Shown: positions 1 through 64,000 of the stretch, one piece after another | How positions within the stretch are numbered: the stretch's first letter is position 1 | How the letters are laid out: every line of letters begins with the position of its first letter | Source: Blastococcus sp. TML/M2B | GTDB taxonomy: Bacteria; Actinomycetota; Actinomycetes; Mycobacteriales; Geodermatophilaceae | DNA length: 64,000 bases | Assembly: GCF_016612865.1 (NCBI RefSeq) | Contig: NZ_JAENZZ010000002.1 | Span: 1,550,001-1,614,000, forward strand | Direction: 5' to 3' | Translations under genes and position numbers: made by a program | The notes under the pieces: model-generated | Told to the model about the DNA's origin: nothing | Databases searched by the model: none | Seen by the model: only the letters and a program-made list of their open reading frames with translations

Positions 1-478
1 AGCGCTTCGCGTCGAGCTCGAGATCGCGGCCGACCATCGTCATGAGCCGGACGGAGTCGCCCTGGTCGTAGATCGTGAACGTGGACTTCAGGCCCAGCTT
101 CGCCGCCTCGGCCCGCAGGATGCGCACGCACATCGAGTGGAACGTCGACACCCACATCGCGCGGGCGCGCGGCCCGACGAGCTGGGCCACCCGCTCCTTC
201 ATCTCGCCGGCGGCCTTGTTGGTGAAGGTGATCGCCAGGATCTCCCCGGGCGAGGCGTGCCGGGCGCCGAGCAGGTAGGCGATGCGGTGCGCCAGCACGC
301 GGGTCTTGCCCGACCCGGCACCGGCGACGATGAGCAGCGGACCGCCCTCGTGGACGACGGCCTGCCGCTGCGGGCCGTTGAGCCCGGCGAGCATGCGGTC
401 GAGCTCCCGTCCCAGGGAGCCGGGGGCGGAGCGCTGGAGTGCGGCTGTACCGGGGAGGGCCTGCTGGACGCTGCTCAT
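1..478 (-). CDS. pcrA: ATP-dependent DNA helicase UvrD/PcrA, N-terminal part
   Basis: This is the first 159 residues of a superfamily 1 3'-5' DNA helicase; the rest lies beyond the left edge. These enzymes unwind DNA in nucleotide excision repair and displace proteins from DNA. Visible motifs are the Q motif LNGPQRQAV (33-41), Walker A GAGSGKT (53-59), motif Ia ITFTNKAAGEM (83-93) and the WVSTFHS segment (109-115). The ATG at 478 lies 9 nt after a TANNNT box (TACAGT, 493-488 on the minus strand), so the mRNA may have almost no leader. The divergent chorismate mutase partner is typical of actinobacteria. Confidence 0.93.
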   Translation of the reverse strand, partial: MSSVQQALPGTAALQRSAPGSLGRELDRMLAGLNGPQRQAVVHEGGPLLIVAGAGSGKTRVLAHRIAYLLGARHASPGEILAITFTNKAAGEMKERVAQLVGPRARAMWVSTFHSMCVRILRAEAAKLGLKSTFTIYDQGDSVRLMTMVGRDLELDAKR

Positions 479-503
479 GACGACATCACTGTAAGCCGGA
501 CGG

Positions 504-532
504 GTGACGCTTCCGGGCGGTTGTGGCAGACT
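504..532 (+). promoter_or_regulatory. Probable promoter of the leader peptide/chorismate mutase transcript
   Basis: A GTGACG -35-like hexamer (504-509) and a CAGACT -10-like hexamer (527-532) are 17 bp apart. Transcription from here would start at about 539-540, on the GTG of the leader peptide, giving a leaderless mRNA. The hexamers are inferred from spacing and the downstream reading frame; no other promoter-like pair precedes the leader. Confidence 0.4.
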
Positions 533-539
533 CCCCAAC

Positions 540-605
540 GTGCTCGCCACGACGACCCAGTTTTTCTACGGCCACCGGGTTCCGGTCGCCGTCACCGCTG
601 GCTGA
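540..605 (+). CDS. Putative Phe/Tyr leader peptide of the chorismate mutase gene
   Basis: A 21-codon frame starting at GTG reads V-L-A-T-T-T-Q-F-F-Y-G-H and stops at TGA (603-605). Two Phe codons and a Tyr codon are consecutive (561-569). The frame ends 15 nt before a GC-rich hairpin with a T-rich tail and 90 nt before chorismate mutase, which makes the precursor of Phe and Tyr. This is the arrangement of a ribosome-mediated attenuator: stalling at uncharged Phe or Tyr tRNA would favour read-through. The codons and hairpin are seen directly; the regulatory role is inferred. Confidence 0.6.
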   Translation: MLATTTQFFYGHRVPVAVTAG

Positions 606-620
606 GCACAGCCGCACCAG

Positions 621-655
621 ACGCCCCGGGCCCACAGGCTCCGGGGCGTTTCTCG
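621..655 (+). terminator. Attenuator hairpin before chorismate mutase
   Basis: ACGCCCCGG (621-629) pairs with CCGGGGCGT (641-649), and an inner GCC/GGC pairing extends the stem past a bulged T. The stem is followed by TTTCTCGTT. It sits between the leader peptide stop and the chorismate mutase start, as expected for a conditional terminator. The segment CCGGG (575-579), just after the Phe-Phe-Tyr codons, can pair with CCCGG (625-629) and is a weak antiterminator candidate. Confidence 0.6.
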
Positions 656-695
656 TTCCAGGGCCCGGGCCGACCCGCTCCCCGAAGGACGACCG

Positions 696-980
696 ATGAA
701 CACCTCCACCACCTCCCCCGTCGCCGTGACCGGCTCCGAGCTCGACCGGATCGGCGAGCTGCGCGAGCAGATCGACGCCTGCGACGCCGCGATCATCGAG
801 CTCGTGCAGCGACGGCTGGCGATCTCCCGCGAGATCGGCGTCAACCGCTTGGCCTCCGGCGGCACCCGGCTGAACCTGGCCCGCGAGCAGCAGGTGCTGG
901 CCCGCTTCCAGGACGCCCTGGGCACCGACGGCGCGGCGCTCGGCATGCTGCTGCTCCGGCAGGGCCGCGGCCGGCTCTGA
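696..980 (+). CDS. Chorismate mutase, short AroQ type
   Basis: This 94-residue protein converts chorismate to prephenate, the branch point to Phe and Tyr. It matches the intracellular actinobacterial AroQ-delta type: LREQIDACD (22-30), RLASGGTRLN (51-60) and a C-terminus LLLRQGRGRL. The Mycobacterium tuberculosis relative is weak alone and is activated by binding DAHP synthase through its C-terminus; that could apply here, although this copy ends two residues earlier than the form I recall. The start is the ATG behind GAAGGACGACC. It is divergent from pcrA and follows a probable aromatic amino-acid attenuator. Confidence 0.9.
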   Translation: MNTSTTSPVAVTGSELDRIGELREQIDACDAAIIELVQRRLAISREIGVNRLASGGTRLNLAREQQVLARFQDALGTDGAALGMLLLRQGRGRL

Positions 981-992
981 GCTCCCGCGGGA

Positions 993-1286
993 TCAGAGCC
1001 AGGCGCGCCAGACCAGCGAGTCGTCGTCGCTGAGCGCCGCGGTCTCCAGCACGTCGCCCGGGCACCGCGCGCCCAGCTCCGCGCCGAGCGCGTGCGCCTG
1101 CTCCAGCGCGGCCTCCAGGTCGGCGGCGTCGCACTCGGTGGAGGCGCGCAGCGCAGCGCGGTCCGGCTCGCGCCACACCCGCAGCTCCGCGTCGTCCGGC
1201 CGCAGCGCCGCGGTGACGGACTCGACGGTGGCGTCGTCCACCGCGGTGGTCGCCCGCAGCACGGCGTAGATGGTGAAGGTCGGCAC
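993..1286 (-). CDS. Small protein of unknown function (97 aa)
   Basis: I do not recognise a family. The 97-residue product is acidic and predicted soluble, with a hydrophobic beta/alpha start (FTIYAVLRATTAVDD) and a regular C-terminal helix; there is no signal peptide, membrane segment or Cys motif. It is convergent with chorismate mutase and divergent from the sigma factor. The GTG start at 1286 follows CAGACT and a 6-nt spacer, the same leaderless layout as upstream of the leader peptide at 540, which supports it being a real gene. Confidence 0.55.
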   Translation of the reverse strand: MPTFTIYAVLRATTAVDDATVESVTAALRPDDAELRVWREPDRAALRASTECDAADLEAALEQAHALGAELGARCPGDVLETAALSDDDSLVWRAWL

Positions 1287-1332
1287 GGAGCGAGTCTGCC
1301 CGATGCCCGATGATGCTCCCCGTGGAGAACCG

Positions 1333-2241
1333 GTGACCGACCTCCTCGGCGAGTTCGACCGCGCCCGCGGCCTGCTGTTCTCGGTGGCCTACTCGATGCT
1401 CGGCGGCGTCGCGGACGCCGAGGACGTGGTGCAGGACGCCTGGCTGCGCTGGTCGGCGGCCGACCGGGACGACGTCGACGACGCCCGCGCCTACCTGGTC
1501 CGCGTGACCACCCGCCTGGCGCTGGACCGGCTGGACTCCGCGCGGGCCCGGCGGGAGAGCTACGTCGGCCCCTGGCTCCCCGAGCCGCTGCTGACCGGCC
1601 GCGCGACGGTCGCCGCGGCACCTCCCGGAGCCGACCCGACGGACGCGGTCGAGCTGGGCGAGCAGGTCTCGATGGCGCTGCTGGTCGTGCTGGAGACGCT
1701 CTCGCCGGCCGAGCGGGCGGTGTTCGTGCTGCGCGAGGTGTTCGGCCTGCCGCTCGCCGAGGTGGCGACCGCGCTGGGCCGCACCGAGCCCGCCGTCCGG
1801 CAGATGGCCCACCGGGCCCGCGAGCACGTGCAGGCCCGCCGTCCCCGGTTCGACGCCGACCGCGACGCGCAGCGCGAGGTGACCGAGCGCTTCCTCGCCG
1901 CCTGCGCGGGCGGCGACCTCGGCGCCCTGGTGAGCGCGCTGGCCCCCGACGCTGTGCTGATCAGCGACGGCGGCGGCAAGGCGAAGGCGGCGCTGCGGCC
2001 GATCACCGGCGCGGACAAGGTGGCCCGCTTCGCCGTCGGCATCGCCGCGCAGGGCCTCGCGCTGCCCGACCTGCGGATCGAGATCGCCGACCTCAACGGC
2101 TCCCCCGCCGTCCTCGTGTGGAGCGGTGACCAGCCGGAGATGACCATGTCCCTGGTCGTGGTGGACGGCCGCATCACGCAGGTGCTCGTCGTCCGCAACC
2201 CCGACAAGCTCGCCGGTCTCTCCGTAGGCTCGCGCGGGTGA
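1333..2241 (+). CDS. sigJ: ECF41-type sigma factor with SnoaL-like C-terminal domain
   Basis: This is an RNA polymerase sigma factor of the SigJ/ECF41 group. Sigma region 2 spans about 5-75 (SVAYSMLGG, EDVVQDAWLRW), the linker carries GPWLPEP (79-85), region 4 spans about 110-165 and a SnoaL-like domain covers about 180-295. The group's hallmark motifs DGGGK (212-216) and NPDKL (289-293) are both present; in this family the C-terminal domain controls activity without a separate anti-sigma factor. I chose GTG 1333 because GGAG lies 5 nt upstream; ATG 1303 is an alternative. The usual carboxymuconolactone decarboxylase/oxidoreductase/epimerase partner is not adjacent. Confidence 0.88.
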   Translation: MTDLLGEFDRARGLLFSVAYSMLGGVADAEDVVQDAWLRWSAADRDDVDDARAYLVRVTTRLALDRLDSARARRESYVGPWLPEPLLTGRATVAAAPPGADPTDAVELGEQVSMALLVVLETLSPAERAVFVLREVFGLPLAEVATALGRTEPAVRQMAHRAREHVQARRPRFDADRDAQREVTERFLAACAGGDLGALVSALAPDAVLISDGGGKAKAALRPITGADKVARFAVGIAAQGLALPDLRIEIADLNGSPAVLVWSGDQPEMTMSLVVVDGRITQVLVVRNPDKLAGLSVGSRG

Positions 2242-2978
2242 CCGCCCCCCAGCCCCAGCGCCCGGCCGAGCACGTCGAGCGGGTGCTCTGCGTCCTCGCC
2301 CACCCCGACGACGTCGACTTCGGCTCCGCCGGCACGGTGGCCACCTGGACGGCGGCCGGCACCGAGGTCACCTACTGCATCGTCACCGACGGCGACGCCG
2401 GCGGGTTCGACGAGACGCCGCGCGACCGGATGGGCCCGCTCCGCCGCGAGGAGCAGCGCGCCGCGGCCATGGAGGTGGGGGTCGAGGACGTCCGGTTCCT
2501 CGGCTACCCCGACGGCCGGTTGGAGCTGACCCTCGACCTGCGCCGCGACATCAGCCGGGTGATCCGGCAGGTGCGCCCGCAGCGGGTGCTCACCAGCTCC
2601 CCGGAGCGGTTCTGGGAGCGGGTCGGCGCCAGCCACCCCGACCACATGACCGTCGGCGAGTCGACGCTGCGCGCGGTCTACCCCGACGCCCGCAACCCCT
2701 TCGCCTTCCCCGAGCTCCTCGACGACGAGGGCCTCGAGGCGTGGACGGTGCCGGAGGTGTGGCTCGGCGCCAGCCCGCGGGCCGACCACGCCGTCGACGT
2801 GACCGACGTCGTCGACCGCAAGTTCGCCGCGCTGAAGTCGCACGTCACCCAGGTGAGCCACCAGCCCGAGGGCTGGGTCGAGGAGTTCGTCGGCGGCTGG
2901 ATGCGCCAGACCGCGCAGCGCTTCGGGCTGCCCGAGGGCCGCATGGCCGAGGCCTTCCACGTGGTGTTCACCGGCTGA
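2238..2978 (+). CDS. PIG-L/LmbE family zinc-dependent deacetylase
   Basis: The 246-residue protein belongs to the N-acetylglucosaminyl deacetylase family that includes MshB and Mca of mycothiol metabolism. Zinc-site motifs are AHPDD (21-25) and HPDH (133-136); SSPERFWERVGASHPDH is the conserved central stretch. The GTG start overlaps the sigma factor stop by 4 nt (GTGA), so the two are probably co-transcribed and translationally coupled. A TAGGCT box 7 nt before this GTG could also give an internal leaderless start. The substrate cannot be read from the sequence; mycothiol-type conjugates are possible. Confidence 0.85.
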   Translation: MTAPQPQRPAEHVERVLCVLAHPDDVDFGSAGTVATWTAAGTEVTYCIVTDGDAGGFDETPRDRMGPLRREEQRAAAMEVGVEDVRFLGYPDGRLELTLDLRRDISRVIRQVRPQRVLTSSPERFWERVGASHPDHMTVGESTLRAVYPDARNPFAFPELLDDEGLEAWTVPEVWLGASPRADHAVDVTDVVDRKFAALKSHVTQVSHQPEGWVEEFVGGWMRQTAQRFGLPEGRMAEAFHVVFTG

Positions 2979-3036
2979 GCCGATCAGTTCCGGGCCGCCG
3001 TCGGGTCTGCCCTCACGGGGACGACGAGGAGGCGGC

Positions 3037-4036
3037 ATGGAGCAGGCGGAGCGGATCGCGGCGGCGGTGACCGGCGCGGTGGCCGACGGGCAGGTCCCGG
3101 GCGCCGCGTGGTGGGTGGACCGGGACGGCGCCCTGGTCGCCTGCGGCGCCGCGGGGGTGCACACGCCGGGCGGCGGCGACCCGGTGGCACCGGACACCGT
3201 CTTCCGGATCGCCTCGATCACCAAGCCGGTGGTCGCGGCGGCGGCAATGTCGCTGGTGGACGACGGGATCCTCCGGCTCGACGACCCCGTCGACGCGCGC
3301 TGCTCCCCGAGCTCGCCGACCGGCAGGTCCTCGCCGACCCGGCGGACGCCGCCGCCGGCACGGTGCCCGCCGCCCGGCCGATCACCGTGCGGGACGTGCT
3401 GACCTTCCGGCTCGGCCTGGGCTTCGACTTCACCGTCCCGTGGCCGTCGCCCGGGATGGCCGCGCTGGAGGCCGCCGGGCTGCCGCCCGGGTGCTGGACC
3501 CGCTGGGCATGCGCAGCACCGGCTTCGGGGTGCCGGCGTCGGCCCGCGACCGGCTCGGCCCGCACTGGTTCCCGCCCGGCCCGGACGGGGAGCGCGAGCT
3601 CTACGACGCCGCGGACGGCCAGTGGGCGCGGCCGCCGGCGTTCCCCGACGGCGGCGACGGGCTGGTCTCCACCGTCGAGGACATCGCCGCCTTCGCCGGG
3701 ATGCTGCGGTCCGGTGGCCGCGCGCCGGAGGGCAGCCGGGTGCTGAGCGAGGACGCCGTCGGCGCGATGACGACCGAGCAGGCCGGCCCTGTGGACGACG
3801 AGGGCGGTGGGTGGCGCCTGGGCATCGGCGTCCGCATCACCGACGAGCCGGGCGGCCGGCACGCCGGCTCCTACGGCTGGGACGGCGGGCTGGGCAGCTC
3901 GTGGTGGACCGACCCGGCGACCGGCGTGACGGCGGTGCTGCTCACCAACCAGACGTGGGCCTCGCCCCAGCCGCCACCGGTCTTCGACGCCTTCCGCTCG
4001 GCCGCCTTCTCCCCCCGCTGGGATCAGGTGACCTGA
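3037..4036 (+). pseudogene. Serine hydrolase (beta-lactamase/EstB family), frameshifted and internally deleted
   Basis: The protein is recognisable but spread over three frames. The first part (from ATG 3037 behind AGGAGG) carries the catalytic SITK motif (IASITKP). Near 3298 the frame shifts to one reading LLPELADRQVLADP through LGLGFDFTVPWPSPG. Near 3490 it jumps to RVLDPLGMRSTGFGVP and continues to the end. Between the last two parts about 50-60 residues normally holding the catalytic Tyr motif are missing, so even a corrected frame would lack a key residue. The final residues and stop codon lie inside a double-hairpin repeat. Sequencing error could explain the first shift but not the deletion. 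Confidence 0.8.
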
Positions 4037-4098
4037 TCCGCGAGCGTCCTCCCTCACCGCACACCGTGAGGGAGGACGCTCTGCGGTGAGGGAGGACG
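4016..4098 (-). repeat. Double-hairpin intergenic repeat, copy 1 (inverted)
   Basis: Read on the plus strand this holds GGATCAGGT (4021-4029), a 1-nt centre and ACCTGATCC (4031-4039), then GTCCTCCCTCAC (4046-4057), an 8-nt loop and GTGAGGGAGGAC (4066-4077), then another GTGAGGGAGGAC (4086-4097). The order is the reverse of the other three copies at 14664, 28591 and 63839, so this copy is inverted. One outer arm of the GATC hairpin has decayed. It provides the stop codon of the serine hydrolase remnant. Confidence 0.85.
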
Positions 4099-4229
4099 GT
4101 TGCCGGGGCCGCCGGTACCGCGTCACCGACCCCGGTACCGCGCTCGACCGCGGTAGCCGGGGGTGCGGTGCGGTAGCGCCTTAGGTCGGAACGGCTCCTG
4201 GCCGCGGTGTCGTCCGGAGGACGACGATG

Positions 4230-4884
4230 TCAGAGCAACCGGTTCGTCGCTGCCCACCTCGTGAGCTCGTTGCGGTTGGAGAGCTGCAGCTTGCGCAGCA
4301 CGTTGGAGGCGTGCGACTCCACGGTCTTCACCGAGATGAACAGCCGGGAGCCGATCTCGCGGTAGGTGTAGCCGCGGGCCAGCAGCTGCATGACCTCGCG
4401 CTCGCGGGCGCTGAGCAGGTCCAGGCCCGGATCGGTCGCCTCCTCGGCGGGGGCGGCCGGTGCGGGGCCGGCGGCGGAGAACGCGTCCAGCACGAACCCG
4501 GCCAGCCCGCGGGCTGAAGACGACGTCCCCGTCGGCGACCCGCCGGACGGCGTCGAGCAGGTCGGCCCCGGAGATCGTCTTGGTGACGTAGCCGCGCGCG
4601 CCGGCGCGGATGACGGCGATGACGTCCTCGGCGGCGTCGGAGACCGACAGCGCCAGGTACTTCACCTCGGGCAGCTCCGCGCGCAGCGTCTCGAGCACGG
4701 TGCGCCCGCCCCCACCGGGCAGGTGCACGTCGAGCAGGACGACGTCGGGGCGGGTGGCCCGGATGCCGTCGACGGCGGTCGGCACGTCGGGCGCCTCGCC
4801 GACGACGTCCACCGAGTCGCCGAGCTCCGCGCGCACGCCGGCCCGCACCATCGCGTGGTCGTCGACCACGAAGACGCGGGTCAC
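4230..4884 (-). CDS. LuxR-family response regulator, LiaR-like (one apparent frameshift)
   Basis: This is the response regulator of the adjacent PspC-domain histidine kinase. The receiver starts VTRVFVVDDH with acidic D8-D9 and phospho-acceptor D52 (VVLLDVHLPG). The LuxR helix-turn-helix is near the C-terminus (LSAREREVMQLLARG, ISVKTVESHASNVLRKL). The two halves are in different frames; removing one base from the run at 4506-4508 joins SPR to LAGFVLDAF perfectly. Because the rest is intact I read this as a probable sequence error. The GTG start overlaps the kinase stop by 4 nt. Confidence 0.82.
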
Positions 4885-6074
4885 GCGGCCGCCACCCGGG
4901 GCAGGTCCAGTTCCACTTCGGTCCCCTCTCCGGGGGCGGAGCGGATCTGCGCCGTCCCGCCCAGGCGTGTGATGCGGCCGGTCACCGAGTCGCGCAGCCC
5001 GCGCCGGTCCGCCGGGACGGCGTCGGCGTCGAAGCCGGCACCGCGGTCGCGCACGAACACCGAGACCCGCGTCGGGGTCACCTCGGTGTACAGGTCGGCG
5101 GTGGTCACCCCGGAGTGCTTGGCCACGTTGACCAGCGCCTCGCGGGTGGCCGCGCCGAGCGCGGCCAGCGCGTCGTCCACCGGGGCGTCGCCGACGACGA
5201 CGTGGTCCACGACCAGCGCGTGGTCGGCCTCGACCTCGGCCACCATGCCGGCCACCAGCCCGGCCCAGGTGCCGCCCTCGCGGACCACCTTCGGGTCGTA
5301 CAGCCACGCGCGCAGCTCGCGCTCCTGGCTGCGGGCCAGCCGGCTCACCGCCTGCTGGTCCTCGGCGTGCCGCTGGATGAGCGCGAGGGTCTGCAGCACC
5401 GAGTCGTGCAGGTGCGCGGCCACGGCGGCCCGCTCCTCGGAGCGGATGCGGGCGGCGCGCTCCTCGTCCCGGGAGTCCAGCAGCCGCCGCCACAGCGGGG
5501 CCGTGGCCAGCAGCAGGCCGGTGAGCAGCACGAGGGTGGCCGCGAAGCCGTTGCGGGCGTTGGCCAGCTGCCCCGTCGTCGCCAGGAGGAAGACCAGCCC
5601 CGCGCCGGCCAGGACCACGCCGCCGGCCAGCGTCCAGCGGGTGCCGGCCACGGCGAGGGTGCGGTCGGTGTCCAGCTGCCGCCAGATCACCGCGAGCCCC
5701 GCCCCGACCAGCACCAGCGGGAGGACGACGTCGGAGCTCGACCAGCGGGTCAGCTGGCCGAGCAGGCTGGCCGCGACCAGCCCGAGGACGACGGTGGCGA
5801 TCCACTGCTTGGCCCCCGCGGGCCGCCAGCCCGGCAGCGGCGGGGCCTCGGCGGACTCGTCGCCCGGCGCGGCCACGGGCATGGTCAGCCACAGCAGCCC
5901 GTAGGCGACGATCCCGATCCCCGTCGTCGCGAGGATGGCGAAGGCCACGCGCACCACCAGCGGGTCCTGCCGCAGGTGCGCGGCGGTACCCGCCGCGACG
6001 CCCGCGATGGCCCGCCCCGACCGCGGGCGCACCAGCGGCGGGCGCCGGGCCGGCGCGGACAGGGTGGTGGTCAC
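4881..6074 (-). CDS. PspC-domain sensor histidine kinase, LiaS-like
   Basis: The 397-residue membrane kinase begins with a PspC domain (about 15-75, including a membrane segment near IGIVAYGLLWLTMPV), followed by four more hydrophobic segments, a HisKA_3 dimerisation domain with HLHDSVLQTL, and an HATPase domain (N box REALVNVAKHSG, G box RDRGAGFDADAV). It probably senses envelope stress and phosphorylates the overlapping LuxR-type regulator. Start GTG 6074 is chosen because the upstream sequence is low-complexity and out of character; the gene is divergent from a PspC/LiaF-like gene 124 bp away. Confidence 0.88.
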   Translation of the reverse strand: MTTTLSAPARRPPLVRPRSGRAIAGVAAGTAAHLRQDPLVVRVAFAILATTGIGIVAYGLLWLTMPVAAPGDESAEAPPLPGWRPAGAKQWIATVVLGLVAASLLGQLTRWSSSDVVLPLVLVGAGLAVIWRQLDTDRTLAVAGTRWTLAGGVVLAGAGLVFLLATTGQLANARNGFAATLVLLTGLLLATAPLWRRLLDSRDEERAARIRSEERAAVAAHLHDSVLQTLALIQRHAEDQQAVSRLARSQERELRAWLYDPKVVREGGTWAGLVAGMVAEVEADHALVVDHVVVGDAPVDDALAALGAATREALVNVAKHSGVTTADLYTEVTPTRVSVFVRDRGAGFDADAVPADRRGLRDSVTGRITRLGGTAQIRSAPGEGTEVELDLPRVAAA

Positions 6075-6198
6075 GCCGTCGATCGTCGCACCGCGCCGGG
6101 CGCGGCCGGTACCGGTGATCACCCCCGGAGAGGAACCAGGGTCGGGTGGGGGCCTTCCCTGATGGTCAGGGGCCGCCGCGGTCGGCAGGCTCGGTGCC

Positions 6199-7140
6199 AT
6201 GACTTCGGCATCCCCTCCTCCGCCGCCGGCGCCGCCGCTCGAGCCGCCGGCCTGGCAGCCCCCTCCGCCGCCGCCCGGCCCGGCCGTCCGCCCGCAGCTG
6301 CGCCGCAGCCGCAGTGACAAGGTCATCGGTGGCGTCGGCGGCGGGCTGGCCGAGTACAGCGGCATCGACGCGCTGCTGTGGCGGGTCGGCTTCGTCGCCC
6401 TCGCCCTGGCCGGCGGCACCGGCGTCCTGGTCTACCTGCTGCTGTGGCTGCTCATGCCGGCCGGCGCGGGGCAGGCCGGGTACCCCGGCGGCGAGCCGGC
6501 TCCCCGCCGTCCCGCGGGGCCCCGCTCCCCCGTGCCGGGTCTGACGCTCGCCGGCGTGCTGATCGTGGTCGGCGCGCTCGCGCTGATCGCCCGGTTCACC
6601 GACTGGGACCCCGACGCCACCGTGTTCCTCGGCGGCGGGCTGATCGTCGTCGGCGCCGGCCTGGTGGTCGCTGCGTTCACCGGCGGCCGCACCGCCCGCG
6701 GGGCGCTCATCGCGCTCGGCGCCGTCCTCTCACTGGCCCTGATCGCCGCGGAGTCGGTGCCGTGGGACAAGGCCGGGGGCGGCTTCGGTGACCGCCGGTT
6801 CGTGCCGGACACCGCGGCCGAGGTCCGGACGGTCTACGACGGCGGCGTCGGCGACATGACCGTCGACCTGTCCGGGGTCGACGTCAGCGACCTCGACCGG
6901 CCGATCCGCACCACCGTGGAGCACGGGCTCGGGGACGTGGACATCGTCCTGCCCCGGGACGCCGACGTGCGGGTGACCGTCGACTCCGGGATGGGCGAGG
7001 TGTCCCTCTTCGGCCGCGACGGGCTCACCGACGGCACGTTCGACGGCACCGGCTCCGGTTCGTGGGTCGGCGACGGCGAGTTGGAGATCATCCTGGACGT
7101 CGACGCCGGCGTCGGGGACGTGGAGGTGACCCGTGGCTGA
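6199..7140 (+). CDS. PspC-domain membrane protein with LiaF-like C-terminal domain
   Basis: The 313-residue protein has a Pro-rich cytosolic N-terminus, a PspC domain (about 36-88, SDKVIGGVGGGLAEYSGID), three further hydrophobic segments between 115 and 190, and an extracytoplasmic repetitive beta region (VYDGGVGDMTVDLS, HGLGDVDIVLP, SGMGEVSLFG) like the C-terminal domain of LiaF. It probably partners the divergent kinase/regulator pair as the inhibitory or sensing member of an envelope-stress system. The ATG at 6199 has only a weak upstream GCAGG. Confidence 0.82.
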   Translation: MTSASPPPPPAPPLEPPAWQPPPPPPGPAVRPQLRRSRSDKVIGGVGGGLAEYSGIDALLWRVGFVALALAGGTGVLVYLLLWLLMPAGAGQAGYPGGEPAPRRPAGPRSPVPGLTLAGVLIVVGALALIARFTDWDPDATVFLGGGLIVVGAGLVVAAFTGGRTARGALIALGAVLSLALIAAESVPWDKAGGGFGDRRFVPDTAAEVRTVYDGGVGDMTVDLSGVDVSDLDRPIRTTVEHGLGDVDIVLPRDADVRVTVDSGMGEVSLFGRDGLTDGTFDGTGSGSWVGDGELEIILDVDAGVGDVEVTRG

Positions 7141-7375
7141 GTGGCAGACCGTGACCCCGCTGGAGACGGAGGACGGCGGCACGCCCGCACGCCGCCGTCC
7201 CGACCTCGGCGCCCTGATCCCCGGGCTGGTGTTCATCGCCTTGGCCGTCCTGCTCATGTCCCCCGCGGACCTGCCGCAGGAGCTGTTCGACGGCGTGCTG
7301 GCGTGGATCGTCGTGATCCTCGCCGGGATCGCGCTGATGGTGAGCGAGCTGCGCCGGATGCGCCGCCGCCGCTGA
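7133..7375 (+). CDS. Small two-helix membrane protein (80 aa)
   Basis: The function is unknown. The product has a hydrophilic N-terminus, two hydrophobic helices (ALIPGLVFIALAVLLM and VLAWIVVILAGIALMV) and a very basic tail (RRMRRRR) that should face the cytoplasm. Its GTG start overlaps the end of the PspC/LiaF-like gene by 8 nt, indicating translational coupling and a shared role in the envelope-stress module. A strong hairpin follows at 7400. Confidence 0.75.
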   Translation: MAEWQTVTPLETEDGGTPARRRPDLGALIPGLVFIALAVLLMSPADLPQELFDGVLAWIVVILAGIALMVSELRRMRRRR

Positions 7376-7399
7376 CGGACCCGCCGGTGCGCGGGGAGG

Positions 7400-7428
7400 G
7401 GGCCCGGGAGCGATCAGCTCCCGGGCCC
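7400..7428 (+). terminator. Strong hairpin after the PspC operon
   Basis: GGGCCCGGGAGC (7400-7411) pairs perfectly with GCTCCCGGGCCC (7417-7428) around GATCA. There is no T tract, which is usual for actinobacterial terminators. It separates the PspC operon from the lipoprotein gene. Confidence 0.75.
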
Positions 7429-7474
7429 TCCGGCGTCCCGGGAACCCGGTGTCGGCGCCGGGCGTCGACCAGGC

Positions 7475-8254
7475 ATGCGCCGCATCGTGCTGTTCCTCGT
7501 CGGAGTGCTGGCCCTCACCGCCTGCGGTTCGGACGACGGCGGCGCGGGCACCGGAGCCGACGACTCCGACGCCCCCGAGGTCACCGGGGAGTGGCAGCTG
7601 GCGTCCGGGTCGTCCATCGGCGCGGACCTGCCCTCCCCACCCGGAGTCACCGCCACCCTGACCCTGTCGGACGGGCGGGCCAGCGGGACGGCGTTCTGCA
7701 ACCGCTACATGGCCTCCTACGAGCTGGACGGGTCGTCCTTCTCGTTCGGCGACATCGGCAGCACCCTGATGGGCTGCGAGCCGGACGTGATGGCCGCCGA
7801 GAGCGCCTACCTGGAGGCGCTCGCCGGCGTCGACACCGCGGTGCGGGACGCCGGCGACCTGCTGCTCACCGGCGCGGGCATCGAGCTGCGGTTCACGCCC
7901 GTCCCCGCCGTCCCCGACAGCCCGCTGGAGGGCACCCGCTGGGTGCTGGAGACGCTGGTCGACGGCGAGACGGCGTCCTCGGTCCAGGGCGAGCCGACCC
8001 TCGAGCTGAGGGCGGACGGCACGGCCGCGTTCACCACGGGGTGCAACGGGACCACCGGGAGCTGGCGCCGCGACGGCGACCGCGTGACCGTCGAGCCGGG
8101 TGCCTCGACCCTCGGCCAGTGCGATCCCGCGGCGCAGAGCCAGGACGAGCAGGTCCTCGCCGTCCTCACCGGGGGCGCGACCGTGGTGATCGAGGGCGAC
8201 CGGCTGACCCTCACCGCGCCGGAAGGCCGCCAGCTGGTCTACCGGGCGGGGTGA
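7475..8254 (+). CDS. META-domain lipoprotein with two META repeats
   Basis: The 259-residue protein starts with a lipoprotein signal peptide ending in the lipobox LTAC (Cys17), so it should be anchored to the outer face of the membrane. Two META/HslJ-like domains follow: about 37-130 (GEWQLASG, SGTAFCNRY) and about 148-255 (GTRWVLETLVDG, FTTGCNGTTGSW). META domains occur in envelope and stress proteins of poorly defined function. It is convergent with guaA, one base apart (8254/8256). Confidence 0.85.
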   Translation: MRRIVLFLVGVLALTACGSDDGGAGTGADDSDAPEVTGEWQLASGSSIGADLPSPPGVTATLTLSDGRASGTAFCNRYMASYELDGSSFSFGDIGSTLMGCEPDVMAAESAYLEALAGVDTAVRDAGDLLLTGAGIELRFTPVPAVPDSPLEGTRWVLETLVDGETASSVQGEPTLELRADGTAAFTTGCNGTTGSWRRDGDRVTVEPGASTLGQCDPAAQSQDEQVLAVLTGGATVVIEGDRLTLTAPEGRQLVYRAG

Positions 8255-9817
<1,563 letters not shown>

Positions 9818-9818
<1 letters not shown>

Positions 9819-10966
9819 CAGTCCTCGTCGCCCCCGGCCCGGCCGCCGATGACCAGGTCGACCCGCTGGAACTCCTTGAGGTCGCGGTAGCCGGTCTTGG
9901 CCATGGTGCGGGCCAGCGCCCCGAACAGGTTGGTGCGGCCGTCGGCGGACTCTGCCGCCCCGAGCAGCACGTCGTGCAGCGACCCCACCGGCTCGACCGG
10001 GGCCGAGGTCGTGCCGCGGGGCAGCCGCGGGTGCGCCGCCACCGAGTCCCACCAGATGCCGCCGCCGGGGGCCTCCGCGGCCGCGCGCAGCGGCTCGCCG
10101 AGCTGGACGGCGTCGGCACCGCAGGCCAGCGCGCGGGCGATGTCGCCGCTGGTCTCGATCCGGCCGTTGGCGATGACGTGCACGTACCGGCCGCCGGTCT
10201 CGTCGAGGTAGTCACGGCGGGCCGCCGCGGCGTCGGCGATCGCGCTGGCCAGCGGCACGCGGATGCCCATGACGGCGTCGGTGGTGGAGAAGCTGTCGGC
10301 GCCCACGCCGACGATGACGCCGGCCGCGCCGGTGCGCATGAGGTGCAGCGCCGTCGTGTAGTTCGCGGCCCCGCCGACGATCACCGGGACGTCGAGGTCG
10401 GCGATGAACTCCTTGAGGTTGAGCGCGTCCCCCTGGCTGGTGACGTGCTCGGCCGAGACGATCGTGCCCTGGATGACCAGCAGGTCGACGCCGGCGGCGA
10501 GCACCGTCGGCGCCAGCTGCTCGGTGTGCTGCGGGGAGACGCGGACGGCGGTGGTGACGCCGGCGTCGCGCATCTCGCGGATCCGGTCGGCGACCAGCTC
10601 GGGCCGCACCGGCTCGGCGTAGACCTGCTGCAGCAGCGACACCGGCGGCGCACCGCCGTCGGCGGCCTCGCGCAGCTTCCGGTAGACCGGCAGCGGGTCC
10701 TCGTAGCGGGCCCACAGCCCCTCGGCGTTGAGCACGCCGAGGCCACCGGCCTCGCCCACGGCGACCGCCGTGGCCGGGCTGACGACGGCGTCCGACGGGC
10801 TGGTGACCAGCGGGATGTCGAACCGGAAGGCGTCGATCTGCCAGGCGGTGGAGACGTCGTCGACGTCCCGGGTCCGCCGCGAGGGGACGATCGACACCTC
10901 GTCGAGGTCGTAGGCGCGGCGGGCGAAGCGGTTGAGGCCGATCTCGACGGTGTCGCGTGCGCTCAT
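9818..10966 (-). CDS. guaB3: GuaB3 family IMP dehydrogenase-related protein
   Basis: The 382-residue protein has the IMPDH/GMP reductase TIM barrel without CBS domains. This actinobacterial paralogue always travels with guaB and guaA. Recognisable stretches are [18 protein letters not shown] near the start, [31 protein letters not shown] and the end [12 protein letters not shown]. It lacks the usual GSICTTR catalytic Cys loop of true IMPDH, so it may not be a classical dehydrogenase; its role is not settled from sequence. It starts 2 nt after the guaB stop. Confidence 0.92.
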
Positions 10967-10968
10967 GG

Positions 10969-13137
<2,169 letters not shown>

Positions 13138-13143
13138 TCAGCA

Positions 13144-13188
13144 CGCGCTGAGGGCCCCCTCCCGTCACGGGAAAGGGCCCTCAGCGCG
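13144..13188. terminator. Bidirectional terminator between convergent genes
   Basis: CGCGCTGAGGGCCC (13144-13157) and GGGCCCTCAGCGCG (13175-13188) form a 14-bp perfect stem with a small inner CCCGT/ACGGG stem. It sits between DUF5319 and the BldM-like gene, whose 3' ends face each other, and can serve both. Confidence 0.8.
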
Positions 13189-13199
13189 CGTTGATCGTG

Positions 13200-13928
13200 C
13201 TAGCTCATGACTCCGCGGCGGAAGCCGATCGCGACGGCTTCGGCACGGTCCTTGGCGCCGAGCTTGCGGAACAGCCGGCGGGCGTGGGTCTTGATGGTGT
13301 CCTCGGACAGGTAGAGCTCGCGGCCGATCTGGGCGTTGCTCTTGCCCTGGCTCATGCCGGTCAGCACCTGCATCTCGCGCATCGACAGCGCCGCGGCGGG
13401 CGCGGCGTCGCGGACCGTCGAGCGGACCGTCGTCGGCGCGGAGCCGGCCAGCGGGGCGGCGCCGCTCCACGAGGAGGCGCCGACCAGCTGCTGGCTCGAC
13501 GCCTGCTGCGGGATGCGGGCGCCCTCGGGGCGCAGGCCCACGCGGGAGATCCCCAGACCCATCTCGATGGGGCTCGCGTCCCAGCGCAGGTAGCCGCGCG
13601 CGCCGAACGCGACGGCGGCGCGCACGCTCTCGGCGTCGTCGGGCGCACCGAGCACCAGGACCGGCAGGCCCGGGTGGGCGCGCAGCGCCTGGGTGGCGGC
13701 GGTGAGGCCGGTGTCGACAGCGCGCTGGGTGCCGACGATGAGGACGTCGGGGGTGCGGGTGTCCAGCCGGGACAGCAGCGAGGCGGGGTCGCCCACCACC
13801 TCGACCCGGCCGACGAAGGACAGGGCGACCAGGCGGGAGGCGACGTCGTCCCGGACCCGCCGGCGCTCGTCGTACACCCACACGGTCGCGCCCGGGTTGC
13901 CGGTCGCACGCATCCTGTCGTCGATCAC
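13200..13928 (-). CDS. BldM-like LuxR-family regulator with atypical receiver domain
   Basis: The 242-residue protein has a degenerate receiver-like domain (about 12-130) and a LuxR helix-turn-helix (about 175-240) closely resembling that of Streptomyces BldM (MREMQVLTGMSQGKSNAQIG, LSEDTIKTHARRLFRKLGA). The receiver lacks the phospho-acceptor Asp: DVLIVGTQRA (61-70) replaces the usual LLD motif. BldM controls development in Streptomyces and lies between guaB and whiD there, as here. GTG 13928 is chosen for GAGGAG 6 nt upstream. A BldM-type palindrome lies in the 351-bp region shared with the divergent whiB gene. Confidence 0.85.
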   Translation of the reverse strand: MIDDRMRATGNPGATVWVYDERRRVRDDVASRLVALSFVGRVEVVGDPASLLSRLDTRTPDVLIVGTQRAVDTGLTAATQALRAHPGLPVLVLGAPDDAESVRAAVAFGARGYLRWDASPIEMGLGISRVGLRPEGARIPQQASSQQLVGASSWSGAAPLAGSAPTTVRSTVRDAAPAAALSMREMQVLTGMSQGKSNAQIGRELYLSEDTIKTHARRLFRKLGAKDRAEAVAIGFRRGVMS

Positions 13929-14134
13929 GCGGTGCTCCTCGCTCAGCCCGGCGGTCGGTGCCGGGTCCGTACCGGCCGGGGCTGACCCCGACCGGGTGTC
14001 GCTCGGGCGGGGGCTCCCCGGGTGGTGGGGAGCCCCGCGCCCTCGCGGGAGCCGGCTTCGTCCGGGCTTCTCCCCCTCCCGGATCCGGCACGACTCTGTT
14101 CCACGATGAGCACGTTCCGTGGCGGGCAACAGCA

Positions 14135-14158
14135 CCCCTCACCCCCGGGGGTGAGGGG
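14135..14158. promoter_or_regulatory. 24-bp perfect palindrome resembling a BldM operator
   Basis: CCCCTCACCCCC (14135-14146) is followed directly by its reverse complement (14147-14158). Its core TCACCCCCGGGGGTGA resembles the BldM homodimer site as I recall it (TCAC-C ... G-GTGA). It lies in the 351-bp intergenic region (13929-14279), about 207 bp upstream of the BldM-like gene and 122 bp upstream of whiB. I see no other clear element there beyond a possible TTGCGA -35 at 14185. Confidence 0.55.
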
Positions 14159-14279
14159 CACGATCGGGTGGTCGGCGCGAAAAGTTGCGATCACCGCGTG
14201 TTTGACCATGCAGGGCCTCGGGCACCGGGCCCCTTGCAGCCGGACAGTCCCTCCGGCTCGATCGACGCCTGGAGGAGAC

Positions 14280-14579
14280 ATGGCCGACATCCGCAGACTC
14301 CCGACTCCCGTAGCCGAGGTCTGGGACTGGCAGCTCCACGGTTCCTGCCGTGGCGAGAACACGTCCCTCTTCTTCCACCCCGACGGTGAGCGCGGGCCCG
14401 CCCGGGCCCGCCGTCAGGCCGCGGCCAAGGCCGTCTGCGGGCGCTGCCCCGTGATCGACGCCTGCCTCAAGCACGCGCTGTCGGTGCGCGAGCCCTACGG
14501 GGTCTGGGGTGGCATGAGCGAGGAGGAGCGGGCCCGGCTGATCGCCGCCGAGCCGGCCGCCGTCGCTGCCGGGGTCTGA
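14280..14579 (+). CDS. whiB3: WhiB-family iron-sulfur regulator (WhiD/WhiB3 type)
   Basis: The 99-residue protein carries the four Cys that hold a [4Fe-4S] cluster (C23, C53, C56, C62) and the G(V/I)WGG turn (74-78). NADIWNWQLQG-like WDWQLHGSC, FFHPDGERG and CGRCPVIDAC follow the WhiD/WhiB3 pattern. These proteins respond to redox or NO and bind sigma region 4 to alter transcription. ATG 14280 has GGAGGAG just upstream. Its neighbour, the BldM-like gene, matches the bldM-whiD pair of Streptomyces. Confidence 0.93.
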   Translation: MADIRRLPTPVAEVWDWQLHGSCRGENTSLFFHPDGERGPARARRQAAAKAVCGRCPVIDACLKHALSVREPYGVWGGMSEEERARLIAAEPAAVAAGV

Positions 14580-14596
14580 GCGCCCCGCACGAACGC

Positions 14597-14637
14597 CGAG
14601 AGGGCCCGGTCCAGGATTCCTGGACCGGGCCCTCTCG
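14597..14637 (+). terminator. Terminator after whiB
   Basis: A 20-bp perfect inverted repeat (CGAGAGGGCCCGGTCCAGGA at 14597-14616 and its complement at 14618-14637) starts 17 nt after the whiB stop. Confidence 0.85.
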
Positions 14638-14663
14638 CGTGCTGGGGGCGGCGCGGTGGGGGC

Positions 14664-14747
14664 GTCCTCCCTCACCGCCGCGCGTCCTCCCTCACGGTGT
14701 GCGGTGAGGGAGGACGCGCTGGGATCAGGTCACCTGATCCCAGCGCG
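14664..14747 (+). repeat. Double-hairpin intergenic repeat, copy 2
   Basis: This is the best-preserved copy. A single arm GTCCTCCCTCAC (14664-14675) is followed by hairpin 1, GTCCTCCCTCAC (14684-14695)/8-nt loop/GTGAGGGAGGAC (14704-14715), and directly by hairpin 2, GCGCTGGGATCAGGT (14716-14730)/C/ACCTGATCCCAGCGC (14732-14746). It lies between the convergent whiB and groEL, ending 6 nt from the groEL stop. Confidence 0.9.
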
Positions 14748-14752
14748 GGTGA

Positions 14753-16411
<1,659 letters not shown>

Positions 16412-16451
16412 TCAGGGGGCGGGGCGGGCGGGTGCGGAGAGCCCGGAAAGA

Positions 16452-16493
16452 CGACCGCCCCGGGACCCGAGTTCGGGTCGCCCGGGGCGGTCG
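16452..16493 (-). terminator. Hairpin between groES and groEL
   Basis: The arms 16452-16470 and 16473-16493 form a 19-bp stem with one 2-nt bulge; the loop is 2 nt in the extended form. In the groES-to-groEL direction it could be a partial terminator or a processing site that keeps groES in excess. Confidence 0.6.
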
Positions 16494-16524
16494 AGGAGTG
16501 CTGGTGGAGCCGGTGACTAGGAGG

Positions 16525-16833
16525 TCACTTCTCCACGACGGCGAGCAGGTCGCGCGCCGAGAGCACGAGGTAGTCCTGGCCCGAGTACTTGACCTCGGTG
16601 CCGCCGTACTTCGAGTAGATGACCACGTCGCCGACGTTCACGTCGAGCGGGACGCGGTTGCCGTTGTCGTCGATGCGGCCGGGGCCCACGGCGACGACGG
16701 TGCCCTCCTGGGGCTTCTCCTTGGCGGTGTCAGGGATGACCAGACCGGAAGCGGTGGTGGTCTCGGCCTCGTTGGCCTGGACCACCACACGGTCCTCCAG
16801 CGGCTTGATGCTGACCTTGGTAGCGGTCGTCAC
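16525..16833 (-). CDS. groES: Co-chaperonin GroES
   Basis: The 102-residue lid protein of the chaperonin. It shows the conserved [12 protein letters not shown] start, the mobile loop ([19 protein letters not shown]), GTVVAVGPG and the end [28 protein letters not shown] in overlapping order. GTG 16833 ([10 protein letters not shown]) fits the family length better than upstream starts. CIRCE and a promoter lie about 110 bp upstream. Confidence 0.95.
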
Positions 16834-16942
16834 GATGGTGACGCCCCCTTCGTTGTAGGACGGCAGGTGGCTGTGGTGCTGATGCTGTGGCACGGGATCC
16901 GGGCACCCGCCGTCGCGGGGGTCGGGCGCCAGCCCGTGTCGA

Positions 16943-16969
16943 TTGGCACTCTACCTACGAGAGTGCCAG
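16943..16969. promoter_or_regulatory. CIRCE operator (HrcA site)
   Basis: TTGGCACTC (16943-16951), a 9-nt spacer and GAGTGCCAG (16961-16969) closely match the consensus TTAGCACTC-N9-GAGTGCTAA. HrcA binds it to repress groES-groEL until heat shock. It overlaps the groES -10 box. Confidence 0.9.
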
Positions 16970-16977
16970 CCACTCAA
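16948..16977 (-). promoter_or_regulatory. groES promoter overlapping CIRCE
   Basis: On the minus strand TTGAGT (16977-16972) and TAGAGT (16953-16948) are 18 bp apart. The -10 box lies within the CIRCE left half, so HrcA binding would block RNA polymerase. Confidence 0.6.
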
Positions 16978-17017
16978 CCCGGTCCCCGGGGTGGGTGACG
17001 GCGGGACGGAACGGTAC

Positions 17018-18271
17018 GTGCGCCAGGCTGTGCCGGTGGACCCCGACAGCGACGCGCAGGCCGCCGAGACGGTGCGCCAGCTGCGCGCCCTGGCGACGCC
17101 GGAGGGCGCCGCGGCGCTCACCCGCGCCGCCGCGCTCCTCGATGCCGGCGCGGACCCGGTCGCCGGGCTGACCCGGCTGCGCGCCGAGGTCGGGGCGGAC
17201 CTGGCCGGGCCGGCCTGGGGCATCGCCCGGCAGCGGCTCAAGGCGCGGACGACGTTCGGGTCCGACGCCGACCGGCTGCTGTTCACCTCCGACACCCTCG
17301 AGCAGGCCGGCCGCCCCGAGCTGGCCGCCCGGCGCGCGGCCCGGCTGCTCGCCGGTGGCGCCGACTCGGTGGCCGACCTGGGCTGCGCGTCCGGCACCGA
17401 CACGATCGCGCTCGCCCGCGCCGGTGCCCGCGTGCTCGCCGTCGACGTCGACCCGGTCGCCCGCGAGCTGACCGCGCTCAACGTCGAGGCGCTCGGGGTC
17501 GCCGACGACGTCTGGGTGGTCGCCGGGGACGCCGTTGAGCTGGTCGCGGCCGCGCGCGGCGGCGAGGTGGCCGGCTGCGGCGCCGCCGTCCTGGATCCCG
17601 CCCGGCGGGCCGGCGGGCACCGTCGGCTGGACCCCGACCGCTGGTCGCCCCCGTGGTCGACGGTCGCCGCGCTGCTGGAGAAGGTGCCGACGTCGGTGGT
17701 GAAGGTGGCCCCCGGCCTGGACCACGACCGCGTCCCCGCCGGCGTCGAGGCGGAGTGGGTCTCGGTCGGCGGCTCGATCGTCGAGGCGCTGCTCTGGGGC
17801 CCGGCGGTGGCGACGACGTGGCGGCGGGCCGCGCTGGTCCGCAACGGCGTCGTGCACGAGCTGACCGCCGACGCCGATCCCGGGCACGCCGCCACCGGCC
17901 CGGTCCGCGGCTGGCTGCACGAGCCGGACCCGGCGCTCATCCGCTCCGGGCTGATGTCCCTGGTCGCGGCCGACCTCGGTGCGACGCTGGTCGACGGGAC
18001 GATCGCCTACCTCTCCTCCGACGGCCCCGCGGACTCCCCCTGGGTGAGCTCCTACCGGGTCGACGAGGTGCTGCCGTTCAACCTCAAGAAGCTGCGGGCC
18101 CTGCTGCGCGCCCGCGGCGTGGGCCGGGTGGTGGTCAAGAAGCGCGGCTCCCCCATCGAGCCCGAGCAGCTCGCCCGGCAGCTGCGCACCGACGCCCGCG
18201 GCACGGCGACCGTCGTCGTCACCCGCGTGGCCGGCGCTCCGACGGTGCTCGTCTGCGACGTCACCGCCTGA
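17018..18271 (+). CDS. Class I SAM-dependent methyltransferase with THUMP-like C-terminal domain
   Basis: The product (about 417 residues) has a Rossmann methyltransferase domain with motif I VADLGCASGTDTIALARAG, the acidic end of strand 2 AVDVDP, and VLDPARRAGGHRRLDPDRW, then a THUMP-like domain near the C-terminus (RALLRARGVGRVVVKKRG). THUMP-like proteins usually modify RNA, so an rRNA or tRNA methyltransferase is likely; the substrate is unknown. GTG 17018 is my choice; GTG 16991 and 17036 are alternatives, and a TTG start at 16943 would fall in CIRCE and is unlikely. It is divergent from groES. Confidence 0.82.
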   Translation: MRQAVPVDPDSDAQAAETVRQLRALATPEGAAALTRAAALLDAGADPVAGLTRLRAEVGADLAGPAWGIARQRLKARTTFGSDADRLLFTSDTLEQAGRPELAARRAARLLAGGADSVADLGCASGTDTIALARAGARVLAVDVDPVARELTALNVEALGVADDVWVVAGDAVELVAAARGGEVAGCGAAVLDPARRAGGHRRLDPDRWSPPWSTVAALLEKVPTSVVKVAPGLDHDRVPAGVEAEWVSVGGSIVEALLWGPAVATTWRRAALVRNGVVHELTADADPGHAATGPVRGWLHEPDPALIRSGLMSLVAADLGATLVDGTIAYLSSDGPADSPWVSSYRVDEVLPFNLKKLRALLRARGVGRVVVKKRGSPIEPEQLARQLRTDARGTATVVVTRVAGAPTVLVCDVTA

Positions 18272-18301
18272 GGGCGGACATGGCCATTTCTGCCCGTGGG
18301 G

Positions 18302-19336
18302 TCAGCGGCTGACGGTCGTGATCGGCAGGGCGCTGTCGGCACCGAGGTCGGGGGCCGACGGCGCGACGCCGGCGGCGACCAGCCGAGAGCCGAGCGCGGC
18401 GACCATCGCGCCGTTGTCGGTGCACAGCTTCGGGCTGGGCACCCGGAGCACGATGCCGGCCTTCTCGCAGCGCTCCTCGGCCAGCGCGCGCAGCCGCGAG
18501 TTGGCCGCGACTCCCCCGCCGAGCACCAGGTGGTCGACGCCGTGGTCGCGGCACGCCCGCACGGCCTTGGCGGTGAGCACGTCGGCGACCGCCTCCTGGA
18601 ACGACGCCGCGACGTCGGCCAGCGGCACCGGCTCGCCCGCGCGCTGCCGCGCCTCCACCCACCGGGCGACGGCGGTCTTGAGCCCGGAGAACGAGAAGTC
18701 GTAGGGCGCGTCGCCCCGGCCGGTGAGCCCGCGCGGGAACGCGATCGCCGACGGGTCGCCCTCGCGCGCGGCCTTGTCGATCGGCGGGCCGCCGGGGAAC
18801 GGCAGGCCGAGCACCCGGGCCACCTTGTCGAAGGCCTCCCCCGCGGCGTCGTCGATGGTGCGGCCCAGCGGCTGCACGTCCTGGGCGAGGTCGGGCACCA
18901 GCAGCAGCGAGCTGTGCCCGCCGCTGACCAGCATCGCGATCGACGGCTCGGCCAGCGGCCCGTGCTGCAGCTCGTCGACGGCGACGTGCGCGGCCAGGTG
19001 GTTGACGCCGTACAGCGGCTTGTCCAGCGCCAGCGCGTAGGCCTTCGCGGCGGCGACGCCGACCAGCAGCGCGCCGGTCAGCCCCGGGCCGCTGGTGACG
19101 GCGACCGCGTCGATGTCGGAGGCGGCGATGCCGGCGTCGGCCAGCGCGCGGTGCACCGTCGGCACCATCGCCTCCAGGTGCGCCCGCGACGCGATCTCGG
19201 GCACCACCCCGCCGAAGCGCTCGTGCTCCGCCATCGAGGTGGCCAGGGCGTCGGCCAGCAGGGTGTGCCCGCGGACGATCCCGACCCCGGTCTCGTCGCA
19301 GGAGGTCTCGAACCCCAGCACCAGCGGTTCGCTCAT
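18302..19336 (-). CDS. tsaD: tRNA N6-threonylcarbamoyladenosine transferase TsaD
   Basis: The 344-residue Kae1/Qri7-family protein transfers threonylcarbamoyl to A37 of ANN-decoding tRNAs. Metal-binding HLAAH (H113, H117), the [12 protein letters not shown] and SGGHS phosphate loops, and FETSCDETG near the start are present. It is the last gene of tsaB-rimI-tsaD. A 67-bp spacer separates it from rimI. Confidence 0.97.
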
Positions 19337-19403
19337 GGCTTCGGCTCCACCATCGTCGCTCCCGCGGGACGCTCCGCTCCTCGCTCGTTCCTCGCTGCGA
19401 TGC

Positions 19404-19853
19404 TCACGCCCCTGTCCGCTCCCTCTTCATCACGACGGCGTCGGTCCCGCTCGGCTGGTAGTAGCCGCGCCGCCGGCCGATCTCGGCGAACCCGCGGCGG
19501 CGGTAGAGCTCCTGGGCGTGCTCGTTGTCGGCGCGCACCTCGAGCAGCACCACCGGGCTGCGCCGGTCGGCCTCGGCGAGCAGCGCGTCGAGCAGCTGCG
19601 CGCCGATGCCCTCGCCCTGGCGGGCGCCGGTCACGCCGATCGTGGCGACGTGCGCCTCGTCGTCGTAGGCGATCAGCCCGGCATAGCCGACGACGGCGCC
19701 GGCGTCCTCGGCCACGAGGTAGGAGCGGGTGTCGGTCAGCGCGAGCTCCTCGCGGTACATCGCCGCCGTCCAGGTGTCGGGGGCGAAGAGCTCCTCCTCG
19801 AGCTCCATGACCGCGGGCAGGTCGGCCAGGCGCATGGGCCGCAGCGTGGTCAC
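19404..19853 (-). CDS. rimI: Ribosomal-protein-S18-alanine N-acetyltransferase-like GNAT enzyme
   Basis: The 149-residue GNAT acetyltransferase sits, as in most actinobacteria, between tsaB and tsaD. It has the PWT-like start ([15 protein letters not shown]), the acetyl-CoA loop region [16 protein letters not shown] and the RimI-type [20 protein letters not shown] and GYYQP. GTG 19853 overlaps the tsaB stop by 4 nt. RimI acetylates the N-terminus of S18 in E. coli; actinobacterial RimI may have wider targets. Confidence 0.92.
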
Positions 19854-20482
19854 TGTGTCACGGGCTTGATCGTCGTCGGCGGCACGGCATCGGGCCGGCG
19901 CAGGTACATCGGCAGCAGCGGCCCGGCGGACGACGGATCGGCCAGCTGGGGAGCCGCGGCGCGCAGCAGCCCCGCCGTCGTCACCTGCGCGGGCTCCACC
20001 GCGGCACCGAGCCGCTCGGCGAACGCCGGGTCGCCGGCGAAGGGCCCCGGCCGGCCGAGCTGCTCGGGACGGACGACGTCGGGCCCCTCCACGCGCGCAC
20101 CGGCGGCGTCGTAGGCGGCCCAGTAGACCTCCTTGCGGCGGGCGTCGGTGACGACCGTGCGCGCGCCGGAGCCGACGGCGTCCAGCGAGCAGACGCCGAC
20201 GACCGGCAGCCCGCGGGCGTCGGCGAGCGCCGCGGCGGTGACGACGCCGACCCGCAGCCCGGTGAACGGGCCCGGCCCCAGGCCGGTGACGACGGCCTCG
20301 ACGTCGGCGAGCGCCAGCCCGGCGTCGGCCAGCGCGTCCTGGATGGCGGGGGTGAGCAGCTCGGCGTGCTTGGTGCCCGACGGCACGGCCCGCTCGGCCA
20401 GCACCTCGACGCCGTCGGGCGACCACCGGGCGACGCCGGCGACGAGGGTCGGCGTGGCGGTGTCGAGCGCGAGGACGAGCAC
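19850..20482 (-). CDS. tsaB: t6A synthesis protein TsaB
   Basis: The 210-residue partner of TsaD. It begins LVLALDTATPTLV and has the conserved VTGLGPGPFTGLRVGV loop of the ASKHA fold but not the TsaD metal site. It bridges TsaD and TsaE in the t6A complex. A TACCCT box (20496-20491, minus strand) ends 8 nt before the GTG start, suggesting a near-leaderless mRNA. In related genomes tsaE is immediately upstream; here two rightward genes intervene. Confidence 0.93.
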   Translation of the reverse strand: MLVLALDTATPTLVAGVARWSPDGVEVLAERAVPSGTKHAELLTPAIQDALADAGLALADVEAVVTGLGPGPFTGLRVGVVTAAALADARGLPVVGVCSLDAVGSGARTVVTDARRKEVYWAAYDAAGARVEGPDVVRPEQLGRPGPFAGDPAFAERLGAAVEPAQVTTAGLLRAAAPQLADPSSAGPLLPMYLRRPDAVPPTTIKPVTQ

Positions 20483-20567
20483 GAGAGGCCAGGGTAGTGC
20501 GCGCCGGCCGGTGGGTCAGAATGCGCGGGACCGGTGACCGCGCCGGACGCACCGGGAGGACGTGGCC

Positions 20568-20993
20568 GTGCCCCAGGACGAGTCCATCCAGGACGAGGCG
20601 GCACCGGCGCGCCCCGGGCTGCTCGGCCAGCTCGTGCGGTTCGTGCTCGTCGGCGGCTTCAGCGCCGTCGTCGACCTCTCGGTCTACTCCCTCGGCCTGC
20701 ACCTCGGCCTGTCCACGTGGCTCGCACGGGCGGTCAGCTTCACCGCCGGGACGACGACGGCGTACGCGCTCAACCGGCGGTGGGCGTTCCAGGTGGAGGG
20801 CGGCGCGCGGCGGGCCGGCGGCTTCGCGCTGCTCTACGGGACGACGTTCTTCCTCATCCTCGGCGTGAACGCGCTCGCGCTGGTCCTGCTGCCCGACTCC
20901 TCGTGGAAGATCACGCTGGCCTGGGCGATCTCGCAGGGGCTGGGCACCGCGTGGAACTTCGTGATGCTGCGGCTGGTCGTCTTCCGGCACTGA
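20568..20993 (+). CDS. GtrA family membrane protein
   Basis: The product (141 residues) has four hydrophobic helices and the family start LLGQLVRFVLVGGFSAVVD, plus NRRWAF and the end NFVMLRLVVF. GtrA proteins are thought to move polyprenyl-linked sugars across the membrane or assist cell-surface glycan assembly. GTG 20568 is preferred because GGAGG lies 8 nt upstream; GTG 20562 is only 2 nt from it. The next gene is a surface acyltransferase, so the pair may modify cell-wall polysaccharide. Confidence 0.87.
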   Translation: MPQDESIQDEAAPARPGLLGQLVRFVLVGGFSAVVDLSVYSLGLHLGLSTWLARAVSFTAGTTTAYALNRRWAFQVEGGARRAGGFALLYGTTFFLILGVNALALVLLPDSSWKITLAWAISQGLGTAWNFVMLRLVVFRH

Positions 20994-21044
20994 CCCGCAC
21001 ACGCTGGGTATCCCCAGAGTCACGCGGAGTCGCATACGCTGCGG

Positions 21045-23279
21045 GTGAAACGGAACCGTCCCACCCCGCGAATGGAACTCCCCGATGCCGGACGCCGTCA
21101 GCGGCGCGCGCACCCGTCCCGCCACCGCGTGAGCGTCCTCGCTCCGGAGCGGCCGGCCGGGGAACGCCGGACCCTCGACCGGCCCGCTCCGCACCCGGCC
21201 CGGCGCCCGGCGCGGCCCGGGCGGCCGGCCCCGGCGACGGCCGGGCACTTCCGCCCCGACATCCAGGGCCTGCGGGCGGTCGCCGTCGGCCTCGTCGTCC
21301 TGCACCACGTCACCGGCCGGCCGGCCGGCGGCTACATCGGGGTGGACGTCTTCTTCGTCATCTCCGGGTTCCTCATCACCGGGCTGCTGATCCGCGAGCG
21401 GGAGCGCACCGGCCGGATCTCCTTCCGCGACTTCTACGTCCGCCGGGCCCGCCGCATCCTGCCCGCCGCTGTCGTCGTCCTGGCCGTCACCAGCGTGGTC
21501 GCCCAGGTGCTCTTCCTGGGCCAGCGCGCGCAGCAGACCGTCCTCGACGCGCTGTGGTCGCTGGGCTTCGCGGCGAACGTGCACGCCGCGCAGAAGGGCA
21601 CCGACTACTTCGACGCCGGCACCGCGCACTCCCCGCTCCAGCACTTCTGGTCGCTGTCGGTGGAGGAGCAGTTCTACGTCGGCTGGCCGGTGCTGGTCCT
21701 GGTCGTGAGCGCACTGGTGGCCGGCCGCGCCCGGCGGCTGGCGCTCGGCGGCGCCATGCTCGCGGTCTGCGCCGCGTCGTTCGCCTGGTCGGTCGCCGCG
21801 ACCGCCGCCTCGCCGATGACCGCCTACTTCTCCACGTTCACCCGCGCCTGGGAGCTCGGTGCGGGCGCGCTGGTCGCGGTCGCGGCGCCCGCGCTGCCCC
21901 GGGTCCCGGCCGCGCTGCGCGCCGTCGCGGCCTGGGCCGGCCTCGCCGCGATCGGCGCCGCCGCGGTCACCTTCTCCGCCGAGACGGTGTTCCCCGGCCA
22001 CGCCGCCGCGGTGCCGGTCCTCGGCGCCGCCCTGCTGGTGGCGTTCGGCGACGCGCCCGGCGGGCCCGGCGCCCGCCTGCTGGCCCTCCGGCCGATGCGC
22101 TTCGTCGGCGACATCTCCTACTCGCTCTACCTCTGGCACTGGCCGGTCGTCGTCCTGCTGGGGGCGGCGATCGGCACCGGGACCCGCACCTTCTGCGCGG
22201 CGGCGCTCCTCGCCTCGGTGCTGCTGGCGGTCGCCTCGTACCTCGGGATCGAGCGGCCGCTGCTCCGGCCGCACCCGGCGCGGGCCCGTGCGCTGCCCCG
22301 CCGCGCGGCGCTCGCCCGCCGGGCCCGGGGCGCCGCGGCCCTGGCCGCGCTCGGCGCGCTGACCGGCTGGGCCTGCATCGCGCTGCTCCCCGACCACCGC
22401 CCGCAGCCGGTGCACGCCGTCACGGCGGCGTCCGCCCCGACCCCGGACGTCGCCGACGCCGCCCTGGCACAGCTCCCCGCGCAGATCCGGGCCTCGCTCG
22501 ACGTCGACGAGTGGGGCCCGCTCACCCCGTCCCTGGACGACCTCCCCCGCGCCAAGGCCCCCGAGTGGCAGCTCGACGACTGCCTCGACGTCGACGCCGG
22601 CAACGTGGACCGCTGCGTCTACGGCGATCCGGCGGCCCCGCACCGCGCGGTGGTCCTCGGCGACTCGATCGCGGCGAGCTGGGTGCCCGGCCTGCGGCAG
22701 GCGCTGCCCGCCGCCGAGTGGTCGATCCAGCTGCTGACCTGGCACGAGTGCCCGAACATCACCGCGACGGTCCGCGGCTACTCCGAGCCGGTCCTCAGCT
22801 CCTGCGACACCCACCGCACGTGGGCGCTGGACCGGATCGCCGCCGATCCGCCGGACGTGGTGATCATGAGCAACAACTACGCCGCCCCGCTGGTCGACCG
22901 CGCCGCCGACGTGGCGGCCACCTGGCGCTCGGGCGGCGAGCAGGTCATGGGCCGGGTGCTCGCCACCGGCGCCCGCGTCGTCGTCCTCGCCTCGCCGCCC
23001 ACCTCGGTGGCGCTGGAGGAGTGCGCCACCGCGTTCAGCTCCCCCGCCGACTGCGTCGCTCCGCTGCCGGGCGCCTATCCCTTCGCCTCCGGCGTCGAGC
23101 GCGACGCCGCGGCGGCGGTCGGCGCCACCTGGGTCGCGACCGAGGAGTGGTTCTGCGCCGACGGCCGCTGTCCGGCCGTCGTCGGCAGCACCCCGGTCTA
23201 CGTCGACCAGCTGCACCTCACCGCGCAGTACTCGCGCTCGCTGGCGCCGCAGCTGCGGCAGGCGGTCCTCGGCGGGTGA
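21045..23279 (+). CDS. OatA-like membrane acyltransferase with SGNH domain
   Basis: The 744-residue protein has an Arg/Pro-rich cytosolic N-terminus (about 1-65), an acyltransferase-3 domain with about ten membrane helices (FRPDIQGLRAVAV, FFVISGFLITGLL, HFWSLSVEEQFYVGWP), and an extracytoplasmic SGNH hydrolase domain (VVLGDSIAASWVPGL, SNNYAAP, YVDQLHLTAQYS). Such proteins O-acetylate peptidoglycan or other surface glycans. GTG 21045 follows a TACGCT box by only 4 nt; ATG 21072 is an alternative start. It is convergent with tsaE, 12 bp away. Confidence 0.9.
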   Translation: MKRNRPTPRMELPDAGRRQRRAHPSRHRVSVLAPERPAGERRTLDRPAPHPARRPARPGRPAPATAGHFRPDIQGLRAVAVGLVVLHHVTGRPAGGYIGVDVFFVISGFLITGLLIRERERTGRISFRDFYVRRARRILPAAVVVLAVTSVVAQVLFLGQRAQQTVLDALWSLGFAANVHAAQKGTDYFDAGTAHSPLQHFWSLSVEEQFYVGWPVLVLVVSALVAGRARRLALGGAMLAVCAASFAWSVAATAASPMTAYFSTFTRAWELGAGALVAVAAPALPRVPAALRAVAAWAGLAAIGAAAVTFSAETVFPGHAAAVPVLGAALLVAFGDAPGGPGARLLALRPMRFVGDISYSLYLWHWPVVVLLGAAIGTGTRTFCAAALLASVLLAVASYLGIERPLLRPHPARARALPRRAALARRARGAAALAALGALTGWACIALLPDHRPQPVHAVTAASAPTPDVADAALAQLPAQIRASLDVDEWGPLTPSLDDLPRAKAPEWQLDDCLDVDAGNVDRCVYGDPAAPHRAVVLGDSIAASWVPGLRQALPAAEWSIQLLTWHECPNITATVRGYSEPVLSSCDTHRTWALDRIAADPPDVVIMSNNYAAPLVDRAADVAATWRSGGEQVMGRVLATGARVVVLASPPTSVALEECATAFSSPADCVAPLPGAYPFASGVERDAAAAVGATWVATEEWFCADGRCPAVVGSTPVYVDQLHLTAQYSRSLAPQLRQAVLGG

Positions 23280-23291
23280 CGTGCGCGGGCG

Positions 23292-23738
23292 TCAGCCGAT
23301 CCGCTGCGCCCAGCCGGGGCCGTGCGGCACCAGCAGCGCGGTGCGGACGTCGTCGTCCCGGCGCTCGAGCCGCACCTCGAGGTGCTCGTCGGTCAGCTGC
23401 TCGACCAGGCCCTGCCCCCACTCGACCACGGTCAGCGAGTCGGCGACGGTGACGTCGAGGTCCAGGTCGTCGACGTCGGCCGGGCCGCCGAGCCGGTAGG
23501 CGTCGACGTGCACCAGCGGGAGCCGCCCGCCGGTGTGCACGCGGGCGATGACGAACGTCGGCGAGGTGACCGGCTCGGTCACCCCCAGCCCCCGGCCGAG
23601 GCCGCGGGTGAGCGCGGTCTTCCCGGCGCCCAGCGGCCCGACCAGGACCACCAGGTCACCGGGGACGGCGATGGCCGCCAGCTCGGCGCCGAGCCGCTCG
23701 GTGTCCTCGACGGTGGGCAGCAGGTGCTCGGCCTTCAC
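23292..23738 (-). CDS. tsaE: t6A synthesis ATPase TsaE
   Basis: The 148-residue P-loop protein drives turnover of the TsaB-TsaD complex. Walker A is GPLGAGKT (34-41), followed by the switch-like TSPTFVIARVH and the HVDAYRL motif; VEWGQGL is also typical. GTG 23738 has GGAGGAG 5 nt upstream and overlaps the udg stop by 4 nt. It is separated from tsaB by the GtrA/acyltransferase block. Confidence 0.95.
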   Translation of the reverse strand: MKAEHLLPTVEDTERLGAELAAIAVPGDLVVLVGPLGAGKTALTRGLGRGLGVTEPVTSPTFVIARVHTGGRLPLVHVDAYRLGGPADVDDLDLDVTVADSLTVVEWGQGLVEQLTDEHLEVRLERRDDDVRTALLVPHGPGWAQRIG

Positions 23739-24373
23739 GCGGCTCCTCCCAGCGATGCGGCGACGGCGGTCAGATCGGCGAGCAGCCCGGCGCGCGGGGC
23801 GCCGTTCGGCCCGAAGCGGATGGCCGCCGAGGGGTGGTAGGTCGCCCAGACGGCGCGGCCGTCGACGTCGTGCGGGCGGCCGCGGGCGGCGCCCAGCACG
23901 GTGCGCGGGCCGAGGAACCACTTCGCCGACGACAGCCCCAGCGCCACGACGACGGGGGCGTCGAGCAGCTCGAGCTGGCGGCGCAGCCAGCCGCTGCAGC
24001 GCGCCACCTCGGGGGCCTTCGGCGTCCGGTTGCCCGGCGGGCGGCACTTCACGATGTTGAGCACCGCGGCCTCGGCCCGGCTCAGGCCGGCCTCGTCGAG
24101 CAGCTGGTCGAGCAGCTGCCCCGACCTGCCGACGAACGGCCGGCCGGTCTCGTCCTCGGTCGCCCCGGGCGCCTCGCCGACCAGCACCAGCCGGGGGCGG
24201 CCTCCGGCGGGCACGTCACCGACGACGACGTGCTGCCGGGTGGCGGCCAGCTCGGGGCAGGCGACGCAGCCGCGGGCGGCGGTGGCCAGCGCGGTCCAGT
24301 CCGGAGCGGCCGCGGCGGTGCGGGCCACCTCCTCCGCGGGCGCGTCGGGCCGCGGCGATCGGGGTGCGGCCAT
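23735..24373 (-). CDS. Family 4 uracil-DNA glycosylase
   Basis: The 212-residue enzyme removes uracil from DNA. Family 4 marks are GEAPGATEDETGRPFVGRSG, four Cys for an iron-sulfur cluster (in GCVACPELA, NIVKCRPPGNR and ARCSGWL) and the HPSAA motif. It starts 2 nt after the hydrolase stop and overlaps tsaE, so it is in the alr-hydrolase-udg-tsaE operon. Confidence 0.93.
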   Translation of the reverse strand: MAAPRSPRPDAPAEEVARTAAAAPDWTALATAARGCVACPELAATRQHVVVGDVPAGGRPRLVLVGEAPGATEDETGRPFVGRSGQLLDQLLDEAGLSRAEAAVLNIVKCRPPGNRTPKAPEVARCSGWLRRQLELLDAPVVVALGLSSAKWFLGPRTVLGAARGRPHDVDGRAVWATYHPSAAIRFGPNGAPRAGLLADLTAVAASLGGAA

Positions 24374-24375
24374 GC

Positions 24376-25536
24376 TCAGCGCTCCGCCTGCTGCGCGGCG
24401 GCGACCCGGCGCAGCAGGTCGGTGAGCGCCGCGTCGACGACGTCCGGCTTCTCCAGCAGCACCATGTGCCCGGCGTCGGGGACGACGACGAACTCCGCGT
24501 CCTGCAACCTCTCCACGATGAGCTCGCTGTGCTCCTTGGGGATCATCCGGTCCGCGTCACCGGTGAGCACCAGGGTCGGGATCCGGCGCATCGGCTCCAG
24601 CGAGCCGGTCTCGTCCAGGCCGGCCAGCGACGGGTAGAACTCCGCGATCACGTCGACCGGGGTGCCGGCGATCATCGCGTCCACGTACTGCACCAGCGCC
24701 GGGTCGACGTCGGCCGAGGCGAACGACAGCGACCGGGTGGCGATCGACACCAGGTCCGCGGCCAGCCGGCGGGTGCCCTCGGCGAACGCGGGGCGGCGGC
24801 GCATCGTCCAGGCGGCGACCGGCAGCACCGCGGCCCGCACCCGGGTGAGGAACTCGGGCAGGCCGAAGTCGAGGTCGGCCAGGTTGCCGCTGGAGGTCGA
24901 CAGCAGCGCGGCGCCGACGACCCGCGTGCCGAACAGCTCGGGCCGCAGCGCGGCCAGCCCCATGAGGGTCATGCCGCCCATCGAGTGGCCGACCAGGACG
25001 ACCGGGCCGCGCGGCACCCGCGCCTCGAGCACGGCGGCCAGGTCGCGGGCCAGCTGCTCGATGGTGGAGTGCTCGCCGGGCCCGCGGCCGGAGGCGCCGT
25101 GCCCGCGCTGGTCGTAGAAGACCAGCCGGGCGGTCGGCCGGTGACCGTTCGCGGTGGCCAGCTGCGCGCCCAGCGACCGCCGCTGGAAGGCCCACGAGCC
25201 CATCGAGAGCGTGTAGCCGTGGACGAAGACGACGGTCAGCGGCGCGTCGGCCGGCCCCACCTCCTCGACGGCGAGCGGCACGCCGTCGTCCGCCCGCACC
25301 ACGGCGGTGCGGTCCGCAGCCCGGGCCTCCGGCCCGAGCGGGTCGCTGGCCAGCAGCTCCGCGTCGGGCACCCCGGCCAGGTCGGCCGCCCGCGGGCGGC
25401 CGATGTCCAGCCGGCGCCGGGCGATGCGGGTGAGGGCGACCCCGGCCGCGGTGCCGGCGGCGGCCAGGCCGACGACCGCGCCGACGACGCCGACGGTGTG
25501 CGCGGAGGGGTGCGGCAGCTGGGGCGGGCGGGCCAT
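24376..25536 (-). CDS. Alpha/beta hydrolase
   Basis: The 386-residue hydrolase has an N-terminal hydrophobic segment (about 15-38), so it is probably membrane-attached, and an alpha/beta-hydrolase fold with oxyanion FVHGYTLSMGSW, nucleophile elbow GHSMGG, acid in LTGDADRMIP and His in DAGHMVLLE. The substrate is unknown. ATG 25536 shares one base with the alr stop (TGATG). Its position between alr and tsaE is usual in actinobacteria. Confidence 0.87.
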   Translation of the reverse strand: MARPPQLPHPSAHTVGVVGAVVGLAAAGTAAGVALTRIARRRLDIGRPRAADLAGVPDAELLASDPLGPEARAADRTAVVRADDGVPLAVEEVGPADAPLTVVFVHGYTLSMGSWAFQRRSLGAQLATANGHRPTARLVFYDQRGHGASGRGPGEHSTIEQLARDLAAVLEARVPRGPVVLVGHSMGGMTLMGLAALRPELFGTRVVGAALLSTSSGNLADLDFGLPEFLTRVRAAVLPVAAWTMRRRPAFAEGTRRLAADLVSIATRSLSFASADVDPALVQYVDAMIAGTPVDVIAEFYPSLAGLDETGSLEPMRRIPTLVLTGDADRMIPKEHSELIVERLQDAEFVVVPDAGHMVLLEKPDVVDAALTDLLRRVAAAQQAER

Positions 25537-26681
25537 CAGACCGCGCCGGCCGTGCCGACGTAGCGGCGGGGGAAGCGGCCCCCGACCCGGGTGACCAGCT
25601 CGTAGTGGATGGAGTCGGCGGCGTCGGCCCACTGCTGCGCCGTCGGCTCGCCGTCGTCGCCCGGGCCCCACAGCACGACGTCGTCCCCGGGCGCGATGAC
25701 GTCGTCCCCCACGTCGAGCACGAACTGGTCCATGCACACCCGGCCGGCGATCCGCCGCTGCGCGCCGGCGGCCAGCACCGGTGCCCGGTTGCCGACGGCG
25801 CGCGGGATGCCGTCGGCGTAGCCGACCGGCACGAGCGCCAGCGTCGTCTCCCGCTCGGTGGTGTACGTGTGCCCGTACGAGACGCCGGCGCCGGCGGGCA
25901 CCCGCTTGGTGTGCGCGACCTGCGCGCGCACCGTCATGGCGGGGCGCAGGCCGTGCGCGCGCGGGTCGCCGCCGAGCGGGTCCAGCCCGTAGAGCGCGAT
26001 GCCGGGGCGCACCACGTCGAACCAGGTGCCGGGCAGCGCGATCGTCGCCGCCGAGTTGGCCAGGTGCCGCCGGGCGTCGGTCAGGCCGGCGTCGCGCGCG
26101 AGGGTGGTGGCCTCCTCGAAGACCCGCACCTGGGCGCCGATCGTCGGGTGCGTGGGGGCGTCGGCGTAGGCCATGTGGCTCCACAGCCCCGCGACGGTGA
26201 CGTCGCCGTCGGCCTGGGCGCGCACCGCGGCGGCGACCAGCGCGGGCCAGTCCGCCGGGGTGGCGCCCTCGCGGGAGAGCCCGGTGTCGATGGCGAGGTG
26301 CACTCGGGCGGTCCGGCCCTCGGCGCGCGCGGCGGCGACGACCTCGTCGAGCCCCCAGCCGGCGCTCACGGAGAGCTCGACGTCGCCCCGCAGCGCGGCT
26401 GCGACGTCGGTGCCTGGGCCGTTGAGCCAGGCGAGGACCGGCGCGGTCACCCCGGCCGCGCGCAGGGCCAGCGCCTCGGGGACGACGGCGACGCCCAGCG
26501 CGTCGGCGCCACCGGCGAGCACCGCCCGGGCGGCCGGCACCAGGCCGTGCCCGTAGCCGTCGGCCTTGACCACGGCCATGAGCGGGCGGCCGACCCGCTC
26601 GCGCAGCACCGCCGTGTTCGCGGCGATCGCGTCGAGGTCGACCACCACCTCGGCGCGGCCGGCTCCCGGTTGTGTCGTCAC
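25536..26681 (-). CDS. alr: Alanine racemase
   Basis: The 381-residue PLP enzyme makes D-alanine for peptidoglycan. PLP Lys39 lies in VVKADGYGHG and the opposite catalytic Tyr in GVSYGHTYTT; the C-terminal beta domain includes RVCMDQFVLDVG. GTG 26681 overlaps the nnr stop by 4 nt. It sits in a run acpS-nnr-alr with overlapping starts and stops. Confidence 0.96.
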   Translation of the reverse strand: MTTQPGAGRAEVVVDLDAIAANTAVLRERVGRPLMAVVKADGYGHGLVPAARAVLAGGADALGVAVVPEALALRAAGVTAPVLAWLNGPGTDVAAALRGDVELSVSAGWGLDEVVAAARAEGRTARVHLAIDTGLSREGATPADWPALVAAAVRAQADGDVTVAGLWSHMAYADAPTHPTIGAQVRVFEEATTLARDAGLTDARRHLANSAATIALPGTWFDVVRPGIALYGLDPLGGDPRAHGLRPAMTVRAQVAHTKRVPAGAGVSYGHTYTTERETTLALVPVGYADGIPRAVGNRAPVLAAGAQRRIAGRVCMDQFVLDVGDDVIAPGDDVVLWGPGDDGEPTAQQWADAADSIHYELVTRVGGRFPRRYVGTAGAV

Positions 26682-28163
26682 GCCCCCGATTGTTCCAGGG
26701 TGGCCGGCGCGAGCCCGCGGACGCGGCCGACGGCCTCCGGCAGCCGCCGGACGAGATCGCCGGCCAGCAGCGGGCCCCGCTGCGCGGCGAGCTGGCCGGT
26801 GCGGCCGTGCAGGTGCGCCGCGGCCGCGGCCGCCTCGACCGCCGGCAGGCCCGTCGTCGCGGAGGTGGCCAGCAGCGCGCCGGCGATCCCGCTCAGGACG
26901 TCGCCGGTGCCGGCGGTGGCCAGCTCCGCCGTCCCGGTGCCGTTGACGAACGCCCTCCCGCCGGGCTCGGCGACGACGGTGGCGTCGCCCTTGAGCAGGA
27001 CGACGGCGCCCAGGTCGGCGGCGAGCCGGCGGGCGGCGCCCACCCGGTCGGGGCCGACCGGCGCGCCGAAGCGCTCGAACTCGCGGTCGTGCGGCGTGAG
27101 CACGGTCGGCGCGCCGCGGCCGCGCACCAGGCCCGGCTCGCGGGCCAGCAGGGTGAGCGCATCGGCGTCGACGAGCACGGGGACGTCGGTGGCGAGGACC
27201 TCGGCCAGCACCTCGCGCGCGGCGTCGTCGGTGCCCATGCCGGGGCCGACGACCCAGGCCTGCACCCGTCCGGCGTCCGACGGCCGGCCGGCGGTGACGA
27301 TCGCCTCCGGCCAGGCGGCGCGCACGCCCTCGGCGGCGGTGCCCGCGTAGCGGACCAGCCCGGGACGGGTGCGCAGCGCGGCGCCGGTGCACAGCACCCC
27401 GGCGCCCGGGTAGGTGGCCGAGCCGGCGACCACGCCGACGACGCCCTGCGAGTACTTGTCGTCGCCGGCCGACGGCGGTTCCAGCCGGGCCGCGACGTCG
27501 GCGGTCGGTGAGCTGGGCGACCGTCGGTGCCGGCAGGTGGGGGCCTAGGCCGATGTCGACCAGGTGGATCCGGCCGGCGTGCCCGCGGCCCTCCCCCACG
27601 GCCAGGCCGCGCTTGACCGCGCCGAAGGTGACCGTGTGCATCGCGGCGAACGCCGCACCGTCGACCGCGCCGGTGGAGGCGTCGATCCCGCTGGGGACGT
27701 CGACCGCGACCGTGATGCCCGCGCCCTCCGCGGCCACCCGCGCGAGCGCTGCCGCCTCGTTGCGCAGCCCGCCCCGCCCGCCGATGCCCAGGATGCCGTC
27801 GAGCACCAGGTCGGCCCGGGCGACGAGCTCCTCGATGCCCGGCTCCCCCACCGGAACGGCCCGCCCACCGGCGCGGCGCAGCGCGGCCAGGCCGCCGGGG
27901 TGCGCGCGGTCGCGGTCGAGCAGGACGGCGGTGACGCGGGCGCCGCGGCCGGCCAGCTGCGCCCCGGCGAACAGCGCGTCCCCCCCGTTGTTGCCGCTGC
28001 CCACGAGCAGGACGACGCGGCGGCCGTAGGTGCTGCCCGCCAGCCGCACGCAGACCGTGGCCAGGCCGGTGGCGGCGCGCTGCATGAGCGCGCCCGGCGG
28101 GGTGGATGCCAGCAGCGGCTCCTCGGCCGCGCGCACCTCGTCGGCGGTGAACAGCCCGATCAC
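26678..28163 (-). CDS. nnr: Bifunctional NAD(P)HX epimerase/dehydratase (one apparent frameshift)
   Basis: The enzyme repairs hydrated NADH and NADPH. The N-terminal YjeF epimerase domain ([34 protein letters not shown]) is in one frame, and the C-terminal ADP/ATP-dependent dehydratase domain ([41 protein letters not shown]) in another. Near 27507 one extra base in ACCGACCGCCGAC breaks the frame; removing it gives [20 protein letters not shown] and a continuous protein. An assembly error is the likeliest reason. GTG 28163 overlaps the acpS stop. Confidence 0.88.
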
Positions 28164-28549
28164 CGGGCCTCCTCACGCAGGACGCCCTCCGCGACGACGA
28201 CCGCCGAGGCGATCCCGCCGTCGTGGCTGAGCGAGACGTGCCAGCTGCTCACCCCGAGCTGCGCGGCCCGCCCGGCGACGCTGCCGCGCACCTCCAGGTG
28301 CGGCCGGCCGTGGTCGCCGACGGTGATCTCGGCGTCGTGCCAATGCAGGTCGCCCGGGGCGCCGAGGGCCTTGGCCACCGCCTCTTTCGCGGCGAACCGC
28401 GCGGCCAGCGACTCGCCGGTGCGCGGCGCCCCCGACGGGGTGCGCTGCTCGGCCGCGGTGAACAGCCGGTCCCGCAGGCCCGGCGTGCGCTGCAGCGACG
28501 CCGCGAACCGCTCGACCGGCACGACGTCGATCCCGACCCCGATGATCAC
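28160..28549 (-). CDS. acpS: Holo-[acyl-carrier-protein] synthase
   Basis: The 129-residue enzyme adds the phosphopantetheine arm to acyl carrier proteins. It starts [15 protein letters not shown] with the metal-binding Asp and has the [14 protein letters not shown] motif and [13 protein letters not shown] 28549 gives the usual length. Its stop overlaps the next gene by 4 nt. The repeat at 28591 lies upstream, between it and glmS. Confidence 0.94.
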
Positions 28550-28590
28550 CGGCCCAGTCTGCCGCGCCCCCGCGGAGGGCGCGCGACGCC

Positions 28591-28674
28591 GTCCTCCCTC
28601 ACCGCCGGGCGTCCTCCCTCGGCGCACACCACGAGGGAGGACGCGCTGGGATCAGGTCACCTGATCCCAGCGCG
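28591..28674 (+). repeat. Double-hairpin intergenic repeat, copy 3
   Basis: A single arm GTCCTCCCTCAC (28591-28602) precedes hairpin 1, GTCCTCCCTC (28611-28620)/12-nt loop/GAGGGAGGAC (28633-28642), and hairpin 2, GCGCTGGGATCAGGT (28643-28657)/C/ACCTGATCCCAGCGC (28659-28673). Hairpin 2 is identical to that of copy 2. It fills the spacer between glmS and acpS, 10 nt from the glmS stop, where it could end glmS transcripts. Confidence 0.9.
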
Positions 28675-28683
28675 GGAGACCGG

Positions 28684-30546
28684 TCACTCGACGGTGACGG
28701 ACTTGGCCAGGTTGCGCGGCTGGTCGACGTCGTAGCCGCGGGTGTCGGCGATCTCGCAGGCCAGCACCTGCAGCGGCACCGTCGTGACCACCGGGGCCAG
28801 CAGCGTCGGCGTCCGGGGCACGCGGATCAGGTGGTCGGCGTAGGGGACGACGTCCTCGTCGCCCTCCTCCGCGATCACGATCGTGCGGGCGCCGCGGGCG
28901 CGGACCTCCTGGATGTTGGACACGACCTTGCCGTGCACCGACTCGCGGCTGCGCGGCGAGGGCACGATGACGACGACCGGCGTCCCCTGGTCGATGACGG
29001 CGATCGGCCCGTGCTTGAGCTCACCGGCGGCGAACCCCTCGGCGTGGATGTAGGCCAGCTCCTTGAGCTTCAGCGCCCCCTCCAGCGCGACGGGGAACCC
29101 GACGTGCCGGCCGAGGAACAGCACCGTGCCGGCGTCGGCGAGCGAGCGGCCCAGGGCGCGGACCTCCTCCATGCTCTCCAGCACCGAGGCGACGGCGTCC
29201 GGCAGCTTGCGCAGGTCGTCGACGATGGCGGCGATCTCGTCCTCGAACTTCATGCCGCGCACCTGGGCGAGGAAGAGCCCCACCAGGTAGCAGGCCACGA
29301 TCTGGCTGAGGAACGCCTTGGTCGAGGCGACCGCAATCTCCGGGCCGGCGTGGGTGTAGAGCACGGCGTCGGACTCGCGCGGGATGGTGGACCCGTTGGC
29401 GTTGCAGATCGCGAGCACGCGCGCCTTCTGCTCCTTGGCGTGCCGCAGCGCCATGAGTGTGTCCATCGTCTCGCCGGACTGGCTGATGACGACGACCAGC
29501 GTCGAGCGGTCCAGGACCGGGTCGCGGTAGCGGAACTCGCTGGCCACCTCGACCTCGACCGGGATGCGCGTCCAGTGCTCGATCGCGTACTTGGCGATCA
29601 GGCCCGCGTGGTACGAGGTGCCGCAGGACACCACGAAGATCTTGTCGATGTCGCGCAGCTCCTGGTCCGAGAGCCGGACCTCGTCGAGCACCAGCTCGCC
29701 GTTCTCCCCGAGCCGGCCCAGCAGGGTGTCGGCGATGGCCTGCGGCTGCTCGGCGATCTCCTTGAGCATGAACCAGTCGTAGCCGCCCTTCTCGGCGGCC
29801 GCGGCGTCCCAGTCGACGGTGTAGGCGGTGGGCTCGACGGCTCCGCCGGCGAAGTCGGTGACCGTCACCCCGCGGGTGCGGTCGATCTCGACGACCTGGT
29901 CCTGGCCGAGCTCGAGGGCGTCGCGGGTGTGCCCGATGAAGGCGGCGACGTCGGAGCCGAGGAAGAACTCACCGTCCCCGACGCCGACGACCAGCGGGCT
30001 GCTGCGGCGGGCCGCGACGAGGGTGTCGGGCTCGCTCACCGCGCTGCCGACGAGGGTGAAGGCGCCCTCCAGGCGGCGGCACACGGCGCGCATGGCCTCG
30101 GCCAGGCGGCCCTCGCCCTCCGGCGTCGCGGCGTAGGCGCGGGCGAGCAGGTGCGCGGCGACCTCGGTGTCGGTCTCGGACAGCAGCTCCAGGCCCTCGG
30201 CCTCGAGCTCGGCGCGCAGGACGGCGAAGTTCTCGATGATCCCGTTGTGGACCACGGCCACCGAGCCGTCGGCGGACAGGTGCGGGTGCGCGTTGCGGTC
30301 GGTCGGGCCGCCGTGGGTGGCCCACCGGGTGTGCCCGATGCCCACGGTCGCCGCCGGCAGCGGCGTCTCGGCCAGCACCTTCTCCAGGTTGGCGAGCTTG
30401 CCGGCCTTCTTCGCCGAGCTCAGCTCACCGTCGGCGACGACGGCGATCCCCGCCGAGTCGTAGCCGCGGTACTCCAACCGCCGCAAGCCCTCCAGGACCA
30501 CCTCGGTGGCGTCTCGGGGGCCGACGTATCCAACGATTCCGCACAT
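28684..30546 (-). CDS. glmS: Glutamine-fructose-6-phosphate aminotransferase
   Basis: The 620-residue enzyme makes glucosamine-6-phosphate for the cell wall. After Met removal Cys is the N-terminal nucleophile (MCGIVGYVG); RRLEYRGYDSAG and the NAHPHL region belong to the amidotransferase domain. Two SIS domains follow (SCGTSYHAG, ISQSGETMDTL, EGFAAGELKHGPIA), ending in the usual KSVTVE. ATG 30546 has a TACCTT box 7 nt upstream and no Shine-Dalgarno. No glmS ribozyme is visible, as expected for actinobacteria. Confidence 0.97.
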   Translation of the reverse strand: MCGIVGYVGPRDATEVVLEGLRRLEYRGYDSAGIAVVADGELSSAKKAGKLANLEKVLAETPLPAATVGIGHTRWATHGGPTDRNAHPHLSADGSVAVVHNGIIENFAVLRAELEAEGLELLSETDTEVAAHLLARAYAATPEGEGRLAEAMRAVCRRLEGAFTLVGSAVSEPDTLVAARRSSPLVVGVGDGEFFLGSDVAAFIGHTRDALELGQDQVVEIDRTRGVTVTDFAGGAVEPTAYTVDWDAAAAEKGGYDWFMLKEIAEQPQAIADTLLGRLGENGELVLDEVRLSDQELRDIDKIFVVSCGTSYHAGLIAKYAIEHWTRIPVEVEVASEFRYRDPVLDRSTLVVVISQSGETMDTLMALRHAKEQKARVLAICNANGSTIPRESDAVLYTHAGPEIAVASTKAFLSQIVACYLVGLFLAQVRGMKFEDEIAAIVDDLRKLPDAVASVLESMEEVRALGRSLADAGTVLFLGRHVGFPVALEGALKLKELAYIHAEGFAAGELKHGPIAVIDQGTPVVVIVPSPRSRESVHGKVVSNIQEVRARGARTIVIAEEGDEDVVPYADHLIRVPRTPTLLAPVVTTVPLQVLACEIADTRGYDVDQPRNLAKSVTVE

Positions 30547-30553
30547 TTGACCC

Positions 30554-30559
30554 AAGGTA
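30554..30559 (-). promoter_or_regulatory. -10 box for leaderless glmS mRNA
   Basis: TACCTT (minus strand, 30559-30554) fits TANNNT and is 7 nt before the glmS ATG, with no ribosome-binding site between. Confidence 0.45.
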
Positions 30560-30655
30560 CCGGCAGTGGCGGACCGATCCGTCCACATCGCGGATCCGAC
30601 GCACCGGGGCGCCCCAGGGGCCCCCGGCGGCCCCAGCCGTCACAGCGGCAGGGGG

Positions 30656-31999
30656 TCAGTCGACGGCGGCGACGACGTCGGCGAGGCTGCGCGCCACCCG
30701 GTCGGCCTGCTCCTGCGTCGGGGCCTCGACCATGACGCGCACGAGCTGCTCGGTGCCCGACGGGCGGAGCAGGACGCGGCCGGCGTCGCCGAGCTCGGCC
30801 TCCACCGCGTTGACCGCCTCGGCGACCGCGTCGCTCTCGGCGACCGCGATCCGGTCGCGCACCGGCACGTTGATCAGCACCTGCGGCAGCTTCTGGACCA
30901 CCCCGGCGAGGGCGGCCAGCGAGGTACCGGTGGCGACCATGCGGGACATCAGCGCCAGCCCGGTGAGCACGCCGTCGCCGGTGGTCGCGTGGTCGAGGAA
31001 GACCAGGTGCCCGCTCTGCTCGCCGCCCAGGCTCAGGCCGCGCTCGCGCAGCGCCTCGAGGACGTAGCGGTCGCCGACGGCGGTGGTCTGCACCGCGATG
31101 CCGGCGTCGCGCATCGCGTGGTGGAACCCGAGGTTGCTCATCACGGTGGCGACGACGGTGTCGCCGGCGAGCGCGCCGCGCTCGTGCAGCGCCAGCGCGC
31201 ACACCGCGAGGATCGCGTCGCCGTCGACGACGTCGCCATCGGCGGTGACGGCCAGGCAGCGGTCGGCGTCGCCGTCGTGGGCGAGGCCGAGGTCGGCGCC
31301 CACGGCCCGGACCCGCTCGATCAGCGGCTCCAGGTGGGTCGAGCCGATGCCGTCGTTGATGTTCCAGCCGTCGGGCTCGCAGCCGATGGCGTGCACCGTG
31401 GCCCCGGCGCGCCGGTAGACCTCGGGGGCGATCGCCGCGGCGGCGCCGTGCGCCCCGTCGACGACGACGGTGAGACCGGTGAGCGGCCGGTCGACGGTCG
31501 ACAGCAGGTGCGTGACGTACTCGTCGGCGGCGGTCGGGAGGGCGCGGACCCGCCCGATGGCGGCGCCGCTGGGCCGCGGGTCGGTGACGCCCCCGGCGGC
31601 GACGGCCCGCTCGATGGCCACCTCGACGGCGTCGGGCAGCTTGTGCCCGCCCCGGCTGAACAGCTTGATGCCGTTGTCGGGCATCGGGTTGTGGCTGGCC
31701 GAGATCATGACGCCGAGATCGGCGCCGGTGGACCCGGTCAGGTGCGCGAGGGCCGGCGTCGGGACGACGCCGGCGAGGAGCACCTCGGCCCCCGCGCTGG
31801 TGAGGCCCGCCACGACGGCGGCCTCCAGCATCTCCCCGCTGGCCCGGGGGTCACGGCCGACGACCGCGACGGGACGCGAGGTCCCGTCGCGGTCGGCGAG
31901 CACGCCTGCGGCGGCACGGGCCACCGACAGCGCCAGCTCCGGCGTGAGGTCGGCGTTGGCACGACCCCGGACGCCGTCGGTCCCGAACAGGCGACCCAC
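30656..31999 (-). CDS. glmM: Phosphoglucosamine mutase
   Basis: The 447-residue enzyme converts glucosamine-6-phosphate to the 1-phosphate, next after GlmS. It begins [11 protein letters not shown], has the phosphoserine loop ISASHNP (Ser102), the metal loop HDGDADRC and the substrate loop GGEQSGH, then [14 protein letters not shown]. The spacing to rpsI is 11 bp, so it is probably the last gene of the rplM-rpsI-glmM transcript. Confidence 0.97.
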
Positions 32000-32010
32000 G
32001 GACGTACCGG

Positions 32011-32430
32011 TCAGCGCTTGGAGTACTGGGGCGCCTTGCGGGCCTTCTTGAGCCCGTACTTCTTGCGCTCGGTGACGCGGGGGTCACGAGTCAGGAAGCC
32101 GGCCTTCTTGAGGGCGGGACGGTCGTCCGGCTCGACCTCGATCAGCGCGCGGGCGATCGCGAGGCGCAGCGCGCCGGCCTGACCGGAGACACCGCCGCCG
32201 TGCAGCAGGCCGATGACGTCGTACTGCTCGGCCTTCTCGAGGATCACGAACGGCTCACGGATGAGCTGCTGGTGCACCTTGTTCGGGAAGTAGTCCTCGA
32301 TGGTGCGGCCGTTGAGCTTGAACTGGCCGGTGCCGGGCACGAGGCGCACGCGGACGATGGCCTCCTTGCGGCGACCGACGGTCTGGATCGGACGCCCGTC
32401 GGCGTCGGTCACGGTCAGAGCGCTGGTCAC
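32011..32430 (-). CDS. rpsI: 30S ribosomal protein S9
   Basis: The 139-residue small-subunit protein. [20 protein letters not shown] near the start and the basic tail [12 protein letters not shown], which reaches the P-site tRNA, are diagnostic. The GTG start overlaps the rplM stop by 4 nt. Confidence 0.97.
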
Positions 32431-32870
32431 TGGGCCACCTGCTTGATCTCGTAGTTCTGGGGCTGCTGCGCAGCGTGGGGGTGCTCGGGGCCCGCGTAGA
32501 CCTTGAGCTTCTTGAGCATCTGACGGCCCAGGCTGTTGTGCGGGAGCATGCCCTTGACGGCGCGCTCGATGACGCGGTCGGGGTGCGTCTTCAGCTGGTC
32601 GCCGACGTGGATCGTCGTGAGGCCGCCCGGGTGGCCCGAGTGGCGGTAGGCCCGCTTGTCGTCCCGCTTGCTGCCCGTGAGGGCGACCTTCCCGGCGTTG
32701 ATGATGACGACGAAGTCGCCGACGTCGACGTGCGGGGCGTACTGCGGCTTGTGCTTGCCGCGCAGGATCTGCGCGGTCTGGCTGGCCAGTCGGCCGAGCA
32801 CCACATCGGTGGCGTCGATGACGAGCCAGGCCCGGTCGATCTCGCCGGGCTTGGGGGTGTACGTGCGCAC
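32427..32870 (-). CDS. rplM: 50S ribosomal protein L13
   Basis: The 147-residue protein has [16 protein letters not shown] near the start, SGHPGG and the end region [19 protein letters not shown] 32870 ([10 protein letters not shown]) gives the family's standard length. A promoter with a palindrome at its expected transcription start lies about 105 bp upstream. Confidence 0.97.
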
Positions 32871-32956
32871 GGCGCTCGTGTCCTCCGTCGTTGTCGGGAA
32901 GGCTGGTGGGATCGCCTCACCGAGCACGGGAGACGTTGCGACGCGCGGGCACCAGC

Positions 32957-32985
32957 CGGCTGGCGCGCGCCAGCCGATCACGATA
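32957..32985 (-). promoter_or_regulatory. rplM promoter -10 and 5'-terminal palindrome
   Basis: On the minus strand TATCGT (32985-32980) is followed after 3 nt by the perfect palindrome CGGCTGGCGCGCGCCAGCCG (32976-32957). Transcription starting 6-7 nt after the -10 box would begin inside the left arm, leaving a hairpin at the RNA 5' end. The same TATCGTG(G/A)TC sequence begins the str operon transcript. Confidence 0.5.
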
Positions 32986-33023
32986 CCAGCCGCGCCGACC
33001 CGTCCTCCCGTCGCGGGCGGAGC

Positions 33024-33515
33024 TCAGGCCGGGGTGATCTCGCGCAGCAGCCCGGTGGTCACGTCGTAGACGGTGCCGCGCACCTCGCGGGAGAGCAGGT
33101 AGGGGCTCTCCTGGATGAGCCGGATCGACTCCCGGACGTCCTGGTCGACGTCGGTGAAGGCGCGCGCGGCCCACGGCGGGCGCCGGCCCGTGGCCTTCTC
33201 GACCGCGTCGGCGAAGGAGATGTCGTCGGTGGACTGCAGGCCGCACTCGGTGTGGTGCACCAGCACGATCTCGCGGGTGCCCAGCGCGTGCTGGCTGATC
33301 GTCAGCGACCGGATGACGTCCTCGGTGATGACCCCGCCGGCGTTGCGGATGACGTGCGCGTCACCGACGTCGAGCCCCAGGACGCCGAACAGCGGGATGC
33401 GCGAGTCCATGCACGCGACCACGGCCACCTTGCGGCCCGGGCGCACCGGCTTGCTGCCCGGGAACCTCTCGGCCCACTGCTTGTTCGCCTCGAGCATCTG
33501 GTCGATCTCGGCCAC
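33024..33515 (-). CDS. Beta-carbonic anhydrase
   Basis: The 163-residue enzyme interconverts CO2 and bicarbonate. Zinc ligands and the catalytic dyad are visible: Cys35, Asp37 and Arg39 in ACMDSR, and His88 and Cys91 in HHTECG. GTG 33515 has GAGGAGG 4-5 nt upstream. It is divergent from moeA across 70 bp and upstream of rplM. Confidence 0.92.
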   Translation of the reverse strand: MAEIDQMLEANKQWAERFPGSKPVRPGRKVAVVACMDSRIPLFGVLGLDVGDAHVIRNAGGVITEDVIRSLTISQHALGTREIVLVHHTECGLQSTDDISFADAVEKATGRRPPWAARAFTDVDQDVRESIRLIQESPYLLSREVRGTVYDVTTGLLREITPA

Positions 33516-33585
33516 GCGTCCTCCTCGTCTGGTGATCATGACCCTAACGGCGGCCGCCGGGCGCCGCATCGGCGAGGATGGGCCG

Positions 33586-34788
33586 GTGCGGACGGTCGAG
33601 GAACACCAGGCGGCGGTCACCGCGCTGCTCCCCCTGCTGCCCGAGGAGACCGTGCCGCTGACGGCGGCGCACGGGCGGGTGCTGGCCCGCGACGTCGTCG
33701 CGGCGGTCGCGCTCCCGGGCTTCGACAACTCCGCGATGGACGGCTACGCCGCCCGGTGGGCCGAGGTGGGCGGCGCCGCCCGGCAGGCGGTCCGGCTGCC
33801 GGTCGCCGAGGACATCCCGGCCGGGCGCACCGACGTCGTCCCCCTGGCGCCGGGCACGGTGCACCGGATCATGACCGGCGCGCCGCTCCCCCCGGGGGCC
33901 GACGTCGTCGTGCCGGTGGAGCTGACCGACGCCGGCACCGACGTCGTGGAGATCCGCGACTCCCCCGCCGCCGGCACGCACCTGCGCCGGGCCGGTGAGG
34001 ACATCGCCGCCGGTGACGTAGCGCTCGCAGCCGGGTCCGCCCTCGGCGCCGCGCAGCTGGGGCTGGCTGCCGCCGTCGGCGTCACGGAGCTGCCGGTGCG
34101 CCGGCAGCCGCGGGTGCTCGTCCTCTCCACCGGCAGCGAGCTCGTCGCCCCCGGCGAGCCGCTGGCCCCCGGCCAGATCTACGAGTCCAACTCGCTGCTG
34201 CTCGCCGCGGCGGTCGAGGAGGCCGGCGGCCTGCCCCGCCGGCTGCACTTCGTGCCCGACGACGTCGAGCAGTTCCTGGCCACCGTCCGCGCGGAGCTCG
34301 CGACGGCGGACCTGCTGGTCACCAGCGGCGGGGTCAGCGCCGGCGCCTACGAGGTGGTCAAGGACGCCTTCCGCGCGCTCGGCACCGTCGAGTTCGGCAA
34401 GGTCGCCATGCAGCCCGGGGGCCCGCAGGGCGCCGGCACCGTCGACGGCGTCCCCGTGGTCACGCTGCCCGGCAACCCGGTGAGCGCGTTCGTCTCCTTC
34501 GAGGTGTTCGTCCGCCCCGCGCTGCGCCGCGCGCTCGGGCACACCTCCCCCGACCGGCTGCGCGCGCCCGCGCGGCTGACCGGTCCGCTGCGCTCGCCGG
34601 CCGGCCGCCGGCAGTTCCTGCGCGGGTACGTCGAGGGGGGCGAGGTCTCGCAGGTCGGCGGCCCCGGCTCGCACCTGGTCGCGCACCTGGCGCGGGCCAA
34701 CTGCCTGGTCGTCGTCCCCGAGGACGTCACCGAACTCGCCGCCGGCGCCGAGGTCGACGTCGTGCTGATCGAAGGAGCTCTCCGATGA
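33586..34788 (+). CDS. moeA: Molybdopterin molybdenumtransferase MoeA
   Basis: The 400-residue enzyme inserts molybdate into adenylylated molybdopterin. It shows the FDNSAMDGYA motif, PGTVHRIMTGAPLPPGADVVVPVE, STGSELV and TSGGVSAG of the MoCF-binding domain, and the C-terminal domain with TLPGNPVSAFV. GTG 33586 is the first plausible start. It begins a moeA-moaC-mog operon with overlapping ends. Confidence 0.95.
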   Translation: MRTVEEHQAAVTALLPLLPEETVPLTAAHGRVLARDVVAAVALPGFDNSAMDGYAARWAEVGGAARQAVRLPVAEDIPAGRTDVVPLAPGTVHRIMTGAPLPPGADVVVPVELTDAGTDVVEIRDSPAAGTHLRRAGEDIAAGDVALAAGSALGAAQLGLAAAVGVTELPVRRQPRVLVLSTGSELVAPGEPLAPGQIYESNSLLLAAAVEEAGGLPRRLHFVPDDVEQFLATVRAELATADLLVTSGGVSAGAYEVVKDAFRALGTVEFGKVAMQPGGPQGAGTVDGVPVVTLPGNPVSAFVSFEVFVRPALRRALGHTSPDRLRAPARLTGPLRSPAGRRQFLRGYVEGGEVSQVGGPGSHLVAHLARANCLVVVPEDVTELAAGAEVDVVLIEGALR

Positions 34789-35252
34789 ACCGGTTGACCC
34801 ACGTCGACGAGACCGGCGCCGCCCGCATGGTCGACGTCAGCGCCAAGGCGGTGACCGCCCGCGAGGCGACCGCCGCCGGCCGGGTGCTGGTCGGCCCCGG
34901 GGTCGTCGCCCTGCTCCGCGGCACCGGCGTGCCCAAGGGGGACGCGGTCGCGGTCGCGCGGATCGCCGGGATCGCCGGCGCCAAGCGGACGCCGGACCTC
35001 GTGCCGCTGTGCCACCCGATCGCGCTGCACGGCGTCACCGTCGACCTCGAGGTCACCGACGACGCCGTCGAGATCACCGCGACCGCCCGCACCGCCGACC
35101 GCACCGGCGTCGAGATGGAGGCGCTCACCGCCGTCACCGTCGCCGGGCTGACCATGATCGACATGGTCAAGGCGGTCGACCCGCGGGCGTCGATCACCGA
35201 CGTGCGGCTGCTGCGCAAGTCCGGCGGCAAGAGCGGGGAGTGGACCCGATGA
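34785..35252 (+). CDS. moaC: Cyclic pyranopterin monophosphate synthase MoaC
   Basis: The 155-residue enzyme makes cPMP with MoaA. LTHVDETGAARMVDVSAK, KRTPDLVPLCHPI and the end of TDRTGVEMEALTAV-like sequence are diagnostic. ATG 34785 overlaps the moeA stop (ATGA), with AAGGAG upstream. Confidence 0.96.
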   Translation: MNRLTHVDETGAARMVDVSAKAVTAREATAAGRVLVGPGVVALLRGTGVPKGDAVAVARIAGIAGAKRTPDLVPLCHPIALHGVTVDLEVTDDAVEITATARTADRTGVEMEALTAVTVAGLTMIDMVKAVDPRASITDVRLLRKSGGKSGEWTR

Positions 35253-35737
35253 TGCCCGCGGGCGCCCGCGCGCTCGTGGTGACCGCCTCCAACCGCGCCG
35301 CGGCCGGCGTCTACGAGGACCGCAGCGGGCAGGCCCTCGCCGCGGGCCTGGCCGAGCTGGGCTTCCAGGTGGAGGGCCCCAAGGTGCGGCCCGACGACGC
35401 CGATCAGCTCGAGGACGTGCTCCGCGCCGCCGTCGACGCCGGGATCGAGGTCGTGCTCACCACCGGCGGCACCGGGCTCTCCCCCACCGACGTCACCCCG
35501 GAGGCCACCCGCCGCGTGCTCGAGCGCGAGGCGCCCGGCATCGCCGAGGCGGTCCGGCGGTACGGCGCGGAGAACGGCGTCCCCACGGCGGTGCTCTCCC
35601 GCGGCCTGGCCGGCGTCGCCGGCCGGACGTTGATCGTCAACCTGCCCGGCTCCACCGGCGGCGTGAAGGACGGCCTCGCCGTCCTCGGCCCGCTGCTCCC
35701 CCACGTGGTCAGCCAGCTCCGCGGCGGCGATCACTGA
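35249..35737 (+). CDS. mog: Molybdopterin adenylyltransferase (MogA/MoaB family)
   Basis: The 162-residue protein adenylylates molybdopterin before metal insertion. It has ALVVTASNRAAAGVYEDRSG, TTGGTGLSPTDVTPEAT and NLPGSTGGVKDGL. The ATG overlaps the moaC stop by 4 nt. moaA, moaD and moaE are not in the window. Confidence 0.93.
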   Translation: MMPAGARALVVTASNRAAAGVYEDRSGQALAAGLAELGFQVEGPKVRPDDADQLEDVLRAAVDAGIEVVLTTGGTGLSPTDVTPEATRRVLEREAPGIAEAVRRYGAENGVPTAVLSRGLAGVAGRTLIVNLPGSTGGVKDGLAVLGPLLPHVVSQLRGGDH

Positions 35738-35892
35738 GCACACTGTCGCGCTCCGCGCTCCGACCGCGGCCAAGAGCCGTCCCCGGCCTGCGCTGAGCGC
35801 GTCCGCGTCACCGGCGGAGGAGCCTCCGGCCCCGTCCACCGGCGTCGCCGTCGCAGGCGGCTCTCGTCGTGCGGGTGGGGTGGTCCCGTCGC

Positions 35893-36723
35893 TCAGTCGG
35901 GCAGCTCGATCCGCTCGGTGCGGGTGTAGACGTTGCAGCCGTCGCCGCGGAGGAAGCCGACCAGGGTGATGCCGACCTCGCGGGCCAGCTCCACGGCCAG
36001 GGACGACGGCGCCGAGACCGCCGCGAGCACCGGGATGCCGGCCATCGCCGCCTTCTGGGTGAGCTCGAAGCTGGCCCGCCCGCTCACCATCAGCGCGTGC
36101 CCGGCCAGCGGCAGCCGGCCCTGGCGGACGCCGTCGCCGATCACCTTGTCCACCGCGTTGTGCCGGCCCACGTCCTCCCGCAGCGCCACCAGCCCGCCGT
36201 CGGCGGTGAACAGCCCCGCTGCGTGCAGCCCGCCGGTCTTGTCGAAGACCTCCTGCTCGGCGCGCAGCCGGTCCGGCAGCGCCAGCAGGGTCGCCAGCGG
36301 GAGCCGCACCTCGTCCGCGGCGACGTCGAACGCGGTCTTCGTGCGGATCGCGTCGATGCTCGCCTTGCCGCACACCCCGCACGAGCTGGACGTGTAGAAG
36401 TTCCGCTCCAGGCCGGTGTCCGGGACCGGGACGCCGGGCGCCAGGTCGACGTCCACCACGTTGTAGGTGTTGCGGCCGTCGGCGTCCACCGAGTCGCAGT
36501 ACCGCAGCCCGGCGACGTCGTCCGGACCGCCGATGACGCCCTCGGTGGCCAGGAAGCCGTGCACCAGGTCGAAGTCGTCGCCGGGGGTGCGCATGGTCAC
36601 CGCCAGCGGGGTGCCCGCCAGGCGGATCTCCAGCGGCTCCTCCGCGGCCACGGTGTCCGGTCGGGTGGTGCGCTGCGCGCCGCGGATGCGCAGCACCGGC
36701 GTCCGGCTGGTGACTCGTCCCAC
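35893..36723 (-). CDS. fdhD: Formate dehydrogenase accessory sulfurtransferase FdhD
   Basis: FdhD carries sulfur from a desulfurase to the molybdenum cofactor of formate dehydrogenase. The CGVCGK motif holds the two functional Cys; EEPLEIRLAG, TPGDDFDLVHGFLATEG, REDVGRHNAVDKVIG and VSGRASFELTQKA are conserved. GTG 36723 (276 residues) is favoured because TACCGT lies 7 nt upstream; GTG 36741 is an alternative. The formate dehydrogenase is not in the window. Confidence 0.94.
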   Translation of the reverse strand: MGRVTSRTPVLRIRGAQRTTRPDTVAAEEPLEIRLAGTPLAVTMRTPGDDFDLVHGFLATEGVIGGPDDVAGLRYCDSVDADGRNTYNVVDVDLAPGVPVPDTGLERNFYTSSSCGVCGKASIDAIRTKTAFDVAADEVRLPLATLLALPDRLRAEQEVFDKTGGLHAAGLFTADGGLVALREDVGRHNAVDKVIGDGVRQGRLPLAGHALMVSGRASFELTQKAAMAGIPVLAAVSAPSSLAVELAREVGITLVGFLRGDGCNVYTRTERIELPD

Positions 36724-36730
36724 GGCAGCG

Positions 36731-36752
36731 ACGGTACCCACGCCTCTACGGT
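36731..36752. promoter_or_regulatory. Back-to-back -10 boxes of leaderless fdhD and mobA-like mRNAs
   Basis: On the minus strand TACCGT (36736-36731) ends 7 nt before the fdhD GTG. On the plus strand TACGGT (36747-36752) ends 6 nt before the mobA-like GTG at 36759. The boxes are 10 bp apart, so the two polymerases would compete for the same DNA. Confidence 0.5.
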
Positions 36753-36758
36753 GTCGCC

Positions 36759-37350
36759 GTGGACCAGCCGCCGCCCTACTCCGCCGTGGTCCTCGCCGGC
36801 GGCCGCGCGGCCCGGCTCGGAGGGCTGGCGAAGCCGCAGCTGGAGGTGGGCGGCCGCACGCTGCTGGGCACCGTCCTCGGGGCGGTCGCCGACGCGGAGC
36901 GGCGGGTGGTCGTCGGCCCGCCCCAGCCGGTGCCGGACGACGTCGTCGTCGTGCGCGAGGAACCGCCCGGCGGTGGGCCGGTCGCGGCGCTGCGCGCGGG
37001 CCCTGCCGGCGGTCGGCACCGACGTCGTCGCGCTGCTGGCCGGGGACCTGCCGTTCCTCGACGGCGGGCTCGTCACCGAGCTGCGCCGGGCCCTCGTCGG
37101 CGACGGCGTGCTCGTCGTCGACGACGGCGGTCGCGACCAGTACCTGCTCGGCGTGTGGCGCACCGGTGCCCTCCGAGCGGCGCTGGACGGGCCCGCCGAC
37201 CCGACCTCGCTGCGCCGGCTGCTCGCGCCCCTGCGGGTGGACCGGCTGCGCCCGGTCGTGCCGCCGGGGTCCCCGCCCCCGTGGGTGGACTGCGACACAC
37301 CCGCCGATCTGGCCCGGGCCCGGCAGGTAGCCGCCGAACGCCACGGGTAG
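36759..37350 (+). CDS. mobA: MobA-like nucleotidyltransferase (one apparent frameshift)
   Basis: This is a molybdenum cofactor guanylyltransferase-type protein: SAVVLAGGRAARLGGLAKPQL is the nucleotide loop, VVALLAGDLPFLDGGLV the metal region, and VDCDTPADLARAR the end. The frame breaks near 37001-37003; removing one C from CCC gives ALRAGLPAVGTDVVALL without interruption. A sequence error is likely. The GTG start appears leaderless. It is divergent from fdhD. Confidence 0.85.
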
Positions 37351-37359
37351 GGGCCGGGC

Positions 37360-38022
37360 ATGCGCATCCTCATCGCCGGGGCCCACGGGCAGGTCGCCCG
37401 CCGCCTCGGCCGTCTCCTCTCCGCCCGCGGCGACACCGTCGTGGGCGTCATCCGCAACCCCGACCACGCCGCCGACCTGGAGGCCGACGGCGTGCAGCCG
37501 GCGGTCCTCGACCTCGAGTCCGCGTCGGTCGACGAGCTCGCCACGGTCGCCCGCGACGCCGACGCGGTCGTCTTCGCCGCCGGCGCGGGCCCGGGCAGCG
37601 GCGAGGCGCGCAAGCACACCGTCGACCACGGCGCCGCCGTGCTCCTCGCCGACGCCGCCGAGCGGGCCGGGGTGCGCCGCTACCTCCTGCTCTCCTCCAT
37701 GGGGGTCGAGCGGGCGCGCGAGGGCGCCCCGGAGGGCGTCGACCCGGTCATGGGGGTCTACCTCCAGGCCAAGCTTCGTGCCGAGGAGGCCGTCCTGCCG
37801 CGCGAGGCCCTGGCCACGACCGTCCTGCGCCCCGGCGGCCTCACCGACGACCCCGGCACCCGCCGGGTCACCCTCGGGCACGGCGTGGGCTACGGCAGCG
37901 TCCCCCGGGACGACGTCGCCGCGGTGATGGCCGCGCTGCTCGACGCCGGGCGCGACGGCGCGGTCGTCGAGCTCGTGGGCGGCGACACCCCGGTCGAGGA
38001 GGCCGTCGCCGCCCTGGCCTGA
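37360..38022 (+). CDS. NAD(P)-binding SDR-like protein
   Basis: The 220-residue atypical short-chain dehydrogenase/NmrA-like protein starts RILIAGAHGQVARRLGRLL (the dinucleotide-binding loop GAHGQVA) and has LLLSSMGVERA and YLQAKLRAEE in place of the classical Tyr-x-x-x-Lys region. It may be a redox sensor or epimerase; no substrate can be assigned. It starts 10 bp after the mobA-like gene and is convergent with truA. Confidence 0.8.
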   Translation: MRILIAGAHGQVARRLGRLLSARGDTVVGVIRNPDHAADLEADGVQPAVLDLESASVDELATVARDADAVVFAAGAGPGSGEARKHTVDHGAAVLLADAAERAGVRRYLLLSSMGVERAREGAPEGVDPVMGVYLQAKLRAEEAVLPREALATTVLRPGGLTDDPGTRRVTLGHGVGYGSVPRDDVAAVMAALLDAGRDGAVVELVGGDTPVEEAVAALA

Positions 38023-38023
38023 G

Positions 38024-38806
38024 TCAGGCGCGGCGGGCGCGGGTCAGCAGGGCGCGGTCGGCGAGCATGTCGTCGGGCGGGTAGTCGACGCGGACCAGCG
38101 TCAGCCCGCCCGCCGGCGCCACCGGCACCTCGCTGGCCCGCTCCTCGCGGGCGAGCAGGCCGGCCGGCCAGTCCGGGGCGCGCCGGCCCTCGCCGACCGT
38201 GGTCAGCGCCCCGACCAGGCTGCGCACCATCGAGTGGCAGAACGCGTCGGCCGAGGCCGCGATGGTGATCAGCTCGCCGTCCCGGGCGACGTCGAGGGCC
38301 AGCAGCGTGCGGATCGTCGTCGCGCCCTCGCGCCGGCGGCAGTAGGCGGCGAAGTCGTGCTCGCCCAGCAGCAGCGCCGCGGCCGCCACCATGGCGTCGG
38401 TGTCGAGGGTGCGCGGCCAGGCCACCGTGTCGGCCCGCCGGAGCGGCGACGGGCCCCCGTCGGCGTCGGTCAGCCGGTAGACGTAGTGCCGCCCCAGGGC
38501 GGCGAAGCGGGCGTCGAAGTCCGGGTGCGCCTCGGTCACCGCGCGCACGGCGATGTCGGGAGGCAGCACGCCGCGCAGCCGGCGGACCAGCCGCTCGCGC
38601 TGCTGCTCCCACAGCGCCCGCGGGACGTCGCAGTGCGCCACCTGACCGGTGGCGTGCACGCCGGCGTCCGTGCGCCCGGCCACGGTCAGCGCGACCGGCG
38701 TGCGCAGCACCGTCGACAGCGCCTCCTCCAGGTCGCCCTGCACGGTGCGCTGGGCGGGCTGGCGGGCCCAGCCGTGCAGGGCCGTCCCGTCGTAGCCGAT
38801 GGCCAG
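38024..38806 (-). CDS. truA: tRNA pseudouridine synthase A
   Basis: The enzyme makes pseudouridine at tRNA 38-40. The catalytic Asp is in AGRTDAGVHA. The conserved N-terminus (AIGYDGTALHGWARQP) begins around 38805, but in that frame no ATG, GTG or TTG precedes it; CTG 38806 is the only near-canonical start, and GTG 38743 would remove the conserved region. The upstream terminator hairpin at 38819-38848 is adjacent. A non-standard start or a local sequence error are both possible. Confidence 0.85.
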   Translation of the reverse strand: MAIGYDGTALHGWARQPAQRTVQGDLEEALSTVLRTPVALTVAGRTDAGVHATGQVAHCDVPRALWEQQRERLVRRLRGVLPPDIAVRAVTEAHPDFDARFAALGRHYVYRLTDADGGPSPLRRADTVAWPRTLDTDAMVAAAALLLGEHDFAAYCRRREGATTIRTLLALDVARDGELITIAASADAFCHSMVRSLVGALTTVGEGRRAPDWPAGLLAREERASEVPVAPAGGLTLVRVDYPPDDMLADRALLTRARRA

Positions 38807-38818
38807 ACGGAGACGGAC

Positions 38819-38848
38819 GAGCCCGCCACCGTGGTCGGTGGCGGGCTC
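38819..38848 (-). terminator. Hairpin at the end of the alpha operon
   Basis: GAGCCCGCCACC (38819-38830) and GGTGGCGGGCTC (38837-38848) form a 12-bp stem with a 6-nt loop, 27 nt after the stop of the acidic small gene and immediately before truA. Confidence 0.75.
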
Positions 38849-38875
38849 GTCCGGGTGTTCGGTGTCCAGCGTGCG

Positions 38876-39151
38876 TCAGCGCGGGTCGGGAGCCGACTCG
38901 CCGCCGGGAGCGTGCAGGCTCGCGGTGGCCGCGTCGCCCTGCTCCGCAGCGTTGACCTCGGCGGCCGCCGCGTCGGCGAGCTCCGGGGAGACGTTGTCGC
39001 CCTCGACGACCACGCCGTTCTCAGCGGTCGGCTCGCGGTCGACGTCGCCGTCGTCCTGGCGCTCGCCGTCCGGGAGGTAGACGTCGGAGACGATCTCCTG
39101 GGCCTCGTCGGACCCGGAGGTGCCGCCGTTCACGCCCTCGGAGCTGGTCAC
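38876..39151 (-). CDS. Small acidic protein of unknown function downstream of rplQ
   Basis: The 91-residue product is rich in Asp, Glu, Gly and Ala, with no hydrophobic core and no family I recognise; it is probably disordered. Its GTG start overlaps the rplQ stop by 4 nt (GTGA), so it is co-translated with L17, itself carrying an acidic tail. It could be a recent split from a longer tail or a real accessory protein. Confidence 0.5.
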
Positions 39152-39741
39152 TTGGCGCCGTCCGCGGAGACCTCGGCCTCGTCGGGGCTGTCCGCCGAGT
39201 CGGCGCTGTCCGCGCTGTCGGCCGAGTCCGCGCTGTCGGCGCTGTCGGCCGAGTCCGCGGACTCGTCGGCGGCGTCGACCGCGTCAGCGGTGACCTCGCC
39301 GGCGGCGGCAGCGGAGCCGGCACCGGTGGCGAACTGGGTGCCGCGGGCGCGCTCGGCCTCGCCGACGGCCTGCTGGGCCACGGTGAGCGCCTCGACGAGC
39401 TCGATGACGGCCATCGGGGCGTTGTCGCCCTTCCGCGGGCCGACCTTGGTGATGCGGGTGTAGCCACCCGGCCGGTTCGCGAAGCGCGGACCGATCTCGG
39501 CGAAGAGGGTGTGCACGACGTCCTTGTCGCGGATCGTCGTCATCACCTGGCGGCGAGCGTGCAGGTCGCCCCGCTTGGCGAAGGTCACCAGCTTCTCGGC
39601 CAGGGGACGCAGCCGCTTGGCCTTGGCCTCGGTGGTGGTGATCCGCCCGTGCTCGAACAGCGACGTGGCCATGTTGGCCAGCATCAGCCGCTGGTGCGCG
39701 GGGGATCCGCCGAGACGGGGACCCTTGGTGGGGGTGGGCAT
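39148..39741 (-). CDS. rplQ: 50S ribosomal protein L17 with Ser-Ala-Asp repeat tail
   Basis: The first ~120 residues are standard L17 ([60 protein letters not shown]). The protein then continues to 197 residues with an Ala-rich linker and a Ser-Ala-Asp tandem (about residues 158-185), encoded by a 9-bp-like repeat at about 39185-39265. Such acidic tails occur on L17 in some actinobacteria. It follows rpoA by 131 bp. Confidence 0.96.
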
Positions 39742-39841
39742 GTCGGTCCTTCCTCAGGCTGCCGGCCGGTGCGAGGGCGGCTGCGTTCCGTGGTGGTGCT
39801 GTCGTTGCTGGTCAGCGTGCCGGACCGGGGGCCCGGCCGGA

Positions 39842-39861
39842 CGGCGGGGTCTCCCCCGCCG
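39842..39861 (-). terminator. Hairpin between rpoA and rplQ
   Basis: CGGCGGGG (39842-39849) pairs with CCCCGCCG (39854-39861) across TCTC, 11 nt beyond the rpoA stop. It may attenuate or define the rpoA 3' end. Confidence 0.45.
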
Positions 39862-39872
39862 CCCGGTGCGGA

Positions 39873-40952
39873 TCAGAGCTGCTCGGTCTCCTGGTAGGAG
39901 CCCTCGTCGTACTGGCCCTGCTGCTCGTAGCCAGGGACGAACTCGCCGGTGCCCTGGTAGGCGTCGGTCTCGTAGCCCTCGTCGTAGCTCTCGATCGAGG
40001 TGGGGATGAACCCGGGCGGGCTGTCCTTGAGGGCCAGACCCATCGCCGCGAGCTTCATCTTGACCTCGTCGATCGACTTCGCGCCGAAGTTGCGGATGTC
40101 GAGCAGGTCGGCCTCGGAGCGGGTGACGAGCTCACCGACGGTGTGCACGCCCTCGCGCTTGAGGCAGTTGTAGGACCGGACGGTGAGGTCCATGTCCTCG
40201 ATCGGCATCGAGAAGTTCGCGATGTCGGCGGCCTCGGCCGGGCTCGGCCCGACCTCGATGCCCTCGGCGTCGATGTTCAGCTCGCGCAGCAGGCCGAACA
40301 GCTCCACCAGGGTCGACCCGGCGGACGCGATGGCGTCGCGGGGGGCGATGGAGGGCTTGGTCTCGACGTCGACCACGAGGCGGTCGAAGTCGGTGCGCTG
40401 CTCCACGCGGGTCGCCTCGACGGCGTAGGTGACCTTGAGGACCGGCGAGTAGATCGAGTCGACCGGGATCCGACCGATCTCCTGGCCGGGCTGCTTGTTC
40501 TGCGGGGCGGGCACGTAGCCGCGGCCGCGCTCGACGACGAGCTCGACCTCGAGGCGGCCCTTGCCGTTGAGGGTGGCGATGTGCAGGTCGGGGTTGTGCA
40601 CCTCGACGCCGGCCGGCGGAGCGATGTCCGCGGCGGTCACCGCACCGGGGCCCTGCTTGCGCAGGTACATGGTCACCGGCTCGTCGGAGTCGGAGCTGAC
40701 GACCAGGCCCTTGAGGTTCAGGATGAGCTCGGTGACGTCCTCCTTGACGCCCGGCACGGTGGTGAACTCGTGCAGGGTGCCCTCGATCCGGATGCTGGTG
40801 ACAGCAGCGCCGGGGATCGACGACAGGAGGGTGCGGCGGAGCGAGTTGCCGAGGGTGTAGCCGAAGCCCGGCTCGAGCGGCTCGATGACGAACCGCGAGC
40901 GCTGCTCCGAGATGGTCTCCTCGGTGAGGGTGGGGCGCTGTGCGATGAGCAT
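39873..40952 (-). CDS. rpoA: RNA polymerase alpha subunit
   Basis: The 359-residue subunit has the N-terminal dimer domain ([20 protein letters not shown]), linker and C-terminal DNA-contacting domain ([19 protein letters not shown]). It then carries a ~40-residue Tyr/Gly/Glu-rich tail with six Tyr. ATG 40952 follows AAGGAG by 6 nt. Confidence 0.97.
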
Positions 40953-41058
40953 GGTGTCTCCTTGAGGTCCTCCGGCGACCGCCATATGACGCCGTGAGGG
41001 GGGGTGGTGCCGGCGGGGCGGACATCGGTCCGCCCGCCCCGCCGTCCTGCAGGGGCTC

Positions 41059-41685
41059 TTACTTGGAGTAGAGCTCCACGATCAGCTGCTCCTGGACCGG
41101 GGTGTCGATCACCTGGCGGGCCGGGATCGCGTGCACGAGGACGCGCAGCTGGCTGCTGATGACCTCGAGCCACGGGGGCACGGGGCGCTCGCCGGCGCGG
41201 GCCTGGGCCACCTCGAACGGCAGCATCGTGCGCGACTTCTCGGCCACCTCGATGATGTCGTTCTCGGTCACGCGGTACGACGGGATGTCGACCTTGCGGC
41301 CGTTCACCCGGATGTGGCCGTGGCGGACCAGCTGGCGGGCCATGTCGCGGGACTCGGCGAAGCCGGCCCGGTAGACCACGTTGTCCAGGCGCGACTCCAG
41401 GATCTGGAGGAGCACCTCGCCGGTCTTGCCGCTCTTGCGGTTGGCCTCTTCGTAGTAACCGCGGAACTGCTTCTCGAGCACGCCGTAGATGCGGCGGGCC
41501 TTCTGCTTCTCGCGGAGCTGGAGGAGGTACTCGCTGTCCTTGGTGCGGCCGCGGCCGTGCTCGCCCGGCGGGTAGGGCCGGATCTCGATCGGGCACTTCG
41601 CGGACTCGCACTTGCTGCCCTTGAGGAACAGCTTCATCTTCTCGCGCCTGCAGAGGCGGCAGTCGGCTCCGGTGTAACGGGCCAC
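41059..41685 (-). CDS. rpsD: 30S ribosomal protein S4
   Basis: The 208-residue S4 starts [15 protein letters not shown]. Cys 9, 12, 26 and 31 form the zinc-binding version of the N-terminal domain. The S4 RNA-binding domain includes [21 protein letters not shown] 106-bp spacer to rpoA shows no clear structure. Confidence 0.97.
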
Positions 41686-41720
41686 GTCAAATACTCCTAG
41701 ATCGTCTCGTCAGTGACCGG

Positions 41721-42129
41721 TCAGACCCGGCGGCGCTTCTTGGGGCGGCAGCCGTTGTGCGGCTGCGGCGTCACGTCCTGGATCTGCCCGACCTCGAGGC
41801 CCGTGGCCTGCAGGGAGCGGATGGCCGTCTCGCGACCGGAGCCAGGGCCCTTCACGAAGACGTCGACCTTGCGCATGCCGTGCTCCTGCGCCTTGCGCGC
41901 GGCGTTCTCGGCAGCCATCTGCGCCGCGAACGGCGTGGACTTGCGCGAGCCCTTGAAGCCGACGTGGCCGGCGGAGGCCCAGCTGATCACGTTGCCGTTC
42001 AGGGTCGGTGATCGACACGATCGTGTTGTTGAACGTGCTCTTGATGTGCGCGGCGCCGTGGGCGACGTTCTTCTTCTCCTTGCGGCGGACCTTCTTGGCA
42101 CCAGCCGCGGTGCGAGCCCTGGGAGGCAT
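41721..42129 (-). CDS. rpsK: 30S ribosomal protein S11 (one apparent frameshift)
   Basis: The N-terminal frame reads [16 protein letters not shown] to [10 protein letters not shown]; the rest, [20 protein letters not shown] to the end [11 protein letters not shown], is one base out. Near 42003-42006 the run GGG (plus strand) needs one more G, giving [13 protein letters not shown], which matches S11. Since S11 is essential, a homopolymer error in the sequence is by far the best explanation. Confidence 0.93.
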
Positions 42130-42245
42130 GTCTCTCCGGTTTCCTTCAGTTGTGGCCTGGGGTTGCTGCCTCGCGGCAGCACACGTGTCGCGCCATCGCT
42201 CCCGCCCTCACGGGTCGCTGCGACCGCACGTCGACGTGCTGTGGG

Positions 42246-42620
42246 TCAGCGGGCCTTCTTCTTGCCCGCGATGGTCTTGCGCGGGCCCTTGCTCGAGCGC
42301 GCGTTGGTCTTGGTGCGCTGACCGTGGACGGGGAGCCCACGACGGTGACGCAGCCCCTGGTAGCAACCGATCTCCACCTTGCGGCGGATGTCGGCGGCCA
42401 CCTCGCGGCGGAGGTCACCCTCGACGCGGAAGTGCTCGTCGATGTAGTCGCGGAGCTTCAGCAGGTCCTCGTCGCCGAGGTCCTTGACGCGCAGGTCGGG
42501 GCTGACGCCCGTCGCGGCCAGGGTCTCCTTGGCGTGGGTCTTGCCGATGCCGTAGATGTAGGTCAGCGCGACCTCCAGCCGCTTCTCGCGGGGGAGGTCG
42601 ACGCCTGCCAGTCGTGCCAT
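42246..42620 (-). CDS. rpsM: 30S ribosomal protein S13
   Basis: The 124-residue S13 starts [20 protein letters not shown] and has [32 protein letters not shown] and a basic C-terminus that contacts the P-site tRNA. ATG 42620 lies 14 nt after the rpmJ stop. Confidence 0.97.
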
Positions 42621-42634
42621 GTTCTGGTACTCCC

Positions 42635-42748
42635 TCAGCCCTGGCGCTGCTTGTGCCGGGCGTTGTCGCAGATGACCATGACCCGGCCGTGCCGGCGGAT
42701 CACCTTGCACTTGTCGCAGATCTTCTTCACCGACGGCTGGACCTTCAC
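42635..42748 (-). CDS. rpmJ: 50S ribosomal protein L36
   Basis: The 37-residue protein begins [19 protein letters not shown] and contains the zinc ligands Cys11, Cys14, Cys27 and His32 ([13 protein letters not shown]). The start is GTG 42748, the stop 42637-42635. It sits between infA and rpsM as usual. Confidence 0.97.
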
Positions 42749-42819
42749 CGGTGCCGCCCCTCATTCCTCGATCGTGTGCCGGCCGCGTCTCTGCCGGAGG
42801 GCAGTCGCTGACCGAGCGG

Positions 42820-43041
42820 TTACTTGTAGCGGTAGACGATGCGACCGCGCGTCAGGTCGTAGGGCGAGAGCTCCACGACCACGCGGTCCTCGGGCAGGAT
42901 GCGGATGTAGTGCTGACGCATCTTGCCGCTGATGTGGGCGAGCACCCGGTGCCCGTTCTGCAGTTCGACCCGGAACATCGCGTTGGGCAGCGGCTCGACG
43001 ACGCGACCCTCGACCTCGATGGCCCCGTCCTTCTTCGCCAT
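42820..43041 (-). CDS. infA: Translation initiation factor IF-1
   Basis: The 73-residue S1-fold protein ([52 protein letters not shown]) binds the ribosomal A site in initiation. A promoter about 170 bp upstream starts the infA-rpmJ-rpsM-rpsK-rpsD-rpoA-rplQ transcript. Confidence 0.98.
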
Positions 43042-43199
43042 GCCCTACACGCACTCCTTGACTCGGTGGTACTGGTATCCCGCGCCGCCCGCCCACGGGG
43101 ACACCCGGGACGACGGACTCGGTGATGTTGCAGAACAGGTGGTGCTGGCGCTCTCGCGAGGGCGCTCCCCGTCACGCGGCCACAGCACGACGAAAGAAC

Positions 43200-43247
43200 G
43201 GCGCTAGCGCCACAGGGAATCGTACCTGACGACCGGCCGCTTCCCAA
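43200..43247 (-). promoter_or_regulatory. infA operon promoter with 5'-terminal palindrome
   Basis: On the minus strand TTGGGA (43247-43242) and TACGAT (43224-43219) are 17 bp apart. The 12-bp palindrome GGCGCTAGCGCC (43211-43200) starts 7 nt after the -10 box, so it would form a hairpin at the very 5' end of the RNA. The rest of the 246-bp map-infA spacer shows nothing clear. Confidence 0.6.
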
Positions 43248-43287
43248 CCGGCCCCCATGAGGGCTGCGCGACAGCCCCCCGGACGGA

Positions 43288-44091
43288 TCAGGACCGGGGC
43301 GTGACCCCGAAGGGCGCGAGACCGGCGACGCCGCCGTCCTCGGCCGTCAGCACCCACGGGCCCTCGGGGGTGATCGCCACGGTGTGCTCGAAGTGCGCGG
43401 CCCGCGAGCCGTCCTTGGTGACGACGGTCCAGCCGTCGTCGAGCTCGACCGTCGCGGGGTCGCCGGTGGTCACCATGGGCTCGATCGCCAGCGCGAGCCC
43501 GGGGACGAGCTTGGGGCCGCGGCCCGCGCGGCCGTAGTTGAGCACGTGCGGGTCCTGGTGCATCTCGGTGCCGATGCCGTGCCCGCCGTAGTGGTCGACG
43601 ATCCCGTAGGGGTGCTCGTGCGCGCGGATCGACTCCTCGACGGCGGCGCTGATGTCGGTCAGCCGCCCGCCGGCGATCGCCCGGGCCAGCCCCGCCCACA
43701 TCGATCGCTCGGTCACCTCGATGAGCGCGGCGTCCTCGGGGGAGGCCTCCCCCACCGTCACCGTGACGGCGGAGTCGCTGTGCCAGCCGGCCAGGATCGC
43801 GCCGCAGTCGATGGAGATGTTGTCGCCCTCGGCGAGCTGCCGGTCCGGGTTCGGGATCCCGTGCACGACCTCGTCGTTGATCGACGCGCAGATGGTGCCG
43901 GTGAACCCGTGGTAGCCCAGGAAGTTCGGGACGGCACCCTTCGAGCGGATGTGGTCCTCGGCGACCGCGTCGAGCTCACCGGTGGTGACACCCGGCCGGA
44001 CGGCGGCCTTGACCGCCGCCAGCGCACCGGCCGTCACGAGCCCGGAGGCGCGCATGAGCTCGATCTCCTGCGCGGTCTTGATCTGGATCAT
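43288..44091 (-). CDS. map: Methionine aminopeptidase
   Basis: The 267-residue enzyme removes initiator Met. It shows KTAQEIELMRASG, HGIPNPDR, the metal ligands in SIDCGAILAGWHSDSA, GHGIGTEMHQDP, and IEPMV and FEHTVAITPEGP. ATG 44091 is preferred over an upstream ATG at 44157. Confidence 0.96.
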   Translation of the reverse strand: MIQIKTAQEIELMRASGLVTAGALAAVKAAVRPGVTTGELDAVAEDHIRSKGAVPNFLGYHGFTGTICASINDEVVHGIPNPDRQLAEGDNISIDCGAILAGWHSDSAVTVTVGEASPEDAALIEVTERSMWAGLARAIAGGRLTDISAAVEESIRAHEHPYGIVDHYGGHGIGTEMHQDPHVLNYGRAGRGPKLVPGLALAIEPMVTTGDPATVELDDGWTVVTKDGSRAAHFEHTVAITPEGPWVLTAEDGGVAGLAPFGVTPRS

Positions 44092-44169
44092 CCGTCCACT
44101 CCACTTCGCCAGCAGCGGCACCCGGGCCAGCAGTGCCTCGCGGCGGTCGCCGTGCACTGCCGGCCCGCC

Positions 44170-44790
44170 TCAGGCGCCGGCCGCGGCCGCGCCGGGGGCG
44201 GTGCCCTCGGGGTCGACGCCGAGCGCCCGCAGCGCCCGCGCCGTGACCTCGTCCACGGCACCGATCGCGTCGATGCGGGACAGCAGGCCCTCGTCGTCGT
44301 AGAACCCCGACAGCGGCGCGGTCTGTTCCCGGTAGACCTCCAGGCGGTGCCGGACCGTCTCGGGCTTGTCGTCGTCGCGCTGCACCATCTCGCCGTCGAC
44401 GAGCATCCGCCGGCCGGAGAGCCGGCGGACCAGCTCCTCCTCCTCGACGACCAGTTCGAGCACGCGGTCCAGCCCGTGACCGAGCTCGGCCAGCGAGGCG
44501 GCCAGCTGCTCGGCCTGCGCGATCGTGCGCGGGAAGCCGTCGAGCAGGAACCCGTTGACGGCGTCGGGCTGGGCGAGGCGGTCCTTGACCATGGCCACGG
44601 TGATCTCGTCGGGGACGAGGTCACCGGCGTCCATGTAGACCTTGGCCTTCTGCCCCAGCTCGGTCTGCCCGCTGACGTTCGCGCGGAAGATGTCACCGGT
44701 GGAGATCGCCGGGACGGCGAGGCGCGCGGCGATGAACTCGGCCTGGGTGCCCTTGCCCGCTCCGGGCGGCCCCAGCAGGACGACGCGCAC
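44170..44790 (-). CDS. adk: Adenylate kinase
   Basis: The 206-residue enzyme interconverts AMP, ADP and ATP. P-loop GPPGAGKGT (7-15), [25 protein letters not shown] and the short LID ([18 protein letters not shown]) typical of many actinobacteria are present. Its start overlaps the secY stop by one base. Confidence 0.97.
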
Positions 44791-46100
44791 TACTTCAGGA
44801 ACCCTTCGTAGCTGCGCTGGTTCAGTTGCGTCTCGATCTGCTTCACCGTCTCCAACCCCACTCCGACCATGATCAGCACTGCGGTCCCGCCGAACGGGAA
44901 GTTCTGGTTCTGCCCTTCCTGCGTCACGGCCAGGAAGAAGTTCGGCAGCACGGCCACGATCCCGAGGTAGAGCGCGCCCGGCAGCGTGATCCGCGACAGC
45001 ACGTACTGCAGGTACTCCGCCGTCGGGCGGCCGGGCCGGATGCCGGGGATGAAGCCGCCGTAGCGCTTCATGTCGTCGGCCCGCTCCTCCGGGTTGAACG
45101 TGATCGACACGTAGAAGTACGTGAAGAAGACGATCAGCGCGAAGTACAGCGCGACGTGCACCGGGCTGCTCTGGTCGATGATGTAGTTCTCGAAGAACCG
45201 CCGGACCGAGCCCGTCTCGTCACCCTGGAGCTGGCTGATGAGCTGCGGCAGGTAGAGCAGGGACGAGGCGAAGATGACCGGGATGACGCCGGCCTGGTTC
45301 ACCTTGAGCGGCAGGTAGGTCGAGGTGCCGCCGTACATGCGCCGGCCGACCATCCGCTTGGCGTACTGCACCGGGATGCGCCGCTGCGCCTGCTCGACGT
45401 AGACGACCGCGCCGATGATCAGGACGGCGAAGGCGCAGACGACGGTGAAGACCAGCCCGCCGCGGGTCTGCAGGATCGAGCCGCCCTCGGCCGGGATGCG
45501 GGCGGCGATCGAGGTGAAGATCAGCACGGACATGCCGTTGCCGATCCCCTTCTCGGTCAGCAGCTCGCCGAGCCACATGATCAGCGCGGTGCCGGCGGTG
45601 AGCGCGATGACGAGCACGACCGTCGTCCAGACCGAGTCGGACGGGATGATCGGCTCGGAGCACCCGGGGAACAGCTGGCCGCTGCGGGCCAGCGCGATGA
45701 TCCCGGTGCTCTGCAGGACCGCCAGGGCGATCGTCAGGTAGCGGGTGTACTGGGTCAGCTTGGCCTGACCCGACTGCCCTTCCTTCTTCAGCTGCTCGAA
45801 GCGCGGGATGACCACGACCAGCAGCTGGACGATGATGCTCGCGGTGATGTACGGCATGATGCCGAGCGCGAACACCGACAGGCGCAGCAGTGCGCCACCG
45901 GAGAAGAGGTTGACCAGCGAGTAGATGTCCCGCTGCGACCCGTTCTGGGCGATCTCGAGGCAATTGTTGATCGCCTCCACCGACACCCCGGGACCGGGGA
46001 CCTGGGCGCCCAGCCGGTACACGGCGATGATCGCCAGGGAGAACAGCAGCTTGCGCCGGAGGTCTGGCGTCCGGAACGCCGCGGCGAACGCCTGCAGCAC
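44790..46100 (-). CDS. secY: Preprotein translocase subunit SecY
   Basis: The 436-residue protein has ten hydrophobic helices and forms the SecYEG channel. [53 protein letters not shown] and the cytosolic [11 protein letters not shown] loop are typical. GTG 46100 has GGGGAGGG upstream. Two strong hairpins separate it from rplO. Confidence 0.97.
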
Positions 46101-46135
46101 GTGCCCTCCCCTTCTCGGTCGGTCGAGGTTAGCAA

Positions 46136-46170
46136 TCGGCCCGCCCCGCACTGGTGCAGGGGCGGGCCGA
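46136..46170 (-). terminator. Hairpin between rplO and secY (proximal to secY)
   Basis: TCGGCCCGCCCC (46136-46147) pairs with GGGGCGGGCCGA (46159-46170); the loop also contains GCAC/GTGC. Confidence 0.65.
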
Positions 46171-46188
46171 ATGGTGGCACCCGGCAGG

Positions 46189-46216
46189 ACCCGCCGCGAG
46201 CGCACTCGCGGCGGGT
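46189..46216 (-). terminator. Hairpin after rplO
   Basis: ACCCGCCGCGAG (46189-46200) and CTCGCGGCGGGT (46205-46216) form a 12-bp stem with a CGCA loop, 12 nt after the rplO stop. With the next hairpin it may reduce read-through into secY. Confidence 0.65.
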
Positions 46217-46228
46217 GCCGGGGACCGG

Positions 46229-46672
46229 TCAGATGCGGGTGGTGCTGCCCCCGGCCGCGCCGATCTTCTCGGCCGCGGCCGAGGAGAAGGCGTGGGCCTG
46301 GACGTCGACCTTGACACCGCCGAGCTCGCCGGTGCCGAGGACCTTCACCGGCTGGTTGCGGCGGACCGCACCCACCTCGGCGAGGGTCTCCGGGGTGACC
46401 GGGCCACCCTGCGGGAACAGCGCCGCGATCCGGTCGAGGTTGACGACCTGGAAGACGACCTTGTTCGGGGACTTGAAGCCCGAGAGCTTGGGCAGCCGCA
46501 TGTGCAGCGGGGTCTGCCCACCCTCGAACCGGGCGGAGGTGTTGCCGCGCGCCCCGGTGCCCTTGGTGCCGCGACCGGCCGTCTTGCCCTTGGAGCCCTC
46601 ACCGCGACCCACGCGGGTCTTGGCGGTGTGGGCGCCCGGGGCCGGACGCAGGTGGTGGACCTTCAGAGTCAT
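46229..46672 (-). CDS. rplO: 50S ribosomal protein L15
   Basis: The 147-residue L15 has the basic Gly-rich start ([35 protein letters not shown]) and the central [18 protein letters not shown]. Confidence 0.97.
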
Positions 46673-46685
46673 AGCGAGTCTTTCC

Positions 46686-46865
46686 TCAGACCTCTTCGAC
46701 GGTGACCAGGTGCGGCACCGTCGCGACCATCCCGCGGATCTCGGGACGGTCCTCCTGGACGACCGAGTCGTGGATCCGCTTGAGCCCCAGCGAACGCAGC
46801 GTCTGGCGCTGGTTCGGCTTGGTACCGATCGACGACTTGATCTGGGTGACCTTCAGCTGCGCCAT
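46686..46865 (-). CDS. rpmD: 50S ribosomal protein L30
   Basis: The 59-residue protein [16 protein letters not shown] to [10 protein letters not shown] matches L30. ATG 46865 is one base after the rpsE stop. Confidence 0.96.
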
Positions 46866-46866
46866 C

Positions 46867-47496
46867 TCAGACTCCCTGGCCCGCACGGGCACGGAGCATG
46901 GCCGCCGGGGCGACGTCCTCCAGCGGCAGACCGCGGCGGGCCGCGATCTCCTCGGGACGGACGAGGTCCTTCAGCGCCTGCATCGTGGCGTGCACGATGT
47001 TGATCGGGTTCGAGGACCCGAGGCTCTTGGAGAGCACGTCGTGGATGCCGGCGCACTCGAGGACGGCGCGCACCGGACCACCGGCGATGACACCGGTACC
47101 GGGGCTGGCCGGCTTGAGCAGCACGACGCCGGCCGCCGCCTCACCCTGCACGGGGTGCGGGATGGTGCTGGCGATGCGAGGCACCTTGTAGAAGTGCTTC
47201 TTGGCCTCCTCGACGCCCTTGGCGATCGCCGCGGGCACCTCCTTGGCCTTGCCGTAGCCGACGCCCACGGTGCCGTCACCGTCGCCCACGATCACCAGGG
47301 CGGTGAAGCTGAAGCGCCGACCACCCTTGACGACCTTGGACACGCGGTTGATGGCGACCACGCGCTCGATGTAGTTGCTCTTCTCGGCGGGCGCGCCACC
47401 GGGGCCCCGGCCGCCGTCACGACGGTCACGGCGGTCGTTGCCACCGGCACCGCCGGCACCGCCGGCGCCGCCGCCGCGTCGCTGTGGTCCTGGCAT
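46867..47496 (-). CDS. rpsE: 30S ribosomal protein S5
   Basis: The 209-residue S5 has a Gly/Arg/Asp-rich N-terminal extension (about 1-38), then the dsRNA-binding domain ([20 protein letters not shown]) and [20 protein letters not shown]. Confidence 0.97.
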
Positions 47497-47545
47497 CAGA
47501 CGTCCCTCTCGATCTGCTCGCTCGTGCTGCTGGTGTGGGTGGTCA

Positions 47546-47953
47546 TCAGAAGTCCAGCCCACCCTCGCGGGCACCCTCGGCCAGGGCGGCGATCCGCCCG
47601 GCGTACCGGTTGCCACCGCGGTCGAAGACGACCGCCGTGATGCCCGCGGTCTTCGCCCGCTCCGCCACCAGGGCGCCCACCTGACGGGCCAGGGCGGACT
47701 TGTCGCCCTCGGCACCGCGCAGGCCGGCGTCCATCGTGGAGGCGCTGACCAGCGTGCGGCCGACGGTGTCGTCGACCACCTGCACGTGGATGTGGCGCGA
47801 GCTGCGCTTGACCACCAGGCGCGGACGCTCGGCGGTGCCGGAGACGCGCTTGCGCAGCCGGTTGTGGCGACGCAGCCGCGAGACGCGGCGCGCCGTGCTG
47901 ACGTCGGTTCCGACGGGCTTGTGGACCCGAGCGGCCTTCTCTGCCTGAGCCAT
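47546..47953 (-). CDS. rplR: 50S ribosomal protein L18
   Basis: The 135-residue protein ends [28 protein letters not shown] and binds 5S r[18 protein letters not shown] is the basic start. ATG 47953 shares a base with the rplF stop; GTG 47956 is an alternative. Confidence 0.97.
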
Positions 47954-48492
47954 CACTTACCCGTCTTCCCGACCTTGCGCTTGACGACCTCGCCCTGGTA
48001 CCGCACGCCCTTGCCCTTGTACGGGTCGGGCTTGCGGATCTTGCGGATCTTGGCTGCGACCTCACCGACGAGCTGCTTGTCGATACCGCTGACCCGCAGG
48101 CGGGTCGGGGTCTCGACGGCGAAGGTGATGCCGTCCGGTGCCTTGACCGGCACCGGGTGGCTGAAGCCCAGGGCGAACTCGAGGTCCGAGCCGCGCGCCT
48201 GGACGCGGTAGCCGACGCCGACGATCTCGAGGGTCTTCGTGTAGCCCTCGGTGACGCCGGTGATCATGTTGGCGATGAGCGTCCGCGAGAGCCCGTGCAG
48301 GGCGCGGTTCTGCCGCTCGTCGTTGGGGCGCTGCACCCGCAGCGTGCCGTCCTCGTCGCGCTCGACGGTGATCGGCGCGGCGACCGTGTGGCGGAGTTCG
48401 CCCTTGGGCCCCTTCACGCTGACCGTCTGACCGTCGATGGCGACGTCCACGCCACCGGGCACGGCGATCGGGAGTCGTCCGATCCGTGACAT
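47953..48492 (-). CDS. rplF: 50S ribosomal protein L6
   Basis: The 179-residue L6 begins [20 protein letters not shown] and ends with [20 protein letters not shown]. Confidence 0.97.
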
Positions 48493-48506
48493 CTTCGCTC
48501 GCTCCC

Positions 48507-48917
48507 TTACCAGACGTAGGCGAGGACTTCCCCACCCACGCCCTTCTTGTTCGCCTGCTTGTCGGTGAGCAGCCCGGTGGACGTGGAGATGATCGCCACG
48601 CCCAGGCCGCCGAGCACCTTGGGCAGCGCGGTCGACTTCGCGTAGACGCGGAGCCCCGGCTTCGAGACGCGACGGACACCGGCGATGCTGCGCTCGCGGT
48701 TCGGGCCGTACTTCAGGTCGACGACGAGCTGCTTGAAGGTGCTGCCGTCCTTCTCGACGTCGTCGACGCGCCAGCCGGCGATGTAGCCCTCCTGCTGGAG
48801 GATCTCCGCGATGTGCGTCTTCAGCTTCGACGACGGCATGGCCGCGCTGTCGTGGTACGCCTGGTTGGCGTTCCGCAGACGCGTCAGCATGTCCGCGATC
48901 GGGTCGGTCATGGTCAT
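48507..48917 (-). CDS. rpsH: 30S ribosomal protein S8
   Basis: The 136-residue S8 ([40 protein letters not shown]) organises the central domain of 16S rRNA. ATG 48911 is an alternative start. The 154-bp spacer to rpsN has no feature I can support. Confidence 0.97.
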
Positions 48918-49071
48918 GACGTGTGGTGCCTCTCTCGCCGCGGTTCCTCATGCGCCGGGTCGCGATGACTTGGCGCGTGGGCCTTTCGGCGATCGGTGGT
49001 GCCTGGGTTGTCTGGCCCGGGTGGGCCGGTGGTGCGGCCTGCCGGCTAGCGGCGGGCGGGGGTGGAGCAGG

Positions 49072-49257
49072 TCACCAGCTGGACTTCTTCACGCCCGGGA
49101 GCTCCCCGGCGTGCGCCATCTCCCGCAGGCAGATCCGGCAGAGGCCGAACTTGCGGAAGACCGCGTGCGGACGACCGCACCGCTGGCAGCGGGTGTAGCC
49201 ACGGACCGCGAACTTGGGCTTGCGGGCCGCCTTGTTGATCAGCGCCTTCTTGGCCAT
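49072..49257 (-). CDS. rpsN: 30S ribosomal protein S14, zinc-binding type
   Basis: The 61-residue short S14 has four Cys (24, 27, 40, 43) as two CxxC pairs for zinc. Actinobacteria may carry a second zinc-free copy elsewhere. Confidence 0.97.
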
Positions 49258-49276
49258 TGCTTCTCTCCTGCCCGAC

Positions 49277-49861
49277 TCAGCGGACGGTCGTGACGACGGG
49301 CTGGCCGGCGAAGGGGAAGCCGAGCTGGCGGAGCAGCTCGCGGCCCTCCTCGTCGGTCGTGGCGGTGGTGACGAGCGTGATGTCCATGCCGCGCGGGCGG
49401 TCGATCTTGTCGACGTCGATCTCGCGGAACATGGACTGCTCGTTCAGCCCGAACGTGTAGTTGCCGTGGCCGTCGAACTGCTTGGCGTTCAGGCCGCGGA
49501 AGTCACGGATGCGGGGCAGGGCGAGCGAGAGCAGGCGGTCGAGGAACTCCCACATGCGGTCGCCGCGGAGGGTGACCTTCGCGCCGATCGGCATGCCCTC
49601 GCGCAGCTTGAACTGGGCGATGGACTTGCGGGCCCGGACGACGGCCGGCTTCTGGCCGGTGATGGCGGTGAGGTCGCGGACCGCGCCGTCCATCAGCTTG
49701 GCGTCGCGGGTGGCCTCGCCGACGCCCATGTTGACGACGATCTTCGTCAGGCGCGGGATCTGCATGACGTTGTCGTAGCCGAACTCGCTCTGGAGCGTCG
49801 GGGCGATGTTCTCGCGGTAGTTGGCGAGCATGCGGGGCAGCTCGCGGCTGGGTGCGCTCAT
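49277..49861 (-). CDS. rplE: 50S ribosomal protein L5
   Basis: The 194-residue L5 ([54 protein letters not shown]) binds 5S rRNA. It starts 2 nt after rplX. Confidence 0.97.
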
Positions 49862-49863
49862 GT

Positions 49864-50211
49864 TCAGAGGTCCTTACCGGTGCGCCGCGAGACCCGGATG
49901 TTGCGGCCTTCCTCGTCCTTGCGGTAACCGACCCGGGTCGGCTTGTCCTCGGAGTCGATCACCATCACGTTGCTCACGTGGATGGGAGCCTCCTGCGTGA
50001 CGATCCCGCCCTGCTGGGCGCCGCGCTGGTTGGAGCTGATGCGGGTGTGCTTCTTGACCCGCCCCACGCCCTCGACCAGGACCTTCTGGAGCTTGGGGTA
50101 GGCGGCGATGACGCGGCCCTTGGCACCCTTGTCCCGGCCCGCGAGGACCAGGACGGTGTCGCCCTTCTTCACCTTCATCGACGGCGTCTTGCCGTTGTTG
50201 ATGGCAGCCAT
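49864..50211 (-). CDS. rplX: 50S ribosomal protein L24
   Basis: The 115-residue L24 has the KOW motif [23 protein letters not shown] 50211 is chosen because GGAGGT lies 9 nt upstream; GTG 50217 is too close to it and ATG 50178, where many homologues start, has none. Confidence 0.95.
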
Positions 50212-50213
50212 GA

Positions 50214-50582
50214 TCACAGCACCTCCGGGGCGAGCGAGATGATCCGCATGAAGCGCTTGTCGCGCAGCTCCCGGCCCACGGGCCCGAAGATGCGGGTTCC
50301 GCGCGGGTCGCCGCTGTCGCGGATGATGACCGCGGCGTTCTCGTCGAACCGGATGTAGGAACCGTCCGGACGACGGCGCTCCTTCACGGTGCGGACGATG
50401 ACGGCCTTGACGACGTCACCCTTCTTCACACCGGCACCCGGCAGCGCGTCCTTCACGGTGGCGACGATGATGTCGCCGATGCCCGCGTAGCGTCGCCCCG
50501 AGCCGCCGAGCACCCGGATGCAGAGGATCTCCTTCGCACCGGTGTTGTCGGCGACGCGCAGTCGCGACTCCTGCTGGATCAC
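50214..50582 (-). CDS. rplN: 50S ribosomal protein L14
   Basis: The 122-residue L14 ([20 protein letters not shown] to [13 protein letters not shown]) has its full conserved length. GTG start with GGGAG upstream. Confidence 0.98.
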
Positions 50583-50650
50583 GTGCTACTCCCAAACACT
50601 TGTGGTGACAGCCGGGCCGAGACGGTGAACCGGCTGTCCGATACCGCGTG

Positions 50651-50686
50651 CGGACGCACCGGCGGCGCGAGCCACCGGTGCGTCCG
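50651..50686 (-). terminator. Hairpin in the rpsQ-rplN spacer
   Basis: CGGACGCACCGG (50651-50662) pairs with CCGGTGCGTCCG (50675-50686). The 205-bp spacer is the longest inside the S10-spc region and divides the S10 set (ending rpsQ) from the spc set (starting rplN). It also contains a TACCCT box at 50754-50749 (minus strand). Confidence 0.55.
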
Positions 50687-50787
50687 AACCACGGGTACCG
50701 GGATGCGGCGCGCGAGCCGCAGAGCGGTGAGATGCGCGCCGATGGTCCAGGGTACTCCTACCCGCTGCGGCCCCGGGGGGCCGCCTC

Positions 50788-51081
50788 TTACTTGGCCTTC
50801 TCGATGACCTGGACGACGCGCCACCGCTTGGTGGCCGACAGCGGCCGGGTCTCCATGATCTGCACGCGGTCGCCGATGCCGGCGAGGCCCTGCTCGTCGT
50901 GGACCTTGAGCTTGTTCGTGCGGCGGATGACCTTGCCGTAGAGGGCGTGCTTCACGCGGTCCTCCACCTCGACGACGATGGTCTTCTCCATCTTGTCGTC
51001 TCTGACCACCAGGCCCTCACGGACCTTGCGGTAGCCGCGGCCGGCCAGGCCGGGGCCCGACGCTCCCTGGGTCTCGCTCAT
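50788..51081 (-). CDS. rpsQ: 30S ribosomal protein S17
   Basis: The 97-residue S17 ([33 protein letters not shown]) has a short N-terminal extension. It overlaps rpmC by 4 nt. Confidence 0.97.
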
Positions 51082-51311
51082 GCCACACCCTCGTTCGGGG
51101 CGACCGAGAGACCCAGCTCGCGCTCGCGCATGATCGTGTAGATCCGGGCGATGTCGCGGCGGACGGTCTGCAGTCGCCGGTTGTTGTCCAGCTGGCCGGT
51201 GGCCACCTGGAACCGCAGGTTGAACAGTTCTTCCTTCGACTCACGCAGCCGCGAGGCGAGCTCGTCGGCGGAGAGCTCGCGCAGCTCGGGAGCGGTCAGA
51301 CCGGCGGCCAT
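51078..51311 (-). CDS. rpmC: 50S ribosomal protein L29
   Basis: The 77-residue two-helix protein ([37 protein letters not shown]) starts at ATG 51311, sharing a base with the rplP stop. Confidence 0.96.
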
Positions 51312-51727
51312 CACACTTCTCCTTCTCGCGTGATGAAGCGGCACTTCATCGGCAGCTTGTGGATCGCGCGCCGCATGGCCTCGCGGGCCACGGGCTCGGC
51401 GACACCGGACAGCTCGAACAGGACGCGGCCGGGCTTGACGTTGGCCACCCACCACTCGGGCGAACCCTTACCGGAACCCATGCGGGTCTCGGCGGGCTTC
51501 TTGGTCAGCGGACGGTCCGGGTAGATCGAGATCCACACCTTTCCGCCACGCTTGATGTGCCGGGTCATCGCGATACGCGCGGACTCGATCTGGCGGTTGG
51601 TCACGTAGGCCGGCTCGAGAGCCTGGATCGCGAACTCACCGAAGTTGATCTCGGTGCCGCCCTTGGCCCGGCCGGAACGGCTCGGGTGGTGCTGCTTGCG
51701 GTGCTTGACGCGCCGTGGGATGAGCAT
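51311..51727 (-). CDS. rplP: 50S ribosomal protein L16
   Basis: The 138-residue L16 ([40 protein letters not shown]) shapes the A-site tRNA cradle. Confidence 0.98.
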
Positions 51728-51730
51728 GGC

Positions 51731-52654
51731 TCAGCTCTCCGTGTTCTCGGTCGCCTGGGCCGCGGTGGTCTCGGCGGCAGCGGTGGCCTCCGGGCCGGCG
51801 ACCTCGGCGACGGTCGTCTCCGGAGCGACGTCCCCGGAGGTGACGGCGACGGTGCTCTCGGTGGTCTCGGGGGCGGGCCCGGTCGAGGACTCCACCGCGG
51901 CGCGGCCGGCCTCGGTGCCACCGGCGGTGGTGCCCGAGGAACCCGAGCGGCGCGGGCGCTGGGGGCGCTCGCGGCGCTGGCCCTGACGGGCGGCGAGGGC
52001 CTCGAGGGCCTCGCGCTCGGCACGCGAGCCGCTGACGTCACCCTTGTAGATCCACACCTTGACGCCGATGCGGCCGAAGGTGGTGCGGGCCTCGTAGATG
52101 CCGTAGTCGATGTTCGCGCGCAGCGTGTGCAGCGGGACGCGACCCTCGCGGTAGAACTCCGAGCGGCTCATCTCGGTGCCGCCGAGGCGACCCGAGCACT
52201 GCACGCGGATGCCCTTGACCTGCGGGCTGCGCTGCGCCGACTGCATCGCCTTGCGCATGGCGCGGCGGAAGCTGACCCGGCTGGAGAGCTGCTCGGCGAC
52301 GCCCTGGGCGACCAGCTGCGCGTCCGACTCGGGGTTCTTGACCTCGAGGATGTTCAGCTGCACCTGCTTGCCGGTGAGCTTCTCGAGCTCGCCGCGGATG
52401 CGGTCGGCCTCGGCGCCGCGGCGGCCGATGACGATGCCCGGGCGGGCGGTGTGGATGTCGACGCGGACCCGGTCACGGGTGCGCTCGATCTCCACCTTGG
52501 AGATGCCGGCCCGCTCCATGCCCTTGGACATGAGCTTGCGGATCGCGACGTCTTCCTTGACGTAGTCCTTGTACAGCTTGTCCGCGTACCACCGGGACTT
52601 GTAGTCGGTGGTGATCCCGAGTCGGAACCCGTGCGGGTTGACCTTCTGACCCAC
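51731..52654 (-). CDS. rpsC: 30S ribosomal protein S3 with long C-terminal extension
   Basis: The first ~215 residues are S3 ([22 protein letters not shown] domain with [33 protein letters not shown]-like end). A tail of about 90 residues follows: an Arg/Gln-rich stretch and then Thr/Glu/Ala-rich disordered sequence. The GTG start overlaps the rplV stop by one base. Confidence 0.97.
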
Positions 52655-53121
52655 TAGCGGGTCCCTCCCCTCGTGTTGCTGCCGGACTGCTGGGTCGCCG
52701 GGCCGACCATGCCGGTCTCCCGGCGGGCCTTGCGCGACTTCTGGGCCAGCTCGGCGCTGGTCGCGACCTCGCTCACCTCGATGGTGATGTGGCTGGTCCG
52801 CTTGTTGATGCGGAACGCCCGGCCCTGCGCACGCGGACGGATCCGCTTGAGCGTCGGGCCCTCGTCGACGTAGGCGGCGCTGACGACCAGCGCGGCCGGG
52901 TCGAGCTGCAGGTTGTGCTCCGCGTTGGCCACGGCGCTGGCGACCACCTTGGCCACCGTCTCACTGGCGCTCTGCGGGGCGTAGCGCAGCAGCGCCAGCG
53001 CCTCGTCGGTGGGCAGGTAGCGGACCATGTCCACCACCCGCCGGGCCTTCATGGGGGTCACGCGGACGAACCGGGCCGTAGCCCGGGCGACCGGCGCCTC
53101 CTGTCCCAACTGGGAAGTCAT
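52654..53121 (-). CDS. rplV: 50S ribosomal protein L22
   Basis: The 155-residue L22 ([40 protein letters not shown]) lines the exit tunnel; it carries a ~35-residue C-terminal extension. Confidence 0.97.
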
Positions 53122-53141
53122 CTGAATCTCTCTCTACCTGG

Positions 53142-53423
53142 TCAGCCCCGCCGCGAGCGGCGGTCGTCCTTGATGTGCCCACGGAACGTGCGCGTGGGGG
53201 CGAACTCGCCGAGCTTGTGCCCGACCATCGCCTCGGTCACGAACACCGGGACGTGCTTGCGGCCGTCGTGCACCGCGAGGGTGTGACCCAGCATGTCGGG
53301 GATGATCGTCGAGCGGCGTGACCAGGTACGGATCACGTTCTTGGTGCCCTTCTCGTTCTGCGCGTCCACCTTCTTGAGGAGGTGGTCGTCGACGAACGGG
53401 CCCTTCTTCAGACTGCGAGGCAT
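53142..53423 (-). CDS. rpsS: 30S ribosomal protein S19
   Basis: The 93-residue S19 ([40 protein letters not shown]). Confidence 0.98.
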
Positions 53424-53454
53424 TCGGCTCTCCTTTACCGCCGGTTACCCGGGC

Positions 53455-54288
53455 TCAGCGCTTCTTGTTGGCGCGCCGGCGGCGCACGATCAGGGCGTCA
53501 CTGGCCTTGCGCTTGCGCGTGCGGCCCTCCGGCTTGCCCTTGGGGTTCACCGGGTGACGACCACCGGAGGTCTTGCCCTCACCACCACCGTGCGGGTGGT
53601 CCACCGGGTTCATGGCGACACCGCGGACGGTCGGGCGCTTGCCCTTCCACCGCATGCGGCCGGCCTTGCCCCAGTTGATGTTCGACTGCTCGGCGTTGCC
53701 CACCTCGCCGACGGTGGCGCGGCAGCGCACGTCGACGTTGCGGATCTCGCCCGACGGCATGCGCAGCTGGGCGAACCGGCCCTCACGGGCGACCAGCTGG
53801 ACGCTGGTACCCGCCGACCGGGCGATCTTCGCGCCGCCACCGGGGCGGAGCTCGATGGCGTGAACCACCGTGCCGACCGGGATGTTCCGCAGCGGCAGGT
53901 TGTTGCCCGGCTTGATGTCGGCCGCGGGGCCGCACTCGACCGTGTCGCCCTGCTTGAGCTTCGCCGGCGCGATGATGTAGCGCTTCTCGCCGTCCGCGAA
54001 GTGCAGCAGCGCGATGCGAGACGTGCGGTTCGGGTCGTACTCGATGTGCGCGACCTTGGCGGGCACGCCGTCCTTGTCCGCCCGGCGGAAGTCGATCAGC
54101 CGGTAGGCGCGCTTGTGCCCACCACCCTGGTGGCGCGCGGTGACCTTGCCGTGGACGTTGCGTCCACCGCGGCCGTGCAGCGGCCGGACCAGCGACTTCT
54201 CGGGATGGTCGCGGGTGACCTCGGCGAAGTCGGCGACGCTGGAGCCGCGGCGGCCCGGCGTCGTCGGCTTGTACTTACGGATAGCCAT
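53455..54288 (-). CDS. rplB: 50S ribosomal protein L2
   Basis: The 277-residue L2 ([40 protein letters not shown]) supports peptidyl transfer; the DHPHGGGEG loop holds the key His. Confidence 0.98.
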
Positions 54289-54359
54289 TGCTGACTCAGT
54301 CCCTGTCTCTATCTCTGGTCCGTGAGGGCCGGGGTGGTGGGGTGGGCGGGTCGCCTACC

Positions 54360-54662
54360 TCAGGCGCCCGGTCCCCCGAAGATCTCGATGCGGTCACCGG
54401 GAGCGACGGAGACGATGGCGCGCTTGGTGTCCTTGCGCTTCCCCATCTGCGTGCCACGGCTGCGCTTGCGCTTGCCCTGACGGTTGATCGTGTTCACGCC
54501 CAGGACCTTCACGTTGAAGATCTGCTCGACCGCGATCTTGATCTGCGTCTTGTTGGCCTCGGGCAGCACGATGAACGTGTACTGGTTGCTGTCGAGCAGC
54601 CCGTAGCTCTTCTCGGAGATGACCGGGGAGAGCAGGACGTCCCGGGGGTCGCGGACGCTCAT
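54360..54662 (-). CDS. rplW: 50S ribosomal protein L23
   Basis: The 100-residue L23 ([36 protein letters not shown]) docks trigger factor at the exit tunnel. ATG overlaps the rplD stop by 4 nt. Confidence 0.97.
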
Positions 54663-55436
54663 GCCTTCTCCTCGGTGGTCTCTTCGACGGTGCCCGCGCC
54701 GGCGGCGGGGGCGATGGACGGGACGCCACCGGGGATCTCGCGGGTGGCGAGGTCGGGCAGGTCGGCGCCGGAGCGCTTCCCCTTGGTGGGCCCGGCGACG
54801 TACTCGGCCAGGGCGGTCTCGGTGAAGACCACCTCGTCGGCGACGAGCACGTCATAGGTGTTCAGCTGGCCGGCCTCGATGAGGTGCACCTGCGGCAGGT
54901 TGCGCAGGCTCACCCAGTTGAGGACGTCGTCGTGGTCGAGCACGACGAGGACCTTCTTGGCCGAGGTGATCGCGTTGAGCGTCGCCATGGCGGCCTTGGT
55001 CATTCGGGGCGTCGCCGTCGACGAACGCCGACACGACGTGGACCCGGCCCTCGCGCGCCCGGTCGGAGAGGGCACCGCGGAGAGCGGCGGCCTTCATCTT
55101 CTTGGGCGTCTTCTTGGTGTAGTCGCGCGGCACGGGGCCGTGGGCGATGCCACCACCGGAGAACTGCGGCGCGCGCAGCGAACCCTGACGGGCCCGACCG
55201 GTGCCCTTCTGGCGGTACGGCTTGGCGCCGGTGCCGCTGACCTGGGCGCGGGTCTTGGTCGAGTGGGTGCCCTGGCGGGCCGCGGCGAGCTGCGCCACGA
55301 CGACCTGGTGCATCAGGGAGACGTTGGCGTCGGCGTCGAAGAGGGCGCCGGGCAGCGTGACGCTGCCCGAGGTCTCGCCGGCCGGCGTGCGGACGTCGAC
55401 CTGGCGGTCGGTGCGCGTCTCGATGGACTGGCTCAC
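54659..55436 (-). CDS. rplD: 50S ribosomal protein L4 (one apparent frameshift)
   Basis: The N-terminal frame runs from [20 protein letters not shown] through [20 protein letters not shown] to [13 protein letters not shown]; the rest ([20 protein letters not shown] to the end) is one base out. Removing one base near 55003-55009 restores a continuous L4 of about 258 residues. L4 is essential, so sequence error is the likely cause. A ~35-residue acidic C-terminal tail follows the conserved part. Confidence 0.93.
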
Positions 55437-56098
55437 TTGGTGTCACTCCCCACGGGACCGCCCTTGACGGCCGAACGAACGAGCACGAGCCCGCCCTTCG
55501 GGCCGGGGATGGCGCCCTTGATCAGCAGCAGACCGCGCTCGGCGTCCACCTTGTGCACGACCAGCGACAGCGTCGTCGTCTTCACGTGGCCCATGCGGCC
55601 GGCCATCTTCAGGCCCTTGAACACGCGACCGGGGGTCGACGCGCCACCGATGGAGCCCGGCGACCGGTGCTTGCGCTGCACGCCGTGCCCGGCGCCCAGT
55701 CCCTTGAAGCCGTGACGCTTCATGACACCGGCGGTGCCCTTGCCCTTGCTGGTGCCGATGACGTCGACCTTGGCCACGCCGTCGAAGACCTCGGTGGTCA
55801 GCTCCTGGCCGACCGTGTACTCACCGGCGTCCGCCGTGCGGAGTTCCACCAGGTGCCGCCGCGGCGTCACGCCCGCCTTGGTGAAGTGCCCGCCCTCGGG
55901 ACGGTTCACCTTGCGCGGGTCGATCTCGCCGAACCCGAGCTGGAGGGCCGAGTAGCCGTCCACCTCGGGGGTGCGGACCTGGGTCACCACACAGGGGCCC
56001 GCCTTGACGACGGTCACCGGCACGAGGCGGTTGTTCTCGTCGAAGACCTGGGTCATCCCCAGCTTCTCGCCGAGGAGACCACGAAATGTGCTCGCCAT
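55433..56098 (-). CDS. rplC: 50S ribosomal protein L3
   Basis: The 221-residue L3 ([60 protein letters not shown]). Confidence 0.97.
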
Positions 56099-56113
56099 GT
56101 CTGCTGACTGCCC

Positions 56114-56419
56114 TTACTGGATGTTGACGTCGACCGAGGCCGGCAGGTCGATGCGCATGAGCGCGTCCACCGTCTTCGGCGTCGGGTCGAGGATGTCGAT
56201 GAGCCGCTTGTGCGTGCGCATCTCGAAGTGCTCGAACGAGTCCTTGTACTTGTGCGGCGAACGGATCACCGCGTACACGTTCTTCTCCGTCGGCAGCGGC
56301 ACCGGGCCGACCACTCGCGCTCCGGTCTTGGTGACCGTCTCCACGATGCGTCGCGCCGAGGCATCGATCGCCTCGTGGTCGTAGGCCTTCAGCCGGATGC
56401 GGATCTTCTGTCCCGCCAT
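56114..56419 (-). CDS. rpsJ: 30S ribosomal protein S10
   Basis: The 101-residue S10/NusE ([40 protein letters not shown]) also takes part in transcription antitermination. It starts the S10 set; a 123-bp spacer with two hairpins separates it from tuf. Confidence 0.98.
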
Positions 56420-56500
56420 CGCTGTCTTCTGCTCCTGCCGATCGGTTGTGAAAGTTCGAGTGGGTCTGCTGACCCGAGCTGGGTCGAAGCGACCCGGGGT

Positions 56501-56535
56501 GGTGCGCGGCGGCCGGTTGCCGGCCGCCGCGCACC
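56501..56535 (-). terminator. Strong hairpin between tuf and rpsJ
   Basis: GGTGCGCGGCGGCCGG (56501-56516) and its complement (56520-56535) make a 16-bp stem with a TTG loop, starting 7 nt after the tuf stop. A second, smaller hairpin GGGTCG/AAG/CGACCC lies at 56481-56495. Together they look like the end of the str operon. Confidence 0.8.
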
Positions 56536-56542
56536 GGGGGTG

Positions 56543-57736
<1,194 letters not shown>

Positions 57737-57828
57737 TGGGTTCCTCTCCTCGTGGTTACGCAGGTGGTGCGTGCTCTGGGGGTGGGGCTGTTGCTGGGGG
57801 GAGCGCGGGCCGGCCGGCCCGCATTCCG

Positions 57829-59928
<2,100 letters not shown>

Positions 59929-60027
59929 TTCTTCTCCTCGTGGTTCAGGTCCGTGTGCGGGTGCCGGGGCGACGACCTCGTGAGCGCGTCCCGGGAGTCC
60001 CGCCGACGGCGGGCGCTGGTGCGGTGG

Positions 60028-60498
60028 TTACCAGCGGTAGTGCGCGAAGGCCTTGTTCGCCTCGGCCATCTTGTGCGTGTCCTCGCGGCGCTTCACAGCG
60101 GCGCCGAGGCCGTTGCTGGCGTCGAGGATCTCGTTCATCAGGCGCTCGGTCATCGTCTTCTCGCGACGGGCCCGGCTGTACTGGATCAGCCAGCGGAGAC
60201 CGAGGGTGGTGCTGCGCGAGGCGCGCACCTCGACCGGCACCTGGTAGGTCGCGCCACCGACACGGCGGCTGCGGACCTCGAGGCTCGGCTTTACGTTGTC
60301 CAGCGCGCGCTTGAGCGTGACGACCGGGTCGGTGTCGTTCTTGGCGCGGGCACCCTCGAGGGCGCCGTAGACGATCGCCTCGGCGATCGAGCGCTTGCCG
60401 TCGACGAGCACCTTGTTGACCAGCTGGGTGACCAGCTGCGACTGGTAGACCGGGTCGATGACCAGCGGTCGCTTCGGCGCGGGGCCCTTGCGAGGCAT
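60028..60498 (-). CDS. rpsG: 30S ribosomal protein S7
   Basis: The 156-residue S7 ([40 protein letters not shown]). ATG shares a base with the rpsL stop (TAATG). Confidence 0.98.
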
Positions 60499-60872
60499 TA
60501 GCTCTTCTCCTTCTTGGCGCCGTAGCGGCTGCGGGCCTGCTTGCGGCCACGGACGGCCTGCGTGTCCAGCGAGCCGCGGATGATCTTGTAGCGCACGCCC
60601 GGCAGGTCCTTCACTCGGCCGCCGCGCACGAGCACCATCGAGTGCTCCTGCAGGTTGTGGCCGACGCCCGGGATGTAGGCGGTGACCTCGACCCCGCTGG
60701 TGAGCCGCACGCGGGCCACCTTGCGCAGCGCCGAGTTCGGCTTCTTCGGCGTCGTCGTGTAGACGCGCGTGCAGACTCCGCGGCGCTGGGGCGAACCCTT
60801 CAGCGCCGGAGTGCTGGTCTTGGTGACCTTGTCCTCGCGGCCCTTGCGGACCAGCTGGTTGATCGTGGGCAT
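60498..60872 (-). CDS. rpsL: 30S ribosomal protein S12
   Basis: The 124-residue S12 ([20 protein letters not shown]) keeps the decoding loops [11 protein letters not shown] and [20 protein letters not shown]. Lys43 and Lys88 are the residues associated with streptomycin sensitivity, and Asp89 is the usual methylthiolation site. A ~300-nt leader precedes it. Confidence 0.98.
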
Positions 60873-61153
60873 GGGTGGCCTGGATCTCCTACCTGCGCTG
60901 GGTCGTGCTCTGAAGTGTGGTGCGTGCTGTCGTGCTGGGTGCCGGGCCGCCCTGCGGTGACCCACCCGTTCCCGGCCGCCGGCCGCTGTCCGACCCCCGC
61001 GGTCGGGCGTGTCGCCCGATCCGGGACCGGTCCGCGGTCGGACCGAACTCGGTAGCCCCTCGCGACTCGGCGCCGCCACCCTCCGGCCGGGGGCCGGGAG
61101 GCGGTCCAGGCGACCAACGTACGTCGCCCAGGCGCACCGCGAACGGGAGCTGG

Positions 61154-61209
61154 CCCAGGGCACCCTGGGCACGGCTGACCACGATACCCGCGCCCGGAGG
61201 ACCGGTCAA
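61154..61209 (-). promoter_or_regulatory. str operon promoter with palindrome near the transcript 5' end
   Basis: On the minus strand TTGACC (61209-61204) and TATCGT (61186-61181) are 17 bp apart, the best promoter match in the window. The palindromic arms CCCAGGG (61169-61163) and CCCTGGG (61160-61154) lie just after the expected start (about 61174). The ~300-nt leader to rpsL otherwise shows no structure I can assign; 61210-61475 upstream likewise holds nothing clear. Confidence 0.7.
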
Positions 61210-61475
61210 AGCCGGGTCCCTCACATGCACGGCCGATGGCCGACCACCACCCACCGGAGCGGGTGGCATCCGGGGCAACGGCACGTCGCCCCGTCCTCTT
61301 CCCCGGGGGGCGCAGCGGCGATCGCGGCGGCTCCCACGGGGCGATCGGCACGCTACCGGCTGCGCGGTGCCGACGGGGCCGGACCCGCTGCGCCGGGTCC
61401 GCGGAACGCCCGGGTTCGTCGGACCTCACCCCTAGCGTCCCGTGCGTCCCGCTCACCCGACCCCGGAGGGTTCCC

Positions 61476-62439
61476 GTGCACGCCGACTCCGCCCGCGAGC
61501 TTCAAGGCCCGCATCCTCGCGCAGCTGCCGTCGGCCTCGGCGGCCGCGGTGGAGGAACGCACCGGTGCCCCCTGGCCGTGGGTGGCGGTCGGGCTCACCC
61601 CTGCCGGTGCCGCCGGCGGACGGGTGGCGGTCCGGCTGCAGCGGGACAGCGACCGCGCCCTCCTGCCGGACCTCGGCCGGACTGCCGGGGCCGAGGTGGA
61701 CGTGCGGGTGATCGGTCCGGTGCGCGCGCTGCCCTCCCCCGCACCCGGTGAGCTGCGGCAGCGCGTGCGCCCGCTCCGGCCCGGCCTCTCCGTGGCGCAC
61801 GCCGCGGTCACCGCCGGCACCCTGGGCGGCTTCGTGCGCACCCCGGGCGGGCTGGCCGTCCTCTCGAACAACCACGTGCTGGCGGCGAGCGGTGCCGGCT
61901 CCCCCGGGGACGCCGTGCTGCAGCCCGGCCCGTCCGACGGCGGCGGCCCGGGCGACCGGGTCGGCTCGCTCGCGGCCGCGGAGCCGCTCGTGGCCGGCCG
62001 GGCCATTCTTGTCGACGCCGCCGTCGCCCTCCTGGACGCCGGGGTGGCGGCGCGGCCGGGCGAGCTCCCCGGCGGGGCGCTTGGCGCCCTCGTGCCCGAC
62101 AGCCTGGACGTCGAACCGGACGAGCAGGTGGAGAAGGTCGGCCGGACCACGGGGCACACCCGCGGTGTGGTGACCGCGGTGGAGGTGGACGCCGTGGCGG
62201 TGCAGTACGACGGCGTGGTCCACCGCTTCGACGACCAGCTGGAGATCCAGGGCGCGGCCGGGGCCTTCAGCGCCGGGGGCGACAGCGGCTCGGTGATCTG
62301 GCGCAGCCGGGACCGCGCACCGCTCGCGCTGCTGTTCGCCGGGAGCACGACCGGCGGCCCGGGCGGCTCCGGGGTCACCTTCGCCAACCCGCTCGCCACC
62401 GTGCTCCGGGTCCTCGGCGCCGAGTGGGTGCACGACTGA
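61476..62439 (+). CDS. NAL1-like trypsin-fold serine protease with N-terminal accessory domain (one apparent frameshift)
   Basis: The product (about 320 residues after correction) has an N-terminal domain (about 1-90: helix KARILAQLPSASAAAVEERT, then beta strands VAVGLTPAG, VDVRVIGPVRAL) and a trypsin-like domain with catalytic His in LSNNHVLAA, Asp in VDAAVALLD and Ser in AGGDSGSVIW. The pattern GDAVLQPGPSDGG resembles NAL1-like proteases. GTG 61476 has GGAGG 6 nt upstream, but its frame leaves the protein near 61501; removing one T from GCTTCAAGG gives VHADSARELKARILAQL. No signal peptide is seen, so it is probably cytoplasmic. Confidence 0.78.
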
Positions 62440-62487
62440 TCCGACGGCGGGGCACGCGGGTGTCCTGGCGCGCCGCGTGGGGGCACC

Positions 62488-62712
62488 ATGGGGCGCATGA
62501 CCGACCGCGCCACCGCACGCGCCGCGAAGCGCGTCCTCACCGCGCGCCTCGCCGACGACCCCGGCGTCGCCGCGGTCGGGCTGACGCGGCGGCCCGACGG
62601 CTACGTGGTGACCGTGGACCTCGTCGATCCCGACGCCGGCCCCCGGGTTCCCGGCCAGGTCGACGGCGTGCGGGTGGTGACCCAGGTCATCGGAGTGGTC
62701 CGGCCGTTGTAG
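62488..62712 (+). CDS. Stand-alone copy of the protease N-terminal domain (74 aa)
   Basis: The short protein (RATARAAKRVLTARLADDPG, VAAVGLTRRPDGYVVTVDLV, VRVVTQVIGVVRPL) aligns along its length with residues ~5-90 of the preceding protease: helix, VAVGLT strand, charged strand and VRVIG-V-R-L end. It lies 48 bp downstream on the same strand. It may regulate or compete with the protease domain. ATG 62488 and 62497 are both possible starts. No known family is recognised. Confidence 0.65.
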   Translation: MGRMTDRATARAAKRVLTARLADDPGVAAVGLTRRPDGYVVTVDLVDPDAGPRVPGQVDGVRVVTQVIGVVRPL

Positions 62713-62776
62713 CGGGCCGATAGCGTGCCCCCAGGGGCGCCGCACCGCCGCGGGCCCGGACACCTGAGGAGGGCAC

Positions 62777-63823
62777 GTGCGCATCGGCACCCAAGCCAGT
62801 TACAGCGGTGGGTTCAAGCAGACAGCAGCCGAGATCCGCGACCTGGAGTCCGCCGGGCTCGACGTCGCCGCGGTCGCCGAGGTCTACACGTTCGACGCGG
62901 TGAGCCAGCTCGGCTACCTCGCCGCCGTGACCGAGCGCGTCGAGCTGCTCAGCGCGATCTTCCCGCTGTACAGCCGCACCCCGGCCCTCACCGCGATGAC
63001 CGCGGCGGGCCTGGACTTCGTCTCCGACGGGCGCTTCACCCTGGGCCTGGGCGCCTCCGGCCCGCAGGTCATCGAGGGCTGGCACGGCGTCCCCTACGAC
63101 GCTCCCCTGCAGCGCACCCGCGAGGTCGTCGAGATCTGCCGCAAGGTGTGGCGCCGCGAGCGCGTCGAGCACCACGGCAAGAAGTACGACATCCCGCTCG
63201 CGGAGGGCCAGGGCACCGGGCTGGGCAAGCCGCTGAAGCTGATCAACACCCCCGTGCGCGAGCGCATCCCGGTGATGCTGGCCGCCCTCGGTCCGAAGAA
63301 CGTCGAGCTCGCCGCCGAGATCGCCGAGGCGTGGGAGCCGATCTTCTTCATGCCCGAGCGCGCACAGGCCGTCTGGGGCGACGCGCTGGCTGCCGGCAAG
63401 GCCAAGCGCGCCCCCGAGCTGGGCGACCTGCAGGTGGTCACCGGCGTGCCGGTCGCGATCGGCGACGACCTGGACGAGGCGCAGCTGCTCGACCGCGTGC
63501 GCCCGGGCCTGGCCCTCTACATCGGTGGCATGGGCGCCCGGGGCAAGAACTTCTACAACGACCTCGCCGTCCGCTACGGCTTCGAGGCCGAGGCCAAGGA
63601 GATCCAGGACCTGTACCTCACCGGCAAGAAGGACGAGGCCGCCGCCAAGGTGCCCGACGAGCTGGTGCGGGCGACGTCCCTCATCGGCCCGGAGTCCTAC
63701 GTCGCGGAGCGGGTCGCCGCGTTCGCCGAGGCCGGCGTCACCACGCTCATGCTGCAGCCCCTCGACGGCAGCCCGGCCGGCCGGCTGAAGACGGTCGAGA
63801 CCATGAAGAAGATCAGCGGCTGA
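62777..63823 (+). CDS. LLM-class F420-dependent oxidoreductase
   Basis: The 348-residue luciferase-like TIM-barrel protein (GTQASYSGGFKQTAAEIRDL; LGLGASGPQVIEGWHGVPYD; VPVMLAALGPKNVELAAE-like stretch) belongs to an actinobacterial F420-dependent group. The substrate is unknown. GTG 62777 has GAGGAGGG upstream. Repeat copy 4 and a very strong terminator follow. Confidence 0.87.
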   Translation: MRIGTQASYSGGFKQTAAEIRDLESAGLDVAAVAEVYTFDAVSQLGYLAAVTERVELLSAIFPLYSRTPALTAMTAAGLDFVSDGRFTLGLGASGPQVIEGWHGVPYDAPLQRTREVVEICRKVWRRERVEHHGKKYDIPLAEGQGTGLGKPLKLINTPVRERIPVMLAALGPKNVELAAEIAEAWEPIFFMPERAQAVWGDALAAGKAKRAPELGDLQVVTGVPVAIGDDLDEAQLLDRVRPGLALYIGGMGARGKNFYNDLAVRYGFEAEAKEIQDLYLTGKKDEAAAKVPDELVRATSLIGPESYVAERVAAFAEAGVTTLMLQPLDGSPAGRLKTVETMKKISG

Positions 63824-63838
63824 GCCACCACCCAGGCG

Positions 63839-63922
63839 GTCCTCCCTCCTCGTAGCGCGTCCTCCCTCACCGCCCACCACGAGGGAGGACGCGCCACGAT
63901 CAGGTCACCTGATCCCAGCGCG
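63839..63922 (+). repeat. Double-hairpin intergenic repeat, copy 4
   Basis: A single arm GTCCTCCCTC (63839-63848) precedes hairpin 1, GTCCTCCCTCAC (63859-63870)/loop/GAGGGAGGAC (63881-63890), and hairpin 2, whose left arm (63891-63905) has three changes while the right arm ACCTGATCCCAGCGC (63907-63921) is identical to copies 2 and 3. It starts 16 nt after the oxidoreductase stop. Confidence 0.88.
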
Positions 63923-63926
63923 GGCA

Positions 63927-63974
63927 GACGACAGGGCCCCCGGATCCGAGGTCGGATCCGGGGGCCCTGTCGTC
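63927..63974. terminator. Very strong intrinsic-type hairpin
   Basis: A 23-bp perfect stem (63927-63949 with 63952-63974) with a 2-nt centre contains GGGCCCCCGGATCC. It probably ends the oxidoreductase transcript and, from the right, a possible leftward gene just outside the window (the last 26 bp contain in-frame minus-strand stops). Confidence 0.85.
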
Positions 63975-64000
63975 ACTGCCTACCTGGCGTCACTGGCGCC

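Follow-up and report, generated by a model that had tools for sequence, protein, structure and literature searches.

A probable leader-peptide attenuator sensing phenylalanine and tyrosine upstream of chorismate mutase in Blastococcus and other actinobacteria

Introduction

In Escherichia coli, pheA encodes a fused chorismate mutase-prephenate dehydratase and is controlled through pheL, a leadered open reading frame (ORF) that senses Phe. Among actinobacteria, Neshat is said to have described an AroR-aroF attenuator in Corynebacterium glutamicum in 2014. The accessible text of PMC11802643 places Phe codons in the leader peptide of the pheL-pheA attenuator and describes, for C. glutamicum, a Phe-Tyr-Phe run in AroR ahead of aroF that responds to limitation of Phe but not of Tyr. 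Other actinobacterial leaders, namely trpL, ilvL and leuL, are short ORFs, often leaderless, and come with terminators (accessible portions of PMC1262725, PMC8079986 and PMC13236596). According to the accessible portion of the last of these, replacement of the control codons of Mycobacterium tuberculosis ilvB1 eliminated induction (PMC13236596).

Reports on Phe and Tyr are largely negative. In its accessible portion, a 2005 survey of actinobacteria states that no conserved RNA regulatory structures were present upstream of phenylalanine or tyrosine operons (PMC1262725). The eight Streptomyces lividans attenuators in the accessible text of PMC8079986 include none for chorismate mutase, and the word ‘chorismate’ is absent from its main text. 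Neither phenylalanine nor chorismate occurs in the main text of two papers on mycobacterial attenuation (PMC4633059 and PMC13236596, the latter with one extended figure whose genes are unnamed in its legend text), nor in the accessible part of PMC2965389. Our literature search, with supplements and most subscription papers outside its reach, found no description of a Phe/Tyr leader for chorismate mutase; genome-wide tables may already contain the small ORF analyzed here (540-605). Attenuation of this kind is known from pheL and Corynebacterium AroR, and leaderless leader peptides are known as well; the chorismate mutase element is undescribed in the literature searched.

Here we analyze this element in a 64,000-nucleotide stretch of Blastococcus DNA (the window) and in its relatives. 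It is, in our assessment, most probably a ribosome-mediated transcription attenuator of the chorismate mutase gene that senses Phe and Tyr. The element is like pheL-pheA in combining Phe codons in a leader with a terminator before a Phe-branch enzyme that has chorismate mutase activity, but pheA is a fused enzyme under a leadered, Phe-sensing control, and the element here has no Rfam match. It shares with AroR-aroF an actinobacterial Phe/Tyr leader before an aromatic pathway gene, whereas its target is a stand-alone chorismate mutase and not a DAHP synthase. The trpL, ilvL and leuL leaders have a similar layout but serve other amino acids and other genes. The element would thus place a Phe/Tyr attenuator in a phylum for which a dedicated survey, in its accessible portion, reported none (PMC1262725).

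Architecture of the locus

An earlier note on this DNA had proposed a 21-codon frame with consecutive Phe, Phe and Tyr codons, followed by a terminator hairpin and the gene for chorismate mutase. Our analysis confirms this arrangement. The frame occupies 540-605 on the + strand and encodes VLATTTQFFYGHRVPVAVTAG, with codons TTT at 561, TTC at 564 and TAC at 567 and a TGA stop at 603-605, and both the hairpin (620-650) and the gene (696-980) are present 3′ of it. The features of the locus are:

2-478, - strand: divergent UvrD/Rep helicase, 5′ part in the window (PF00580)
504-509, + strand: -35-like hexamer GTGACG, 17 nt 5′ of the -10 box; weak, and variable among the relatives displayed (sequence)
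527-532, + strand: -10 box CAGACT, of the CANACT type (hexamer assignment across 205 elements)
540-605, + strand: leader ORF with GTG start, probably leaderless (sequence; F-x-Y-G core in 108/108 family regions)
561-569, + strand: control codons TTT, TTC and TAC for Phe, Phe and Tyr; the first and third encode the same residue throughout the family, whereas the second is free to vary (codon counts)
568-592, + strand: hairpin P1 (segments 1:2), from the Tyr codon to the second Val codon after Pro (fold and alignment A1)
582-630, + strand: candidate antiterminator, segment 2 (about 581-593) with segment 3 (620-630) (predicted pairing, column 22-79)
620-657, + strand: terminator hairpin (segments 3:4) with T-rich tail (stem energy, compensatory changes)
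540-610, + strand: tentative helix P0, 540-557 with the stop-codon region 591-610 (duplex energy, permutation)
684-689, + strand: Shine-Dalgarno-like GAAGGA for chorismate mutase (sequence)
696-980, + strand: stand-alone chorismate mutase, AroQ type, 94 aa (PF01817; NF005894)
993-1286, - strand: 97-aa frame adjoining chorismate mutase (no Pfam or NCBIfam match)

The chorismate mutase scores 98.5 bits against NF005894 (cutoff 73) and is the sole match to PF01817 in a profile search of the genome. Its start lies 90 nt 3′ of the leader stop codon, and the terminator begins 14 nt 3′ of that stop. The terminator is formed by a GC-rich bulged hairpin (620-650) with a stem energy of -23.0 kcal/mol, followed by TTTCTCGTT, and its U-tract is imperfect. 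Since the upstream gene is divergent, there is no other transcript for this terminator to end. A generic consensus scan of 400-1300 found neither promoter nor terminator, probably because it relied on an E. coli-type promoter consensus and because the stem is bulged and the U-tract imperfect. The leader RNA (540-665) folds with z = -3.9 relative to dinucleotide shuffles, none of 200 being as good. Shuffling 481-695 5000 times produced an aromatic-triplet leader once, and never one accompanied by a terminator by our criteria. Pattern search of the window's genome gave no second copy of the element, and in a covariance-model search the next matches in that genome had E-values of 0.008 to 9 and included the element's own palindromes on the opposite strand. 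A frame resembling the one at 993-1286 also lies beside chorismate mutase in relatives, for example at L013.

The leader start is 7 nt downstream of the CAGACT box. Position 504, with which the earlier note begins its element, falls on the -35-like GTGACG; an in-frame GTG there would give a frame of 33 aa. Across the 205 elements collected, a -10-type hexamer precedes an in-frame start codon by 7 nt (117) or 6 nt (85) in 202, a spacing that is partly by choice, since the script allowed 5-8 nt with a bonus for 6-7. The start codons of these 202, all in frame with the core, are GTG in 191 and ATG in 11, and the commonest hexamers are CACACT (94), CAGACT (87) and CATACT (12). A -10 box 6-7 nt from a start codon would place the transcript start at the start codon itself, so that the conserved box points to probable initiation at GTG 540 and a leaderless leader ORF. 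The earlier note regarded a leaderless leader peptide ahead of a stand-alone AroQ chorismate mutase as unusual; leaderless leaders as such are not unusual in actinobacteria, and seven of the eight S. lividans attenuators are leaderless in the accessible text of PMC8079986.

Conservation in the Geodermatophilaceae

A chorismate mutase match was obtained in 109 of 112 genomes of the family, and the upstream DNA was read for 108 of these, the other (G018) starting at a contig edge. The earlier note had looked to relatives for conservation of both the QFFYGH codons and the hairpin. The F-x-Y-G core is indeed kept, with one anchored copy per region in all 108, whereas QFFYGH as such is not, the middle residue being Y, F, S, A, P or L. 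The expectation for the hairpin was borne out, as a terminator passes our filter in 107 of the 108 regions (L022 fails) and compensatory changes preserve the hairpins. Our first pattern matched 96 of the 108 regions, and the other 12 carry FAYG, FPYG or FLYG and not an aromatic triplet.

The individual codons are conserved in different ways. Phe is invariant (108/108; TTT in 103 and TTC in 5), whereas the middle codon encodes Tyr in 55, Phe in 21, Ser in 20, Ala in 6, Pro in 5 and Leu in 1, so that some leaders (FSYG, FPYG, FAYG) possess a single Phe and a single Tyr control codon. Tyr and Gly are each present in 108/108, with Gly using all four third bases. Pro is CCG in 108/108, and Arg is CGG in 104 and CGC in 4; in 25 ORFs of the window, CGG and CCG stand at only 34% and 59%, versus 104/108 and 108/108 in P1. 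There is thus synonymous constraint within P1, while the loop codon varies. The N-terminal half of the peptide varies in both length and sequence across the family. The codons that follow Tyr are kept chiefly for the RNA hairpin and less for the peptide. Since the Phe codon is not part of P1, its conservation needs a reason other than RNA structure, namely sensing.

We considered whether the peptide F-x-Y-G-x-R-x-P-V might itself arrest the ribosome, perhaps together with an aromatic metabolite, with the stall setting the fold of the RNA. The residues after Tyr are well kept within the family (Gly and Pro in all 108), as noted above, which favors an arrest peptide, but outside the family the post-core residues differ (YRPAVPVV, TRPAGCHGRAA, TGSPAAVGRA) and the hairpin stays, with one displayed locus, L261, folding poorly. 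Moreover, the conservation includes synonymous sites and tracks base pairing, and the leaders of DAHP synthase described below gain Trp. Because the residues after Gly change between lineages while the hairpin persists, we reject arrest by the peptide as the main idea and consider it improbable. What the sequences themselves show is the conserved ORF, its control codons, P1, the terminator and the gene order.

Distribution beyond the family

In the class as a whole, 133 of 394 genomes gave a chorismate mutase match. Upstream regions were read for 29 loci taken by rank, one of which (L109) belongs to a family genome already counted, and for 20 more chosen for spread across families. A leader is present at 24/28 and 15/20 of these, that is, at 39 of 48 loci outside the family. 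Thirty-four of the leaders have F-x-Y-G, and the five variants are FYG (L259, L270, L271), YFYG (L261) and FFYA (L269). No leader was found at the other nine of the 48 loci (L123, L127, L133, L137, L258 and L272-L275). All nine are in family f2, and these relatives, of genera g14, g16, g17, g19 and g21, have either lost the control or shifted it elsewhere.

When named genomes were scanned with a pattern that required the core, at least 118 stretches matched. Of the 80 matches listed, 71 are followed by chorismate mutase within 900 nt and 2 more are leaders located at the ends of contigs. The other 7 (L143, L153, L156, L194, L198, L199, L206) were set aside as chance, since they lack a following chorismate mutase and their frames do not resemble a short leader. 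The genera represented include Mycobacterium, Mycolicibacterium, Mycolicibacter, Blastococcus, Geodermatophilus, Modestobacter, Trujillonella, Nakamurella, Pseudonocardia, Actinomycetospora and Rhodococcus. In f21/g38, probably Streptomyces, all 14 loci read have FTYG or FSYG leaders. The element is thus apparently kept from the Geodermatophilaceae to Mycobacterium and probably Streptomyces.

The terminator filter was passed by 195 of the 205 elements and failed by 10. At L136 (G299, family f2), the leader FFYGYRSAVPVV is kept while the terminator hairpin is largely lost, a natural test of a leader without its terminator. L141 (SPQJ01000012.1) is listed under the name Bacillus sp. AZ43 (UNVERIFIED_ORG), yet its element and gene are of the Blastococcus type, so the name is probably wrong.

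RNA structure

Covariation was assessed in alignment A1, which holds 73 of 98 non-redundant references and on whose sequences the structure was also chosen; the 25 left out comprise 5 of Streptomyces type, 3 with misplaced terminators and 17 others excluded for length. P1, which begins at base 2 of the Tyr codon, pairs columns 8-18 with 22-32, whereas the terminator pairs 70-77 with 101-108. P1 alone has 11 pairs, with 92.0% of cells paired and 4 pairs changed on both sides; together with the terminator, 92.8% of cells are paired. For the two helices combined and uncorrected for relatedness, both-side changes occur in 76 cells versus a shuffle mean of 30.6 (0/500 as high) and in 8 of 19 pairs versus a mean of 5.8 (13/500 as high). 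The corresponding count in slid controls was 2-33 cells. A further compensatory change is seen in the 14 Streptomyces-type loci, which have TAT for Tyr opposite CCAT rather than CCGT. The 30-nt P1 region is stabler than the mean of 20 mononucleotide shuffles in 205/205 elements. As P1 begins at the Tyr codon, the control codons are next to or inside hairpin 1:2.

The terminator also bears on a second possibility, in which control would be exerted on translation: reading of the leader would couple to or expose the chorismate mutase start, and the terminator would be incidental. Leader and gene do have the same direction with no gene between them, and the terminator of L136 is degraded. However, a strong terminator, conserved through compensatory changes, separates leader and gene, and chorismate mutase has an SD-like sequence of its own and starts well beyond the leader stop. 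We regard translation-level control as less credible still than an arrest peptide.

Transcription attenuation would call for pairing between segments 2 and 3. Masking the first 19 nucleotides from TTT onward, to mimic a ribosome whose A site holds the Tyr codon, gives three or more predicted 2:3 pairs in 73/73 rows of A1. Column 22-79 is C-G in 47 rows, G-C in 13, G-U in 7 and unpaired in 6, a switch that lies mostly between Geodermatophilaceae and mycobacteria and possibly reflects one or two events. The 2:3 energy did not differ significantly from that of shuffles (median z -0.79; z < 0 in 54/73) and a swap test was null (7477/20000). Thus, the case for 2:3 comes from geometry and one covarying column, and this predicted antiterminator is the weakest part of the attenuator model. 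In the window, the completed terminator wins thermodynamically over 2:3, so antitermination would have to be kinetic, as in classical attenuators.

A further helix, P0, may form between the first 18 nt of the leader and the stop region, with a duplex energy of -22.9 kcal/mol in the window. Among 32 diverse leaders, native partners average -15.8 versus -14.2 for swapped ones (31/20000 permutations as good), but only 3 of the 32 pair best with their native partner, and several mycobacteria rank low. P0 is strong in the window and in the Streptomyces-like loci displayed but weak in several mycobacteria, and we therefore regard it as tentative. If formed, it may shut the start codon to further ribosomes and so limit translation of the leader to one round.

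Proposed mechanism

In the following scheme, transcript initiation, ribosome stalling, antitermination, kinetics and amino-acid response are all inferred. RNA polymerase would start at the leader GTG, and a ribosome would load on the leaderless start. When Phe and Tyr are plentiful, this ribosome would reach the stop codon and mask segment 2, allowing terminator 3:4 to form and transcription to end near 650-657. When Phe-tRNA or Tyr-tRNA is short, it would stall at UUU-x-UAC and mask the 5′ arm of P1. Segment 2 would then pair with segment 3 while segment 4 is still unsynthesized, and polymerase would go on into chorismate mutase. In a leader that is not translated, P1, and perhaps P0, would form and termination would be the default. 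The spacing fits, as the 5′ arm of P1 lies within the footprint of a ribosome on the Tyr codon, given the known size of such footprints. Because the same arrangement of leader, hairpins and gene is kept in many relatives, the enzyme is very probably switched on at a shortage of Phe or Tyr.

DAHP synthase leaders

We searched 296 class genomes with a covariance model of P1 plus the terminator; 137 had a match at E ≤0.01, many of these matches being weak and partial. We read 20 model matches, picked mostly by E-value after those at chorismate mutase. Sixteen are leaders, of which 14 in family f19 and one in f40 precede DAHP synthase, as judged by translation, and one in f14 precedes chorismate mutase; the remaining four (L347, L349, L352, L353) were judged chance. 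The 14 f19 loci come from 25 f19 genomes with a listed match. One f19 representative and the f40 gene match PF00793 plus PF18152, the f19 one also PRK08673. At L334-L344, L346, L348 and L350 (f19) and at L345 (f40), the leader and a GC-rich terminator stand before a type I DAHP synthase.

The sensor codons of these leaders differ from those at chorismate mutase. The f19 cores are FWRFYGYRP or SFWYGDGP, with Trp beside Phe and Tyr in 14/14 read, whereas the f40 leader (L345, YFYG), YFYGYRPGVTGWAV, has Trp late only. Of 202 chorismate mutase leaders, 16 have a Trp at any position and 6 have one close to the block. Fisher's test on the Trp counts gives 4e-14, which overstates independence because the f19 leaders are two types in one family. 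DAHP synthase is the first enzyme for Phe, Tyr and Trp, whereas chorismate mutase feeds only Phe and Tyr. Thus, the node that feeds three aromatics has three kinds of sensor codon and the one that feeds two has two, so that the codons match the pathway node, as would follow if leader codons report on the amino acids to which the controlled gene leads.

The f19 leaders may share descent with the element at chorismate mutase, or they may have arisen by convergence at a different node. Neither DAHP synthase nor prephenate dehydratase of the window's genome has such a leader among frames of at least 20 aa. Among frames of 5-40 aa in the 450 nt upstream, DAHP synthase is preceded only by the tail of an upstream coding frame, with no core, and prephenate dehydratase by no frame and no core motif. 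We give even chances to a single ancient and portable aromatic attenuator across much of the Actinomycetia, with a UUU...UAY-GG hairpin core and sensor codons that change with the target. If true, this would mean F-x-Y at chorismate mutase, F/W/Y at DAHP synthase and one chosen node per genome. Leaders with Phe and Tyr at chorismate mutase and with Phe, Trp and Tyr at DAHP synthase constitute a natural experiment on codon sensing.

The downstream genes also argue against the idea that the element is an independent unit, a small RNA or a small protein gene ending at its own terminator, that acts elsewhere and does not control chorismate mutase. The element is short and has promoter-like and terminator-like signals of its own, as such a unit would, but each leader judged real is followed by chorismate mutase or DAHP synthase wherever the downstream sequence is long enough (71 of the 80 named matches listed and 16 of the 20 model matches), and the N-terminal half of the peptide is conserved neither in length nor in sequence. 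A stand-alone unit is therefore very unlikely.

A T-box or metabolite riboswitch would likewise be a structured leader with a terminator before an amino-acid gene, but the core here is an open frame with control codons, and we give this possibility almost no weight. Rfam searches of window positions 1-2000 (E up to 10) and of six class loci (E up to 1) gave no covariance-model match above the gathering score to Phe_leader or any described RNA family, nor any T-box match in the former. Each search returned two sub-threshold matches, those of the class loci lying away from the element, and all four were judged chance.

Use of UUU at the control site

The Phe codon of the leader is nearly always UUU, which is very rare in this genome. 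Among 25 long ORFs of the window, selected for their high GC3, TTT makes up 0 of 227 Phe codons. Its share across 400 kb of the same genome is 23 of 1949 in ORFs of at least 200 aa and 33 of 1868 in those of at least 300 aa (1.2-1.8%), and in 18 named family loci it is 9 of 658. The codon is less rare elsewhere: mycobacteria have it at 160 of 1964 Phe positions (32 loci), and a small f21 sample of 8 loci has it at 10 of 86. This near-exclusive use of a rare codon makes the possible tuning of attenuators by slow codons directly testable. Outside the family set, TTT is the Phe codon in all 24 class elements and in 72 of the 73 named ones.
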